Source of the DNA: an uncultured Arachnia sp.
Lineage (GTDB): Bacteria; Actinomycetota; Actinomycetes; Propionibacteriales; Propionibacteriaceae
Length of the DNA: 64,000 nucleotides
NCBI GenBank assembly: GCA_947499145.1
Contig: CANMNB010000005.1
Coordinates: 186,001-250,000 of the forward strand
Direction of reading: 5' to 3'
Shown piece after piece: positions 1 through 64,000 of this stretch. Every line of letters starts with the position of its first letter. Position 1 is the first letter of the stretch. Both the position numbers and the translations under genes were made by a program. A model generated the notes under the pieces. That model was not told the origin of the DNA. It saw only the letters and a program-made list of their open reading frames with translations, and did no database searches.

Positions 1-13
1 CGGGATCGGCGCC

Positions 14-766
14 ATGAGCCAGGACCTGGATTTCCGCCCCGCCGGTGCTGCCGCCCCGCGTGCCCGCCAAGTATGGTCACACGCCCGGACGGAGGCGAGC
101 CTCATCCTCCGCAACGGCGAGCAGTCCATCTTGTCGCTCGTGATCCCGGTGGGGGTCCTCGTCGCCGGGCGGTGGTTCAGCGACCTGCTGGGCCAGGACT
201 TCGCGGTCACCGCGGTCTCCGTGCTGGGCCTGGCCATCTGGTCGTCCACCTTCACGTCCCTGTCGATCGCCACGGGCTTCGAGCGCCGCTACAACGTCCT
301 GGAGCGACTCGCCGCGACCCCTCTGGGCAGGACCGGCATCCTCGTGGGCAAGGCCACGGGCACAGCCCTCATCACGAGCGGCCAACTCGCCGTGCTCGCC
401 CTCATCGCCGTCGCCCTGGGATGGCACCCCACGCCCGATCTGGGCCACCTGGTCGTCGCCGCACTGGCGGCCGTCCTGGCCGCCGTGTCCTTCGCCGGTT
501 GTGGGCTCGCGCTGGCCGGGACGGCCAAGCCGGAGGCGACCCTTGCCGTGGCCAACCTCGTGCACCTGGCGGGGATGGCGGGCGGCGCCCTGCTGCTCCC
601 CGTCGCCCGATACCCGGAGGCCCTCCAGCCGCTCATCGCGGCGCTGCCGACCGCGGCACTCGGCGAGGCCCTGCGCACCGGGACGTCGTGGTCGCTGCTG
701 GTGCTCCTGCCCTGGGCGCTCGGCGCCCTCGCCCTCTCCCGAAAGGTGTTCCGGTGGATGTCCTGA
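14..766 (+). CDS. ABC-2 type transporter permease
   Basis: A 250-residue protein with a short polar N-terminus and about six hydrophobic segments (around residues 40-60, 65-85, 115-135, 145-168, 178-198 and 225-243), as in ABC-2 permeases. Its stop overlaps the start of ctaA, so the two genes are translationally coupled. In Mycobacterium an ABC permease and ATPase pair also precedes ctaA. The ATG at 14 overlaps a TGA at 15-17 in another frame, which may be the end of an upstream ATPase gene outside the window. The substrate is unknown; the neighbourhood suggests a role connected with heme or respiratory chain assembly, which is inference. Confidence 0.8.
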   Translation: MSQDLDFRPAGAAAPRARQVWSHARTEASLILRNGEQSILSLVIPVGVLVAGRWFSDLLGQDFAVTAVSVLGLAIWSSTFTSLSIATGFERRYNVLERLAATPLGRTGILVGKATGTALITSGQLAVLALIAVALGWHPTPDLGHLVVAALAAVLAAVSFAGCGLALAGTAKPEATLAVANLVHLAGMAGGALLLPVARYPEALQPLIAALPTAALGEALRTGTSWSLLVLLPWALGALALSRKVFRWMS

Positions 767-1671
767 CCCGCCTCGCTCGTCGGCTCTTCTCCGGCGACGG
801 GCCCCTGAGAGCCTGGCTGTGGGCCTCGCTGGTGTGCAACATGGGCATCATCGTCACCGGGGCCATCGTCCGGCTGACGGGTTCCGGGCTCGGCTGCCCC
901 ACGTGGCCCCAGTGCTTCGAGGGGTCCTACGTCCCGCACGCCGAGGCAGGCTTCCACGGGGCCATCGAGTTCGGCAACCGCCTGCTGACCTTCGTCCTCA
1001 TCATCGCCGCGCTCGGGGCGTTCGTCGCCGCATGGGTCAATCGCGGCCGCGGCTCGAGCCTCTGGTGGCTCACCCTCGGCATCGGGATCGGCATTCCGTT
1101 CCAAGGGGTCATCGGCGGCATCACGGTCCTGACCGACCTGAACCCCTGGGTGGTGGCACTCCACCTCCTGCTCTCGGTGGCTCTGGTCGTGTTGTGCGTC
1201 TGGGCGCTGCGTATCGCTCGCCGGGATCGACCCGAGGCTGTCAGCCGTCCACTGCGCGCGCTGGCCGTCGCCACGTTCGTCCTGGCGATGCTGTCCATCT
1301 GGATAGGGACTGTCGTCACCGGGGCGGGGCCCCACGCCGGCGACGCCGACGCCCCCCGCAACGGCCTGGAGATCCTCGTCGTGGCGCGGCTCCACTCATT
1401 GTCGGCGTGGCTGGTCCTCGCCGCTGGCATCGCCTGCGTCCTCGTCTTCAGCCGGGCCGGCCACAGGGCGGCCGCGCGCGCCTCGTGGGCGCTCCTCGGA
1501 ACCGTCGCTCTCCAGGGAGCGATCGGCTACGCGCAGTACTTCACGGGGCTGCCGATCGGCCTGGTCATCGCGCACATGGTGGGGCTCACCCTCATCGCCG
1601 CCGCAGCGGCGTGGCTCCTGTTCGCCACCACGGCCGAGGCACGGGTCCGGGAGCCGATCGCGGTCACGTGA
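754..1671 (+). CDS. ctaA: Heme A synthase CtaA
   Basis: Membrane enzyme (305 residues) that oxidises the C8 methyl of heme O to a formyl group, giving heme A for aa3 oxidase. Visible marks are the N-terminal [19 protein letters not shown] stretch with the paired extracytoplasmic cysteines, the following HGAIEFGNR helix with its His-Glu, and later helices bearing [14 protein letters not shown] and IAHMVG histidines. The GTG at 754 is chosen because it overlaps the end of the permease gene by 13 bases; the longer upstream reading in this frame is only a shadow of that gene. The 3' end overlaps the convergent ctaB by 8 bases, leaving no room for a terminator. Confidence 0.93.
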
Positions 1672-2587
1672 CCAGGGGATCGACGGCCACCGCGAGGAAG
1701 AGCAGGGCCAGGTAGGTGTTGGACCAGTGGAACAGCCGCATGGCCTTCAGCTGGGCTCCGGCCAGACCTGCGCGGGCCCGCCGCCACAGGAGCGCCGCCT
1801 CGACGATGAAGACGCCACCGAGCACGACGGCGACCGCAGGGTAGAGCCAGCCGGTGGGGGCCACGGGCCACAGGACCAGTGACACGACAACCGTGACAAG
1901 TGTGTACCAGAAGATCTGCTTCGCCACGTGCGGTGCGGGCCGGACCACGGGCAGCATGGGAACGGACGCGGCCGCGTAGTCGTCCTTGTAGCGAAACGCC
2001 AGCGCCCAAGTGTGCGGCGGTGTCCAGAAGAACACGACCGCGAAGAGCACGAACGGCGCCAGCGCGAGCTCACCGGTCACCGCGGTCCACCCGATGAGCG
2101 GCGGGAAGCACCCGGCGATCCCGCCCCACACGATGTTCTGAGACGTCCGGCGCTTGAGCCACATCGTGTACACGAACACGTAGAAGGCGTTGGCCGCGAG
2201 CGCCAACAGCGCGGAGAGCCAGTTGGCGCCGAACCCGAGGACGAGAGTGGCTGCGATGCCCAGCACGACGCCGAACACGAGCGCCGGCACCTTGCCCACC
2301 TGGTGCCGGGGAACGGGTCGGCGGCGGGTCCGCCGCATGATCTCGTCGATGTCGGCATCGATCACGCAGTTGAAGGTGTTGGCGCTGGCTGCCGCGAACA
2401 TGCCGCCCAGCATCGTCCAGCCCACGAGCCCCCAGGGCGGCACTCCCCCCGCCGCCAGGAACATCGCCGGGACCGTGGTCACGAGCAGCAGTTCAATGAT
2501 CCTGGGCTTCGTGAGGGCGATGTAGGCCCGGAGCACGTCTGTCCAGCGAGCCGTCGCCGAGGGCGCATCGACAGCACCGGAAAACAC
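1664..2587 (-). CDS. ctaB: Protoheme IX farnesyltransferase CtaB
   Basis: UbiA-superfamily prenyltransferase (307 residues) that adds farnesyl to protoheme to make heme O, the substrate of CtaA. The first Asp-rich motif NCVIDADID near residue 80 matches the family NxxxDxxxD, followed by the RRTRRRPVP loop; hydrophobic helices run to the C-terminus. Two tandem GTG codons lie at 2590 and 2587. I prefer the second because GGAGG then sits about 6 bases upstream. A TAGACT hexamer at 2632-2637 could be the -10. The gene runs opposite to ctaA and overlaps its 3' end. Confidence 0.93.
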
Positions 2588-2753
2588 CACGGACCTCCAC
2601 CTCGACTCAGGATTCCGGCCCAGTCTACCCGTGAAGTCCGGAGGCGCCTCGCGGCGGCGGCGGGCCCCCGACTCGCCGGATCGAGCGCCGCCCGTGGGGT
2701 GCTCGGGGGGCCGGAGACGGTGACCATCGATTGCTGCTATTCCTCATGAATCC

Positions 2754-2783
2754 TTGTCAGGTGAATTTCTCCACAGCTAGTGT
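2754..2783 (+). promoter_or_regulatory. Candidate promoter of the nitric oxide reductase operon
   Basis: TTGTCA at 2754-2759, an 18-base spacer, then TAGTGT at 2778-2783, in a locally AT-richer stretch just upstream of the reductase gene. The predicted transcript start is near 2790, leaving a leader of roughly 45 bases. No clear FNR/CRP-type or NsrR-type palindrome is recognisable by eye. Confidence 0.4.
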
Positions 2784-2834
2784 TCTCCGGAACATGGCAC
2801 CGACGCCTCCCCCAGCAGAAGACAGGTGGACCAC

Positions 2835-5246
2835 GTGAGTCTCGTCAAGGACAATCCCGACCTCAATCCGTCGAAGACAGAGCTGGTGATCTCCAAGGGG
2901 TGGGTGCAGGGCGTGGCCCTCGTGTTCATCTTCGGCTTCTTCGTGATGGGATTCCTCGCCTACCGCACCTACAGCGACGGGATGCCCCTGCCGCAGCAGG
3001 TGGTCTCCGAGTCGGGCGACGTCGTCTTCACGCAGGAGGACGTCACGGAGGGGCAGGAGATCTTCCTCCGACGGGGCCTCCAGCAGTACGGGTCCATCAT
3101 GGGGCACGGCGCCTACCTCGGGCCGGACTACACGGCGGAGTACCTGCGCCTCGCCAGCGAGCACGTGACGGAGCAGCTACGCGCCCAGAACGTCCAGGAC
3201 CCCGCGGCGGCAACCGTCGAGCACATGAGGGAGAACCGTTACGACGAGGCCAGCGGCGTCCTCACCTACACCCCCGAACAGGTCAGCGCCTTCGAGGAGA
3301 TCACGCAGTACTACGCCGACTTCTTCGGGGTGGACACCACCGAGAACGGGTTGCTGCCCTCGAAGATCACCGATCCCGAGCAGATCCGAGACCTGACCGC
3401 GTTCTTCAGTTGGACGGCGTGGGCGAGTGCCGCCGACAGGCCGGGCCACGACTACTCCTACTCGAACAACTGGCCACCGGAGCCGCGCGTCGACAACCGG
3501 CCCACCGCCGACATCCTCGTGTGGTCCGCGATGTCACTGGTGGCCCTGCTCGCCGGTCTCGGCGCACTCTTCGCGGTCTACGGTCGCTGGAGCAAGAAGA
3601 TCGGGTGGCAAAGCAGCGAGACGCCCAGCCTGTCGTTCCTCCAGCCGGGGCGGGTCGGCATCACCAAGGCCCAGAAGGCGACGGCCTGGTTCTTCCTCGT
3701 GGTCTCGCTGCTCTTCCTCGCCCAGTCGACGCTGGGGGCCGCCGTGGAGCACTACCGGGCCGAGCTCTCGAGCTTCTTCGGCCTGGACCTGGCCCAGGTG
3801 CTCCCGTTCAACCTGGCCCGCACCTGGCACACCCAACTCTCCCTGCTCTGGACGGCGGCGGCCTTCCTCGCCGCCGCGATCTTCCTCGCTCCGATCATCT
3901 CCGGACGCGAGCCCAAGCGCCAGCACTGGCTCGCCTACGGACTCCTCGGCGCCCTCACGGTGGTCGTCGTCGGAATGCTGGCCGGCACGGCGATCAGCAC
4001 CTTCGGACCCGAGTGGGCAGCGGGATCGATTTTCTTCGATCAGCAATGGGAGTACCTCGACCTACCCAGGTTCTGGCAGATCCTGCTGGTGGTCGGGCTC
4101 TTCCTCTGGATCATCATCATCTACCGGGCGATCCGGTCGCGGCTGCGCACGGAGTCGAAGTTCAACATGCCGTGGCTCTTCTTCTATGCGGGGCTCGCCA
4201 TCCCCGGCTTCTACGCGGTGGGTCTGCTCGCCACCAACGACACGCACCTCACCGTGGCGGAGTTCTGGCGCTTCTGGGTGGTGCACCTCTGGGTGGAGGA
4301 CTTCCTTGAGCTGTTCACCACCGTCATGGTGGCCTACATCTTCGTGATGCTCGGTGTGGTGCGGCGCAAGATCGCCATCCAACTCGTCTTCCTCGACGTC
4401 ATCCTCTATTCAGCCGGTGGCGTCATCGGAACCATGCACCACCTGTACTTCTCGGGAACGCCGGTCGAGCACATGGCACTGGGCGCGTTCTTCTCCGCGC
4501 TCGAGGTCATCCCGCTCACCTTCCTCACCGTCGAGGCGTGGACGTTCCTCCAGCTCGGCTCCAAGCAGGAGTCACGCAGCAGCGCTCCATTCCCGCATCG
4601 GTGGTCGGTGATGTTCCTCGTGGCGGTCGGGTTCTGGAACTTCGTCGGGGCCGGCGTCTTCGGCTTCCTGATCAACCTGCCGATCGTCTCCTACTACCAG
4701 ATCGGCACGGCCCTGACGGCGAACCATGCCCACGGTTCGATGATGGGGGTCTATGGCATGCTCGCCGTCGGTCTGGCGCTCTTCGCGCTCCGTTACATCA
4801 TCAAGCCCGAGATGTGGTCCGACAGGATGGCGAAGCTCTCGTTCTGGTGCCTGAACACCGGCCTCGCCTGGATGGTGTTCGCCACGCTGCTGCCGCTGGG
4901 CGTGCTGCAGCTGTGGCACTCCGTCAACGAGGGCTACTTCGAGGCCCGGACCCTGGGCTACATCGCCCAACCCGGCAACGTGATCCTCGAGTGGCTCCGG
5001 ATGCCCGGTGACGTGGTGTTCCTGGTGGGCGGAATCCTTCCATTCGTTTGGCTGGCCTGGCTCGGTGTCCGTCACGCCATCCCCGCCACCGTGACCGCCA
5101 TGGAGCCCGAGACCCTCTACGTCATCGAGACCCAGGAGGCACGCGAGGACCGCACCGGGTACGCCGACGTCAAGGCCGGGAGCGTGCCGCCGAACAGCCG
5201 CTATGCCTCGGACCGACGCACTGACGAGGGCGATGACACACGATGA
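2835..5246 (+). CDS. norB: Quinol-dependent nitric oxide reductase (qNOR)
   Basis: Single-subunit membrane NO reductase (803 residues) that reduces 2 NO to N2O with quinol electrons, for NO detoxification or denitrification. It has the qNOR layout: an N-terminal membrane anchor, an extracytoplasmic cytochrome-c-like domain (about residues 40-230) without a CxxCH heme site, then about 13 helices of the heme-copper oxidase fold. Likely heme and FeB ligands appear in RTWHTQ, VVHLWVEDFLEL, GTMHHLYFSGTP and NHAHGSMMG. Glu replaces the Tyr of oxidases, as in NORs. The start is GTG 2835, with AGGTGG at 2824-2829; GTG 2826 is also possible but lacks a ribosome site. It overlaps the next gene by 4 bases and heads a six-gene operon. 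Confidence 0.93.
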   Translation: MSLVKDNPDLNPSKTELVISKGWVQGVALVFIFGFFVMGFLAYRTYSDGMPLPQQVVSESGDVVFTQEDVTEGQEIFLRRGLQQYGSIMGHGAYLGPDYTAEYLRLASEHVTEQLRAQNVQDPAAATVEHMRENRYDEASGVLTYTPEQVSAFEEITQYYADFFGVDTTENGLLPSKITDPEQIRDLTAFFSWTAWASAADRPGHDYSYSNNWPPEPRVDNRPTADILVWSAMSLVALLAGLGALFAVYGRWSKKIGWQSSETPSLSFLQPGRVGITKAQKATAWFFLVVSLLFLAQSTLGAAVEHYRAELSSFFGLDLAQVLPFNLARTWHTQLSLLWTAAAFLAAAIFLAPIISGREPKRQHWLAYGLLGALTVVVVGMLAGTAISTFGPEWAAGSIFFDQQWEYLDLPRFWQILLVVGLFLWIIIIYRAIRSRLRTESKFNMPWLFFYAGLAIPGFYAVGLLATNDTHLTVAEFWRFWVVHLWVEDFLELFTTVMVAYIFVMLGVVRRKIAIQLVFLDVILYSAGGVIGTMHHLYFSGTPVEHMALGAFFSALEVIPLTFLTVEAWTFLQLGSKQESRSSAPFPHRWSVMFLVAVGFWNFVGAGVFGFLINLPIVSYYQIGTALTANHAHGSMMGVYGMLAVGLALFALRYIIKPEMWSDRMAKLSFWCLNTGLAWMVFATLLPLGVLQLWHSVNEGYFEARTLGYIAQPGNVILEWLRMPGDVVFLVGGILPFVWLAWLGVRHAIPATVTAMEPETLYVIETQEAREDRTGYADVKAGSVPPNSRYASDRRTDEGDDTR

Positions 5247-5878
5247 GTGAGATCGAGCTCACGGCGTGGCTGGCCGCCGCGTACGGGATGGTCCTGCTGT
5301 TCGTCGCCTACGGCATCGACCAGCTCGCCCGGCGCGCCCAGACCCGGATCCAGGAGGACCGGAGCGGGGGCTTCGTCTACCACGAGAACCACGACGCGTG
5401 GCTGTGCCCGGAGGACCAGTGGCTCTACCCGAAGTCGTTCGACCCGGACAATCGCGTGATGCGATACCGCGGTCTCCCGCTGGTGTGCAACTCCTGCCCC
5501 GTGAAGGACACCTGCACGCAGTCCGACGACGGACGGGAGATGAGGCGACACGTTGACCCGTGGCCCGCGTCCGAGTCTGCCCGCTTCCACCGGGGCATCG
5601 CGTGCTCGGTGACGGTGCTGGCGGTGCTCTGGCCCGCACTCACAGCACTGGTGGTGGACTCGTGGACGAGCCAGGTGCTGGTGCTCGGGGCGGCCCTCGT
5701 CATCGCTCTGGCCGCCCTGCCGCTCTGGGCGTTCCTGCGCAGAACCCCTGCGGATCCCTTGGGCGCGGTGGTTCGCACCCTCGACGAGACGGTCGAGGAA
5801 CGACAGGCTGCCTCCGCAGCACTGTCCCGACGACGCACGACGTATGCGTCAGACAGGAGAATCGACCATGCCAACTGA
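5243..5878 (+). CDS. Membrane protein with transposase-like zinc-ribbon segment
   Basis: A 211-residue protein of unknown function. Residues about 5-28 form one membrane helix. Residues about 50-120 are soluble and carry four cysteines, in WLCPEDQWLYP and then CNSCPVKDTCTQSDDGREMRRH. Two hydrophobic segments follow (about 120-140 and 145-167), then a charged tail. The cysteine segment resembles the zinc-ribbon linker of IS1182-type transposases (CPxG...CxxCPLRxxCTxSxxGRxxxRH), an analogy from memory. No DDE catalytic core is present, so it is not a transposase. ATG 5243 overlaps the reductase stop (ATGA), implying coupled translation and a role tied to NO reduction, perhaps metal binding or redox sensing. 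Confidence 0.85.
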   Translation: MSEIELTAWLAAAYGMVLLFVAYGIDQLARRAQTRIQEDRSGGFVYHENHDAWLCPEDQWLYPKSFDPDNRVMRYRGLPLVCNSCPVKDTCTQSDDGREMRRHVDPWPASESARFHRGIACSVTVLAVLWPALTALVVDSWTSQVLVLGAALVIALAALPLWAFLRRTPADPLGAVVRTLDETVEERQAASAALSRRRTTYASDRRIDHAN

Positions 5879-6713
5879 GGTGATCCTCGTGATCCTCCTG
5901 CTCCTGGTCCTGGCGGCCTTGGCCGTCGCCTCGATCCGGGTGGTGCGCGAGTACGAACGGGTGGTTGCGTTCCGCCTCGGACGGCTGCGCGGGGCCCTGG
6001 GACCGGGACTGGTCTTCATGTTGCCGTTCCTCGACAAGCTCGTACGCGTCGACCTGAGGGTGGTGACCCTGACGATCCCCCCTCAGGAGGTCATCACGCG
6101 GGACAACGTGACCGCTCGCGTCAACGCCGTCGTGATGTTCCGTGTCACGGACCCGGTCCAGTCGGTCATGTCCGTCGAGAACCACGCCATCGCCACGTCG
6201 CAGTTCGCCCAGACCACGTTGCGATCCGTCGTTGGACGCGCGGACCTCGACACGCTGCTGGCGCACCGCGCCGACTTGAACGAGGACCTGGCCAAGTCCA
6301 TCGCCCGACAGACCCAGGAGTGGGGGGTCGAGGCGTCGGTCGTCGAGATCAAGGACGTCGAGATCCCGGAGATGATGCAGCGCGCGATGGCACGGGAAGC
6401 CGAGGCCGAACGCGAACGACGAGCCAAGGTCATCAGCGCGCGCGGCGAGCTCCAGGCCTCGCAGGAACTCCGGGACGCCGCCCTCACGCTGAGCGAGGCG
6501 CCCGCTTCGCTGCAGCTTCGCTACCTGCAGACCCTGCTCGAACTCGGGGCCGACCAGAACTCGACCGTCGTGTTCCCCCTGCCCATGGACATCGTCGGGC
6601 CGATCGTGCAGGCCGTCCAACGCCTGGGCGGCGACGACTCCCCCACCCCCGCTGCCGAATCAAGGCAGGGACTGAGCGTGGTCGACCGACCACTGGAAGG
6701 TGATTCACGATGA
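5868..6713 (+). CDS. Slipin (stomatin-like SPFH/band 7 protein)
   Basis: A 281-residue SPFH protein with one N-terminal membrane segment (about residues 4-22), then VREYERVVAFRLGR and GPGLVFMLPFLDK, the classic slipin opening. The band 7 domain runs to about residue 180 and is followed by an Ala/Glu/Arg-rich helix (AREAEAERERRAKVISA) that drives oligomerisation. Slipins organise membrane microdomains and often pair with an NfeD protease partner, but no nfeD lies here. ATG 5868 is preferred over upstream in-frame codons because AGGAGA lies 8 bases before it; it overlaps the previous gene by 11 bases. Co-transcription with qNOR suggests scaffolding of that enzyme, which is inference. Confidence 0.9.
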   Translation: MPTEVILVILLLLVLAALAVASIRVVREYERVVAFRLGRLRGALGPGLVFMLPFLDKLVRVDLRVVTLTIPPQEVITRDNVTARVNAVVMFRVTDPVQSVMSVENHAIATSQFAQTTLRSVVGRADLDTLLAHRADLNEDLAKSIARQTQEWGVEASVVEIKDVEIPEMMQRAMAREAEAERERRAKVISARGELQASQELRDAALTLSEAPASLQLRYLQTLLELGADQNSTVVFPLPMDIVGPIVQAVQRLGGDDSPTPAAESRQGLSVVDRPLEGDSR

Positions 6714-7015
6714 GTGACACGACGCTGCAGACGGCCCCCGGGCGTCCCGTCCGCCTCGAGCCCACCGCCCCCGGGTTCTGGATGCTGCTGCTGGGGGTGT
6801 GCGTCGCAGCCCTGGCGCCCCTGTTCGGCTTCCTGGTCGGCGTCATGGTCGAACGTCCGCAGGGTGACGTCGCCGTGGACCCCCTCTACCTGGGTCTGTT
6901 CATCGGGGTGGTCGTGGGAGGGCTCGGGGTCCTCCTGGCCGTGCTGGGGGGCGTGCGCCTCTGGCGGCACCACCGAGGGCAGGCGCCACAGCGATCGGTC
7001 GAGGAGGCGCGGTGA
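6710..7015 (+). CDS. Small two-helix membrane protein of the nor operon
   Basis: A 101-residue protein of unknown function. Two hydrophobic segments (about residues 23-47 and 59-83) flank a short acidic loop, and the C-terminus is basic (RLWRHHRGQ), so both ends probably face the cytoplasm. The start ATG overlaps the slipin stop codon (ATGA) and its own stop overlaps the next GTG start, so it is locked into the operon. No family is recognised. It could be an accessory subunit or assembly factor for the NO reductase. Confidence 0.78.
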   Translation: MSDTTLQTAPGRPVRLEPTAPGFWMLLLGVCVAALAPLFGFLVGVMVERPQGDVAVDPLYLGLFIGVVVGGLGVLLAVLGGVRLWRHHRGQAPQRSVEEAR

Positions 7016-7425
7016 GCACCGCCGTCTCGTCCCTGCACGCGCCGGCCAACCGGCACCGCTCCGACGCGGCCCCGGACCGCTTCATGCGTCGGCTGCTGGG
7101 CGTCACGGCGACCGGCACCCGCTCCGCCGACGGGGCGCACCGAGCGTTCCGAGCCTCGGTCGTCGTCTCGGGCGTACGATGCCTCATCACCTACCTCCTG
7201 GTGCCGATCGTGGTTCCCATGGCCAGCCTCGCGGGGTGGGTCGCGGCACCGATCGGGATCGCCCTGTGCCTCTACGCGGTCGTCAACGGGATCGTGAGCC
7301 TCCGCCGTTTTTGGGGGGCCGACCACCGTCAACGGTGGCTCTACACAGGGTTCATGACTGTTGTCTTCGCCATCCTCGCCGCCGCCCTGGTCTCCGACCT
7401 CACCCGCATTGGAGCCCTGTCATGA
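7012..7425 (+). CDS. Membrane protein of the nor operon, unknown function
   Basis: A 137-residue protein: a hydrophilic, basic N-terminal region to about residue 45, then three hydrophobic segments (about 50-68, 72-95 and 110-130). The second and third are separated by an Arg-rich cytoplasmic loop, SLRRFWGADHRQRW. It begins with GTG inside the stop of the previous gene (GTGA) and ends in the ATGA of the next. No recognised domain. Its conserved-looking coupling with the neighbours is the main evidence that it is a real gene. Confidence 0.78.
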   Translation: MSTAVSSLHAPANRHRSDAAPDRFMRRLLGVTATGTRSADGAHRAFRASVVVSGVRCLITYLLVPIVVPMASLAGWVAAPIGIALCLYAVVNGIVSLRRFWGADHRQRWLYTGFMTVVFAILAAALVSDLTRIGALS

Positions 7426-7577
7426 CCACCGAGATCCCCCAGGAGTTCGACGTCGAGCGCTACCAGGCGGAACACGAACAGCCCAGCGAGGCGGAGAGCG
7501 CCGTGCTCACCATCCTCCTCTTCTGCGGTCTGGTGGTGTTCACCGTCGGTTGCACGATGCTCGGGTGGTTCGGCTGA
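7422..7577 (+). CDS. Single-helix 51-residue membrane protein, last gene of the nor operon
   Basis: A short gene starting at the ATGA overlap with the preceding stop. It encodes an acidic N-terminal half (EQPSEAESA) and one membrane helix (about residues 27-49) ending in GCTMLGWFG just before the stop. It has the size and shape of the tiny accessory subunits found with heme-copper oxidases. The upstream in-frame reading continues through the neighbouring gene, so the ATG at 7422 is the sensible start. Function unknown; a stabilising subunit of the NO reductase is a guess from context. Confidence 0.7.
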   Translation: MTTEIPQEFDVERYQAEHEQPSEAESAVLTILLFCGLVVFTVGCTMLGWFG

Positions 7578-7609
7578 CAGACGGACGGGGTCCGGGCCCG
7601 GGTGAACGG

Positions 7610-7615
7610 TAGTGT
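7610..7615 (+). promoter_or_regulatory. -10 hexamer of zwf (leaderless)
   Basis: TAGTGT lies 8 bases before the zwf ATG, and no ribosome-binding sequence is present. This fits a transcript beginning at or next to the start codon. Confidence 0.5.
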
Positions 7616-7623
7616 TGCCCGCG

Positions 7624-9153
7624 ATGAACACCTACGCCAATCCCCTCCGCGATCCGCAGGATCGCCGCCTGCCGCGGATCGCCGGCCCCTGCGTCCTCGT
7701 GATCTTCGGTGTCACGGGTGACCTCTCGCGCAAGAAGCTCATGCCGGCGGTCTACGACCTCGCCAACCGCGGGATGCTGCCGCCGGGCTTCGGTCTGGTG
7801 GGCTTCGCCCGACGCGAGTGGGCGGACCAGGACTTCGCCCAGGTCGTGCACGACGCCGTCAAGGAGAACGCCCGGACCGAGTTCCGCGAGGAGGTGTGGG
7901 AGCAGCTCCTCGAAGGGATCCGATTCGTCCCCGGCACCTTCGATTCCGACGACTCGTTCCGCAAGCTGAAGGACACCATCTCCGAGCTCGACAACGCCCG
8001 GGGCACCGGCGGCAACCACGCCTTCTACCTCTCCATCCCGCCGTCGAGCTTCGAGACGGTCATCAGCCAGCTCAAGCGACACGGCCTCACGGACCGGAGC
8101 GAGGGCAACTGGAACCGGGTGGTCATCGAGAAGCCGTTCGGCCACGACCTGCAGTCGGCCAGGGAGCTCAACGACGTCGTCTCCTCGCTGTTCGAGCCGC
8201 AGGAGGTGTTCCGCATCGACCACTACCTGGGCAAGGAGACGGTGCAGAACATGCTGGCGCTGCGCTTCGCGAACCAGCTCTTCGAACCGATCTGGAACAA
8301 CCACTACGTCTCCCACGTCCAGATCACCATGGCCGAGGACATCGGCATCGGGGGTCGGGCCGGCTACTACGACGGCATCGGCGCTGCTCGCGACGTGATC
8401 CAAAACCACTTGCTGCAGTTGCTGGCCCTCACGGCCATGGAGGAGCCCACGTCGTTCGAGGCCTCACAGCTGCGGGCCGAGAAGCAGAAGGTGCTGGCCG
8501 CCGCCCGGGTCCCCGACGACTACGCCCGCCACACGGCCCGTGGCCAGTACGCTGCCGGCTGGCAGGGTGGACGCCCGGTACGCGGGTACCTGGAGGAGGA
8601 CGGTGTCGACGCCAACTCCCACACCGAGACCTATGCGGCCATCCGCGTCGATGTCGACAACCGCCGCTGGGCCGGGGTGCCCTTCTACCTGCGCACGGCC
8701 AAACGGATGCCGCGCCGCGTCACGGAGGTGGCGCTCAGCTTCAAGCAGGCCCCGCACCTCCCGTTCACGGAGACCGACACGGAAGCCCTGGGCACCAACG
8801 CGTTGGTCATGCGCATCCAACCCGATGAGGGAGTGACGCTGCGCTTCGGCGCCAAGGTTCCGGGCACCCAGATGGAGATCCGTGAGGTCTCGATGGACTT
8901 CGGCTACGGCGGCTCCTTCACGGAGTCGTCCCCGGAGGCCTACGAGCGCCTGATCCTGGATGTCCTCCTCGGGGATCCACCACTGTTCCCGCAGCAGGAG
9001 GAGGTGGAGCTCAGCTGGCAGATCCTCGATCCGGTGATCGAGTACTGGGAGTCACTCGACGAGCAGCCGCAGCCCTACACCGCCGGCACCTGGGGTCCCC
9101 GCTGCGGCATCGAGATGCTGGCCCATGACGGTTTCACCTGGCGACGTCCGTAG
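7624..9153 (+). CDS. zwf: Glucose-6-phosphate 1-dehydrogenase
   Basis: First enzyme of the oxidative pentose phosphate pathway (509 residues); oxidises glucose 6-phosphate to 6-phosphogluconolactone, making NADPH. The N-terminal Rossmann motif is VIFGVTGDLSRKKL, the substrate-binding and catalytic signature is FRIDHYLGKETVQN near residue 200, and the C-terminal GFTWRRP is typical of the actinobacterial enzyme. ATG 7624 is preferred over GTG 7612, which lies inside the likely -10 hexamer. It forms an operon with opcA and pgl downstream. Confidence 0.96.
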   Translation: MNTYANPLRDPQDRRLPRIAGPCVLVIFGVTGDLSRKKLMPAVYDLANRGMLPPGFGLVGFARREWADQDFAQVVHDAVKENARTEFREEVWEQLLEGIRFVPGTFDSDDSFRKLKDTISELDNARGTGGNHAFYLSIPPSSFETVISQLKRHGLTDRSEGNWNRVVIEKPFGHDLQSARELNDVVSSLFEPQEVFRIDHYLGKETVQNMLALRFANQLFEPIWNNHYVSHVQITMAEDIGIGGRAGYYDGIGAARDVIQNHLLQLLALTAMEEPTSFEASQLRAEKQKVLAAARVPDDYARHTARGQYAAGWQGGRPVRGYLEEDGVDANSHTETYAAIRVDVDNRRWAGVPFYLRTAKRMPRRVTEVALSFKQAPHLPFTETDTEALGTNALVMRIQPDEGVTLRFGAKVPGTQMEIREVSMDFGYGGSFTESSPEAYERLILDVLLGDPPLFPQQEEVELSWQILDPVIEYWESLDEQPQPYTAGTWGPRCGIEMLAHDGFTWRRP

Positions 9154-9171
9154 AGGGGATGCGACAACACG

Positions 9172-10077
9172 ATGATCATCGACCTGCATGACACCGACAC
9201 CAAGGAAATCGCCTCGGAGCTGCTCCGCGCGCGCCAGGAGATCGGTCCCACCAGCGGGATGGTGCTGAGCCTCCTGGTGGTCTCCGACGACAAGCACCGT
9301 GAGGGCGTCCTGCACGCCGCCCATGCCTCGGGGCGCGCGCACCCGGCACGCGTCATCGTCGTCACCTACGCGGACGGCGAGCAGCCCCGCATCGACGCCC
9401 AGATCCAGGTGGGCGAGGGGATGCCGGGTGACCTGCTCGCCCTGCGGCTCACCGGGAAGCAGATGCGTGAACACGCGGGGTCGATCCTGTTGCCCCTGCT
9501 GCTGCCGGACTCCCCCACCGTGGCGTGGTGGCCGCACGATGCGCCCGACAACCCCGCCGATGACCCGGTGGGCCAGTTGGCGAATCGCCGGATCACGGAC
9601 GCCGCCGGCGCCGAGGATCCGCAGGCTGCGCTACTGGTGCGCGCCCGCAACCATGCACCTGGCGACACGGACCTCGCCTGGACCCGCCTGACCCGGTGGC
9701 GCGCCCTCCTGGCCGCGGCCCTTGACCAGTACCCGCACGAGGTGACCTCCGCACTGGTGCGTTCCGCGCCGGACAACGCCCCGGCCACATTGCTCATGGC
9801 CTGGCTGGAGAACCGGCTGGGCGTGCAGGTCCGGCACGAGACCAGCGATCGACCCGGGGTGAGCGAGGTGCGTCTCGGCACCGCGGACGGCGACATCGTC
9901 CTCAATCGAGGGGGCTCGGACAGCATCGCGCTGTACAACGTCCCGGGCCAGCCGGAGCGGAAGGTGGCCCTGAAGCGCCGCCCGCTCACGGAACTGCTCA
10001 CCGAGGAGGTCCAACGCATGGATGCGGACGACATCTTCGAGGCAGCGGTGGACACCATCCTGAAGCAGGCGTCGTGA
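9172..10077 (+). CDS. opcA: Glucose-6-phosphate dehydrogenase assembly protein OpcA
   Basis: A 301-residue OpcA homologue, known in actinobacteria and cyanobacteria as a protein required for full Zwf activity through binding and redox-linked allosteric control. The TVAWWPHDAP stretch near residue 120 and the C-terminal KRRPLTELLTEEVQRMDAD are characteristic. It sits 18 bases after zwf and its stop overlaps the GTG start of pgl, the standard zwf-opcA-pgl arrangement. No transmembrane segments or signal peptide. Confidence 0.93.
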   Translation: MIIDLHDTDTKEIASELLRARQEIGPTSGMVLSLLVVSDDKHREGVLHAAHASGRAHPARVIVVTYADGEQPRIDAQIQVGEGMPGDLLALRLTGKQMREHAGSILLPLLLPDSPTVAWWPHDAPDNPADDPVGQLANRRITDAAGAEDPQAALLVRARNHAPGDTDLAWTRLTRWRALLAAALDQYPHEVTSALVRSAPDNAPATLLMAWLENRLGVQVRHETSDRPGVSEVRLGTADGDIVLNRGGSDSIALYNVPGQPERKVALKRRPLTELLTEEVQRMDADDIFEAAVDTILKQAS

Positions 10078-10808
10078 GCTTCACCCGGGTCGTACGCCTG
10101 GTGGACGCAGCGGACGTCGCGGAGGTCGTTGCCAGGCGGTTCCTCGAGCGGATTGTCGCCCTGCAGCAGACGAAGGACGTCGTGCACGTCTGTCTGACCG
10201 GAGGCGACACGGCCAATGCCATGTACGAGCGATTCGCCGAACTCGTCCCCGGCTCGGGTCTGGACCCCAGCCGAGTGCAGCTGTGGTGGAGCGACGAGAG
10301 GTTCGTTCCCGCGTCGCACCCTGACCGGAACTCCCTCCAGGCCGTCAGCCGGCTCGCGCGAACGATCCCGATCAACGCCACCGACATCCACATGATGCCC
10401 GCGCAGGAGGGCCGTGCAGATCCGCACCAGGTGGCAGCGGAGTACGAGGCGGAACTGGGGGACCAGTCCTTCGACATCACGCTGCTGGGAGTGGGCGCCG
10501 ACGGACACGTGGGGTCCATCTTCCCCAACCACCAGAGCTTCGAGGCCACCACCCGCTCGGTCATCGGCGTGACCGAGGCACCGAAGCCACCCGAGCAGCG
10601 GATCAGCCTCACCATTCCGGCCCTGAACCGCTCAACGGAGGTGTGGTTCATCGCCACGATGGCGAGCAAGACACGAGCGGTCGCGGGCGCCATCGGCGGC
10701 GACCTCTCCCTGCCTGCGGCTCACGCGCACGGCACGGAGGCCACGTACTGGTTCGTCGACGCCGCCGCGGCCAGCGAGCTACCCGAGAGCTACCGCTGCC
10801 AGCTGTGA
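10074..10808 (+). CDS. pgl: 6-phosphogluconolactonase
   Basis: Hydrolyses 6-phosphogluconolactone to 6-phosphogluconate, the step after Zwf (244 residues, DevB/SOL family). Visible family motifs are LTGGDTA near residue 40, QLWWSDERFVP, and the catalytic GVGADGHVGSIFPNH with its histidine. GTG 10074 overlaps the opcA stop (GTGA). It ends only 7 bases from the convergent rbpA gene with no obvious hairpin between them. Confidence 0.94.
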   Translation: MSFTRVVRLVDAADVAEVVARRFLERIVALQQTKDVVHVCLTGGDTANAMYERFAELVPGSGLDPSRVQLWWSDERFVPASHPDRNSLQAVSRLARTIPINATDIHMMPAQEGRADPHQVAAEYEAELGDQSFDITLLGVGADGHVGSIFPNHQSFEATTRSVIGVTEAPKPPEQRISLTIPALNRSTEVWFIATMASKTRAVAGAIGGDLSLPAAHAHGTEATYWFVDAAAASELPESYRCQL

Positions 10809-10815
10809 CGCAGCC

Positions 10816-11172
10816 TCAGTAGATGACCTCACCCGCGGCGCGGCGCTGGCGCAGTGCGGTGACGGCTTCGTGCAGGATCTGCGCCGCCTCGGTCTCGGAG
10901 CGACGTTCCTTCACGTAGGCCAGATGCGTCTTGTAGGGGACGATCTTCGGCGGAGGAGGCGGGTTCTCGGAGTCCATGTTGGCCGGCATCCCGCAGCGGG
11001 GGCAGTCCCACGAGTCAGGGATGGTGGCGTCCAGGGCGAAGGCCGGTCGGGTCTCGTGTCCGCTGGAGCAGAAGTAGGACACCCGCGTCCTGGGCGCTGC
11101 GTCCCCGCGCTCCGCTTCCCCCATTGGTCCGGCGCCTACGCGGCTACCCCGGATGGCGTTGCCACCTGCCAC
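10816..11172 (-). CDS. rbpA: RNA polymerase-binding protein RbpA
   Basis: Actinobacterial transcription factor (118 residues) that binds RNA polymerase and the principal sigma factor and stabilises open complexes. The N-terminal GGNAIRGSRVGAGPMGEAER tail, the zinc core (YFCSSGHE and WDCPRCGMPA), the basic linker (PYKTHLAYVKERRS) and the sigma-interaction helix at the C-terminus are all present. The start is GTG 11172 with GAGGAG 6 bases upstream. A candidate sigma-R type promoter precedes it. Confidence 0.96.
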   Translation of the reverse strand: MAGGNAIRGSRVGAGPMGEAERGDAAPRTRVSYFCSSGHETRPAFALDATIPDSWDCPRCGMPANMDSENPPPPPKIVPYKTHLAYVKERRSETEAAQILHEAVTALRQRRAAGEVIY

Positions 11173-11189
11173 AGCTTCTCCTCAGTTAC

Positions 11190-11215
11190 AACGTCGTCGG
11201 TGTGTGAACGGTCCC
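11190..11215 (-). promoter_or_regulatory. Candidate sigma-R/SigH-type promoter of rbpA
   Basis: On the minus strand, GGGAC at 11215-11211 is separated by exactly 18 bases from GTT at 11192-11190, close to the redox-stress consensus GGAAT-N18-GTT (one substitution). rbpA belongs to the sigma-R regulon in Streptomyces. The predicted leader would be very short, ending at the ribosome site. Confidence 0.35.
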
Positions 11216-11219
11216 GGCC

Positions 11220-11480
11220 TCAGGCGCCGATGCGGTAGAGCACCAGAAGCGCGACGATCGTCAGCGCCCAGACACTCGTCAGGACCAGCGTCAGCCGGTC
11301 CAGGCGGCGCTCAGCCGTCGAGACGCCTCCCATGGAGGACGACATGCCGCCGCCGAAGAGGTCCGACATGCCACCACCACGCCCCTTGTGGAGGAGCACC
11401 GACGCCGCCAGGAGCACGCTGAGCAGGATCAGGATGATCGAGAGCGTGGTGACGGGCCAGCTGAGGAGGGGGATGATCAC
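11220..11480 (-). CDS. secG: Preprotein translocase subunit SecG
   Basis: Small SecYEG subunit (86 residues) with two membrane helices (about residues 6-30 and 62-83) and the conserved HKGRGGGMSDLFGGG loop. The reading frame extends upstream to 11516, but GTG 11480 is chosen because TAAACT lies 7 bases before it and the resulting N-terminus (VIIPLLSWP) fits the family. tpiA lies upstream on the same strand, separated by a strong hairpin, so secG has its own promoter. Confidence 0.92.
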   Translation of the reverse strand: MIIPLLSWPVTTLSIILILLSVLLAASVLLHKGRGGGMSDLFGGGMSSSMGGVSTAERRLDRLTLVLTSVWALTIVALLVLYRIGA

Positions 11481-11487
11481 GGCGGCA

Positions 11488-11493
11488 AGTTTA
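11488..11493 (-). promoter_or_regulatory. -10 hexamer of secG (leaderless)
   Basis: TAAACT on the minus strand, 7 bases before GTG 11480, with no ribosome-binding sequence between. It decides the secG start. Confidence 0.5.
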
Positions 11494-11552
11494 CCCGAGC
11501 CCGTCGGATTCTCCACATCGAGGGGCCGCGCCAGCCGGGTCGCGGACTCGCA

Positions 11553-11588
11553 GACGGGGGCGCGGGCACCAGGCCACGCGCCCCCGTC
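11553..11588 (-). terminator. Hairpin terminator after tpiA
   Basis: Perfect 12-base-pair GC-rich stem (GACGGGGGCGCG with its complement) around a 12-base loop, 13 bases past the tpiA stop. No T-tract follows, as is common in GC-rich actinobacteria. Confidence 0.6.
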
Positions 11589-11601
11589 GAGTTGGGGTTG
11601 T

Positions 11602-12384
11602 TCAGGCAGGGAGGTCGTAGAACCTCACGATGGCGGCGAACTCCGTCGGGTCGAGGCTGGCCCCGCCCACGAGCGCGCCGTCGACATCCGGCTGCGCCAT
11701 GATCTGTGCAACATTTCCGGCCTTGACCGAGCCGCCGTACTGGATGCGCACGGCGTCGGCGGTCGGCTGGTCGTAGAGGGCGGCGACCTCGCCACGGATG
11801 GCGCCGCACACCTCCTGGGCGTCCTCCGGCGTGGCGACCTCACCGGTGCCGATGGCCCAGACCGGCTCGTAGGCGATGACGAGGCCTGCGACCTGCTCGG
11901 CACTCAGGCCCTGCAGGCAGCCACGGACCTGGCCGAGGGTGTACTCGACCTGGTTGCCCTCCTTGCGGATGTCCAGTCCCTCGCCCACGCAGACGATGGG
12001 CGTCATCCCGGCCTCGATCACCTTGGTGGCCTTGGCGTTGACGACCTCGTCGGTCTCGGCGTGGTACTGACGACGCTCCGAGTGCCCGACGACGACGTAC
12101 GCCACGCCGAGCTTGGCGAGCATCTCGGCTGACACCTCGCCGGTGTAGGCGCCTGAGTCGTGCTGCGAGACGTCCTGGGCGCCGAGCTTGACGGGCATGC
12201 GCTCGCCATCGATCAGCGTCTGGACCGTGCGCAGGTCAGTGTAGGGGGGAATGACGACGCACTCGGAGCGCTTGCCGTCGTACTCCTTGTCGGCCAGCGT
12301 CCACGCGAGCTTCTGCACCATTCCGGTGGCCTCGACGTGGTTCAGGTTCATCTTCCAGTTTCCGGCCATGATCGGTGTACGCAT
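11602..12384 (-). CDS. tpiA: Triosephosphate isomerase
   Basis: Interconverts dihydroxyacetone phosphate and glyceraldehyde 3-phosphate (260 residues). N-terminal AGNWKMN, catalytic His in VGHSERR, catalytic Glu in [11 protein letters not shown] and the C-terminal phosphate-binding YGGSVK and VGGASL are all visible. ATG 12384, 2 bases after the pgk stop and preceded by a GAGGAAGGGAAG purine run, is chosen over GTG 12390, which would overlap pgk. Third gene of a gap-pgk-tpiA operon. Confidence 0.96.
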
Positions 12385-12386
12385 GG

Positions 12387-13598
12387 TCACTTCCCTTCCT
12401 CGAGCACTGCGATACCGGGGAGTTCCTTGCCCTCGAGGAACTCGAGGGAGGCGCCGCCACCGGTGGAGATGTGGCCGAACTCGTCGTCGGCATGACCGAG
12501 GACACGGACGGCTGCGGCCGAGTCACCGCCGCCGACGACCGAAAGGCCCTCGGTCTCGGTGAGTGCCTTGGCGACCGCGGCGGTCCCGTGGCTGAGCTCC
12601 TCGATCTCGAAGACGCCCATGGGGCCGTTCCAGAAGACGGTCCTGGCCCCGCGGATGGTCTCCGCGAAGAGCTTCTCGGTCTCGGGGCCGATGTCCAGAC
12701 CCTGCTTGTCCGCCGGGATGGCGTCGGAGGCGACGACCTCGACGGAGCCGTCCACGGTGCGATCCTCGAAGTTCATCCCGCTCGCGACCCGGACGTCGAC
12801 GGGGAGGAGGATCTGCTTGCCAGCGGCCTCGGCCTGGCGCAGGTAGCCCTGGCAGGTTTCGATGTTGGCCTCGTCCAGGAGCGACCCGCCGATGTCGTGG
12901 CCCTGCGCCTTGAGGAAGGTGAAGGCCATTCCACCGCCGATGACCAGGGTGTCGGCGACCTGCAGGAGGTTGTCGATGACCTGGAGCTTGTCGGCGACCT
13001 TGGCGCCGCCGAGCACCACGACGAACGGGCGGTCCGGGTTCCCCGTGAGGCGCTGCAGGACCTCCACCTCCTTCGCCACGAGGTGGCCCGCAGCGTTCGG
13101 GAGGAGCTTGGCCACGTCGTAGACCGAAGCCTGCTTGCGGTGGACGACCCCGAATCCGTCGGAGACGAAGAGGTCGCCGAACGCCGCGTACTTCTCGGCC
13201 AGCGTTCGGCGCTCGGACTCGTCCTTGGACTCCTCGCCGGGCTCGTAGCGCACGTTCTCGAGCAGCACGACGCCGCCGTCCTCGAGCGCCCCGACAGCGG
13301 CCTGAGCAGAGGGGCCAACGACGTCGCCGGCCAGCGTCACCTCCGTGCCGAGCAGCTCGGAGAGCCGCCCGGCCACGGGGGCGAGCGAGTACTTCGGGTT
13401 GACCGCACCCTTGGGTCGGCCCAGGTGAGCCATGACGACGACCCGGGCACCGCGGTCACGCAGTGCACTCAGGGTGGGCAGAGCCGCGCGGATGCGGCCG
13501 TCGTCGGTGATCGTGTCGCCGTCCAGCGGCACGTTGAAATCGCAGCGGATGAGTACCCGCTTGCCGGACAGGTCGCCGAGATCATCAATGGACTTCAC
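12387..13598 (-). CDS. pgk: Phosphoglycerate kinase
   Basis: Glycolytic kinase (403 residues) making ATP from 1,3-bisphosphoglycerate. [10 protein letters not shown], the MAHLGRPKG substrate-binding loop, the [11 protein letters not shown] hinge, WNGPMGVFE and the C-terminal [11 protein letters not shown] nucleotide site are all present. GTG start. It lies 43 bases after gap and directly before tpiA. Confidence 0.96.
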
Positions 13599-13641
13599 GA
13601 ATGTGGGCCTTCCCTCAGGTTGACGGTGTGGTTGCGGTGGG

Positions 13642-14652
<1,011 letters not shown>

Positions 14653-14787
14653 TCATGGAAGATACGTGGCGCACCGGCCCGCGGCGGATCCACGGAACGC
14701 ACGCGCCACTCGGACACCACCCATCCTAACGAGTGGGGGGCCGCCCGTCGCCGGGGACCCCGACAATGGCGTCGCCGCCTCCCAGCG

Positions 14788-15771
14788 CTACTCCTCGTCG
14801 AGCAGCTCGGCCGGGACGCTGGCCTCGGTGTTGGGGATTCCCGCCTCGTCGGCGGCCTTGTCAGCAGTTGCCAGGAGGCGTCGGATGCGCCCGGCGATCG
14901 CGTCCTTGGTGAGCGGGGGCTCGTGCAGGCGTCCGAGCTCCTCGAGGCTGGCCTGGCGGTGCTCGGCGCGCAGCACCCCCGCGGCGCGCAGGTGCTCCGG
15001 CACGTCGTCGCCGAGGATCTCGAGGGCACGCGCCACCCGAGCACTGGCGGCGACGGCGGCCCGCGCCGATCGCCTCAGGTTGGCGTCGTCGAAGTTCGCG
15101 AGGCGGTTCGCCTGCGCTCGGACCTCCCGGCGCATGCGGCGCTCCTCCCACAGCAGCCGGGCCTCCTGCGCCCCCATGCGGGTGAGCAGGTCGGCGATGG
15201 CCTCGCCGTCGCGGATGACGACGCGTTCACCGCCGCGGGACTCCCGGGACTTCGCCTGGATGCCGAGTCGGCGACCCGCCCCGACCAGCGCCAGCGCCGC
15301 CTCGGAGCCGGGGCAGGTGACCTCCAGCGCCATGGAACGTCCCGGCTCGGTGAGTGACCCACGCGCCAGGAAGGCCCCGCGCCACACCGCGACGGCGTCG
15401 GCCATGGACCCCGCCACCACCGTCGGCGGCAGGCCGCGGACGGGGCGTCGCTGCTGGTCCACCAGTCCGGTCAGGCGGGCGAGCGCCTCCCCGTCCTTGA
15501 CCACCCGCACGGCGTACCGGGTGGAGCGTCGGATGCCCGAGGCATTGATGACGACCATCTCCGAGTCGAGGGAGTACAGCTCGTGGATGAACGACCTCAG
15601 CCGTCGGGCCGCCGCGGCGCTGTCGAGCTCCGCCTCCACGACGATGCGGCCCCCCACCAGGTGCAACCCACCGCCGAACCGCAGCATGCTGGCCACTTCC
15701 GCGCGCCTCGCGTTCGGATGGGCAGTGACGACGGCTGCGAGCTCGGACTTCACTTTCTGGGTCAGCGCCAT
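14788..15771 (-). CDS. whiA: Sporulation/division transcription regulator WhiA
   Basis: Actinobacterial and firmicute DNA-binding protein (327 residues) with an N-terminal LAGLIDADG homing-endonuclease-like fold and a C-terminal helix-turn-helix. In Streptomyces it activates sporulation division genes including ftsZ; here, as in non-sporulating actinobacteria, a role in division or envelope control is more likely. The start [11 protein letters not shown] at ATG 15771 matches family N-termini; the frame continues upstream only as a shadow of yvcK. It ends in [10 protein letters not shown]. Last gene of rapZ-yvcK-whiA. Confidence 0.95.
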
Positions 15772-15802
15772 GCAGGCATCCTGCCATGTCGCGGCGGGAG
15801 CA

Positions 15803-16765
15803 TCACAGGTCGAGGATCTCGCCCAGGACCGCCGCGAGCCTGTTGGCGTCGTGGCGGGGGCTTCCGTCGCGGGCGGCGATGTCCGCCTCGACGAGCTCCG
15901 CGCCCAAAGCTGCGGCATAGCCGGCCAGGTACGGGTCCGCCTCGGAGAACCGTTCGTCGGCGACCACGGCGTCGAGCCGCAGCGACGGTGCGTGCTCGGC
16001 CAGGAGTTCGATGTGGCGGGACGCCGTGAAGCCGTCCGTCTCGTTGGCCGTCGAGATGTTGAGCACGAGGATGCGACGGGCCTGCGTTCGCACGATGGCG
16101 CGCGACAGCTCGGGAACGAGCAGGTGCGGGATCACGGACGTGAACCATGAGCCCGGACCCAGGACGAGTGCGTCCGCCTCCAGCACGGCTCGCACCGCTT
16201 CCGGGCGCGCCGGCGGCTCGTGCGGCAGGAGGCGCACGGCCTGGACCGTCGCCGCCGTGGTGGCGATCGTCGCCTGCCCCCGCAGGGTGGAGACCTCGTC
16301 CGGAGCCTCGGGCCGCAGTCCGATGACGTCGGCCTCGATCTCCAGGGGCACCGAGGACATCGGGAGGACCCTCCCCCGCGTCCGCAGGAGGTCACCCACC
16401 ATGTCCAGACCCGCGACGGGGTCGTCCAGCTGTTGCCACAGCCCTGCGATGAGGAGGTTGCCGATCGCATGTCCCGCCAGGGGCCCCTCGCCTCCGAAGC
16501 GCGACTGGAGCACCCGCGCCCACGTCCTTCCCACGTGGTCGTCGCTGCACAGCGCGGCCAGCGCCATCCGCAGGTCTCCGGGTGGGAGGCACTGGAACTC
16601 GGAACGCAGCCTGCCGGACGACCCCCCGTCGTCGGCGACGGTCACGACGGCCGTGAGCCGGTCCGTGAGGCGGCGAAGCGCGGTCAACGACGTGGCCAGT
16701 CCGTGTCCACCACCGAATGCCACGATCCGGGGACCGTGGACGGTCACCGCATCCGTCACGGTCAT
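15803..16765 (-). CDS. yvcK: YvcK/CofD-like gluconeogenesis factor
   Basis: UDP-sugar-binding regulator of cell-wall precursor flux (320 residues). The N-terminal [18 protein letters not shown] and [14 protein letters not shown] motifs, the PPGDLRMAL stretch and [16 protein letters not shown] are typical of the YvcK/CofD fold. The start overlaps the rapZ stop (ATGA), and whiA follows after 31 bases. The trio rapZ-yvcK-whiA is conserved across actinobacteria and firmicutes. Confidence 0.92.
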
Positions 16766-17631
16766 TCCTTTCCCAGGTCCCGGTGCAGCACCGAGACCGA
16801 GAGCCCGCGCTCCCGCAGCCGGCGAGCCAGCTCCTCCCCCATGGCGGTGGAACGGTGCTTGCCGCCGGTGCAGCCGATCGCCACGGTGACCTGGCGCTTG
16901 CCCTCGCGGAGGTAGCCGGGCGCGACGGTGTCGATGACGTTGGCCATCGCCTCCTGGAACTCGGCGGCCGAGTCCTGGCCGAGGACATAGTCGGAGACTT
17001 CCGGCGACAGCCCGGTCTTCGGTCGGAGCTCCGGGACCCAGTAGGGGTTCGGGAGGAACCGGACATCGAAAACGATGTCGGCGTCGACGGGGACGCCGGT
17101 CTTGTATCCGAACGTGATGATGGCCACCCTCAGGTTGTCCGTCACCTCGTCACCGAAGTGGTTCGCGACGCGCTGGGCCAGCTGGCGTGCGCTCAAGCGT
17201 GTGGTGTCGACGACGATGTCCGCGTTTGCTCGCAGATCCGCCAGCAGGCGACGCTCGCGCACGATCCCGTCCACGAGCCGGCCGCCGCCCTGCAGGGGCA
17301 GGGGTCGACGGTTGGACTCCTGCCGTGTGACGATCACGTCGTCGGTGGCCTCGAGGAACATGACGGTCACCCGCCACCCCAGTTCCCGCAGCTGCGTGAA
17401 GGCGGTCGGGAGTTGGTCGAACAGTTCCCGGGAGCGCACGTCCACCACGACGCACACCCGGGACGCGCCTGAGTCCCGGAGGTTCTCGGCGAGCGTAGGC
17501 ACGAGTGAGGGCGGCAGGTTGTCGACGACGTACCAGCCCAGGTCCTCCAGCGTGTGGGAGGCTGTGCGCCGGCCCGCTCCCGACAGCCCGGTGACGACGA
17601 CGAGCTGGGGGGCTGCAGTGGTGGAGTTCAT
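16762..17631 (-). CDS. rapZ: RNase adapter RapZ-type nucleotide-binding protein
   Basis: RapZ/YvcJ-family P-loop protein (289 residues). The Walker A region reads GLSGAGRRTA, with Arg in place of the usual Lys, as in other actinobacterial members (for example mycobacterial Rv1421). LEDLGWYVVDNLPPSL follows. The C-terminal domain has the conserved IGCTGGKHRSTAMGEELA. Its RNA-adapter role in E. coli need not apply here, where GlmZ is absent. ATG 17631 is chosen because TAGGCT lies 7 bases upstream and the family N-terminus begins there. Confidence 0.92.
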   Translation of the reverse strand: MNSTTAAPQLVVVTGLSGAGRRTASHTLEDLGWYVVDNLPPSLVPTLAENLRDSGASRVCVVVDVRSRELFDQLPTAFTQLRELGWRVTVMFLEATDDVIVTRQESNRRPLPLQGGGRLVDGIVRERRLLADLRANADIVVDTTRLSARQLAQRVANHFGDEVTDNLRVAIITFGYKTGVPVDADIVFDVRFLPNPYWVPELRPKTGLSPEVSDYVLGQDSAAEFQEAMANVIDTVAPGYLREGKRQVTVAIGCTGGKHRSTAMGEELARRLRERGLSVSVLHRDLGKE

Positions 17632-17638
17632 GGCCCCA

Positions 17639-17644
17639 AGCCTA
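17639..17644 (-). promoter_or_regulatory. -10 hexamer of rapZ-yvcK-whiA (leaderless)
   Basis: TAGGCT on the minus strand, 7 bases before the rapZ ATG. Its first three bases are the TAG stop codon of the upstream bioN gene, so promoter and stop codon are superimposed. Confidence 0.5.
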
Positions 17645-18289
17645 GTGCGGGTCCCCCGCTTCGGGGGGTGGCGGCGAGTCCCCGAGTCCCCGGGCCTGGA
17701 GGGCCTCGCCGGTGCGTTCCGCATAGGCCACGGCTCCCACGACCACGGGAGTCATGAGCCGCACCGGGTTGCGCTCCAGGCCGCGCGCCCGGGCGGCATC
17801 CCGGGCGTCGCCCACCGCGCCCAGCAGGTAGGGCAGCGATCGCAGCATCAGCGCCACCGCCAGTGCCGTGCGTCGTGGATCCAGACCCAGGAACGCCAGC
17901 GGCCGCAGCCCGGTGACGAGCGCATCGACGAGCAGGGGCGTCGAGGTGGTGAGCGTCAGCAACCGGGCACCCAGCACTGCCACCAGGATGTTGCCGGACT
18001 GGACCACGGCCACCTCCGGCCTCCCCAGCAGGAGGTGGAGCGCGGCGACCCCCACCAGCAGCACCGTGAGGAGCAGGCCGATCCGCAGGCTGGTCGCGGG
18101 CCCGATCCCCGCCGTTGCGAGGAGCCCCACGGCCAGGACCAGCGCCGCGGTCGTGGCCCACCAGGTGCCGACGACGAGGGGCGGAAGCGTCAGGACCAGC
18201 ACCAGGACGTACTTCCACCCGACGGGCCACCGATGGAGCCAACCCGATCCAGGGACGTACAGCCCGAGCAAAGCGCTGTGGCCGCTCAC
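17642..18289 (-). CDS. bioN: ECF transporter T component BioN
   Basis: Energy-coupling transmembrane protein (215 residues, EcfT/CbiQ family) with about five helices. The two Ala-Arg-Gly-type coupling motifs are DAARARGLER near residue 168 and ALQARGLGD near the C-terminus. GTG 18289 overlaps the stop of the ATPase gene (GTGA). With the upstream ATPase and BioY it forms a complete bioY-bioM-bioN biotin importer. Confidence 0.88.
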   Translation of the reverse strand: MSGHSALLGLYVPGSGWLHRWPVGWKYVLVLVLTLPPLVVGTWWATTAALVLAVGLLATAGIGPATSLRIGLLLTVLLVGVAALHLLLGRPEVAVVQSGNILVAVLGARLLTLTTSTPLLVDALVTGLRPLAFLGLDPRRTALAVALMLRSLPYLLGAVGDARDAARARGLERNPVRLMTPVVVGAVAYAERTGEALQARGLGDSPPPPEAGDPH

Positions 18290-18984
18290 CGCCGCATCGC
18301 CTCCTGGTACGCCGCGATCGCCGGGACGGGCGGACCGTCGGCCAGGACCCGACCCTCGTCCACCACCACGACGCGATCCGCGTCCGCGGCGAACTCGAGG
18401 TCGTGGGTGGAATAGACGACCTGCTGGTCCAGCCCCGCCACGAGCCGACGCAGCACCTCCCGGTTCCTGAGGTCGAGCAGCGTGGTGGGCTCGTCCGCCA
18501 CGAGGATGGTGGGCGCGACCGACAGCACGCTCAGCAGTGCCACCAGTTGACGCTCCCCACCGGAGATGTCGTAGATGCTGCTGTGCGCCAGGTGACCGAT
18601 CCCGTGCCGCTCGAGCAGCGCCTGCGCCGTGACGGCGCGCCGAGCCCGATCCAGACTGGTGGTGGACAGGCTCAGTTCGATGTCTTCGAGCGGCGTGGAC
18701 ATCAGGAGCTGGGCGAGCGGGTCCGTGAAGGCGAATCCCACGAGGCTGCGCACCCGCCGGGCCTGCGTACGGGTCGAGTGCCCGAGAACGCGGACGTCGC
18801 CCGTGGTGGGAAGCCGAAGCCCGTTGATCAGCCGCAGGAGTGTGGACTTGCCGGAGCCGTTGGCACCGATGACGGCGATCCGCCGCTCCGAGAGTGTGAG
18901 GTCGATCGGCGCCAGGATCTCGCGGTCCGGGACCCCTCGGCGCCCGCTGGGCGCGACGACGCCGGCGCCGTCGAGTTCGATCAT
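18286..18984 (-). CDS. bioM: ECF transporter ATPase BioM
   Basis: ABC ATPase (232 residues) powering biotin uptake. Walker A GANGSGKST near residue 40, Q-loop region DPLAQLLM, signature DISGGERQ, Walker B TILVADEP and H-loop YSTHDLEF are all intact. ATG 18984 overlaps the bioY stop (ATGA). Only one ATPase is encoded, as in BioMNY systems, rather than the paired ATPases of group II ECF transporters. Confidence 0.92.
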   Translation of the reverse strand: MIELDGAGVVAPSGRRGVPDREILAPIDLTLSERRIAVIGANGSGKSTLLRLINGLRLPTTGDVRVLGHSTRTQARRVRSLVGFAFTDPLAQLLMSTPLEDIELSLSTTSLDRARRAVTAQALLERHGIGHLAHSSIYDISGGERQLVALLSVLSVAPTILVADEPTTLLDLRNREVLRRLVAGLDQQVVYSTHDLEFAADADRVVVVDEGRVLADGPPVPAIAAYQEAMRR

Positions 18985-19568
18985 CGTCCGAGGAGCCGGG
19001 GAAAGGCCTTGTGCACCGCGGTGGCCAGCACCGCGGCGATGACCCCCTTGACGGCATCACCGATCCAGAACGGGAGGTCTGCCAGGAGCGCAGCGGGGTA
19101 ACTGATGCCCAGCGCGCGCATCATGCCCGCGGCACCCACGGGCCAGACGACGAGGACTCGAGACAGCGCCACGGCACCGAAGAGCAGCAGCGGGGTCATC
19201 CTGGACAGGCCGCGGCGAACCGCCCACACGGCCACCGCGCCAGTCAGCAGTGCCGCCATCGGGAAGGCCACCAGGTAGCCGGCGGAAGGACCGGCCAACA
19301 CACCGAGACCAGCCCGCCCCTGGGCGAAGACGGGCAGACCGGCGAGGCCGACCACGAGGTACAGCGCCACCGCGGCACTTCCGCGCCACGGACCGAGGCA
19401 GAGTCCCGCCAGGGCCACGCCTAGCGTCTGGAGGGTGATCGGAACGCCCAGTCCCCCGAGAGGCACCGCGGGGGCCAGGGACAGCGCGGCAATCAGGGCC
19501 GCGAAGACGGCCACCTGCGCCAGCTGCGCCCCTGCGGGACGCGTGACGGGATCAGCAACAGCAGTCAT
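18981..19568 (-). CDS. bioY: Biotin transporter substrate-binding subunit BioY
   Basis: S component (195 residues, six helices) of a biotin ECF transporter. The conserved PVPxTxQTLxVxLxG motif appears as VPITLQTLGVALAG, followed by GLAGLPVFAQGRAGLGVLAGPSAGYL split across helices 3-4, and the C-terminal WIGDAVKG. ATG 19568 has GAGAGG about 10 bases upstream; the longer frame to 19625 would run into the operator. A perfect palindrome 50-64 bases upstream is a likely biotin-responsive operator. Confidence 0.94.
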   Translation of the reverse strand: MTAVADPVTRPAGAQLAQVAVFAALIAALSLAPAVPLGGLGVPITLQTLGVALAGLCLGPWRGSAAVALYLVVGLAGLPVFAQGRAGLGVLAGPSAGYLVAFPMAALLTGAVAVWAVRRGLSRMTPLLLFGAVALSRVLVVWPVGAAGMMRALGISYPAALLADLPFWIGDAVKGVIAAVLATAVHKAFPRLLGR

Positions 19569-19617
19569 GACTTGGAAACCTCTCTCGATGGCGTGGCGAT
19601 TCGCACCGCCGCGGCAA

Positions 19618-19632
19618 TTGAACACCGTTCAA
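19618..19632. promoter_or_regulatory. Palindromic operator upstream of bioY (BioQ-like)
   Basis: Perfect inverted repeat TTGAAC-ACC-GTTCAA. It resembles the TGAAC-N3-GTT motif bound by the TetR repressor BioQ in corynebacteria and mycobacteria. It lies in the short gap between uvrC and bioY, so repression of bioYMN is the natural reading. Confidence 0.6.
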
Positions 19633-19640
19633 GAGGGGTT

Positions 19641-21578
19641 TCACAAGTCCGTTACCTCGCCCGTCGTGAGGTTCACGGCCTCACCGCCGGTCTCGGAGAC
19701 CGCTGCGGCAACCGCCGCCGCCAGGCGCGGGCCGAAGCCCGGAACCTGCGCAATCTCGTCGACGGTGGCCGCCCGCAGTTTCCGGAGCGAGCCGAAGTGG
19801 GCCAGGAGGGCCTTCCGGCGGAGTTCGCCCAGACCGGGGATCGAGTCCAGGGTGGAGGACACCATCGACTTGGCCCGGCGATCACGGTGGTGGCTGATCG
19901 CAAAGCGGTGCGCCTCGTCGCGCACGCGCTGCAGAAGGTAGAGGCCCTCGCTGGCACGGGGCAGGATCACGGGGTACTCCTCCCCCGGCAACCACACCTC
20001 CTCCAGTCGCTTCGCCAGACCGCACAGCGCGATCTCGTCGGCGAGGCCGAGCTCGCCGAGCACTCCGGCTGCTGCATTCACCTGCGGTAGGCCACCGTCG
20101 ACGACGATGAGTCCCGGCGCATAGGCGAACTTGCGTGGCGCCCCCGTCGTCGGGTCGACCAGCAGGGGCCCCTCCCCGTCGTCGACCAACCGTTCGTCCA
20201 GCAGTCGACCCAGTCGCCTGCGCAACACCTCCGCCATGGCAGCCACGTCGTTGGAACCCTCGAACGACTTGATGATGAAGCGGCGATACTCGCTCTTCTT
20301 CGCCAGCGCGTCCTCGAACACCACCATGGACCCGACGACCTCGGAGCCCATCGTGTGCGAGATGTCGTAGCACTCGATGCGCAGCGGCGCCTCCTCCAGC
20401 CCCAGGGCCTCGGCGACCTCTGTGAGGGCCGTGTTGCGGGTGGTGAGGTCCGTGGCACGCCGGGTTTGCTGCTGCCTGAGTGCCAGTTCGGCGTTGCGCA
20501 CCACGGTGTCGAGCAGGACCCGCTTGTCGCCGCGCAGCGGCACCTTGATCTGCACGGGTCCCCCGCGACGCTCGGACAGCAGCACCTCCAGCGATTTCTC
20601 TGCCTCCACGGAGCTCAGGACGAGGGGAGGGACGGGCGCCTCACCGTCCGAGTACAACTGGAGCAGGAAGGCGTCGAGCAGCTCCGTCAGGTCGCGGTCG
20701 TCCGCCCGGTCCGCCACCCACCCGCGCTCCCCTGCGATGCGGCCGTCGTGGACGTGGAAGACCTGGACGGCGACCTGCTGACCGTCATCGGCGAAGCCCA
20801 CGACGTCGGCTCGCGTGGCGTCCGACATGACCACGGAGTTGCGCTCCTTGGCCTTCTCGAGGGCTGCGAGCGAGTCCCGCAACACGGCTGCCTTCTCGAA
20901 GTTGAGATCGGCCGACGCCTGGTACATCTCGCGCTCCAACTCGCCGATCACGCCCGTCGTGTTGCCGGACATGAACGCCATGAACCGGGCGACGATCTCC
21001 CGGTGCTCGTCGGCGCTGACACGCCCGACACAGGGTGCCGAACACTTGCCGATGTCCCCCAGGAGGCACGGCCGGCCGGCCGCTCGCGCATTGCGGAAGA
21101 CCCCCTGCGTGCAGGAACGCATCGGGAACACCCGCAGGAGGAGGTCCACCGTCTCGCGGATGGCCCAGGCCTGCCCGAACGGGCCGAAGTACCGGGTGCC
21201 CCGCTTCTTGGCGCCCCGGCCCACGAAGACCCGGGGGTACTCCTCGGACCAGGTCACCGCCAGCCACGGATACGACTTGTCGTCGCGGTACTTGACGTTG
21301 AATCGCGGATCGAACTGCTGGATCCACGTGTACTCGAGCTGGAGCGCCTCCAGTTCGTTGGCCACCACGGTCCAGTCCACGCGGGCGGCCGTGCGCACCA
21401 TCGTCTGGGTGCGGAAGTGCAGCGACTGGGGGTCCGCGAAGTACGAGTTGAGGCGGGAACGGAGGTTCTTGGCCTTGCCGACGTAGATGACGTTGCCGAA
21501 GGCGTCGAAGAACCGGTAGACGCCGGGTTCGGTCGGAATGGACCCGACGCTCGGGCGGTACGTCGCGGGATCGGCCAT
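19641..21578 (-). CDS. uvrC: Excinuclease ABC subunit UvrC
   Basis: Dual-incision nuclease of nucleotide excision repair (645 residues). An N-terminal GIY-YIG domain ([25 protein letters not shown] split over residues 18-42), the Cys-containing [15 protein letters not shown] linker, a UVR helix pair around residue 205-240, the RNase H-like incision domain with ECYDISH near residue 405 and VVDGGLPQ near 485, and C-terminal helix-hairpin-helix motifs ([21 protein letters not shown]). Start ATG 21578 is preceded 7 bases upstream by TATCAT. Confidence 0.97.
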
Positions 21579-21585
21579 GGTGTCG

Positions 21586-21591
21586 ATGATA
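21586..21591 (-). promoter_or_regulatory. -10 hexamer of uvrC (leaderless)
   Basis: TATCAT on the minus strand, 7 bases before ATG 21578, with no ribosome-binding sequence. It faces away from an identical hexamer serving the divergent Rieske gene. Confidence 0.55.
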
Positions 21592-21619
21592 TGGCGCGCC
21601 TCCGACCGTCCCCGCGACC

Positions 21620-21625
21620 TATCAT
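21620..21625 (+). promoter_or_regulatory. -10 hexamer of the Rieske gene (leaderless)
   Basis: TATCAT, 6 bases before ATG 21632. Back-to-back with the uvrC hexamer in a 53-base intergenic region. Confidence 0.5.
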
Positions 21626-21631
21626 CGGTGC

Positions 21632-22018
21632 ATGAGCAGTCGTCGGGACGTCCTCGCCGCGGGAGCCGCCATCGCCGCCGGACTGCTGGCCGGCTGCGGG
21701 ACTGGCACCGCGAGCGGCGGCAGCACCGGCTCCGCCACGGTCCAGAAGTCGTCGGTACCCGTAGGCGGCGGCGTGGTGTTGACGGAGGCCGAGCTCGTCG
21801 TCACCCAGCCCGAGGACGGGGTCTTCGTCGCCTTCTCCGCCGTCTGCACCCACCAGGGCTGCCTCGTGCGGGAGGTCCGCGACGACGGCATCCACTGCGC
21901 CTGCCACGGCTCCCTGTTCGGGTCCGCCGACGGGTCGCCGGTGGCCGGGCCTGCCACCGAGCCCCTGCTGCCCGCCAGGGTCACCGACCAGGGCGATAGC
22001 CTGTTGGTGGAGGCCTGA
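21632..22018 (+). CDS. Exported Rieske 2Fe-2S lipoprotein
   Basis: A 128-residue protein with a twin-arginine start ([10 protein letters not shown]), a hydrophobic stretch and a lipobox-like LLAGC near residue 22, so probably exported folded by Tat and lipid-anchored. Ser/Gly/Thr-rich linker, then a compact Rieske domain with cluster ligands in CTHQGC and CACHGSLF. Such small orphan Rieske proteins are common in actinobacteria and have no assigned partner. It is followed 29 bases later by a membrane protein gene on the same strand, perhaps co-transcribed. Confidence 0.88.
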
Positions 22019-22047
22019 GCCCCCACATCAGCGAGGAACGAGACATC

Positions 22048-22593
22048 GTGACCCAGACCCATCCGGAGCGGCGCAGCCATCCGGTAGTCCGCCTCCTCGG
22101 AGCCGTCGCGGCGGTGGTCGCCATGCTCGCAGGGATCGCGTTGCTGCTGTTCGCCATCTTCGCCCAGTTCGACACCCGATCGGCCATCCACCCGCTGTTC
22201 AGGCCCGCTGCCCTCTACTCCTCGTTCGACGAACCACCTGCCCGGTTGGCCGATCCGAGCAACGCCTACGCGGTCACGAGCCTGATGGCCCGGCTGGACT
22301 CCTGCACCGTCCTCCCAGCTGGGGGTGGGGAGCCACTGAGCATCGAACGCGACGCGACGATCGAGCACCGCTCGGTCCTGCGCTTCGAGGCTGAGCCGGG
22401 CGCCTACGACGTGTCGTGCTCCCCGGACGACGTGTGGTTCGAGATCTACCTCGGCTCCGAGGTGGAGCAGGCGGTCAAGGGTTACAGCGGCCCCGTGCAC
22501 CCGAGCGTCTACTACCTGGTGGGGATGGTGGTGGCCTTCGGGGTGGGAAGTTGGCTGTGGAAGCGTTACGTCAAACGGCCCCGCGAATGGTGA
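22048..22593 (+). CDS. Two-helix membrane protein, unknown function
   Basis: A 181-residue protein with an N-terminal helix (about residues 14-40), an extracytoplasmic domain of about 110 residues holding two cysteines (SCTVLP and VSCSPDD), and a C-terminal helix (about 153-172) ending in a basic tail KRYVKRPREW. The GTG start has GAGGAA about 9 bases upstream. It follows the Rieske lipoprotein gene and ends 6 bases from the convergent uvrA. No family recognised. Confidence 0.75.
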   Translation: MTQTHPERRSHPVVRLLGAVAAVVAMLAGIALLLFAIFAQFDTRSAIHPLFRPAALYSSFDEPPARLADPSNAYAVTSLMARLDSCTVLPAGGGEPLSIERDATIEHRSVLRFEAEPGAYDVSCSPDDVWFEIYLGSEVEQAVKGYSGPVHPSVYYLVGMVVAFGVGSWLWKRYVKRPREW

Positions 22594-22599
22594 GGGCCC

Positions 22600-25434
<2,835 letters not shown>

Positions 25435-25441
25435 GCCGCCC

Positions 25442-25447
25442 ATGCTA
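25442..25447 (-). promoter_or_regulatory. -10 hexamer of uvrA (leaderless)
   Basis: TAGCAT on the minus strand, 7 bases before GTG 25434. No LexA-type GAAC-N4-GTTC box is visible in the upstream 80 bases. Confidence 0.5.
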
Positions 25448-25514
25448 GCCACGCGCACCGACAGTTCCCGGGGCGCGCCCTCGTGGACGTCCGTCGGCCT
25501 GGCCCGGCGGTTGG

Positions 25515-25520
25515 TAGTGT
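25515..25520 (+). promoter_or_regulatory. -10 hexamer of the maleylpyruvate-isomerase-like gene (leaderless)
   Basis: TAGTGT, 6 bases before ATG 25527, no ribosome-binding sequence. Confidence 0.5.
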
Positions 25521-25526
25521 GACCGC

Positions 25527-26249
25527 ATGCCGAGCCGCCCGGAAGCTGCCACCGGCGCGCCCTTCGACAGCATTGTCCAGGCCGTCAGGGAGCACACGCA
25601 CGTGCTGCTCGGGAGGACGATCAGCTACTCCGCCGAGGACTGGGCCGCCTCGACGCGCCTGCCCGGCTGGACGCGGTCACACGTGGCCGCCCACCTCGTC
25701 GCCGGCGCACACGGCCTGGTCCGGGTCTGCCGTGGCCTGGCGGAGGGGCGCCAGGTGCGGATGTACGAGTCGGATTCCGACAGGACGCGTGACGTGGAGC
25801 TCGGGGCCCTCTCCGACGGCCTCAGCCTCCAGATCGACCTCGACACGTCCGCCAGCAGGCTCCAGGAGGAGTTCCCCGCGCTGGTCGGCGACGAACGCGA
25901 GGTCACGCTCCGGGCGGGGTTGACGATCCCTGCCTGGGCCATCCCGGTGGCGCGACTCCACGAGGTGGCCCTGCATTCCTTCGACCTCCAGCTCGACGAC
26001 ACCCGCGTGGACATGGCCCCGGACGTGGCCCGTCTCCTGCTCATGGGGACCGTCACCTACATCGGCGACCGGCAGGACCTGCCGAGCGCCCACCTGGTCG
26101 CCGACGAGGGTCTGGACGCCCACATCGGTGCACCGATGCCGGACCCACCCGTGGTCTCGGGACCGGCCTGCGACATCTGGCTGTGGCTCAACCGGGGCGT
26201 GGTGACGGACCTGCTGCATGGGGCGCCACCGCCGATCGCCCACGGCTGA
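25527..26249 (+). CDS. Maleylpyruvate isomerase family mycothiol-dependent enzyme
   Basis: A 240-residue protein of the DinB-like/MDMPI fold. Metal-binding histidines expected for the family appear in [20 protein letters not shown] (two around residues 50-55) and in [14 protein letters not shown] near residue 150. Members use mycothiol as cofactor in isomerisation or detoxification. The substrate cannot be read from sequence, and true maleylpyruvate isomerase activity is not implied without gentisate genes nearby. Lies between uvrA (divergent) and uvrB, as in several actinobacteria. Confidence 0.82.
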
Positions 26250-26282
26250 TCGACGACGCGCGGTTTCGTCAGCCCCCGCACA

Positions 26283-26288
26283 TACAGT
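26283..26288 (+). promoter_or_regulatory. -10 hexamer of uvrB (leaderless)
   Basis: TACAGT, 7 bases before ATG 26296. It decides the start, since the frame is open back into the preceding gene. Confidence 0.5.
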
Positions 26289-26295
26289 GGTGGGC

Positions 26296-28359
26296 ATGAG
26301 GCCCCTGAAGGAACTGCAACGCCAGGTCGCCCCGCTCAAGGTGCACGCCGAGTTCGAGCCCTCGGGGGACCAGCCCGCCGCGATCGAGGAACTGGAGCAA
26401 CGCATCTCCGCCGGCGAACGAGACGTCGTGCTGCTCGGCGCCACGGGCACCGGCAAGACCGCCACCGTGGCGTGGCTCGCGGAGCGACTCCAGCGACCGG
26501 TGCTGGTGATGCAGCCCAACAAGACGCTCGCCGCGCAGTTCGCGAACGAGCTCCGGCAGTTCTTCCCGGAGAACGCCGTGGAGTACTTCGTGTCGTACTA
26601 CGACTACTACCAGCCGGAGGCCTACGTCCCCCAGACCGACACCTACATCGAGAAGGACTCGTCGCTGAACGAGGAGGTCGAGCGGCTGCGCCACTCGGCC
26701 ACCAGCTCCCTCCTGACGCGGCGCGACGTCGTCGTGGTCGCGACGGTCTCGGCCATCTACGGGCTCGGCACGCCCGAGGAGTACCTGGAACAGCGCATCA
26801 CCCTCCGGGTGGGCGAGGAGCACGACCGGGACCAGTTGCTCCGGCGGCTGGTGGACATCCAGTACGCCCGCAATGATCTGGCGGGCACGCGCGGCACGTT
26901 CAGGGTCCGTGGCGACACCCTGGAGGTCTTCCCGATGTACGAGGAGAACGCGGTCCGTGTCGAGTTCTTCGGCGACGAGGTGGAGCGCATCACCACCATG
27001 CACCCTCTCACGGGCGAAGTGCTGCACGAGGAGCAGGAGGTGTACGTCTTCCCGGCCACGCACTACTCCGCCGGCGCCGAGCGCATGGAACGCGCGATCG
27101 TGGGGATCGAGGCCGAGCTCGTGACCCGCCTGCAGGACCTTGAGGCCCAGGGGAAGCTCCTCGAGGCCCAGCGCCTGCGCATGCGCACCAGTTACGACAT
27201 CGAGATGATGCGCCAGATCGGCACCTGCTCGGGCATCGAGAACTACTCGCGCCACATCGACGGACGGGCCCCGGGCAGCGCCCCCTCGTGCCTCCTCGAC
27301 TACTTCCCGGAGGACTTCCTGCTGGTGGTGGACGAGTCGCACGTGACCATCCCCCAGATCGGTGGCATGTACGAGGGGGACGCGTCCCGCAAGCGCACCC
27401 TCGTGGAGCATGGCTTCAGGCTGCCGAGCGCGCTGGACAACCGGCCGCTGAGGTTTGACGAGTTCGTCGAACGCATCGGGCAGACCGTCTATCTCTCCGC
27501 CACCCCGGGTCCGTATGAGATGGACAGGGCCGACGGCTTCGTCCAGCAGATCATCCGACCCACCGGCCTGGTCGACCCGGAGGTGGTCCTGAAGCCCACC
27601 AAGGGACAGATCGACGACCTCATGGGAGAGGTCAAGACCCGGGTGTCGCGCAACGAGCGGGTGCTCGTGACCACCCTGACCAAGAAGATGGCCGAGGACC
27701 TCACCGATTACCTGATGGACAACGGCATCAAGACCCGCTACCTGCACTCCGACATCGACACGCTGCGCCGTGTGGAACTCCTCCGGGAGCTGCGCATGGG
27801 CGAGTACGACGTCCTGGTGGGGATCAACCTGCTGCGGGAGGGTCTCGACCTGCCCGAGGTGTCCCTCGTGGCCATCCTCGACGCGGACAAGGAGGGATTC
27901 CTCCGCTCGGAACGCTCCCTCATCCAGACGATCGGCCGCGCGGCCCGGAACGTGGCGGGTCAGGTCCACATGTACGCGGACAAGATCACCCCGTCGATGG
28001 AAGCAGCAATCGAGGAGACGAACCGTCGCCGCGAGATCCAGGTGGCCTACAACACCCTGCACGGCATCGACCCGCAGCCGCTGCGGAAGCGCATCGCGGA
28101 CATCACGGACATGCTCGCCCGGGAGGACGCGGACACGGAGCAGCTGCTCTCGTCGCAGGCGGAGACCGGGGGCAAGCGCGGACGGGGGCTCAACACGGCT
28201 GCCATGGCCACCAACGAGCTCGCGGACCTCATCGAGGACTTGACCTCCCAGATGCACCAGGCGGCAGCGGCACTGCAGTTCGAGATCGCGGCCCGGCACC
28301 GCGACGAGATCGCGGACCTCAAGAAGGAGTTTCGCCAGATGATCGAGGCGAACAAGTAG
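26296..28359 (+). CDS. uvrB: Excinuclease ABC subunit UvrB
   Basis: Helicase-like damage verifier (687 residues) that loads from UvrA and recruits UvrC. Walker A GATGTGKT near residue 50, the beta-hairpin [13 protein letters not shown], helicase motif [19 protein letters not shown] and [10 protein letters not shown] (motifs V and VI), and a C-terminal UVR domain. ATG 26296 follows a TACAGT hexamer. The 3' end overlaps the convergent coaE by 41 bases. Confidence 0.97.
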
Positions 28360-28972
28360 CCTCCTCGTCCGGCTCGCTCAAAGAGTTCAGAAACCCGTCC
28401 CAGAGCGCCTGGACCTGGCGGTGGGTGTCCTCCGGGGAGCCGCTGTTGTCGACCACCCACGTCGCGGCCGCCAGTCGTCGTTCCCGGGATGCCTGTGCCG
28501 CGATCCTGGCGGACGCCTGCTCCTCCGTGAGCCCGTCGCGAGCACGGAGCCTCGCCAGCTGCACAGGCACCGGCAGGTCCACCACGACCACGCCGTCGAA
28601 GCTGTCCTCCTGGCCCGTCTCCACCAGGAGGGGAATCACGTGCACCACCAGGCTGCCGGGCGGCGCCGTCGCCTCGGATTCGCGCGCCAGAGCTCGGACC
28701 CGGGGGTGGATGATGGCCTCCAGATCGGCTCGTGCGCGCGGGTCGCCGAACACGATCTGGCCCAGGCGCGGGCGGTCCAGTCCGCCGTCGCCGGCGACGA
28801 CGGCCTCCCCGAACCTTTCCACCACGGCGCTGAAGCCCTCAGTGCCGGGCTGCACCACCTCGCGGGCCAGGACGTCGGCGTCGATGACCACCGCCCCGAG
28901 TCGCTCGAGCATCTCGGCGACCGAGGACTTGCCGCTGGCGATACCTCCCGTGAGTCCGATTCGGCGATGCAT
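28319..28972 (-). CDS. coaE: Dephospho-CoA kinase
   Basis: Last enzyme of coenzyme A synthesis (217 residues). P-loop [12 protein letters not shown] at the N-terminus, [13 protein letters not shown], and [10 protein letters not shown] with the lid region [19 protein letters not shown]. Its last 41 bases overlap the end of uvrB on the other strand; the extra C-terminal tail ([15 protein letters not shown]) comes from that overlap and is likely dispensable. TAGAGT lies 6 bases before ATG 28972. Confidence 0.94.
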
Positions 28973-28978
28973 GGCGCG

Positions 28979-28984
28979 ACTCTA
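28979..28984 (-). promoter_or_regulatory. -10 hexamer of coaE (leaderless)
   Basis: TAGAGT on the minus strand, 6 bases before ATG 28972, no ribosome-binding sequence. Confidence 0.5.
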
Positions 28985-29042
28985 GCGAAGTGCGCCGGGG
29001 CCGTGCCGACGAGCTCGCCCACCAGCGTCGCACCGCCTGGAA

Positions 29043-29096
29043 ACAGCACGAGGGGCCGGTCGCACAGTGTCGTGTGCGGCCGGCCCCTCGTGCTGT
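29043..29096 (-). terminator. Long hairpin terminator after rpsA
   Basis: A 17-base-pair perfect stem (29043-29059 with 29080-29096), one T-G pair, then 6 more pairs around a 6-base loop, starting 4 bases past the rpsA stop. No T-tract. Confidence 0.7.
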
Positions 29097-29100
29097 GGGG

Positions 29101-30543
29101 TCAGTTGCCCCCGGTCAGCTTCTCCCGCAGAGCCTGGAGGGCCTCGTCGGACGCGAGGGATCCTTCACCGGTCTCCACCGTGGAGGTGTAGCCGGTGCCG
29201 GTGGAGACGGCGGACTCGCGATCCGCGTTCTCGGCGTCGGACACCTGCTTCTTGTGGGCCTCCCAACGAGCCTGCGCCTCGGCGTACTGGCGCTCCCACG
29301 CCTCGCGCTGCTCGTCGTAGCCTTCCTTCCACTCGTTGGTCTCCGGATCGAAGCCCTCGGGGTAGATGTAGTTGCCCTGGTCGTCGTAGCTGGCGGTCAT
29401 GCCGTACAGCGACGGGTCGAAGTCCTCGGCGGCGACGTCGATGCCCTCGTTGGCCTGCTTGAGGGACAGCGAGACGCGGCGACGCTCGAGGTCGATGTCG
29501 ATGACCTTGACCATGACGTCGTCACCCACGGACACGACCTGCTCCGGGATCTCGACGTGGCGCTCGGCCAGCTCCGAGACGTGGACCAGGCCCTCGATGC
29601 CCTCACCCACGCGCACGAACGCGCCGAAGGGGACGAGCTTCGTGACCTTGCCGGGCACGATCTGGCCGATCTGGTGCAGACGGGCGAAGGTCTGCCACGG
29701 ATCCTCCTGGGTGGCCTTGAGCGACAGCGACACGCGCTCGCGGTCCATGTCCACCTCGAGGACCTCGACGGTGACGGGCATCCCGACCTCGACGACCTCG
29801 TTGGGGTGGTCGATGTGCTTCCAGGACAGCTCCGAGACGTGGACGAGTCCGTCGACGCCACCGAGGTCGACGAACGCGCCGAAGTTCACGATGGAGGAGA
29901 CCTGTCCCTTGCGGATCTGGCCCTTCTGGAGCTGGGTGAGGAACGTCTGGCGGACCTCGGACTGGGTCTGCTCGAGCCAGGCACGACGGGACAGGACCAC
30001 GTTGTTGCGGTTCTTGTCCAGCTCGATGATCTTGGCCTCGAGCTCCTGCCCGACGTACGGCTGCAGGTCGCGGACGCGACGCATCTCGACGAGCGAAGCC
30101 GGCAGGAAGCCGCGGAGGCCGATGTCGACGATGAGGCCGCCCTTGACCACCTCGATGACGTGGCCGGAGACGACTCCGTCCTCTTCCTTGATCTTCTCGA
30201 TCGTGCCCCAGGCGCGCTCGTACTGGGCGCGCTTCTTGGACAGGATCAGGCGGCCTTCCTTGTCCTCCTTCTGCTGGACGAGGGCCTCGATCTCATCGCC
30301 GACGTTGACGACCTCGAAGGGGTCGACGTCGTGCTTGATGGAGAGTTCCTTGGAAGGGATGACGCCTTCGGTCTTGTAACCGATGTCGAGGAGTACCTCG
30401 TCACGGTCGACCTTCACAACGGTCCCGGAGACGATGTCCCCGTCGTTGAAGTACTTGATGGTGGCGTCCACGGCGGCCATGAAGGCTTCCGGGCTGCCGA
30501 AGTCGTCGACTGCGACAGTCGAGGCCTCAGTGGAGGAGGTCAT
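29101..30543 (-). CDS. rpsA: 30S ribosomal protein S1
   Basis: mRNA-binding ribosomal protein (480 residues) with four S1 OB-fold repeats: about residues 34-105, 120-185, 205-275 and 290-360. The last two are the most typical (VNFGAFVDLGGVDGLVHVSELS; VPFGAFVRVGEGIEGLVHVSELA). An acidic, Glu/Gln-rich tail follows. The four-repeat form is standard for actinobacteria. ATG 30543 has GGAG 9 bases upstream; in-frame codons further up lie in the leader. A consensus-like promoter is about 120 bases upstream. Confidence 0.96.
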   Translation of the reverse strand: MTSSTEASTVAVDDFGSPEAFMAAVDATIKYFNDGDIVSGTVVKVDRDEVLLDIGYKTEGVIPSKELSIKHDVDPFEVVNVGDEIEALVQQKEDKEGRLILSKKRAQYERAWGTIEKIKEEDGVVSGHVIEVVKGGLIVDIGLRGFLPASLVEMRRVRDLQPYVGQELEAKIIELDKNRNNVVLSRRAWLEQTQSEVRQTFLTQLQKGQIRKGQVSSIVNFGAFVDLGGVDGLVHVSELSWKHIDHPNEVVEVGMPVTVEVLEVDMDRERVSLSLKATQEDPWQTFARLHQIGQIVPGKVTKLVPFGAFVRVGEGIEGLVHVSELAERHVEIPEQVVSVGDDVMVKVIDIDLERRRVSLSLKQANEGIDVAAEDFDPSLYGMTASYDDQGNYIYPEGFDPETNEWKEGYDEQREAWERQYAEAQARWEAHKKQVSDAENADRESAVSTGTGYTSTVETGEGSLASDEALQALREKLTGGN

Positions 30544-30662
30544 GTAGTAGGGCTCCGAAAATGGTGTACGTTTCGCTCCGAGCCTTGTCGAAGCCGCCTT
30601 GGCGACTCGTCGACGCGCCCACCCCACTCCGTCCGAGGGCAGGCAGGCCACAGTGCCTTGTC

Positions 30663-30692
30663 AGCGTACTCGCGGGCCCATGCGCCGGTCAA
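30663..30692 (-). promoter_or_regulatory. Promoter of rpsA
   Basis: On the minus strand TTGACC (30692-30687), an 18-base spacer and TACGCT (30668-30663), giving a leader of roughly 115 bases before ATG 30543. The leader is long enough for the autoregulation known for S1 genes. Confidence 0.5.
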
Positions 30693-30745
30693 ACCCCGTC
30701 CACGCCGTCGCCCCGGCCGAGGCCGGAGGGGACCGACGTTGCGAC

Positions 30746-30751
30746 TATTCT
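30746..30751 (+). promoter_or_regulatory. -10 hexamer of the sortase-like gene (leaderless)
   Basis: TATTCT, 7 bases before GTG 30759. Confidence 0.5.
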
Positions 30752-30758
30752 GGGCGGA

Positions 30759-31559
30759 GTGAGCGTACCCCCACGGAGAAGACGCGGCCCACGATGGGGG
30801 CGATACGTCGTCGCGTTCCTGCTCGTGGCGGTCCTGAGCGGGCTCACGTGGTTCCTGACCCGACCCTCGGAACCCACCGTTGCTCCCCCGGCACCCCCGA
30901 CGGGGACTGCCGTCAGCCCGACTCCCGCGGAGTCTCCCACGCCGTCGCCCTCGCCGACAGCTCCCCCGAGCAGCATGTCCGCCAGCAGCGTGCCCGCGAG
31001 CAGTCCGCCCACCGTCCTGGCCTCGTCGTCCACACCGGCCCCCACCTATGAGGGGCTGCGGGCCGAGTGCCAACCCCACACCGGCGAGGGCTTCGTGCCG
31101 ACTCGCTTCGCCTTCGAGCGCCCCGAGGCGGAGGGCAGCGTGCTGTCCCTCGGCCTGGCGTCCGACGGCACCATCGCCGCACCGCCAGCCGACCAGCCCA
31201 CCACCGCCTCCTGGTGGAACCAGGGCCCGCAGCCGGGCACGAACCAGGGCAAGGTCGTGCTGTCGATCCATACCTATCGGCGTGGCGGCGCACTCGGCAA
31301 TGCCATGTACGACGGTGGCGAGAGCCAACTCCAGGCCGGCGACCTCATCGCGCTCTACGGGCCCGACGGCCAGGTGACCTGCTACGAGTTCACGGAGGCG
31401 AGGAAGATCTGGGTCGAGGACTACGACCCCAACTCCGACATCATGGTGGATTTCGACGGCGACCCCACCCTGACGATGATCATTTGCTGGGATTTCCAGC
31501 GTGCCACCGAGTTCTGGGCCTCACGGGTCTTCTTCTACGCCGCTCCCTGGTCGCCCTAG
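30759..31559 (+). CDS. Class F-type sortase-like exported protein
   Basis: A 266-residue membrane-anchored protein: basic N-terminus ([13 protein letters not shown]), one helix (about residues 14-34), a Pro/Ser/Thr-rich linker to about residue 95, then a sortase-like beta-barrel. Expected catalytic residues are His in LSIHTYRRGG, Cys in TMIICWDF and Arg in SRVFFYA. The surroundings of the cysteine deviate from the usual TLxTC. Sortases link proteins to peptidoglycan, but no LPxTG-type substrate gene is in the window, so this looks like an orphan. GTG 30759 is chosen because TATTCT lies 7 bases upstream. Its 3' end overlaps polA by 4 bases. Confidence 0.72.
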   Translation: MSVPPRRRRGPRWGRYVVAFLLVAVLSGLTWFLTRPSEPTVAPPAPPTGTAVSPTPAESPTPSPSPTAPPSSMSASSVPASSPPTVLASSSTPAPTYEGLRAECQPHTGEGFVPTRFAFERPEAEGSVLSLGLASDGTIAAPPADQPTTASWWNQGPQPGTNQGKVVLSIHTYRRGGALGNAMYDGGESQLQAGDLIALYGPDGQVTCYEFTEARKIWVEDYDPNSDIMVDFDGDPTLTMIICWDFQRATEFWASRVFFYAAPWSP

Positions 31560-34228
31560 TGCGCGGCGGTGAACCACGAGTCACCGAACCCGATCGAGAC
31601 CTCGAGCGGCACGGCGAGGTCCATCGCTCCCGCCATCTGGGACGAGACGAGCTCCGCGACCTCATCCTGCTCGGCGGCCACGACCTCGAGGACGAGCTCG
31701 TCGTGGACCTGGAGCAGCATGCGGCTGCGCAGACCTGAACGCTCGAGGGCGTGGGCCACGTTCAGCATCGCGATCTTGATGATGTCCGCTGCGGACCCCT
31801 GAATCGGCGAGTTCAGCGCCGCGCGCTCCGCCATCTCACGGCGCTGCCTGTTGGACGACGTCAGGTCAGGAAGGTAGCGACGACGGCCGAGCATCGTGGC
31901 CGTGTAGCCCTGCCGACGGGCCTCGTCAACGACGTCGGCCAGGTAGCTGCGAACCCCGCCGACGCGAGAGAAGTAATCCTCCATCAACTCCTTGGCCTCC
32001 CCGACCGAGATCCCGAGCTGGTTGGAGAGCCCGAACGCGCTGAGCCCGTACGCGAGGCCGTAGTTCATGGCCTTGATCTTCGCGCGCATCTCGCCGGTGA
32101 CCTCCGTCGGGCCGACGGCGAACACCTTGGCCGCCATCTCGTTGTGGAAATCCCGACCTGAGCGGAACGCCTCCACCAGGCGGCGGTCCCCGCTGACGTG
32201 GGCCATGATCCGCATCTCGATCTGGGAGTAGTCCGCCGTCATCAGGAGGTCGAACCCATCGCCCGGCACGAAGGCGTGCCGGATCTGTCGCCCCAGTTCG
32301 GTGCGGATCGGGATGTTCTGCAGGTTGGGGTCGGTCGACGACAGTCGACCGGTGGCCGCGATCGTCTGCATGTAAGTGGTGTGGATGCGCCCGTCGGGTT
32401 GGATGCTCGCGAGGAGTCCGTCCACCGTCTGGCGCAGTCGGATGCGGTCCCGGTGCTCGAGCAGGTGCCCGAGGAACGGGTGCTCGGTCCGTGCAAACAG
32501 GTCGGCAAGCGCATCAGCATCCGTCGTGTAGCCGGACTTCGTGCGTCTGGTCTTGGGCATCTGGAGTTCCTCGAACAGCACGGCCTGGAGCTGCTTGGGT
32601 GAGCCAAGGTTCACCTCATGGCCCAGCACCGCGTAGGCGTTGCGCTCCGCCTCACCCACCGCCTGGTCGAACTGGTCCCGCAGTTCCTCCAGGCGGACCC
32701 GGTCCATGGCCACACCGACGGCCTCGGCGCGCGCCAGGACACGCTGCAGCGGCAGTTCCAGGTCCGTCAGGAGCGAGTCGGCCCCCCGCTCGCCGAGTTC
32801 GGGGCCGATGGCGCCACCGAGGTCCATGACCGCGCGGGCACGGAGCATCGCGTCGTCGGCAGCCGGTGTCTCGTCCCCGAAGTCGAGGCTGAGCTGCGCC
32901 TCCTGCGACGGCGTCGCGTCCACGGCGAGCTCCCGCTTCAGGTGGCGCAGCACCAGGTCGGCAAGGTCGTAGGTCCGTTGGTCCGGGCGCAGCAGGTAGG
33001 AGGCCAGCAGCGTGTCCATGGAGATCCCACGCACGTCCCAGCCGCGTGCCCAGATCGCCAGGAGGGGTCCCTTGGCGTCGTGCATGACCTTGGCGCGGGA
33101 CGCATCGGCCAGCCAGTCGGCCAGGGCACCGTCCGCCGTCGGGTCCAGGGAGGTCACGTCGACGTACGCGTTCTCCCCGTCCTCGGAGGCCAGCCCCAGG
33201 CCCTCGACGTCTCCCGTGCCCGCACGCCACCACCCCACGACGTGGACGCCGGTAGCGCCGTCCGCGTGGTCGCGCAGCCAACCCTCCACTTCGGACGAGG
33301 CGAGGACACGGCCGTCCATCTCGTAGGACTCGACGTCCTGCGGCTCGGACGGCGCCAACTCCAGGAGCCGTTCCCGCAGGACCCGGAACTCGAGCGCGTC
33401 GAACAATTCGTGGACCCGCTCCCGGTCCCAGTCCTGCCTGGTGGTGCCGGCCACGGACAGGGGCAGCCGGAGGTCGCGCACGAGCGCGTTGAGCCGCCGG
33501 TTGCGCACCACGTCCTCAAGATGGGCTCGGAAGGACTCCCCCGCCTTGCCCTTCACCTGCTCGGCCCGCGCCACCAGGTTGTCCAGCCCGTCGTACTCCT
33601 GCAGCCACTTGGCGGCAGTCTTCGGACCCACGCCCGGGACGCCGGGCAGGTTGTCGCTCGTCTCACCGACCAGCGCGGCGACCTCCGGGTAGCGGGACGG
33701 GTCGACGAGGTACTTGTCGCGGACCGCCTCCGGCGTCATGCGCGCGAGATCGGAGACGCCCTTGCGTGGGTACAGCACGGTGACGTGCTCGCCCACGAGC
33801 TGCATGGCGTCGCGGTCGCCGGTGCAGATGAGCACGTCGAAACCCTCGGCCACCGCCTGCGTGGCCATGGTGGCGATGACGTCGTCGGCCTCGTAGCCCT
33901 CCAGCTCGACGTGAGGCACGTTGAGCGCATCCAGCACGTCCTTGATGAGCGACACCTGTCCGGAGAACTCCGCCGGGGACGCCGCACGGTTGGCCTTGTA
34001 GTCGGGGTAGCTCTCCGTCCGGAAGGAGGTCCGGGACACGTCGAAGGCCACTGCCAGATGGGTGGGCTGCTCGTCGCGGAGCACGTTGATCAACATTGAG
34101 GTGAACCCGAAGACGGCGTTGGTGTGCTGGCCCGTCGAGGTGGCGAAGTTCTCCACCGGCAACGCGTAGAAGGCGCGGTACGCCACCGAGTGGCCGTCGA
34201 TGAGCAGGAGTCGTGGTCGGCTGGTCAC
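31556..34228 (-). CDS. polA: DNA polymerase I
   Basis: Repair and Okazaki-fragment polymerase (890 residues). The N-terminal 5'-3' exonuclease (LLIDGHSVAYRAFYAL; CTGDRDAMQLV; GVGPKTAAKWL) is intact. The middle exonuclease-like domain (about residues 310-480) lacks the DxE motif at its start, as in other actinobacterial enzymes, so proofreading is unlikely. The polymerase domain has DYSQIEMRI, the O-helix around KAMNYGLAYGLS and QVHDELVLEV near the end. GTG start with TAGAGT 6 bases upstream. Confidence 0.96.
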   Translation of the reverse strand: MTSRPRLLLIDGHSVAYRAFYALPVENFATSTGQHTNAVFGFTSMLINVLRDEQPTHLAVAFDVSRTSFRTESYPDYKANRAASPAEFSGQVSLIKDVLDALNVPHVELEGYEADDVIATMATQAVAEGFDVLICTGDRDAMQLVGEHVTVLYPRKGVSDLARMTPEAVRDKYLVDPSRYPEVAALVGETSDNLPGVPGVGPKTAAKWLQEYDGLDNLVARAEQVKGKAGESFRAHLEDVVRNRRLNALVRDLRLPLSVAGTTRQDWDRERVHELFDALEFRVLRERLLELAPSEPQDVESYEMDGRVLASSEVEGWLRDHADGATGVHVVGWWRAGTGDVEGLGLASEDGENAYVDVTSLDPTADGALADWLADASRAKVMHDAKGPLLAIWARGWDVRGISMDTLLASYLLRPDQRTYDLADLVLRHLKRELAVDATPSQEAQLSLDFGDETPAADDAMLRARAVMDLGGAIGPELGERGADSLLTDLELPLQRVLARAEAVGVAMDRVRLEELRDQFDQAVGEAERNAYAVLGHEVNLGSPKQLQAVLFEELQMPKTRRTKSGYTTDADALADLFARTEHPFLGHLLEHRDRIRLRQTVDGLLASIQPDGRIHTTYMQTIAATGRLSSTDPNLQNIPIRTELGRQIRHAFVPGDGFDLLMTADYSQIEMRIMAHVSGDRRLVEAFRSGRDFHNEMAAKVFAVGPTEVTGEMRAKIKAMNYGLAYGLSAFGLSNQLGISVGEAKELMEDYFSRVGGVRSYLADVVDEARRQGYTATMLGRRRYLPDLTSSNRQRREMAERAALNSPIQGSAADIIKIAMLNVAHALERSGLRSRMLLQVHDELVLEVVAAEQDEVAELVSSQMAGAMDLAVPLEVSIGFGDSWFTAAH

Positions 34229-34234
34229 ACGACG

Positions 34235-34240
34235 ACTCTA
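34235..34240 (-). promoter_or_regulatory. -10 hexamer of polA (leaderless)
   Basis: TAGAGT on the minus strand, 6 bases before GTG 34228. The divergent thioesterase gene begins only 53 bases away. Confidence 0.5.
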
Positions 34241-34280
34241 GCGGGCGTCTCCGACGACGCCGGTGTGCCAGAGTGGCCCC

Positions 34281-34691
34281 ATGGACCACGCAGAACTGCC
34301 CGAGTGGTATCGGGCCCTTGACCACGCACCGCTCGACACCAAACTCGGGCTGGAGGTCCTGGAGCTGGCCCCACGCCGCGTGGTGGGTCGCATCCCGGTG
34401 GAGGGCAACCAGCAGCCGTTCGGCCTCCTGCACGGCGGGGCGACGGCGGTGCTGGTGGAGACGCTCGGATCCCTCGGTGCAGTGGCGCACGGGCAGCCGA
34501 CGCACGGCGCGGTCGGCGTGGACATCAACGTCACCCACCTGCGGGCAACGCGGAGCGGCTGGGTGACCGGCACGGCCACCGCGGTCCACCTCGGCCGGTC
34601 GACTGCCGTCTACCAGGTGGACATCTCGGACGACGAAGGCCGCACCATTGCCGTCGGCCGGATCACCTGCAGGCTGGTCACGATCGGGTGA
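34281..34691 (+). CDS. Hotdog-fold PaaI/MenI-like acyl-CoA thioesterase
   Basis: A 136-residue hotdog protein. LLHGGATAVLVETLGSLGA carries the family HGG(A) motif and the catalytic acidic residue; VGVDINVTHLRATRSGWVTGTA follows as in 1,4-dihydroxy-2-naphthoyl-CoA hydrolases and PaaI thioesterases. A menaquinone role is possible but no men gene is nearby. ATG 34281 is preferred over GTG 34263; CAGAGT, a near-match -10, sits 6 bases before it. The same gene is found between polA and pdtaR in many actinobacteria. Confidence 0.85.
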   Translation: MDHAELPEWYRALDHAPLDTKLGLEVLELAPRRVVGRIPVEGNQQPFGLLHGGATAVLVETLGSLGAVAHGQPTHGAVGVDINVTHLRATRSGWVTGTATAVHLGRSTAVYQVDISDDEGRTIAVGRITCRLVTIG

Positions 34692-34694
34692 GGA

Positions 34695-35288
34695 TCAGGA
34701 CTTGCGCTTGCGGTGGCTGATGACGCCCTCGGCCACCTCGCGCATGGACTTGCGCAGGTCCATGGCGGTCTTCTGGATCCAGCGGAACGCCTCGGGCTCG
34801 GTGAGACCCAGGTTCTCCTGCAGGATGCCCTTGGCCTGGTCGATGATCTTGCGGGACTCGAAGCGCTCCTCGAGCGAGGTGAGCTCGTCCTCGATGGCCT
34901 TGATCTCGGCGAAGCGTCCCATGGCGATCTCGATGGCCGGGATGACGTCGGAGGCGTCGAAGGGCTTGACCACGTAGGCCATGGCGCCGGCGTCCCGGGC
35001 CCGCTCCACGAGGTCGCGCTGGCTGAAGGCGGTCAGCATCACGATGGGAGCGATCCGCTCCTCCGCGATCTCCTCCGCGGCCGTGATGCCGTCCATCCTG
35101 GGCATCTTGACGTCCATGATCACGAGGTCGGGCTCCAGTTCCCGGGCGAGCCGGACGGCTTCCTCCCCGTCGGCGGCCTGGCCGATGACTTCGAAACCCT
35201 CGTCGGTGAGGAGCTCGACCAGGTCGAGCCGGATCAACGCCTCGTCCTCCGCGACCAGCACGCGCGTCGGCTGTTTCTTCTCGGCCAT
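34695..35288 (-). CDS. pdtaR: ANTAR-domain response regulator PdtaR
   Basis: Two-component response regulator (197 residues) that binds RNA instead of DNA. Receiver domain with RVLVAEDEALIRLDL, phosphoacceptor Asp in LVIMDVKMPRMDG and the Lys in YVVKPFD. C-terminal ANTAR domain (ERFESRKIIDQAKGILQ...EPEAFRWIQKTAMDLRKS) which in other species stops transcription termination at paired hairpins. The cognate kinase PdtaS is usually unlinked. ATG 35288 is preferred, with ATG 35300 an alternative. TAGTAT at 35355-35350 on the minus strand may be its -10. Confidence 0.93.
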   Translation of the reverse strand: MAEKKQPTRVLVAEDEALIRLDLVELLTDEGFEVIGQAADGEEAVRLARELEPDLVIMDVKMPRMDGITAAEEIAEERIAPIVMLTAFSQRDLVERARDAGAMAYVVKPFDASDVIPAIEIAMGRFAEIKAIEDELTSLEERFESRKIIDQAKGILQENLGLTEPEAFRWIQKTAMDLRKSMREVAEGVISHRKRKS

Positions 35289-35448
35289 TGACTGCCCCAT
35301 TCTCCGTCGAGTGGTCCTACCGGCCGGGGGTCCCCGGCAACGCTACGAAATACTAGCGCGCGGCGACCAGCGGCGTCTCCCTGGAACCGACAACCGTGCC
35401 GTCCCCGAGGTGACCGGTGCGGGTCGGTGTGGCAGAATGACTCCGCCC

Positions 35449-35531
35449 GCCCGGGTGGCGGAATGGTATACGCGGACGGCTCAAACCCGTCTGGCCGCAA
35501 GGCCGTAGGGGTTCGACTCCCCTCCCGGGCA
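35449..35531 (+). tRNA. tRNA-Leu (anticodon CAA)
   Basis: Class II tRNA of 83 bases. Acceptor GCCCGGG pairs with CCCGGGC at 35524-35530, discriminator A at 35531, and CCA is not encoded. Anticodon stem GACGG/CCGTC encloses CTCAAAC with anticodon CAA at 35482-35484 (reads UUG). A long variable arm (TGGCCGCAAGGCCGT) and a T-arm with GTTCGACTC follow. A possible promoter is GTGACC (35410-35415), 17 bases, CAGAAT (35433-35438). Confidence 0.97.
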
Positions 35532-35534
35532 CGG

Positions 35535-35582
35535 ACGAACGAAGGAGGGGGAGCCGCGTGCGGCTCCCCCTCCTTCGTTCGT
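35535..35582. terminator. Bidirectional terminator between tRNA-Leu and pyk
   Basis: Perfect 22-base-pair stem (35535-35556 with 35561-35582) around a 4-base CGTG loop. It begins 4 bases after the tRNA and ends 3 bases before the pyk stop codon, so it can serve both convergent units. Confidence 0.85.
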
Positions 35583-35585
35583 TCG

Positions 35586-37016
35586 TCAGGCCTCCGGGTA
35601 GGCCTTGTCCTTGATCTTGTGCACGCGCAGGTTGTTCGTCTTGCCGGGCACGCCCATCGGGGAGCCGGACAGGATGACGATGCGCTCGCCGACGTCGATC
35701 ATGTTGTGGTCGCGAAGGAACTGGTCCACGGTCTCGACCATCTCCTCCTGGTTGTCGAAGTTGGGCGTCACCTGGGTGTCCACGCCCCACGTCACCGTCA
35801 TGTTCTGGCGGGTGGAGTGCTCAGGGGAGAACACGAGCAGGGGAATGGACGGACGCAGGCGCGACAGCCTGCGAGCCGTGTCACCGGACTTCGTGAAGGC
35901 GACCATGTAGCGGGCGCCGACGCGCTCGGCGACCTCGACGGCTGCCTTCGCCAGGACACCACCTGTGGTGTGGGGATCCCAGTCGATGATGTGGATCTCG
36001 CCGTGGCCCTCGCGCTCGGAGTGCTCGACGATCCGCGCCATGGTCTTGACCGTTTCCACGGGGAAGTCCCCCACGGAGGTCTCGCCCGAGAGCATGACGG
36101 CGTCAGCCCCGTCAAGGATGGCGTTGGCCACGTCGGAGGCCTCCGCACGCGTGGGACGCGGGGCGCTGATCATCGACTCCAGCATCTGGGTGGCGACAAT
36201 CACCGGCTTGGCCCACTTGCGGGCCGCGCGGATGATTTGCTTCTGCACCAGCGGGACGTCCTCCAGCGGCAGTTCCACGCCGAGGTCGCCGCGGGCCACC
36301 ATGAAGGCGTCGAAGGCATCGATGATGGCCTGCAGGTTCGCGATCGCCTGCGGCTTCTCCAGCTTGGCGATGACCGGCAGCCTGCGACCCTCTTCGTCCA
36401 TGATCTCGTGGACGCGCTTGATGTCGTCACCCGAACGGACGAAGGACAGGGCGATCATGTCGATGTCCTGGCCGAGTGCCCACCGCAGGTCGGCCTCGTC
36501 CTTGTCGCTCAGCGCCGGGACGGACACCGCGACGCCGGGGAGGTTGATGCCCTTGTTGTTCGACACCGGACCGGGAACGGTGACCTCGCAGCGGACCTCG
36601 GTGTCGGTGACCTCGACAGCCTTCATGCCGACCTTGCCGTCGTCGATGAGGATCGTGTCACCAGGACGCACGTCGCCGGGGAGTCCCTTGTAGGTGGTCG
36701 AGCACCGGGTGGCGTCGCCCTCGATGTCCTCAATGGTGATGGTGAAGCGATCCCCCCTGTCGAGGTGGTGCTTCTGGTCTGCGGCGAACCGGCCGAGGCG
36801 AATCTTGGGGCCCTGGAGGTCGGCCAGGACGCCGATGGTCTTGCCGGTGATCTCAGCGGCCTCGCGGACCGCCTTGAGCCGGCCGCCGTGCTCGTCGTAG
36901 TCGCCGTGGCTCATGTTGAGACGCGCGACGTTCATGCCGGCGTTGATGAGCTCGACGAGACGGTCCGTCGTGTTGGAGGAGGGGCCTAGGGTACATACGA
37001 TCTTTGCTCTGCGCAC
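35586..37016 (-). CDS. pyk: Pyruvate kinase
   Basis: Glycolytic enzyme making ATP and pyruvate from phosphoenolpyruvate (476 residues). N-terminal AKIVCTLGPSS and NVARLNMSHG, the active-site region PVIAKLEKPQAI, VARGDLGVELP, ATQMLESM and DGADAVMLSGETSVGDFP are all present; a C-terminal allosteric domain follows. GTG start, with TAGTGT 6 bases upstream. It lies between a strong shared terminator and the divergently spaced rluD-like gene end. Confidence 0.97.
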   Translation of the reverse strand: MRRAKIVCTLGPSSNTTDRLVELINAGMNVARLNMSHGDYDEHGGRLKAVREAAEITGKTIGVLADLQGPKIRLGRFAADQKHHLDRGDRFTITIEDIEGDATRCSTTYKGLPGDVRPGDTILIDDGKVGMKAVEVTDTEVRCEVTVPGPVSNNKGINLPGVAVSVPALSDKDEADLRWALGQDIDMIALSFVRSGDDIKRVHEIMDEEGRRLPVIAKLEKPQAIANLQAIIDAFDAFMVARGDLGVELPLEDVPLVQKQIIRAARKWAKPVIVATQMLESMISAPRPTRAEASDVANAILDGADAVMLSGETSVGDFPVETVKTMARIVEHSEREGHGEIHIIDWDPHTTGGVLAKAAVEVAERVGARYMVAFTKSGDTARRLSRLRPSIPLLVFSPEHSTRQNMTVTWGVDTQVTPNFDNQEEMVETVDQFLRDHNMIDVGERIVILSGSPMGVPGKTNNLRVHKIKDKAYPEA

Positions 37017-37022
37017 GGGGCA

Positions 37023-37028
37023 ACACTA
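37023..37028 (-). promoter_or_regulatory. -10 hexamer of pyk (leaderless)
   Basis: TAGTGT on the minus strand, 6 bases before GTG 37016. Same hexamer as at zwf. Confidence 0.5.
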
Positions 37029-37057
37029 CCTGACGCCCCCTGCCGTGCACGAGGGGG

Positions 37058-37978
37058 TCAGCCCTCCCGCACCACCTCGAGCGCGTGGGCCAGGTCGTCC
37101 GGCGGCTCGGAGTGGAAGGTCACCATGTCGCCGCTGCGGGGGTGGACGAACGACAGTTCGACGGCGTGCAGCCACTGCCGCACCAGACCCAGCTCTGCCG
37201 CGAGCACCGGGTCCGCTCCGTAGAGCGGATCACCGCAGCATGGGTGCCCGATCGCGGCCATGTGGACCCGGATCTGGTGCGTGCGGCCGGTCTCGAGTTC
37301 GATGCGCAGCAGCGTGGCGCGACGATGGGCCTCGAGGGTCTCGTAGTGGGTGACGCTGTGGCGGCCGCCCTCCATCACCGCCATCTTCCACTCCGCAGAG
37401 GGATGCCGTCCGATCGGCGCCTCGATGGTGCCGGTGAAGGGATCGGGATGGCCCTGCACGAGGGCGTGGTAGACCTTGTGGACCCTGCGGTCCCGGAAGG
37501 CCTGCTTGAGCAGGGAATAGGCGGACTCCGAGCGCGCCAACACCATCAGCCCCGACGTCCCCACGTCCAACCGCTGCACGACGCCCTGGCGCTCGGGGGC
37601 ACCCGATGTGGAGACGCGGAAGCCGCTGGCCGCGAGGTGTTCGGTGACCGACGGGCCGCTCCAGCCCAGGCTCGGGTGGGCTGCCACACCGGCCGGCTTG
37701 TCGACGACGATGATGTCCGCGTCCTCGTGCACGACGCGGAGTCCGTCGGCCAGGACGGGACGCACCACGACCCGGTCGGGCTTGAGGCCCTCGTCGACCT
37801 CGAGCAGCTCGCCGCCGCGGATCCGCGTCGATCCCTTGTCCACCCGGGCTCCGTCGAGGCTCACCCCGCCGGCGGCGATGATGTCCTCGATACGCGACCG
37901 CGAGAACCCCGTCACGCGCGCAGCTGCGGCGTCGAGCCGCTCACCGGCCAGGGTGTCGGGGACCAGGAAGACGCTCAC
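37058..37978 (-). CDS. rluD: RluA-family 23S rRNA pseudouridine synthase
   Basis: A 306-residue synthase with an N-terminal S4-like RNA-binding domain (GERLDAAAARVTGFSRSRIEDIIAAGGV) and the catalytic motif QRLDVGTSGLMVL near residue 140 holding the nucleophilic Asp. ETGRTHQIRVHMAAIGHPCCGDPLYG is also diagnostic. It probably modifies the helix 69 uridines of 23S rRNA, but RluC specificity cannot be excluded. The start GTG overlaps the lspA stop; this lspA-rluD pairing is widespread. Confidence 0.9.
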   Translation of the reverse strand: MSVFLVPDTLAGERLDAAAARVTGFSRSRIEDIIAAGGVSLDGARVDKGSTRIRGGELLEVDEGLKPDRVVVRPVLADGLRVVHEDADIIVVDKPAGVAAHPSLGWSGPSVTEHLAASGFRVSTSGAPERQGVVQRLDVGTSGLMVLARSESAYSLLKQAFRDRRVHKVYHALVQGHPDPFTGTIEAPIGRHPSAEWKMAVMEGGRHSVTHYETLEAHRRATLLRIELETGRTHQIRVHMAAIGHPCCGDPLYGADPVLAAELGLVRQWLHAVELSFVHPRSGDMVTFHSEPPDDLAHALEVVREG

Positions 37979-38499
37979 GCCGCCCCCGCGGTGCGCTGCT
38001 TCTCGTGGGTGAAGCTCAGCAGGATGATCAGGCCCGCCGCACTGGTGATCCCGATGTCGGCGACGTTGAAGATGGCAAAGTTGGGCAGTTGGAAGAAGTC
38101 GATGACGTGACCCCGCAGTGGCCCCGGCTCCCGGAGCAGTCGATCGTGCAGGTTCCCCGCGATCCCTCCGGTGAGCAGTCCCAGGGCGACGGCCTCAGAG
38201 GGGCGTCGGACGCGTGGCAACCCGACGACGACGCAGGCCAGCAGCGCCAGGATCGCGATCACGGTGAGCACCACCGTGAAGCCGCTTCCCATGCCGAACG
38301 CGGCACCCGGGTTGCTGATGAGGGTGAAACGCAGAACCTCACCGACGATGTTGACCGGCTGTCCCGGTTCCAGCCGCTCGATGGCGACGGCCTTGGTGAC
38401 CTGGTCGACCCCCAGGACGGCCAGCGCGATGCCGGCCGCAATCAGGCGGGGCCCCCAGGGCTTCAGCGCCGCTCCTCGCGCTGCTTGCACCTCACACAC
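37975..38499 (-). CDS. lspA: Lipoprotein signal peptidase LspA
   Basis: Aspartic membrane peptidase (174 residues) that removes lipoprotein signal peptides. Four helices; conserved DQVTK near residue 31, NPGAAFG, GNLHDRL and FNVADI carry the family motifs including the two catalytic aspartates. GTG 38499 lies inside the dksA-like gene (37-base overlap). An alternative GTG is at 38490. A good GAGGAG site sits just before a CTG at 38466, so the true start is uncertain. Confidence 0.93.
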   Translation of the reverse strand: MCEVQAARGAALKPWGPRLIAAGIALAVLGVDQVTKAVAIERLEPGQPVNIVGEVLRFTLISNPGAAFGMGSGFTVVLTVIAILALLACVVVGLPRVRRPSEAVALGLLTGGIAGNLHDRLLREPGPLRGHVIDFFQLPNFAIFNVADIGITSAAGLIILLSFTHEKQRTAGAA

Positions 38500-38888
38500 A
38501 GCGTGGCACGCGGGAACGCCTGGAGGCGACCCTTGCCGATCGGCTCACCGCACACCTCGCAGAAGCCGTACCGGCCCTCGTCGAACAAGCCCAGCGCCAG
38601 GCGAGCCTGCTCGGCCATCTCGCGGGCGTTCTGCGCGAGCGACAGTTCCTGGTCGCGCTCGAAGTTGGTGGACCCCACGTCCGCAGGGTCGCGACCAGCG
38701 CCGTCGGCGCCCTCTCGGAGCAAGGAGTTGAGCTCGGCCTCCGTGGCCTCGACCTTCCGTTCCAGTCGCTCGACCTCCTCGACCAGCTCCGTGCGTTGTT
38801 CGGCGATCTCCTCCGCGGTCCATGGATCCTCGCCATCGCGCACGGGCAGCGTGACGTCGCGTGAGGGATCGGGGGTTGTCGTTGGCAT
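38463..38888 (-). CDS. TraR/DksA-family zinc-finger protein
   Basis: A 141-residue DksA/TraR-type protein: an acidic N-terminus, a helical hairpin (about residues 22-95) and a C-terminal C4 zinc finger CEVCGEPI...TLCVRC. DksA binds in the RNA polymerase secondary channel; actinobacterial members of this group are less studied and the coiled-coil tip acidic pair is not obvious here. It heads an operon with lspA and rluD, preceded by a promoter with a perfect TTGACA. Confidence 0.88.
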   Translation of the reverse strand: MPTTTPDPSRDVTLPVRDGEDPWTAEEIAEQRTELVEEVERLERKVEATEAELNSLLREGADGAGRDPADVGSTNFERDQELSLAQNAREMAEQARLALGLFDEGRYGFCEVCGEPIGKGRLQAFPRATLCVRCKQREERR

Positions 38889-38920
38889 TCCAGGTTCCTA
38901 CCGTCGTGGTGTGTCCGCAG

Positions 38921-38948
38921 AGACTACACCCGCCTCGAACGTTGTCAA
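38921..38948 (-). promoter_or_regulatory. Promoter of the dksA-like-lspA-rluD operon
   Basis: On the minus strand TTGACA (38948-38943), a 16-base spacer and TAGTCT (38926-38921). The best -35 match in the window; leader of about 25 bases. Confidence 0.6.
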
Positions 38949-38957
38949 CACGCGACA

Positions 38958-38988
38958 CGGGCCCGGATCCACAGGAGATCCGGGCCCG
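38958..38988 (-). terminator. Hairpin terminator after divIVA
   Basis: Perfect 12-base-pair stem CGGGCCCGGATC with its complement around a 7-base loop, about 20 bases past the divIVA stop and just upstream of the next promoter. Confidence 0.65.
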
Positions 38989-39007
38989 CGTGCGGGTGGG
39001 TGGTGAC

Positions 39008-39901
39008 TCAGTGCTCGTCGCCCTGGGCCAGGGCATCCAGCCGTGGCGTGGCGGACTGTGACTCGGCGAGTTCGGGCACGTCAGCGGGCTCGGGTTGGTC
39101 GGTTTCGAGCTCGTCGAGATGCCGCGTGACGAAGCCCTTGAGGTTGTCCCGGAAGCGGGCCTCGAACTCCCGCAGCGCTGCGACCTTCTCCTGCAACTGC
39201 CCCTGCTCCCGCTCGAGGGCGGCGAACAACTGGTGTCGGCGCTCGTCGGCCTGGGAGTTGACGCTGTCGGCGTTCTCCTGGGCGGAGCGGGTCATCTGCT
39301 CGGCGTTGACACGAGCCTCGGACTCGATCCGCTCGGCCTTGGTCCTCGCGTCGGTGGTGATCTCGTGCGCGGCGCGCTCGGCCTCCGACAGCTTGCGGCT
39401 GGCCTCGTCCTCGGCCTCGGCGACCAGTCGCTCGGCCTGCTCCGTGTGGATCTGCACGAGTCGCACGACCGCCGGGCTGGCGTCAGCGCTGGTGGTGACG
39501 GTCAGGGTCTCGGCATTGCTGGCGACCTCGGACACGCGCTGGTTTCGGGCGTCATTCAACTCCCCCCGAACGCGTTCGAGCTCGGCGCGCAGGCGATCGT
39601 TCTCCTCCTGGAGGCCGGCATCCTGTCCTGGGGCCCCGCCCTGGCGGGCCGCCTCGAGCTCGGCGCGCAGCGCCGCGATCTCCTCGTCCCGGGCTGCGAC
39701 GGCACCCTCGTCGCCCTCGCCGGTGCTCTGACCGGCCGCCTCGGCCTCGCGACGGAGCAGGTCTCGCTCGTTCTCGTACTGCGCGAAGGACTCCTCCACC
39801 TTGTCGATGAAGTTGTCGACATCTGCGACGTCGTAGCCGGTTGCGCCCCGACGCGCCATCCGGAACCGGACTCGGCGGACCTCTTCCAGGGTCAGAGTCA
39901 T
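39008..39901 (-). CDS. divIVA: DivIVA/Wag31 polar growth and division protein
   Basis: Coiled-coil scaffold at curved membranes (297 residues). The N-terminal membrane-binding and dimerisation domain is clear (MTLTLEEVRRVRFRM; ATGYDVADVDNFIDKVEESF). A Gln/Glu/Ala-rich coiled coil follows to about residue 115, then a linker, and a second long coiled coil (about 150-260) rich in AEDEASRKLSEAE-type heptads. ATG 39901 has GGAG 6 bases upstream. It follows sepF in the division cluster but has its own promoter and terminator. Confidence 0.94.
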   Translation of the reverse strand: MTLTLEEVRRVRFRMARRGATGYDVADVDNFIDKVEESFAQYENERDLLRREAEAAGQSTGEGDEGAVAARDEEIAALRAELEAARQGGAPGQDAGLQEENDRLRAELERVRGELNDARNQRVSEVASNAETLTVTTSADASPAVVRLVQIHTEQAERLVAEAEDEASRKLSEAERAAHEITTDARTKAERIESEARVNAEQMTRSAQENADSVNSQADERRHQLFAALEREQGQLQEKVAALREFEARFRDNLKGFVTRHLDELETDQPEPADVPELAESQSATPRLDALAQGDEH

Positions 39902-39958
39902 TCTAGTCTCCAAGGGTCTGTATCCCTCCGGCGGCTTGTCCTCCCGGAGGCAGTTGTG

Positions 39959-39987
39959 AGGCTACTCTAGTGGGTCGTCGATGCCAA
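39959..39987 (-). promoter_or_regulatory. Promoter of divIVA
   Basis: On the minus strand TTGGCA (39987-39982), a 17-base spacer and TAGCCT (39964-39959); leader about 50 bases. Confidence 0.5.
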
Positions 39988-40009
39988 CGAGTGGGATGCG
40001 CCGCGCCGG

Positions 40010-40519
40010 TCAGCTCTGGTTGAAGAAGCCCCCGGAGACGAGCCGCTCCTTGTCCTCGGGTCCCACCACGAGGTTGGCTGGGCAGAGGAGGAAGACCTGG
40101 CGTGAGACGCGCTCGATGTTGCCGCGCAGTCCGAAGATCAAGCCGGCCGCGAAGTCGACGAGCCGCTTGTCCTCGCCGGACTCCATGTCCGAGAGGTTCA
40201 TGATGACCGGGATGCCGTCGCGGAAGTTCTCGCCGATCGCCCGTGCCTCGTTGTACGACCGGGGCCGGACGCTCACGATACGGCTGATGTCCGCCACCTC
40301 CGGCTCGGGGGTGGGCGCCGGCGCGCTCCGACGTCGTTCCACGCGCTGGTCCACCTCGCTGCGTTCGGGGAGACGCGACACCCGACTCACCTCCTGGCTG
40401 GGTAGTTCGTCGGCGTAGAGGTCGTCCGACGGCTCCGCGGCGTAGTCCTCGTCGTCACGGTCGTTGTAGCGGCCGTCCTCGACCAGGCCCATCCACTCGG
40501 CCAACTTGCGTACGCCCAC
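40010..40519 (-). CDS. sepF: Cell division protein SepF
   Basis: Membrane anchor for FtsZ (169 residues). A short amphipathic N-terminus (VGVRKLAEWMGL), an acidic and Pro-rich linker, then the SepF beta domain (about residues 80-165) with SYNEARAIGENFRDGIPVIM and VDFAAGLIFGLRG, ending FFNQS. GTG 40519 has an excellent GAGGAGGT site 4 bases upstream. In actinobacteria SepF replaces FtsA/ZipA. A terminator separates it from ftsZ. Confidence 0.95.
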   Translation of the reverse strand: MGVRKLAEWMGLVEDGRYNDRDDEDYAAEPSDDLYADELPSQEVSRVSRLPERSEVDQRVERRRSAPAPTPEPEVADISRIVSVRPRSYNEARAIGENFRDGIPVIMNLSDMESGEDKRLVDFAAGLIFGLRGNIERVSRQVFLLCPANLVVGPEDKERLVSGGFFNQS

Positions 40520-40599
40520 AGCTACCTCCTCGTTCTTCTCCTGCGGGAACCCTACCCGGGGCCGGGCCGGGGGCGCTGAACGAGCGCCGCGACACGCGC

Positions 40600-40638
40600 A
40601 AAAAGAATCAGCGCCCCGCTGCGGGTCGGGGCGCTGAT
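40600..40638 (-). terminator. Rho-independent terminator after ftsZ
   Basis: Perfect 12-base-pair stem (40607-40618 with 40627-40638) around an 8-base loop, followed on the minus strand by TTCTTTTT. It is the only textbook T-tract terminator I see here. It lies 12 bases past the ftsZ stop. Confidence 0.9.
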
Positions 40639-40649
40639 CGGTCGGGGTC

Positions 40650-41810
<1,161 letters not shown>

Positions 41811-41840
41811 TACCTGCCCTACTCGTCGTGGGCCCGTTGC

Positions 41841-41885
41841 CCCTAGCTGATGGAAGGCTAGGGCGCCGCGACCCGACACGTCCAA
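41841..41885 (-). promoter_or_regulatory. Candidate ftsZ promoter with overlapping inverted repeat
   Basis: On the minus strand TTGGAC (41885-41880) and TAGCCT (41860-41855) with a 19-base spacer. A perfect inverted repeat, GCTAGGG and CCCTAGC arms at 41857-41863 and 41841-41847, overlaps the -10 and the likely transcript start. A WhiA-like GACAC sits at 41875-41879. Confidence 0.35.
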
Positions 41886-41954
41886 CGTTGTGCGCGGAAC
41901 CCCCGAAAACCACCTCAAGTGCTACTTCAGGGTTTGCGCATCGTGCCGGCCACC

Positions 41955-42683
41955 CTACCGCGTCGTTGGATAGCCGGGCGCTGAGACGTCGTAGACGTCC
42001 GCCTCCGTCGCGAGCAACGCGCCGAGCACCTCTGCCTTGAAGCCGGACTGCTCCGCGCTGCCCCAGACCACCGTGGCCCCGTCCTCCAGTGACATGGCGA
42101 TCTGGTCGACGGCACGGGCGTCGAGGCGCTCCACGCGCGAGGCGACCTCTGAGGGCAGGTGGGCCACGACGGTGGCCACGTCCGAGAGCAGGCGCTCATC
42201 GGCCTCCGGGTCGACCTCCGCGACGACGGCCCCCTCCGGAGGCTCGGGGGTGGAGTGGAAAACCGTCCCCGTGGCGTCCACCCAGTCGAAGCCGGCGTCG
42301 ACTTCCCGGACAAACGCGCGCGTGCGCTCCGTGACAGCGAACTCCACGACGTCGGGCAGTCGGCGGGTGACGTCCACCTCGGCGACCGGCGGCAGCGCGG
42401 CCACTCTGGCCTCGACGTTCCCGACGTCCAGCGCCACGAGGGGGGTCCCTTCGGCGACGGCGGCGGCGACGACCACCTCGTCCGCGGTGAGGAGCGACAC
42501 CCCGTCGACGCGTTGTTCCCGGACGAGGAACCACGGAGAGAACCAGGCGAGCGCCAGCAGCCCGCCGAAGACAAGGAAGACGCCCCCGACGGACGCGCCG
42601 ACGACGAGGCGGCGCCGGCTCCTGCGCCGTCGTTGCTCCCGGAGCGCACGGGCGAACTCGGCCGGCGAGGAGTCGGGACTCAC
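41955..42683 (-). CDS. ftsQ: Cell division protein FtsQ
   Basis: Divisome bitopic protein (242 residues). Basic cytoplasmic segment ([12 protein letters not shown]), one helix (about 27-47), then the POTRA domain (REQRVDGVSLLTADEV) and the FtsQ beta domain. GTG 42683 overlaps the murC stop (GTGA), which fits coupled translation better than the longer frame to 42755. The sequence ends SAPGYPTTR, close to the family's usual C-terminal proline-containing end. Confidence 0.92.
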   Translation of the reverse strand: MSPDSSPAEFARALREQRRRRSRRRLVVGASVGGVFLVFGGLLALAWFSPWFLVREQRVDGVSLLTADEVVVAAAVAEGTPLVALDVGNVEARVAALPPVAEVDVTRRLPDVVEFAVTERTRAFVREVDAGFDWVDATGTVFHSTPEPPEGAVVAEVDPEADERLLSDVATVVAHLPSEVASRVERLDARAVDQIAMSLEDGATVVWGSAEQSGFKAEVLGALLATEADVYDVSAPGYPTTR

Positions 42684-44131
42684 TCCCCCCCGACCTCCGC
42701 CCGCTGCTTCAGCAGGTCGGCGAGCAGCGGTCCGACGATCGTGACGTCCCCGCACCCGAGGGTGATGATGAGGTCGCCGGGCCGGGCGATCTCGTTGAGG
42801 GCATCGGGCAGGTCGTACTTCTCGGGGACGTAGACGATCTCGTCCTGCCCCGCCCGTCGCGTGGCGTCGACGACCAGTTCGCCGGTCACCCCGGGGATGG
42901 GGTCCTCTCGGGCGCCGCAGATGTCGTTGATGACGGCGACGTCGGCGAGGGTCATGACCTCGCCGAACTCGTCCGCAAAGTCGACGGTGCGGGTGTAGAG
43001 GTGGGGCTGGAAGCAGGCGATGAGCCGACCTCGGAGCCCGGTTGCCTCATTCCCCGCCTCGGTGGCACGACGCGCGGCCGTCAACGCGGCGCGGATCTCG
43101 GTCGGGTGGTGCGCATAGTCGTCGAAGACGCGGATGCCTGCGGTGTCGGTGATCAGCTGGAACCGGCGCAGCGTGCCCTCGAAGCGGGAGAGTGCCTCGA
43201 GCGCGGCCTCGTGGCCGATGCCGAGCAGGCGGCCCACGGCGTACGCCGCGCAGGCATTGGCGAGGTTGTGGTTGCCCGGCACCTGGAGAACGAGCTCGCC
43301 CTCGTCGTCGCCGAACACGAGGGTGGCGGCCACGCCGTTGCCGCGGGCCTCCACCGAGTGGAAGCGAACGTCGGCGTCCTCGGACTCTCCGTAGCGGATG
43401 GTCCGGACGCCCTCGTCCTCCAACTCGTCCGCGAGGGTGCGGGAGCCGTGGTCGTCGACGTTGATCACGACGTGACGGACGACGGGGCGGGTGGCGAAGG
43501 CGCGGAAGCCGTCGGCGTAGGCCTCCGAGGTCCCCCAGTTCACCAAGTGGTCGGCCTCGATGTTCGTGATGACCGCGATCTCGGTGGGGTACTGCAGGAA
43601 GGATCCGTCGGACTCGTCGGCCTCGATGACGAACGCGTCGCCGCGGCCCGCTGCCGAGCTGGTGCCCGTGGTGCTGAGGGGTCCGCCGATGACATAGCTG
43701 GGGTCGGCGCCCGCCTCTGAGAGCAGGACGGCTGTCATCGCGGTGGTCGTGGTCTTCCCGTGGGTACCGGCCACGGACACGCCGCGCTTGCCCACCATGA
43801 GGGCGGCCAGCGCGGCGGAACGGTGCCAGATCCGCAGTCCACGGCGCCGGGCCTCCACGAGTTCCACGTTGTCGGCGCGGATGGCCGACGAGATCACGAC
43901 GGTCGCGGCGTCGCCGAGCTGGGCGGGGTCGTGTCCGACGAAGGTCGTCACGCCTGCGCGTTGCAGCGCCTGGAGGGTGGAGGAGTCGCTCTGGTCCGAC
44001 CCGCTCGTCGGGATGCCGAGCTCGGCGTACATGCGGGCGATGCCGCTCATGCCGGAGCCGCCGACGGCGATGAAGTGGATGGGTCCGATCTGGTCGGCGG
44101 GCAGCACGTCAATCGGGTTGAGCAGTGTCAT
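42680..44131 (-). CDS. murC: UDP-N-acetylmuramate-L-alanine ligase
   Basis: First amino-acid ligase of the peptidoglycan stem (483 residues). IHFIAVGGSGMSGIARM near the N-terminus, the ATP loop VAGTHGKTTTTAM near residue 120, EADESDGSFL, and FDDYAHHPTEI near residue 345 are family marks. ATG 44131 overlaps the murG stop. Confidence 0.97.
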   Translation of the reverse strand: MTLLNPIDVLPADQIGPIHFIAVGGSGMSGIARMYAELGIPTSGSDQSDSSTLQALQRAGVTTFVGHDPAQLGDAATVVISSAIRADNVELVEARRRGLRIWHRSAALAALMVGKRGVSVAGTHGKTTTTAMTAVLLSEAGADPSYVIGGPLSTTGTSSAAGRGDAFVIEADESDGSFLQYPTEIAVITNIEADHLVNWGTSEAYADGFRAFATRPVVRHVVINVDDHGSRTLADELEDEGVRTIRYGESEDADVRFHSVEARGNGVAATLVFGDDEGELVLQVPGNHNLANACAAYAVGRLLGIGHEAALEALSRFEGTLRRFQLITDTAGIRVFDDYAHHPTEIRAALTAARRATEAGNEATGLRGRLIACFQPHLYTRTVDFADEFGEVMTLADVAVINDICGAREDPIPGVTGELVVDATRRAGQDEIVYVPEKYDLPDALNEIARPGDLIITLGCGDVTIVGPLLADLLKQRAEVGGE

Positions 44132-45234
44132 TCGGGTCTCGTCTCCTGGGAGCCCTCGGCCACGGCCAGCACGGCGCGGGCCAGTGCCTCCGCAGCGTCG
44201 GGTGGATGGTGTTGCCGCGCCGCCTGGGACATGGTCCTGAGTCCATCAGGGTCCGTGATCCGCGGCAGCACGTGCTGCACCAGCGTAGCCCCGTCGAGCT
44301 CCGCATCCCGAATCATGGTGCCCGCGCCGGCCTCGACGAGCGACTCCGCGTTGCGGGCCTGCTCCCCGTTGCCCCACGGGAGCGGGACGAAGACCACGGG
44401 GAGCCCGGCGGCAGCCGTCTCCATCACGGTGGCTGCTCCGGCACGGCCGAGCATGAGGTCTGCCGCGCCGTATGCCTCGGCCATGTGGTCGACGTAGGCG
44501 ACAGGGACGTAGCGGGCACCCGTCGGATGCTCGACCACGCGGTGGCTGTCGTCGAAGTTCTTGGCCCCCAGGACGTGGAGGATCTGCACTCCGCCGGCCA
44601 GGAGTGCGTCACGTGCCGCGGCCACGGCGTCGTTGATGCGCACGGCCCCCTGGGAGCCGCCGCTGACGAGCAGGGTCGGCCGATCGGGCGCCAGCCCGAA
44701 CCGTGACCGCGCTTCGGCCTTGTTGATCGCCGGGTGCGCGATCTCGCGTGCCATCGGCATGCCGAGCACGCGACCTCCGGGGAGCTCGGTCTCCGCGAAG
44801 GTGGTCGCCACGACGGCTGCCCAGCGGGCACCGACACGGTTCGCGATGCCGGGCAGCTTGTTGGCCTCGTGCACCACGATGGGCACGCCCAGCGTGCGAG
44901 CAGCGATGTAGGCCGGGATGGAGACGTAGCCGCCGAAACCGACGAGTACCTCGGCGCCGTGCTGCTTGAGGATGCGTCGGGCCTCCGTCACCGACCGGGT
45001 GAGCGTCCAGGGCAGCCTGACGAGGTCCCACGACAGGCTGCGCGGCAGCGGGACGGGCGTGATGAGCTCGAGCGGCAGTCCCGCGGCTGGGATGACGGTG
45101 GTCTCCAGGCCCTTGCTGGTCCCGATGCAGACGACCTCGGTTTCGGGGTCGAGACGCTGGAGCTCCAGGGCGGTGGCGATGAGGGGTGACGTGTGTCCCG
45201 CAGTCCCGCCGCCGGCCAGCGCGACGCGCGTCAC
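44128..45234 (-). CDS. murG: UDP-GlcNAc lipid II synthase MurG
   Basis: Glycosyltransferase (368 residues) that adds GlcNAc to lipid I at the inner face of the membrane. GGGTAGHTSPLIA at the N-terminus, GFGGYVSIPAYIA near residue 95, and VSGGSQGAVRIND with a donor-binding C-domain (GRAGAATVMETAAAGLPVVFVP). Start overlaps the ftsW stop; stop overlaps murC. Confidence 0.97.
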   Translation of the reverse strand: MTRVALAGGGTAGHTSPLIATALELQRLDPETEVVCIGTSKGLETTVIPAAGLPLELITPVPLPRSLSWDLVRLPWTLTRSVTEARRILKQHGAEVLVGFGGYVSIPAYIAARTLGVPIVVHEANKLPGIANRVGARWAAVVATTFAETELPGGRVLGMPMAREIAHPAINKAEARSRFGLAPDRPTLLVSGGSQGAVRINDAVAAARDALLAGGVQILHVLGAKNFDDSHRVVEHPTGARYVPVAYVDHMAEAYGAADLMLGRAGAATVMETAAAGLPVVFVPLPWGNGEQARNAESLVEAGAGTMIRDAELDGATLVQHVLPRITDPDGLRTMSQAARQHHPPDAAEALARAVLAVAEGSQETRPE

Positions 45235-46472
45235 GAGCCTCCCCCAGCCGCGACGACGCTGGTCATGCGAGGTTGCGAGGAGCGCCTGCTGCGCCCCAGG
45301 TGCCGGCGCGCGGCCGGCGTGTCACGTGCCACCGCGAGCAGCACCCCCACGGCCATCAGGTTGGCCATCAGGGCGGAGCCGCCCGAGGAGATGAAGGGCA
45401 GCGGGATACCCAGGACCGGGAGGAGGTGGACCACCACGAGGATGTTGATGAGCGCCTGCGTCAGCAACCACGCGGTCACCCCGGCGGCCGCCAGGCGGTT
45501 GAACATCTTGTCCGACTGGAGCGCGATCGAGAACCCGGCCCGGGCCAGGAGGCCGAACATGGCGACCACGACGAGGACGCCGAAGAGGCCCAGTTCCTCC
45601 CCGATCACGGCGAAGATGAAGTCGGTGTGGGCCGCGTCCTTCAGTCCGCCCCACTTCTGCTTGCTCGCTCCCAGACCGAGGCCCCACCAGCCGCCGCTGG
45701 CCAGTGCGTACAGGGCCGACATGGGCTGGGACGACAGGTCGGTGTTCCATTGTGGGTCGAGGAAGACCTGGATCCGGCTCATCCGGTTGGAGGACCCGAA
45801 CACGAGGAAGACGACCACGGCGACGGCGGCGAGTCCGGCCGGGACCAGCAGCCGGAGCGACGTGCCGACGAAGAACAGCAGAGCCATGATCAGCAGCGCG
45901 ATCACCACTCCGGTGCCCAGGTCACGTCCTGCCAGGACCAGCGCGAGCACGACCAGCGCCCCGGGGACGAACGGGACGAGGAGCTGGTTGGTCTCGTGCA
46001 GGCGGCGGCGCTTCGTGTGGAAGAGCGCTGCCCCCCATACCACCAGGGCGAGCTTGGCGAACTCGGAGGGCTGGAACTGCACCGGCCCGATGCGCAGCCA
46101 GTTGGTGTTGCCGTTGACCCCGTGCCCCAGTGGCGTGAGCACCAGGACGAGGAGCACGACGGCGAGGCTCCAGGCGACCCAGCCGAGCCGGCGCAGCGCC
46201 TCCGTCGACATTCGGCTGAGGACGACGGCCGCCACCACCCCCACCACGAGGAACACCAGTTGGCGGATCGAGTAGTAGTACGGGGACTCGCCGCGGCTCT
46301 GCGCCAGGACGGAGGAGGCCGACAGCACCATCATCGAGCCCAGTGCACACAGGATCCCGACGGCGAAGACGACGACGTAGTAGTCCGCGAGGGGGGCCTT
46401 GTTGAGGGCAGCCAGTGACGGGCGTTCGGCGCCTCGCTCCCGATGTGGTGCGGTGCTCGTCGATGCCGTCAT
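45231..46472 (-). CDS. ftsW: SEDS peptidoglycan glycosyltransferase FtsW
   Basis: Ten-helix SEDS protein (413 residues) that polymerises septal peptidoglycan with its partner PBP FtsI. QFQPSEFAKLALVVW, GRDLGTGVVI and the C-terminal PFISSGGSALMANLMAVGVLL are diagnostic. The N-terminal about 30 residues are polar. It lies 3 bases after murD and overlaps murG by 4 bases. Confidence 0.95.
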   Translation of the reverse strand: MTASTSTAPHRERGAERPSLAALNKAPLADYYVVVFAVGILCALGSMMVLSASSVLAQSRGESPYYYSIRQLVFLVVGVVAAVVLSRMSTEALRRLGWVAWSLAVVLLVLVLTPLGHGVNGNTNWLRIGPVQFQPSEFAKLALVVWGAALFHTKRRRLHETNQLLVPFVPGALVVLALVLAGRDLGTGVVIALLIMALLFFVGTSLRLLVPAGLAAVAVVVFLVFGSSNRMSRIQVFLDPQWNTDLSSQPMSALYALASGGWWGLGLGASKQKWGGLKDAAHTDFIFAVIGEELGLFGVLVVVAMFGLLARAGFSIALQSDKMFNRLAAAGVTAWLLTQALINILVVVHLLPVLGIPLPFISSGGSALMANLMAVGVLLAVARDTPAARRHLGRSRRSSQPRMTSVVAAGGGS

Positions 46473-46475
46473 GCC

Positions 46476-47942
46476 CTACTCCCTCGCCGATCCCGGGTTC
46501 AGGTGCCGCTGCACGGCAGCCTGGAACTGGTCACCCCGGTCGTCGTAGCCCGTGAACATGTCGAGGCTGGCGCACCCCGGGGACAGCAGGACGGTGTCTC
46601 CGTGCCGGGCGAAGCGCGCGGCAGCGGCGACGACGTGGTCCATGACCCCAGTCTCGGTGGAATCGATCATGACCTGCGGCACCTCCGGGGCGTGTCGGGT
46701 CAGGGCGTCGGAAACGATGTGGCGGTCGACGCCGAGGAGGACGGCGGCGCGCATGTGCTCGCGGTGGCGGCTGACGAGGTCGTCGAAGGTGGTGCCCTTG
46801 GCCTGTCCCCCGGCGATCCAGACGAAGGAGTCGCGCCCCCGCATCGCGGACTCGGCCGCGTGCGGGTTGGTGGCCTTGGAGTCGTCGACCCACGTGATGC
46901 CGCCCGCCTCCGCCACGGTCTGGATCCGGTGCCCCGCCAGGCGCAGGTTGCGCAGACCGTCCCTCACGGCGCCGGCCGGGACGCCGAAGCTCCGTACCAG
47001 CGCCGCAGCGGCCAGCGCGTTCTCGACGTTGTGCGGCGCGAAGGGTGTGACGTCGGACAGCGTCGCCAGCTCGAGAGCGGAGTGGCGTCGCTGCTCGACG
47101 AATGCCCGGTCCACGATCGCGTCGTCGACCACGCCGACCATGCTCGGCGCAGGGATCCCGAGCGTGAAGCCGATGGCCCGGGCACCCTCCTGGACCTCTG
47201 CCTCTTCCACCATGCGCTCGGTGATCGGCTCGGCCACGTTGTAGACACAGCTGTGGGACACGCCGGCGTAGATCGTCGCCTTGTCGGCGATGTAGCGCTC
47301 CCGGGCGTTGGGCGCGTCGTACCACTCGAGGTGGTCGTCGTGCAGGTTCAGGACAGCCGCGGAGTGCAACTGCATCGAGCGGGACCAGTGCAGCTGGAAG
47401 CTGGAGAGTTCGACCGCCAGCACGTCGTAGGGCTCGTCGTCGAGGATCGCCTCGACGATGGGCCTGCCGATGTTGCCGACGGCGGCGGTACGAAGCCCGG
47501 CGGCCGCGAGCATCGACTCCACCATCTGCGTCGTGGTGGTCTTTCCGTTGGTGCCGGTGATGCCGAGCCACGGGACCCGTCGGTCGGGCTGCATCATCCG
47601 CCACGCCAGCTCCGTCTCACCCCAGACCGGCACGCCTCGGGAAGCGGCCTGCTGCAGGAGGGGCGCGGTGGGGCGCCAGCCCGGCGAGGTGACCACGAGG
47701 TCGGCGTCGGCGGGCAGGGTGGCGGTCGTCCCCTCGCCGAGCCTGACGGTGACGTCCAGCAGCTCCAGGAGCGAGGCCTTCTCCGCGTGCTTCAGCGACT
47801 CGTCCAGCACGGTGACGCGAGCGCCCAACGACATGAGGCCATCGGCGGCGGCGAAGCCCGAGACGCCCAGCCCTGCGACGACGACGTGTGCACTCGACCA
47901 TGGGGACAGGCGCGTGGCGGTCGCCATCCAGTCCTTCGTCAC
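46476..47942 (-). CDS. murD: UDP-N-acetylmuramoylalanine-D-glutamate ligase
   Basis: Second ligase of the stem (488 residues). [15 protein letters not shown] at the N-terminus, ATP loop [13 protein letters not shown] near residue 120, [19 protein letters not shown] and [12 protein letters not shown] are family motifs. GTG 47942 overlaps the mraY stop (GTGA); ATG 47927 five codons later is an alternative with GAAGGA close upstream. The frame is open further back only as a shadow of mraY. Confidence 0.95.
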
Positions 47943-49009
47943 TGGGTCACCACCCACTCGGCGTAGAAGAGCCCAATCCCCAACGCCACGCAGAGGCCCG
48001 CGATGATCCAGAACCGGATCACCACCGTGACCTCCTGCCAGCCAAGGAGCTCGAAGTGGTGGTGGATGGGCGACATCTTGAAGATGCGCTTGCCCTTGGT
48101 GGCCTTGAAATAGGCCACCTGCAGCGCCACTGAGCCGGCCTCCATGACGAAGAGCATGCCGAGGACGACGAGCAGGAGCTCGGTGCGGGTCATGACCGAC
48201 AAACCGGCCAGGACGCCGCCGAGCGCGAGGGACCCTGTGTCGCCCATGAAGATCTTGGCGGGTTTGGCGTTCCACCAGAGGAAGCCGAAGCACGCACCGG
48301 CGAAGGCGAGGGCGACAACCGCGAGGTCATGAGGGTCGCGGACCTCGTAGCAGCGGGGCCCCGCCGTGGAGGTGCGAGCACACCACTGGTTGAACTGCCA
48401 GATGTTCACGACGGCGAAGGCGGCGAGCACGAGCGTCGCGGACCCGGCGGCCAAGCCGTCGAGTCCATCGGTGAGGTTCACCGCGTTCGACCAGGCCATC
48501 ACGAGGAAGACGATCCACAGGACGGCGAGGAAGAAGGGCAGGTACAGCCAGTTGATGTCGCGCAGGAAGGAGACGAACTGCGACGCCGGCCGGAGCCCCC
48601 TCTCGTCGGGGAAGTTGAGCGCCAGGACGGCAAACCCACCGCCGATCAGGAACTGGCCGATGAGCTTGCCACGCGCCGTGAGCCCGAGCGAGCGTTCCCT
48701 GGCGATCTTCGACCAGTCGTCGAGGAACCCGAGGGCCCCGAGTGCGCCGGCGAGACCGAGCAGGAGCAGGCCCGACAGTGTCATCGGGTTCCACAGCACC
48801 AGGTGGGAGATGAAATAGGCGCCGATGGCGGAGCTGACGATCACCAGCCCACCCATCGTGGGCGTCCCCCTCTTGACGAGGTGCGCCTTGGGTCCGTCCT
48901 CGCGGATGAACTGGCCGTACTGCTTGCGGGTCAGGTAGGCGATGAGCCTCGGCGTACCGAAGAGTGTGAAAACGAGGGCCAGGCCACCCGCCAGCAGGAT
49001 GTTGATCAT
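47939..49009 (-). CDS. mraY: Phospho-MurNAc-pentapeptide transferase MraY
   Basis: Membrane enzyme (356 residues, about ten helices) that transfers phospho-MurNAc-pentapeptide to undecaprenyl phosphate, giving lipid [44 protein letters not shown] and [10 protein letters not shown] are the conserved cytoplasmic motifs. Start overlaps the murF stop (ATGA). Confidence 0.97.
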
Positions 49010-50439
49010 GCGTCGGTCGTCCGTTCGTCGATGAGCTGGGCGGCGACTGCCTCGAGTCCGATGCCTCGTGAGCCCTTGACGAGCACGACGTCGCCGGGCC
49101 GCAACTGCAGTGATCCGGCCACCTCGTCGCGTGGCAGGGCTCGGGCCGGTATGCCCTCGGACCTGGCCGCCTCGGCGACCACGTCGGCGAACTCACCGAC
49201 GGCGACGACCTCACCGACGCCGAGGTCCGCCGCGAGCCGACCGAGGTCCATGTGCGACTCCCGGGCCACCGGTCCCAGTTCCAACATGTCACCGAGGATG
49301 GCCACCACCCGCGCATCGGGCAGGGAGGCGCGCTGGAACTGTCCCAGTTCGGTCGCGGTACGTAGCGCGGCCTCCATGGAGTCAGGGTTCGCGTTGTAGG
49401 CGTCGTTCAGCACCAGCACCCCGTCTGGTCGCCGGTGCAACTCCATGCGCCAGCTGGAACGGGGGCGCGCAGCTGACAGGCCGCGGGCGATGTCGGCCGG
49501 CGCCAGTCCAACGCAGTGCGCGGCAGCCGCAGCGGCGAGAGCGTTCGCCACCTGGTGGCGCCCGACTCCCAGGAGTTCGACGCGGTGTCGCTCCTCCCCC
49601 GCCTTGTCCCGGAAGACCAGGTCGAAGGAGTGCTGGCTGATCTCGTTGCCCACCACGTGCTCGGCGACGACGTGGAGGTCCCCGTCCGGAAGGTCACCCT
49701 CCCCGAACCAGGCCAGACGTGCCTCCGTGCGCTCGGCCATGGACCGTACCGTCGGGTCGTTCCCGTTGAGGACGGCCCAGCCGTCGGGGGCCAGATCGGC
49801 GACGATCTCGGACTTGGCGCGCGCGGTGAACTCGATTCCGCCGAACTCACCGACGTGGGCAGCTCCCACATTGAGGACCACCCCGACGTCCAGACCCACC
49901 AGTGAGGTCAGCCACGCGATGTGACCGACGCCCCGGGCCCCCATCTCGCTCACGAGGAAGCGAGTGTCGGCGTCAACCCGGGTCGCGGTCAGGGGAACCC
50001 CGATCTCGTTGTTCTGGCTGCCCTGCGGGGCCACGGTGGGACCTGCGGTCTCCAGGACCTGGGCCAGCAGGTCCTTGGTGCTCGTCTTGCCGGAGCTGCC
50101 CGTGATGCCAATGCTCCACATGCCCGCATCGCGCGCCTCCGTCACCAGTCCGCGCGCCAGCCAGGACAGTCCCGCGATGGGGTCCTCGACCAGCAGATGG
50201 GGGACGTTCGCCTCGGTGACGCGGGAGCCGAGCACGGCCACGGCGCCGGCCTCGACCGCGGCGGAGGCGTAGTCATGGCCGTCCACCCGGTTACCGGGAA
50301 TGGCCACGAAGATCGAGCCGTCGGTGGCCTCCCGATTGTCGATGACGACGTCCGGTCCCACGACGACGTCCTCGCCGAACATCTCCACGGGGGCGGGTTG
50401 CATCGCGTCGACCAACTCGGAGAGCCTGCGTGCCCTCAT
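49006..50439 (-). CDS. murF: UDP-MurNAc-tripeptide D-alanyl-D-alanine ligase
   Basis: Adds D-Ala-D-Ala to complete the pentapeptide (477 residues). DNREATDGSIFVAIPG near residue 33, ATP loop GITGSSGKTSTKDLL near residue 112, NEIGVPLT, NAYNANPDSMEAAL and GDMLELG are typical. Overlaps murE upstream and mraY downstream by 4 bases each. Confidence 0.97.
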   Translation of the reverse strand: MRARRLSELVDAMQPAPVEMFGEDVVVGPDVVIDNREATDGSIFVAIPGNRVDGHDYASAAVEAGAVAVLGSRVTEANVPHLLVEDPIAGLSWLARGLVTEARDAGMWSIGITGSSGKTSTKDLLAQVLETAGPTVAPQGSQNNEIGVPLTATRVDADTRFLVSEMGARGVGHIAWLTSLVGLDVGVVLNVGAAHVGEFGGIEFTARAKSEIVADLAPDGWAVLNGNDPTVRSMAERTEARLAWFGEGDLPDGDLHVVAEHVVGNEISQHSFDLVFRDKAGEERHRVELLGVGRHQVANALAAAAAAHCVGLAPADIARGLSAARPRSSWRMELHRRPDGVLVLNDAYNANPDSMEAALRTATELGQFQRASLPDARVVAILGDMLELGPVARESHMDLGRLAADLGVGEVVAVGEFADVVAEAARSEGIPARALPRDEVAGSLQLRPGDVVLVKGSRGIGLEAVAAQLIDERTTDA

Positions 50440-51968
50440 TCCTCGACCCCTCCCGTGAGCCTCTGCCAGGCCCGCGCCGTCTCCACGACGTCGTCGAAGT
50501 CGTGCAGCGTCGTGCCGATCAGCTGTCCCTGCTCGTGTCCCTTGCCCAAAACCGCCACCACACTACCGCCGTCGGCGGCCGCCAGCGCCATCTCGATGGC
50601 CGAGCGGCGCCCCGTGACGTCCCGTACCTCCCCCAGCCGACCGGGCTCCGCCAGAGCGCCGTCAACAGCTGCGGCACGGATCAGTGCCGGCTCCTCTGTG
50701 CGAGGGTTGTCGTCGGTGACGATGACCAACTCCGAGTACCGGGCCGCCGCCGCCCCCATCTGCGGGCGCTTCTCGGGGTCGCGGTCGCCGCCGCAGCCGA
50801 TGACCGTGATGACCCGTCCGAAAGCCTGGCGCAGGGCCTCGAGGGTGGCGCTGACTGCCTGGGGGGTGTGCGCGAAGTCCACGACTGCATGCGGAGCGCC
50901 CTCGCCGAGCTCCACCCGTTGCATCCGCCCCGGAACCTGGGCCTCGGCGAGTCCCGCCAGGACGCCATCGCTGTGGTGGCCGAGGGACTCCAGCATGGCG
51001 AGTGCGACCACGGCGTCGACCATGTTGTGGAATCCCGGCATCGACAGCGACAGCTCGAGCTCGGCACCGTCACGGCGCACACGGGCGCTCCCGCCGAAGG
51101 GGGGCTGCGGGGTGAAGCCCTGGACGACGTAGTCGGCTTCCCGCGTCCCGACAGAAACGACGTCCAGACCTGCCGCCCGGGCTCGACGGGCGATCTCGGC
51201 ACCATGCGGGTCGTCGGTCCAGCAGACGGCACGGCGGGTCCGCTCCGGCGTGAACAACGCGGCCTTGGACTCGAAGTAGTGCTCGAGGTCGGGATGGAAG
51301 TCCAAGTGGTCGCGACCGAGGTTCAGGAAGGCGGCGACGTCGAACCTCATGCCGGCAACGCGCTCGAGGGCCATGGCATGGCTGGACACCTCGAGGGCGA
51401 CCGCGGCGGCCCCTCTTTCACGCATGAGGCCGAGCAGGGCCTGGAGGTCCGGCGACTCAGGTGTGGTGACGGTGGTGCGCGTCGCCGGAATCGGCTCCCC
51501 ATCCAGCCGGAAACCAATGGTCCCGATCGTCCCCACACCAACATCCACACGACGCAGCGCCGACTCCAGCAGCGCCACGGTCGTCGTCTTGCCATTCGTC
51601 CCGGTGACACCGAGCATCTGCATCTGCTCCGCGGGGCGCCCGAACACGCGAGCCGCGAGCTCGCCCATGTCGTGGCGGAGTGCCCGGGAGACGAGGACGG
51701 GCGCTCCGCTGTTCCGTGCGGTCGGAGCCCCTTCCGGGTCCGTCAAGATGGCCGCCGCGCCCCGGGACAGCGCCTCGGCCGCGAAGGTGGCACCGTGTGC
51801 CCGGGTGCCCGGAAGTGCCGCGTAGAGGGTGGCTGGGCCTGCGGCGCGCGAGTCGTGCGTAATGTCGGAGACCACGACGTCGGCGTGCACGTCCCCGGTC
51901 AGGTCGAGGCCCTCCACCAGCCGGTGGAGGGCGCGGGGGTCTCGGTGCTCGGGGCGCAGTGCTGTCAT
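50436..51968 (-). CDS. murE: UDP-MurNAc-L-Ala-D-Glu diamino acid ligase MurE
   Basis: Adds the third residue of the stem (510 residues). DSRAAGPATLYAALPG, ATP loop [15 protein letters not shown] near residue 122, TTPESPDLQ, and VDFAHTPQAV. The DNPRTEEP motif near residue 420 is the form found in diaminopimelate-adding enzymes, as opposed to the lysine-adding type, so a DAP cell wall is expected. ATG 51968 with GAGG 5 bases upstream, 7 bases after ftsI. Confidence 0.96.
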   Translation of the reverse strand: MTALRPEHRDPRALHRLVEGLDLTGDVHADVVVSDITHDSRAAGPATLYAALPGTRAHGATFAAEALSRGAAAILTDPEGAPTARNSGAPVLVSRALRHDMGELAARVFGRPAEQMQMLGVTGTNGKTTTVALLESALRRVDVGVGTIGTIGFRLDGEPIPATRTTVTTPESPDLQALLGLMRERGAAAVALEVSSHAMALERVAGMRFDVAAFLNLGRDHLDFHPDLEHYFESKAALFTPERTRRAVCWTDDPHGAEIARRARAAGLDVVSVGTREADYVVQGFTPQPPFGGSARVRRDGAELELSLSMPGFHNMVDAVVALAMLESLGHHSDGVLAGLAEAQVPGRMQRVELGEGAPHAVVDFAHTPQAVSATLEALRQAFGRVITVIGCGGDRDPEKRPQMGAAAARYSELVIVTDDNPRTEEPALIRAAAVDGALAEPGRLGEVRDVTGRRSAIEMALAAADGGSVVAVLGKGHEQGQLIGTTLHDFDDVVETARAWQRLTGGVEE

Positions 51969-51975
51969 GGGGACC

Positions 51976-54039
51976 TCAGAAGGTGAGGGGTTCCTCGAGG
52001 GGCGGGGTGGTGGAGGGCACGATGTTGTAGCGCGGCAGCGCAGCCTGCAGGATGTTGTTGACCACGGGCAGGGCGAGCTGGCTGCCCAGGTTGCCGTTGC
52101 GGGGTTGGTCAAGGACCACGTAGACGAGGAGCTGCGGGTCCTCCGCCGGGGCCACCCCCACGAAGGACGCCGTGAACCCGTTGTAGCACTTGCACTTCGG
52201 GTCGAATCGCTGGGCGGTGCCGGACTTGCCCGCGGTCCGGTAACCGGGGATGGCGCGATCCTTGCCGACCTGGGTGATCACAGCCTCCATCATGTTGACC
52301 GTCATCGCCGAGGCCTCCTCCGAGATGACCTGGCGCGACTCACGCTCGGGCAACTCGACCTCGGTCCCGTCGGCCTCGTGGACGGACTTGATGAGGGTGG
52401 GCTGGTGGTAGGTGCCGCCATTGACGGCGGCCGCCACCGCCGCCGCCATCTGCACCGCGCTGACGGAGAGGCCCTGTCCGAAGGAGATCTGGTCGCGCGT
52501 GTAATCGGCCATGTCCGGGCCGGGCAGCGACCCGGGGGTCTCGGCCGGCAGTCCCGACCCCGGGGCGCTGCCGAGCCCGAAGGAGGCGAGGTAGGCGCTC
52601 AGCTGGTCCTTCGGGAGGTCTCTCACGAGCTCGATGGTGCCGACGTTGGAGGACTGCGCGATGATGCCGCGAGCCGTGAGCTGGAGGGTGCCGTGCTCGA
52701 AGGAGTCGCCCACGAAGCCACCGCCCGAGGCGATCCGTGGGGGTACCACCACCTGCGTGTCAGGGGTGACCAGCCCGGCATCAGCCAGCGCGGCCATCGT
52801 CAGCACCTTCTGCACGGACCCCGGCTCGTAGGCTGCGCTCACGGCCGGGTTGCCCAGATCACCGGGATCCACGTCCCCGGGGCTGTTCGGGTCGTATGCC
52901 GGGTGGTTGGCGAGCGCCAGCAACTGGCCGTCGTTCACGTCCATCACCACGGCCATACCGGTGCGGGCCCCGGAGTCACGGATCCCATCGGCGAGGGCCT
53001 GCTCGGCGAGCCACTGCATGTCCGCATCGATCGTGAGCTCGTAGGTGCGCCCGTTCGTGGGTGGTGTCATGACGTTGGTGCCCAGTGGGATCCGCCCGAA
53101 GGTGGACGAGTCGAAGACCTGCTGGCCCGGCTCGCCATCCAGGTCGTCGTCGTACTTGGCCTCGATGCCGGCGGCCCCCACGCCCTCGTGGTTGACGAAG
53201 CCGACGATGTTGCCCGCGAGGGCGCGATTCGGATAGTTCCGGATGGGATCGGACTCGGCGAAGACACCGAACCAGGGCCGCTTCCCGTCCCCATCCATGC
53301 CCGCGCGCAACTCGTCGCGCAGCGCCACCCAGGTGGCGGCGGGGACCTTGCGTTCGACGACCTCGTAGCGGGAGTCCTCGGTGGTGACGACGTCGAGGTA
53401 GTCGCCGGCCCGGCCGCCCAGGTGCTTGGCGAGGATCTGGGAGACCGCCTGTGGCGCCTGGGCCGCCTCCTGCTGCTTACGCTCGCTCATCGCGTAGCGC
53501 TTGTCCGCGCCGTTGGTCATCACCATGTCCGGGTCGACGACGATCCGCATGGCGGGTTCGGTGCTGGCGAGCACCACACCGTTGCGGTCGGTGATCTGCC
53601 CACGTTCGGCGGGCAGCGTCCGGGTGTACTGCATCTTCTTGGCAGCCTCGTCGGCAAAGGCCTGGGCGTCCAGGGCCTGCAGCTGGAAGGCTCGACCGAC
53701 CACGACGACCACCAGGAGGGCGACCACCATCATGAACGCGCGGATCCGGACGGACGAGTGACCGACGGGGAGACGGAAGCTGCGCCGGTACCGTCGCCCG
53801 CGAGACGTGGACGGCTTGGCGGTCGGGCGGCGGGTGGCACCTGGACGCGTGGTAGTACGGGCGGCGTCGGGGCGTCGCCGGGAGGTGGGGGTCGCGGCGG
53901 CGCGGGAACGGCTGGCGGCAGAGCCGGATCTGGTGCTTGCAGTGCTGCGCGACGACGTGGCACGGGACTTGCCCGAAACGGGTGCCGCGCGACCGCTGGT
54001 CCGTCGCGCCGAATGGCGGCGTCGTTCCTCGGGACTCAT
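51976..54039 (-). CDS. ftsI: Septal penicillin-binding protein FtsI (PBP3)
   Basis: Class B transpeptidase (687 residues) that cross-links septal peptidoglycan with FtsW. A basic Ser/Ala/Thr/Arg-rich cytoplasmic tail of about 95 residues, one helix (about 100-118), a dimerisation domain with AERGQITDRNGVVLAS, then the transpeptidase with the catalytic serine in EPGSVQK, QSSNVGT and GKSGTAQ. The long disordered tail exceeds that of most FtsI proteins. Start overlaps the ftsL stop. Confidence 0.95.
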   Translation of the reverse strand: MSPEERRRHSARRTSGRAAPVSGKSRATSSRSTASTRSGSAASRSRAAATPTSRRRPDAARTTTRPGATRRPTAKPSTSRGRRYRRSFRLPVGHSSVRIRAFMMVVALLVVVVVGRAFQLQALDAQAFADEAAKKMQYTRTLPAERGQITDRNGVVLASTEPAMRIVVDPDMVMTNGADKRYAMSERKQQEAAQAPQAVSQILAKHLGGRAGDYLDVVTTEDSRYEVVERKVPAATWVALRDELRAGMDGDGKRPWFGVFAESDPIRNYPNRALAGNIVGFVNHEGVGAAGIEAKYDDDLDGEPGQQVFDSSTFGRIPLGTNVMTPPTNGRTYELTIDADMQWLAEQALADGIRDSGARTGMAVVMDVNDGQLLALANHPAYDPNSPGDVDPGDLGNPAVSAAYEPGSVQKVLTMAALADAGLVTPDTQVVVPPRIASGGGFVGDSFEHGTLQLTARGIIAQSSNVGTIELVRDLPKDQLSAYLASFGLGSAPGSGLPAETPGSLPGPDMADYTRDQISFGQGLSVSAVQMAAAVAAAVNGGTYHQPTLIKSVHEADGTEVELPERESRQVISEEASAMTVNMMEAVITQVGKDRAIPGYRTAGKSGTAQRFDPKCKCYNGFTASFVGVAPAEDPQLLVYVVLDQPRNGNLGSQLALPVVNNILQAALPRYNIVPSTTPPLEEPLTF

Positions 54040-54482
54040 CGGTCACCCCTGGCGGATGGAGAGCTCTGGCGCCCGATGCGCAGGTAGTCGGCCTCGTCCC
54101 CCGCGACGGGCTGCGGGTCACCCAGGATGGCACCATCGGAGAGCCGAATGAAGGCGGGATACGGGTTCGGGACCATCCCGGCGTCGGCGGCGCGCATGGC
54201 CAGTGACGCCGTGGAGGACGTCTGCTGCAACTCGCGGGTCAGCGCGGCGGCCTGGTACTCCAGCTCGGTCACCTCGCGACGGAGTCCGGTGAGTTCGCGG
54301 GACTGGGCCGCCACCTGGGTGGACACGATCATCACGGCCGTGAGACCCAGCCCGACCAGGAGCACGACCATGGTGACGAAGCCACGCGCCGACATCGTCG
54401 GACGGATGTAGGGCACCAGCGTGAGCCGGGGCCGGAGGGGAGCCTCCTCGACCTGCCCGTCCAGGAGCGGTTGTGCACTCAT
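54036..54482 (-). CDS. ftsL: FtsL-like divisome protein
   Basis: A 148-residue bitopic protein with one helix (about residues 33-55) followed by a short coiled coil (SRELTGLRREVTELEYQAAALTREL split around residues 61-85) and an unstructured tail. Sequence identity to characterised FtsL cannot be judged by eye; position between rsmH and ftsI and the topology support the call. Start overlaps the rsmH stop and its stop overlaps ftsI. Confidence 0.82.
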   Translation of the reverse strand: MSAQPLLDGQVEEAPLRPRLTLVPYIRPTMSARGFVTMVVLLVGLGLTAVMIVSTQVAAQSRELTGLRREVTELEYQAAALTRELQQTSSTASLAMRAADAGMVPNPYPAFIRLSDGAILGDPQPVAGDEADYLRIGRQSSPSARGDR

Positions 54483-55441
54483 ACTGCCTCCCTCACTCTC
54501 TCCGCCACCCGGAGTCGGGCGGATGCCGATCGCGGGTTTGTCTCCATCTCGGTGGCCGATGGGCGCTCGGCGCCACGCGTGACGAGCCTGAGCTCGGCTC
54601 TCAGATGCTCTGGCACCGAGGGCAGCCCCGCGGGTGCCCGATCCGACGCCCCCGCCGCGAATGCGCGCTTGACGGGCCGGTCCTCCAGCGAGTGGTAGGC
54701 GAGCACGGCGATGCGGCCACCGACGGCGAGCGAGGCGATGGCCGCGGGGAGGGCGCGCTCCAGGACGTTCAATTCGTCGTTGACCTCGATGCGCAGCGCC
54801 TGGAAGGCGCGCTTGGCCGGGTGGCCACCGGAGTGGCGGGCGGCGGCCGGCACCGCGGCGGTGATCAGTTCGACCAGCTGTCCCGATCGTTCGATACGTC
54901 CGAGCTGCCGGGCCCGCACGATGCGCTCGACGATCCGCTCGGCGAAGCGCTCCTCGCCGTAGCGTCGCAGGATCCGCACGAGGTCGCCCGGCGGGTAGGT
55001 GTTGATGACGTCGGCCGCGGTGAGCTGGGCCCCGACCCCCATCCGCATGTCGAGGGGGGCGTCCGCACTATAGGAGAAGCCGCGCTCACGGCGATCGATC
55101 TGGAGCGACGAGAGGCCGAGGTCCATGAGGATCGCGTCCACCCGGGCAATGCCCAGGTCGTCCAGCACCTGCGGGATCTCGTCGTAGACGGCCTGGACGA
55201 CGTCGGCCCGCGCGGTCCTGTGGCCGAGCCTTTCACGCGCCACCTCATGGGCGTCGGGGTCCCGGTCGATGCCGACGATCCGGGCTCCGGGGTTCGCGTC
55301 GAGGATCGCGACCGCGTGGCCCGCCAGTCCCAGGGTGGCATCGAGGTAGACGGCTCCCTCGTGGGCGAGCGATGGGGACAGCAGCTCCACGATCCGGTCC
55401 ACCATGACCGGATCGTGGATGTCGGTGTGACCCGCCGCCAT
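54479..55441 (-). CDS. rsmH: 16S rRNA m4C1402 methyltransferase RsmH
   Basis: SAM-dependent methyltransferase (320 residues) acting on 16S rRNA position 1402. HDPVMVDRIVELL, LDATLGLAGHAVAIL, ILMDLGLSSLQID, and the C-terminal LAYHSLEDRPVKRAF are family motifs. ATG 55441 has AGAGGGG 6 bases upstream; the frame runs on to 55639 without support. Second gene of the mraZ operon. Confidence 0.96.
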   Translation of the reverse strand: MAAGHTDIHDPVMVDRIVELLSPSLAHEGAVYLDATLGLAGHAVAILDANPGARIVGIDRDPDAHEVARERLGHRTARADVVQAVYDEIPQVLDDLGIARVDAILMDLGLSSLQIDRRERGFSYSADAPLDMRMGVGAQLTAADVINTYPPGDLVRILRRYGEERFAERIVERIVRARQLGRIERSGQLVELITAAVPAAARHSGGHPAKRAFQALRIEVNDELNVLERALPAAIASLAVGGRIAVLAYHSLEDRPVKRAFAAGASDRAPAGLPSVPEHLRAELRLVTRGAERPSATEMETNPRSASARLRVAERVREAV

Positions 55442-55560
55442 CGTCGACCCCTCTTCCCTGTTCCCGGAATCCTGGTTCCCTTCCGGCGATCCGCCTGGCA
55501 CCGGGGAAGTGGCGTCAGGAGGAACCCTCCGGCCGGGAACCAGGGTCCCGGGTTGTCTAC

Positions 55561-55995
55561 TCATGTCCCCGGCGGGGACCAGAACTCTTCGTCCATGTCC
55601 GAGAACGCACCCTCGCGGTCCGCGGAGTACGACTCCCACGTGCTGGCGTCCCAGATCTCCGCCCGGTTCATCGCACCGATGACCACGGCGTCGCGATCCA
55701 GTCCTGCGTACCTGCGCAGGATGGGCGGGATGGTGACCCGCCCCTGCTTGTCCGGCACCTCGAAGCTCGCACCGGCCGCCATCATCCGCTGGTAGTCGCG
55801 GACCTGTTTGACGGTGGTGGGTGCGCTGGTGGCCGGGGCCATGAGCCGCTCGAACTCCGCGCGGGGAAAGACGGCAAGAGCCCGCTCCTGGATTCGAGTG
55901 ATCACCAGGCCGTCCTCCAGGTGCTCACGGAACTTGGCGGGCAGGATGAGGCGCCCCTTGTCGTCCAGCTTCGGCATGTACGTACCGAGGAACAT
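55561..55995 (-). CDS. mraZ: Transcriptional regulator MraZ
   Basis: AbrB-like regulator (144 residues) with two SpoVT/AbrB domains, seen in [18 protein letters not shown] and [19 protein letters not shown], each carrying the KGR/QGR turn that contacts DNA. In other bacteria it represses its own dcw operon through direct repeats, which are present here upstream. ATG 55995 gives the standard [15 protein letters not shown] start. A gap of 119 bases to rsmH has no clear feature. Confidence 0.95.
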
Positions 55996-56012
55996 TGGCG
56001 CACCCCCTTCCT

Positions 56013-56087
56013 CCACATCTCACCCAGTTCCCTCCACTTGGCCCCACATTACCCCACTTCCCTCCACTCGAACCATGGATTCCCCAC
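56013..56087 (-). promoter_or_regulatory. MraZ-box direct repeat array and dcw promoter
   Basis: On the minus strand GTGG (once CTGG) recurs at forward positions 56024, 56034, 56044, 56054, 56064 and 56084, exactly 10 bases apart, with a degenerate copy near 56074 and another at 56013. Consensus is about AAGTGG-N4. A TAATGT -10 hexamer (56051-56046) is embedded, so MraZ binding would block it. Confidence 0.7.
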
Positions 56088-56189
56088 TCCGCGTGTTCGC
56101 CTGCTCATCGACGGTCCGGGGAAGCGCTTCGTGGAGGAACTACGCTGGGACGGCGCCCCCTGGGGCACGACGAGTGTGAAGGAGCCCAC

Positions 56190-57155
56190 GTGACATCAGA
56201 GAAGGTCCCGACATTGGCGGAGGTGGCCGAGGTCGCACGCGACATCGCAGGTGCGGTCGCGTCCGTCATCGAAGGCAAGCCGGCGCAGATCAACACCGCG
56301 GTCATCGTCCTGCTCGCCGGGGGCCACCTGTTGATCGAGGACGTCCCCGGGGTGGGCAAGACCGCCCTGGCACGCGCGCTCGCCCGTTCCATCGCCGGCG
56401 ACGTGAAGCGCATCCAGTTCACTCCGGACCTGCTGCCGAGTGACGTGACCGGCGTGTCCGTGTTCAACCAGGGCACCCGGGAGTTCGAGTTCAAGCCCGG
56501 CGGGATCTTCGCCAACATCGTCATCGGTGACGAGATCAACCGCGCCTCACCCAAGACCCAGTCAGCACTGCTCGAGGCGATGGCCGAGGGCCAGGTGTCC
56601 GTCGACGGCAACACCTACCACCTCCGCCACCCCTTCATGGTGGTGGCCACCCAGAACCCCATCGAGATGGAGGGCACCTACCCCCTTCCCGAGGCCCAGC
56701 GCGACCGCTTCATGGCGCGTCTGAAGATGGGGTACCCCGCTCGCGTGGCGGAGGTGGCCATGCTCACGGCCCAGGCGGGCGGCGAGAAAGTCTCCTCCGT
56801 CCAGCCCGTGACGGACGTGGACTTCATCTCCTCCGCGATCCATGCCCTGGACGAGGTCTACGTCGCCCCGGTCATCAACGACTACATCGTCTCTCTGGTG
56901 GAGGCGACCCGCCACTCCCCCGATCTTCGGCTGGGAGCCAGTCCCCGCGCCTCGCTGCACCTCATGCGCGCCTCCCGGGTGGCCGCGGCGCTCGCCGGCC
57001 GCGACTACGTGATTCCCGAGGACGTGGCGGCCCTCGCCCCGACGATCCTCGCGCACCGGGTGCTGTTGACGGTCGATGCCCAGGTCTCCCGAATGTCGAG
57101 TGACGACGTGGTGGCCTCCATCGTCAGGCGAACGCCGCAGCCGAACCGGGCCTGA
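56190..57155 (+). CDS. MoxR-family AAA ATPase
   Basis: A 321-residue AAA+ protein of the MoxR group. Walker A EDVPGVGKT near residue 52, LLPSDVTGV, Walker B VIGDEINRASPKTQSALLEAM, sensor TQNPIEMEGTYPLPEAQRDRF and arginine-finger regions are intact. MoxR proteins act as chaperone-like activators of neighbouring DUF58/VWA proteins. GTG 56190 has AAGGAG 5 bases upstream; a TACGCT hexamer at 56138 could be the -10. First gene of a three-gene operon. Confidence 0.93.
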   Translation: MTSEKVPTLAEVAEVARDIAGAVASVIEGKPAQINTAVIVLLAGGHLLIEDVPGVGKTALARALARSIAGDVKRIQFTPDLLPSDVTGVSVFNQGTREFEFKPGGIFANIVIGDEINRASPKTQSALLEAMAEGQVSVDGNTYHLRHPFMVVATQNPIEMEGTYPLPEAQRDRFMARLKMGYPARVAEVAMLTAQAGGEKVSSVQPVTDVDFISSAIHALDEVYVAPVINDYIVSLVEATRHSPDLRLGASPRASLHLMRASRVAAALAGRDYVIPEDVAALAPTILAHRVLLTVDAQVSRMSSDDVVASIVRRTPQPNRA

Positions 57156-57157
57156 CC

Positions 57158-58405
57158 GTGTCGGTGTCCCTGCCGCACCCCACCCTGCGGGGCGTCACGC
57201 TCCTGGTCGCCGGCGGCTCGCTGGCCGCGGCGGCCTCGGCGATCGGTGAACCGGACCTGGCGGCCGTCGGCGTTGCTCTCGTCGGCATCGTCGTGCTGGG
57301 GCTGTTGATCACGTGGCTCGCCCGCCCGGTGCTGGGGGTGACCCGCTCCACCGCCCTGGAGATCCCGGTGGGGAGTCCGCTCGAGGAGCACCTCACCGTG
57401 TCGAACACCTCGCGGCTTGCGCTCTCCGGCCTGCAGTTCCACGATGTCCAGCCGGCCGGTCCGGGAACCGATGCCCGTTTCTCCCTGCTCCGCGGGATGG
57501 GCGCCTGGGAGCAAACAGTGAACTACCAGGTCGACGCCACGCTGCGCGGTCACTACCGGCAGGGTCCGCTGCTGGTGCGTGCCTTCGACCCGTTCGGCGT
57601 CGCGAGCCACCGCTGGCAGGTGCCGGAAGAGCCCTCCAGGCTCCGCGTGACCCCGCGGATCTGGCCCGTCACCGGCCTTCCGAACCGCGCCGGGACCGGC
57701 GCCGCCGGCGAGGCCACGCCTCAACGCGTCGGGCAGGCGGGGCAGGACGACATCCTGGTGCGGGAGCATCGTCAGGGCGACGACCTGCGTCGCGTGCACT
57801 GGCGCATGACGGCCAAACAGGGGGACCTGATGGTTCGCCTCGAGGAGCATCCCTGGGACCCGGCCGCGACCCTCGTGGTGGACGTCCGGTCCTCCGCCCA
57901 CTTCGGCCGGGGTACCGGATCGACGCTGGAGTGGGCCGTGTCCATGTGCGCCTCCGTCGGCGTGTATCTGCTGCGCCGACGCCACCTCGTGACCGTCGTG
58001 GCTCCGGAGTCCACGATCCACACGCCCACCCGGCTCGACATGAGCGTCGACAGGGACCGGCTCGTCGCTGCGCTCACGGATCTCAAGGAATCCCGCACGG
58101 TCGACCTCGGCCAGGGCCTCTCGGACACCGAGGCCATCGGCAACCACTCGCTGGTGATCGCCGTGCTTGGAAAGCTCGGAGCCGCCGACGCCTCGGCGCT
58201 GACGGCCGTCGGGTCCCGTGCCGGTAGCGCCGTGGCCCTGGCCCCGGACGTCGCCAGCTTCGGGCTGACGGGAGAGGCCGCCCGCATGCACGACGAGGCG
58301 TGCCGTCTACTCGAGTCGTCCGGCTGGACCGTGCACCGGTACGTCGCGGGAGAGGGCGTGCCCGACGCCTGGCAGGCGCTCGTGGAGAGGAGCCGGGTCC
58401 GATGA
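57158..58405 (+). CDS. DUF58 domain protein
   Basis: A 415-residue membrane protein with two N-terminal helices (about residues 10-28 and 33-53), a beta-rich region, then the DUF58 motif [27 protein letters not shown] near residue 205, split by a loop, and a VWA-like C-terminal part. DUF58 proteins accompany MoxR and transglutaminase-like proteins throughout actinobacteria; function is unproven. GTG start 2 bases after the MoxR stop; end overlaps the next ATG. Confidence 0.9.
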   Translation: MSVSLPHPTLRGVTLLVAGGSLAAAASAIGEPDLAAVGVALVGIVVLGLLITWLARPVLGVTRSTALEIPVGSPLEEHLTVSNTSRLALSGLQFHDVQPAGPGTDARFSLLRGMGAWEQTVNYQVDATLRGHYRQGPLLVRAFDPFGVASHRWQVPEEPSRLRVTPRIWPVTGLPNRAGTGAAGEATPQRVGQAGQDDILVREHRQGDDLRRVHWRMTAKQGDLMVRLEEHPWDPAATLVVDVRSSAHFGRGTGSTLEWAVSMCASVGVYLLRRRHLVTVVAPESTIHTPTRLDMSVDRDRLVAALTDLKESRTVDLGQGLSDTEAIGNHSLVIAVLGKLGAADASALTAVGSRAGSAVALAPDVASFGLTGEAARMHDEACRLLESSGWTVHRYVAGEGVPDAWQALVERSRVR

Positions 58406-60561
58406 GGTTCGCGTTCAGCCCCCTCAACTCCGTCGCCATCGCTGTCGCCGTCGGCCTCGCCGCGTGGACGCTGCGCCCCCTGATGGAGGACTCCTCCTTC
58501 ATGGCGGGGGTGCTGCCCATGCTCGCGCTGGCGGGTGCACTCGGCGCCGTCGGAGCGGCGCTCACGCTTCCCCGCCTGCTGACCCTCCTCGGACAGGCGG
58601 GGGGACTCACCGTCTTCCTGGGATTGCGCGGACTGGGTATCCAGCCGCCGACGGTGGAGACGGGCCGGCTCGAGTCGCTGGGGATCCTGGCCTCGCGCGG
58701 CACCATGATGGTCCGCGACGGCTCGCTGCCGCTCCCCACGTCAGCCGAACTGGTGTGGCTCATCCTGCTCGCCACCGCCGGGATCCTCGTCGTCGTCGAA
58801 GTGTTGGTCAACGTCCTGGAGCAGCCGGCCTGGAGCATCGCCCCCCTCGGGGTGCTGTTCGGGATCGGGGCCATCGCCTCCCCCTTCGAGATGCGGGCGA
58901 ACCATCTGCTCATCCTCGTTGGCGGGTACCTGCTCGTTCTTCTCGTCGCCACCACCTTCGGCGCCTCCCGGGGTGGGCGACCTGACCAGGTCGCGGGCTT
59001 CAATGCCTGGCGCAGCGTCGTCGCCCTGGTTGTCGGCGGGATCGTCGTGGGCCTCGCGTCTGCCACGGCCAACATGCTGCCCATGGGCCCGAAGCAGCCG
59101 TGGCTGGAGGCGGGTTCCGAGACCCCCATCCAACTGTCGGACCCGACGGTCTCGTTGGCGGAGAACCTGCGACGCCCCGCCGAGGAAGAAGTGCTCCGGT
59201 ACCGCACCGACAGCGGGAATCCCATCTACCTTCGCACGACGGCACTCACCCGTCTCACCGTGGACGGGGCGCAGTTGACCCCGATGCAGCTCACCACGGC
59301 GGGTCTCCCCGAGCCCTCCTCCGACGCCTTCGTGGAGGAGGAGACGCGCGTCACGATGCGCTTCCCCTCGGAATACCTACCGGCACCCTTCGCCCCGACG
59401 TCCTACCGCGCCGACGGTCGTTGGGCCTTCGACCCCGACACCCTGTCGATCGTTGCCACCGGGGAGGATCGGTCGGAGCAGACTTCCGACCTCGAGTACA
59501 GGGTCACCTCGGCGATCCCCGCTCCCGCGGCCGAGGCCGTCGACGCCGCGACGGCAGCCGCCGACCCGGCGGGCCAGCTCACCTCGCAGGTGCCCGACGG
59601 GCTGGATCCCGCCGTGGCCCAGCTGACCGCGGAGGTCGTCGCCGGGGCGACCACCGACGGGGAGAAGGCCCAGGCCATCCAATCCTTCCTGCGTTCCGAA
59701 TCGTTCGCGTACTCCCTCGACGCGCCGGACTCGACCGAGCTGGACGCCATCAGCTCGTTCCTCCTGGAGTCCCGCTCCGGCTACTGCATCCACTTCGCCG
59801 CCGCCATGACGACGATGGCGCGCATCGAGGGCATCCCGGCCCGCATGGCGGTGGGGTTCACCCCCGGCACCGCCGACGGCGACGACTACGTGGTGACCAC
59901 GCACAACCTGCACACGTGGCCCGAGCTCTACTTCGAGGACCTGGGCTGGGTCCCGTTCGAACCGACGAAGTCCGTCGCGTCGCCGCCGCCGTGGACCGAC
60001 GCCGATGCCCCGTCGGATGATTCCGCGTCACCGTCGCCGGAGCCGTCCACACCGTCGGCCACGCCGAGCGTGCAGCCACCATCGCCGGAGCCGAGCCCGA
60101 GCCCGTCGGCGGCCCCCGACGAGGACGAGCCCGTCGAGGGCGAATCCTCGAGCGGCTGGTGGTTCCTGTTGAGTGTCCTCCTCCTGGCCGGCGTCCCGTG
60201 GGGGCTGCGGACGTTGCAGCGCCGCTGGCGGCTCCGGCCGGGCTTGGGGGCGCAGGAGGCTGCGGAGGGGGCATGGTCCGAGGTGCGTGCGCTATACCGG
60301 GATTTCCGGCTGCCGTGGGACGACTCGTCGCCGTTGCTGGCGCTGGACGTGCTCACGCGTCGCCTGCGGCCCGAGACCGCGGAGCGGCTGCGGGAGTTGG
60401 CGGAGGTGGTCGAGAAGACCCGCTACGCCCGATCGGGCGTCGAGCACGGCTCCCTGGCTGACGACGTGTTGGCCATCCGGCAGGACCTGCTCCAGCACCG
60501 TCCCGGCGCCGACCAGGTGCGGGCGCTGTTCCTGCCGGCGTCCCTGGTGCCGAGGCGATGA
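58402..60561 (+). CDS. Transglutaminase-like membrane protein (TgpA type)
   Basis: A 719-residue protein with about six N-terminal helices (to about residue 225), an extracytoplasmic transglutaminase-like domain and a C-terminal helix (about 587-607) after a Pro/Ser/Glu-rich linker, then a cytoplasmic DUF4129-like tail. The papain-type triad is visible: Cys in SGYCIHFA, His in NLHTWPEL, Asp in FEDLGW. ATG 58402 overlaps the DUF58 stop. Probably envelope maturation, by analogy with TgpA in Pseudomonas. Confidence 0.92.
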   Translation: MRFAFSPLNSVAIAVAVGLAAWTLRPLMEDSSFMAGVLPMLALAGALGAVGAALTLPRLLTLLGQAGGLTVFLGLRGLGIQPPTVETGRLESLGILASRGTMMVRDGSLPLPTSAELVWLILLATAGILVVVEVLVNVLEQPAWSIAPLGVLFGIGAIASPFEMRANHLLILVGGYLLVLLVATTFGASRGGRPDQVAGFNAWRSVVALVVGGIVVGLASATANMLPMGPKQPWLEAGSETPIQLSDPTVSLAENLRRPAEEEVLRYRTDSGNPIYLRTTALTRLTVDGAQLTPMQLTTAGLPEPSSDAFVEEETRVTMRFPSEYLPAPFAPTSYRADGRWAFDPDTLSIVATGEDRSEQTSDLEYRVTSAIPAPAAEAVDAATAAADPAGQLTSQVPDGLDPAVAQLTAEVVAGATTDGEKAQAIQSFLRSESFAYSLDAPDSTELDAISSFLLESRSGYCIHFAAAMTTMARIEGIPARMAVGFTPGTADGDDYVVTTHNLHTWPELYFEDLGWVPFEPTKSVASPPPWTDADAPSDDSASPSPEPSTPSATPSVQPPSPEPSPSPSAAPDEDEPVEGESSSGWWFLLSVLLLAGVPWGLRTLQRRWRLRPGLGAQEAAEGAWSEVRALYRDFRLPWDDSSPLLALDVLTRRLRPETAERLRELAEVVEKTRYARSGVEHGSLADDVLAIRQDLLQHRPGADQVRALFLPASLVPRR

Positions 60562-60593
60562 CGGCCGATCTTTCGTGGGTGAACCCCTCGACC

Positions 60594-60599
60594 TACAAT
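60594..60599 (+). promoter_or_regulatory. -10 of the DUF3040 gene with overlapping palindrome
   Basis: TACAAT, with a weak TTTCGT 17 bases upstream. The hexamer is inside the perfect palindrome CTACA-A-TGTAG (60593-60603), a possible repressor site. Confidence 0.4.
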
Positions 60600-60632
60600 G
60601 TAGTAACCATCGGGTGAGGTCAGGAGATTTCC

Positions 60633-61007
60633 ATGGCGTTGTCAGAGCAGGAGCGCAAGCTGCTTGAGCAGCTTGAGGCGTCCCTCATGGCCGAAGACCC
60701 ACAGTTCGCGGAGACGTTGCGGGGGACGAGTAGCCTGCGGGTGCACCGTCGTCGTGCGACGCTCGCGGGCATCGGTTTCGTCGTGGGGCTGGTGCTGCTC
60801 GTGGTGGGCGTCCAGGTTCACCCCGTCGTCAGCGTGCTGGGCTTCGTCGCCATGCTCGGAGCGGCCATCGTCGGGGTCAACTCGTGGCAGCGTGTCGCGG
60901 AGGATCCTGAGGAGGCCCACGCTCAGCAGGGCCGGAAGCCGTCCAGCCAGGAGTTCATGGAGAAGCTCGAGGAGCGCTGGAAACACCGGCACGAGGGCGA
61001 TTCCTGA
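60633..61007 (+). CDS. DUF3040 small membrane protein
   Basis: A 124-residue actinobacterial protein. It opens with the family MALSEQERKLLEQLE...L.AEDPQFAETLR pattern, followed by a basic stretch, two hydrophobic segments (about 43-61 and 66-84) and an acidic then basic C-terminus. Function unknown. GGAG lies 6-7 bases before ATG 60633. It is convergent with dinB; both are commonly found close to the mraZ/dcw region. Confidence 0.92.
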   Translation: MALSEQERKLLEQLEASLMAEDPQFAETLRGTSSLRVHRRRATLAGIGFVVGLVLLVVGVQVHPVVSVLGFVAMLGAAIVGVNSWQRVAEDPEEAHAQQGRKPSSQEFMEKLEERWKHRHEGDS

Positions 61008-61038
61008 CACCTCTCCCGCTGACCCCCACCCTTCCCGC

Positions 61039-62220
61039 TCATGCACACGCCCGCTGCCGAGTGAGCCTCGCCCGTTGCACCGCTGCCGGGCCGAACCGCA
61101 GCACCAGGGCATCCACCGCCGACTCCGCCTGTTCCCACCCGCGCTCCGGCTCGTCGAGCGCCGGCTGCAGATAGGTCTCCTGTTTCGGCACCAGCCGCTC
61201 CACCCGCACCCCGACACGCCGGATACGGGCCCGCTGCAGGTGCAACTTCCCGAACAGCCGCATGGCTTCCGCGTGGATCTCGCGGGTGGTGTCCGTCGGC
61301 GCCCGCAGCGTCCCCGTACGCGTGATCGTGGTGAAGTCCGCGAATCGCACCGACAGCGTGACCACCCTCCCCACCATCCGTTGGGCCCGCATCCGGGACG
61401 CGGTGCGCTCCGCCATCCGGAGGATCTCCGTGGCCACCACCTCCGGGTCGTCGGTGTCGCGGCGGAAGGTCTCCTGGGATCCGACACTGTGCTCCGCCGG
61501 CTCCCTCGCCAGCACCGACCGCTCGTCGCGTCCCCACGCCAGGTCGAACAGCATCCCACCCTGGTGGTCCCCGAGCGCGCGCTGGAGGGTGGCACGGGGG
61601 GTGTTCGCGAGGTCCCGCACGCTGGCCAGCCCGAGCTGCCGCAGCTTGCCGGCCGTCACCTCCCCCACCCCCCAGATCGCCTCGACCGGCAGGGGGTGCA
61701 GGAAGGAGATCACGTCGTCGGGCTCCACCCTGCGCAGCCCGTCCGGTTTGGCGGCGCTGGAGGCGAGCTTGGCGATGAACTTGCTGGGGCCGATGCCGAC
61801 CGAGCAGGGAATCCGCTGCTCGTCACCCACCTGCGCGCGCAACGTCTCTCCCACCGCCACCGGATCACCGCCCAATCGACGCAGCGCCGACGTGACGTCG
61901 ATGAACGCCTCGTCCACCGAGACCATCTCCACCCGGTCGGTCAGGGCGCAGAAGATGTCCTCGACGGCGGTCGAGACGGCCTGGTAGTGGTCGAAGTCGG
62001 GGGGCACGACCTGCACCTGGGGACACAGTCGGCGGGCACGGGTGGTGGGCATGCCGGCGCTGATCCCGAAGACCCGGGCCGGGTAGTTGGCCGACAGCAC
62101 CACTCCGCGACCTGCGCCGCCGACGAACATCGGCACGTCGCGCAGCCGTGGGTCGCGGGCCATCTCCACGGAGGCGTAGAACGCGTCCATGTCCACGTGC
62201 ATGATCACCGGTGCGCTCAT
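61039..62220 (-). CDS. dinB: Y-family DNA polymerase IV
   Basis: Translesion polymerase (393 residues). Catalytic carboxylates are intact in HVDMDAFYASVE and VSVDEAFIDVTS, so it is a DinB rather than the catalytically dead ImuB. Helix-hairpin-helix WGVGEVTAGKL near residue 185 and a little-finger domain follow. I see no clear QLxLF clamp-binding peptide at the C-terminus. Its ATG overlaps the stop of the upstream C-family polymerase gene (ATGA), so both are co-translated. Confidence 0.93.
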   Translation of the reverse strand: MSAPVIMHVDMDAFYASVEMARDPRLRDVPMFVGGAGRGVVLSANYPARVFGISAGMPTTRARRLCPQVQVVPPDFDHYQAVSTAVEDIFCALTDRVEMVSVDEAFIDVTSALRRLGGDPVAVGETLRAQVGDEQRIPCSVGIGPSKFIAKLASSAAKPDGLRRVEPDDVISFLHPLPVEAIWGVGEVTAGKLRQLGLASVRDLANTPRATLQRALGDHQGGMLFDLAWGRDERSVLAREPAEHSVGSQETFRRDTDDPEVVATEILRMAERTASRMRAQRMVGRVVTLSVRFADFTTITRTGTLRAPTDTTREIHAEAMRLFGKLHLQRARIRRVGVRVERLVPKQETYLQPALDEPERGWEQAESAVDALVLRFGPAAVQRARLTRQRACA

Positions 62221-64000
62221 CTGCCTGAACTCCCCGGACTCGCGTGCCACAGCTTCCGCGGCGCCTCGACGGGGAGCGTGCCCGCCGGCTTGATGTCGGC
62301 GTAGGGGGACTTCTCGAACCCACTGGCATAGACCAGGACCCGCCGCCGGCCCATGCCGCCGGCCCGAGTGTGGTCCTGCGGGTCCGGGGGCGGGGTGACG
62401 TCGTCGGGCAGCGGTTCGGCCCCGGCGTCGTCCGCTCCCTGCGCCCCGGCGGACGGCACGGGTGGTTCCGGCTCCCCGACCGGCCCGAAGCCCCGGGGGA
62501 CCTCTGCGAGCACGGCGTGCACCGCGGCGACGGCCTCCTCGTCGGTGCCTCCGCTGTCGAGCGACTCGCGCCACACCTGGTGGAGATGGCTGAGATCCCA
62601 CGCACCGGTGGCCCGGATGGAGACCCCGCGCGGGCCGGTGCGACGGATGACGCCGCGCACGAGCAGCATCCAGCTCGAGAACACCGTGCTCGCATACGGG
62701 CCCTGCGCGTCCTCGAAGAAGGTGGCGTCCACCGGGCCGGTGGAGTCGTCGAGGGTGAGGAACACCACCCTCCGCCCGGTTCGGATGGGCGGGGTCTGGG
62801 TGGCTACCTTGACGCCCCCCACCAGCACCTCGGCGCGTTGGCGGCAGCCCAGCAGCGTCCGGGAGCTGGTGGCTGCCAGCGCCCGCAGCAGCGGGATGTA
62901 GCGCTCCATGATGTGGTGGCTGGCGTCGAGGCCGAGGATCTCGAGCTCGCTGCGGAGGCGTTCGTCGGTGTCCATCTCCGGCAGCCCGCTGGGCGTGACG
63001 TCCCCGCCGTCGCGGTCGTCGTCGAGGTCCAGTGCCGCCTGGACGTACTGGGGCCCGGCCTCGGCCGCGACCCGCTGGGCGCGGGCGAGTAGGCCCGGGT
63101 CGTCGCTGGCCGGGGTGGGCAGCCGGCGTCGACCCCGCCCCCGCGCACCGGCACGCTCGTCCGCGCGTCGCAGGCGGTGGAGGTCGGCCACGGCGAGCAG
63201 GAGGTCACGTCTGGTCACCTGCGAGTGACGCGCGACCCCCGTGCGGCGACCGGCGCCGTAGAGCTGGTCGAAGGCACCTGCCAGGACCAGGTGTTCCACC
63301 ACGGGGGTGGAGACCTTGGCCCGGTTCCAGAAGTCGGTCAGGGAGGCGTAGGGCTGTCCCGCCACGATGCGCTGCACGTCTGTCTCCGAGATGCCCTTGA
63401 CGTCGGCCAACCCCAGTCGGATGCCCCAGCCCGGCGCACGCGGCAGCCCGTCGATGCCGTCGACCTCCGGCACCACGAGCTGGGCACGCCACTGTTCGGG
63501 AAGTCCGGAGCGTGTGAGGTCGAGCGCGTCCTGCTCAGAGGTCTCGACGCGCTCGGCCCGGTACTCGCCGTGGCTGGCGTTGACGTCCAGTCCGAGGATG
63601 GCGATCCCCATTCGGCGCGCCTCCTCCAGCAGCAGCCGCTTGGGATACATGCCCGGGTCGTGGGTGAGGATGCCCGCGATAAAGTGCGCCGGGTAGTAGC
63701 GCTTGAGCCAGGCCGACTGGTAGGTGGGCAGCGCGAACGCCGCCGCGTGGGCCTTGCAGAACCCGAACGAGGCGAAGGAGACGAGGATCTCCCACAGCTC
63801 GGCGATGGTCTCCTCCTCGTAGCCGCGCGCGGCGGCTCGTGGCCAGAGCCATTCCCGGACCTGCTCCTGGCCCTCCCGGTCCCCGAGCGCGCGGCGGACC
63901 TCGTCGCCCTGGGCGAGCGAGCAGCCCGTGGCGATGGAGATCAGCTGGATGACCTGCTCGTGGAACACCACCACCCCGCAGGTCTGCTCGAGCGCGGGGA
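62217..64000 (-). CDS. C-family DNA polymerase III alpha-like subunit, 5' part outside the window
   Basis: The C-terminal about 594 residues of a DnaE-type polymerase, cut by the window edge. ALEQTCGVVVFHEQVIQLI is the conserved fingers region. GFCKAHAAAFALPTYQSAWLKRYYP differs from the GFPESHA form of canonical DnaE2 and the GFNKSHA form of DnaE1. Helix-hairpin-helix LGLADVKGIS, an OB-fold (VKVATQTPPIRTGRRVVFLTLDD) and a Pro-rich tail ending KLWHASPGSSGR follow. Coupled to dinB, so probably a damage-tolerance polymerase. Whether the PHP domain is present cannot be seen. Confidence 0.9.
   Translation of the reverse strand, partial: PALEQTCGVVVFHEQVIQLISIATGCSLAQGDEVRRALGDREGQEQVREWLWPRAAARGYEEETIAELWEILVSFASFGFCKAHAAAFALPTYQSAWLKRYYPAHFIAGILTHDPGMYPKRLLLEEARRMGIAILGLDVNASHGEYRAERVETSEQDALDLTRSGLPEQWRAQLVVPEVDGIDGLPRAPGWGIRLGLADVKGISETDVQRIVAGQPYASLTDFWNRAKVSTPVVEHLVLAGAFDQLYGAGRRTGVARHSQVTRRDLLLAVADLHRLRRADERAGARGRGRRRLPTPASDDPGLLARAQRVAAEAGPQYVQAALDLDDDRDGGDVTPSGLPEMDTDERLRSELEILGLDASHHIMERYIPLLRALAATSSRTLLGCRQRAEVLVGGVKVATQTPPIRTGRRVVFLTLDDSTGPVDATFFEDAQGPYASTVFSSWMLLVRGVIRRTGPRGVSIRATGAWDLSHLHQVWRESLDSGGTDEEAVAAVHAVLAEVPRGFGPVGEPEPPVPSAGAQGADDAGAEPLPDDVTPPPDPQDHTRAGGMGRRRVLVYASGFEKSPYADIKPAGTLPVEAPRKLWHASPGSSGR

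Follow-up and report, generated by a model that had tools for sequence, protein, structure and literature searches.

The gene that directly follows the quinol-dependent nitric oxide reductase (qNOR) gene in a 64,000-nucleotide stretch of DNA from an uncultured Arachnia sp. (the window) encodes a membrane protein with a four-cysteine module homologous to a segment of IS1182-family transposases. We call this protein ZR, a name which is not meant to imply a zinc ribbon. The computed results comprise the homology of the module, the conservation of its cysteines, the linkage of the gene to qNOR, its occurrence with one qNOR clade, and a motif shared by the C-terminal tails of both proteins. The interpretation we favor, and which we consider rather probable, is that a transposase-derived metal module has been reused in an accessory protein dedicated to qNOR, likely a structural or assembly partner acting together with an SPFH protein, with the tail motif YxSDRR as a docking tag. 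Reuse of part of a bacterial transposase within a membrane system of respiration is well supported here, and the results suggest that one actinobacterial clade of NO reductases has a previously undescribed accessory protein and a tail motif private to it; in the literature excerpts available to us, no paper on the ZR protein or on a nor operon containing a stomatin-like gene was recognized.

Organization of the Locus

The genome carrying the window is 2.88 Mb in size and its closest named matches, among the matches listed, are Tessaracoccus and other Propionibacteriaceae. The qNOR gene (2826..5246, + strand, as are all features below unless stated) encodes an enzyme of the short type, recognized by PF22085 and COX1, which aligns over 700 residues to its best solved relative 3ayf, the Geobacillus qNOR, with the motif residues of the active site and the quinol site retained. 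While this alignment and the active-site motifs are shared with solved qNORs such as 3ayf, the enzyme of the window differs in belonging to a separate short-type clade and in being accompanied by ZR; to our knowledge no ZR-like protein has been described alongside the solved enzymes. NO dismutases differ from NO reductases by specific residue changes, and on this basis an identity as NO dismutase was rejected, the HH and HLWVE columns and the quinol-site H and D columns being retained wherever the rows cover them. Just upstream of qNOR there are a COX15/CtaA-type gene (784-1671, + strand) and a UbiA-type prenyltransferase gene (1664-2590, - strand), the latter divergent from qNOR.

The ZR gene (5243..5878) starts with ATG and encodes 211 amino acids; its identification draws on the list of open reading frames, the NF033551 match and an AlphaFold model. 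The preliminary description had it fixed in the operon by ATGA overlaps. This holds upstream, where the ATG at 5243 overlaps the qNOR stop codon TGA (5244-5246), but not downstream, where the ATG of the SPFH gene at 5868 is preceded by AGGAGA and the two genes overlap by 11 bases. The SPFH or stomatin-like protein (5868..6713, alternative start 5844; Band_7 E 2e-38) is followed by two membrane proteins with no family above cut-off, one of 101 amino acids (6710..7015) and one of 137 (7012..7425), the joins being ATGA at 6710 and GTGA at 7012. A promoter and terminator scan of 2500-7700 gave no signal exceeding that of shuffled sequence.

Relatives were taken as the best 80 of 151 from a species-genome collection plus 24 loci from 147 genomes of the family, giving 104 loci; several of the 24 repeat the same species and many of the 104 are related, so that the counts overstate independence. 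In this set (best 80 of 151, plus 24) qNOR adjoins ZR in 104 of 104 loci and an SPFH gene is present in 102, the loci without it (L103 and L104) being two pieces of one broken gene. A relative of the 101-residue protein occurs in 76 of the 104 loci and one of the 137-residue protein in 30, some loci being incomplete. In 100 measured loci the gap between qNOR and ZR ranges from -4 to +43 bases, with overlapping genes in 76, and the position of ZR in the operon is the same across several classes. Broken copies of the qNOR-ZR-SPFH unit are present in two genomes of the family (L103/L104 and L145). One further locus (L009) comes from a metagenome bin labeled Acidobacteria and carries an actinobacterial-type qNOR-ZR-SPFH unit, possibly through a binning error or misplaced contig or through recent transfer.

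Homology of the Cysteine Module to IS1182 Transposases

The module occupies residues 43-107 of ZR (5369..5563) and has the cysteine pattern C55-x26-C82-x2-C85-x5-C91. Its likeness to the cysteine segment of IS1182 transposases, proposed from the letters of the sequence in the preliminary description, was borne out. The quoted cysteine pattern is present, and a search with transposase profiles matched NF033551 (IS1182 transposase) to residues 43-107 with E 2.8e-9 and 36.4 bits, the cut-off being 270 bits; this match covers positions 357-420 of the 488 of the profile. NF033551 was matched independently by 18 of 20 diverse ZR relatives. PF13751 remained sub-threshold, with E 0.0049 for the whole protein and 0.0011 for the module segment, and scans of Pfam and NCBIfam gave no family that matched ZR over its full length or exceeded its cut-off. 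Profile-profile alignment by hhalign of ZR with six aligned transposases gave a probability of 97.9 and E 4.2e-13 over 79 columns with 33% identity. The description had named a lack of transposase similarity, or homologues missing the cysteines, as outcomes that would speak against it; instead the profiles matched, and all four cysteines are retained in the 102 of 102 loci which contain the region (among the best 80 of 151 relatives plus 24). In one relative, L063, the spacing is C-x2-C-x3-C instead of C-x2-C-x5-C.

The region is short, at about 65 residues, and its pattern is partly common to WhiB proteins, both of which would suit convergence, in which unrelated segments had arrived at similarly spaced cysteines. 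With all cysteines masked on both sides, however, hhalign still gave E 4.3e-8, and the ZR profile, which found 17 of 36 transposase ORFs unmasked, still found 7 of 36; among 36 reversed transposase ORFs it found none. Since the profile match persists after masking, and given the identity of 33% over 79 columns, convergence appears very improbable, and sequence comparison indicates that the likeness is one of shared descent which goes beyond cysteine spacing. The shared residues follow the order F-x-Y ... D-x-W/Y-x-C ... RY ... CxxCPxKxxCT ... GRxxxR, and C-x(n)-C-x2-C-x5-C is found in 24 of the 36 ORFs matched by the transposase profile in the loci read, the other 12 being truncated, in another frame, or long ORFs in which the pattern was not found. 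In other respects ZR differs from IS1182 transposases: it has three membrane helices and a respiratory-operon setting, and it lacks DUF772 and DDE_Tnp_1. An intact transposase (L116) contains DUF772, DDE_Tnp_1, and PF13751, as opposed to the sub-threshold PF13751 piece of ZR.

Homology to the transposase segment would also be expected if ZR were a transposase remnant in decay that had become joined to membrane helices by accident. By pN/pS, however, the module is more conserved than the rest of ZR (0.05-0.30 against 0.29-0.46 for residues 108-200, from eight comparisons, two of them repeats of others); with the cysteines invariant and the place in the operon kept in several classes, such decay is hardly credible.

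Distribution of the Module and Probable Direction of Capture

A ZR profile built from 20 proteins was searched in 396 Actinomycetota genomes, with seven candidates scored per genome in the rows shown, and gave matches in 17 of them; rarer contexts may be missed. As read, these 17 genomes fall into three groups: nine carry ZR or fragments of it, in one case (G455) together with a transposase piece; seven carry IS1182 transposases or what remains of them, which the profile matched over the module with a best E of 2.7e-13; and one carries a WhiB protein. NF033551 matched in 56 of 159 sampled genomes of the phylum, 19 of which exceed the cut-off; in the window's own genome there was no match above cut-off. 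In a tree built from 21 modules of ZR and 24 of transposases, ZR fell into a single clade with a support of 100, its point of attachment among the transposases not being resolved. By eye, the ZR of L110 is the most transposase-like. Searches for ZR in plasmids gave no match, and no transposases were found in viral contigs, where they were sought for a comparison model. The description of the module as captured stands as regards homology, and as regards direction it is qualified: transposase to ZR is the likelier and simpler course as judged from distribution, because the module is widespread in transposases, across many families of the phylum, and ZR was seen only with one qNOR clade.

Predicted Structure and Topology, and Putative Metal Site, of ZR

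The claim that ZR has three membrane helices and no DDE core agrees with our results. AlphaFold modeled with high confidence a helix 1 of residues 6-41 (5258..5365), which includes the first membrane span, a helix 2 of residues 109-134 (5567..5644), which overlaps the conserved SExxRFHRG segment of the alignment, and a helix 3 of residues 141-167 (5663..5743) made up of two pieces, 141-157 and 159-167. No DDE core was seen, the NF033551 match being confined to the cysteine module. In the full-length model the module is of low confidence, with blocks of pLDDT 39-57, and when modeled alone with 75 alignment rows it reached a mean pLDDT of 56. A fold search of these low-confidence models against the PDB gave a best E of 1.4 for the full model and 0.32 for the module alone; a PDB sequence search with ZR alone found no match, and PDB profile searches gave best E values of 0.069 (an amidase) for the ZR profile and 0.54 for the transposase profile. 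Among 101 sequences the mean number of K and R residues is 3.7 after helix 1, 0.4 in the loop between helices 2 and 3, and 1.9 after helix 3, and the N-terminus has a net charge of -0.9. From these positive charges the module and the C-terminal tail of ZR are both predicted to face the cytoplasm. In known NO reductases the C-terminus of qNOR is cytoplasmic, and the two tails would thus lie on the same side of the membrane.

In a zinc ribbon the zinc is held by two CxxC knuckles. The ZR module has one CxxC plus two single cysteines, a spacing that departs from the two-knuckle pattern, and the earlier label of zinc ribbon is unproven. Several 4Fe-4S proteins, among them WhiB and MutY, are known to have such spacing, and so are zinc sites; to judge by the sequence it equally fits either. 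The four cysteines may bind one metal centre. These results make the question of zinc versus iron-sulfur in the IS1182 cysteine module a testable one.

WhiB proteins carry an NO-reactive 4Fe-4S cluster, and the module could be a 4Fe-4S switch that responds to NO or redox state at the cytoplasmic face of qNOR, much like a WhiB anchored in the membrane. The enzyme with which ZR is paired consumes NO, the arrangement C-x26-C-x2-CPV-x3-C fits the known WhiB pattern, and ZR and WhiB (PF02467) share the cysteine spacing and a CxxCPVxxxC core. Pfam Whib scored E 0.042 and 14.8 bits on the module segment, below its gathering score of 23.6, and the ZR profile picked up a true WhiB in one genome (G508, L120:1175-1519) with E 3.7e-4, PF02467 matching that protein with E 3.9e-22. 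The CxxCPVxxxC core is the route by which the profile finds this protein. Masking the cysteines, however, lowers the WhiB score from 22.8 to 7.3 bits, so that the match rests mostly on cysteines; moreover, an output domain was not seen in ZR, and the L063 relative has the altered C-x2-C-x3-C spacing. We regard such a switch as possible although rather unlikely.

Association With One Clade of qNOR

Across the 147 genomes of the family, qNOR was found in 34 and ZR in 23, counting one with a broken ZR (G038), and all 23 ZR genomes have qNOR. The 11 family genomes with qNOR and no ZR consist of ten with the long type only, in which a search for ZR gave no match, and one (G094) with broken short-type pieces next to SPFH (L145). 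One genome (G027) has both types and carries ZR at the short one, and the fetched stretches of 11 long-type loci (L134-L144) contained no ZR, SPFH, or tail motif. Among the 396 genomes of the phylum qNOR was found in 11, seven of them with ZR; of the others, two (G279 and G285) were assigned to the long type from their profile scores, with the tree in agreement for G285, the one of the two that was fetched, and two (G189 and G396) have a related short qNOR. Conversely, two genomes (G455 and G509) contain ZR pieces, and in the stretches that were read no qNOR accompanies them. The expectation that homologues always neighbor qNOR was thus upheld in the 104 loci (best 80 of 151 plus 24) and fails for these two sets of pieces; apart from them and from G189 and G396, linkage and co-inheritance are those of an accessory protein.

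A FastTree phylogeny of 48 qNORs, some of them partial, was rooted on the long type, L006 having been dropped as too short. The ZR-bearing qNORs form one clade (0.953) beside the pair G189/G396, and within it three loci with ZR but without SPFH branch first. ZR appears to be the dedicated partner of this one clade, and the short type of qNOR can exist without ZR, as in G189 and G396. The tree suggests that ZR was gained once and that, as the SPFH-less loci branch first, it preceded SPFH; loss of ZR in G189/G396 may be the alternative. The likely steps readable on the tree are qNOR alone, then addition of ZR, then of SPFH. An IS1182-type cysteine segment would have been captured once, on the stem of this actinobacterial clade, with the SPFH scaffold gene joining the operon afterward. 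As ZR predates SPFH on the tree, SPFH cannot be its original partner.

The strict pairing with one qNOR clade would also suit an iron-delivery or maturation factor which loads the active site of qNOR. A precedent is found in cNOR, for which the abstract of PMC9976466 gives NorQ and NorD as essential for insertion of FeB; like ZR, these are products of helper genes dedicated to one enzyme. They are, however, AAA+ and VWA proteins, whereas ZR has no such domain and no sequence link to NorQ or NorD in family scans. Since related qNORs without ZR exist as well (G189, G396), we consider a role of this kind unlikely.

A Motif Shared by the C-Terminal Tails

The tails of qNOR and ZR do not otherwise align by eye, yet both contain YxSDRR, in the window as YASDRR at 5202..5219 in qNOR and at 5843..5860 in ZR. 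YxSD was found in 68 of 104 qNOR tails, against at most 4 in 300 shuffles, and in 65 of 101 ZR tails (L020, L103, and L104 dropped), against at most 5 in 300 shuffles. In the window's genome a degenerate pattern has five matches, and Y-x-S-D-R-R itself occurs only in the tails of qNOR and ZR. In 12 further genomes, where matches elsewhere are common in the larger ones, both tails matched in seven of the eight genomes with ZR (G119, G084, G117, G124, G054, G072, and G538), G471 being the exception. YxSDRR was not found in the 11 long-type qNOR tails, in the three SPFH-less qNORs, or in G189/G396. A DNA-level element as the source of the motif was rejected, as the codons vary synonymously.

Under the favored interpretation, ZR would hold qNOR together with the SPFH protein as a structural or assembly partner, and the tails of qNOR and ZR would serve as a common docking tag. 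In an extension of this scheme which we regard as speculative and distinctly improbable, NO escaping from qNOR would nitrosylate an Fe-S cluster of the module and alter the gathering of YxSDRR-tagged tails by SPFH, making assembly responsive to NO. Relaxed to YxS[DE], the motif was present in both tails of 55 of 101 loci, in one tail of 23 and in neither of 23; given these last two groups, docking by the motif cannot be universal. At least one tail had it in 71 of 73 loci with a detectable 101-residue neighbor versus 7 of 28 without, an association confounded by relatedness and by detection limits. A second word, RYSTRWG or RFATRWG, is found in 21 of 101 ZR tails (e.g., L057, L065, L076), instead of the motif or as well as it, and RYSTRWG-like ZR tails often pair with a qNOR without YxSDRR.
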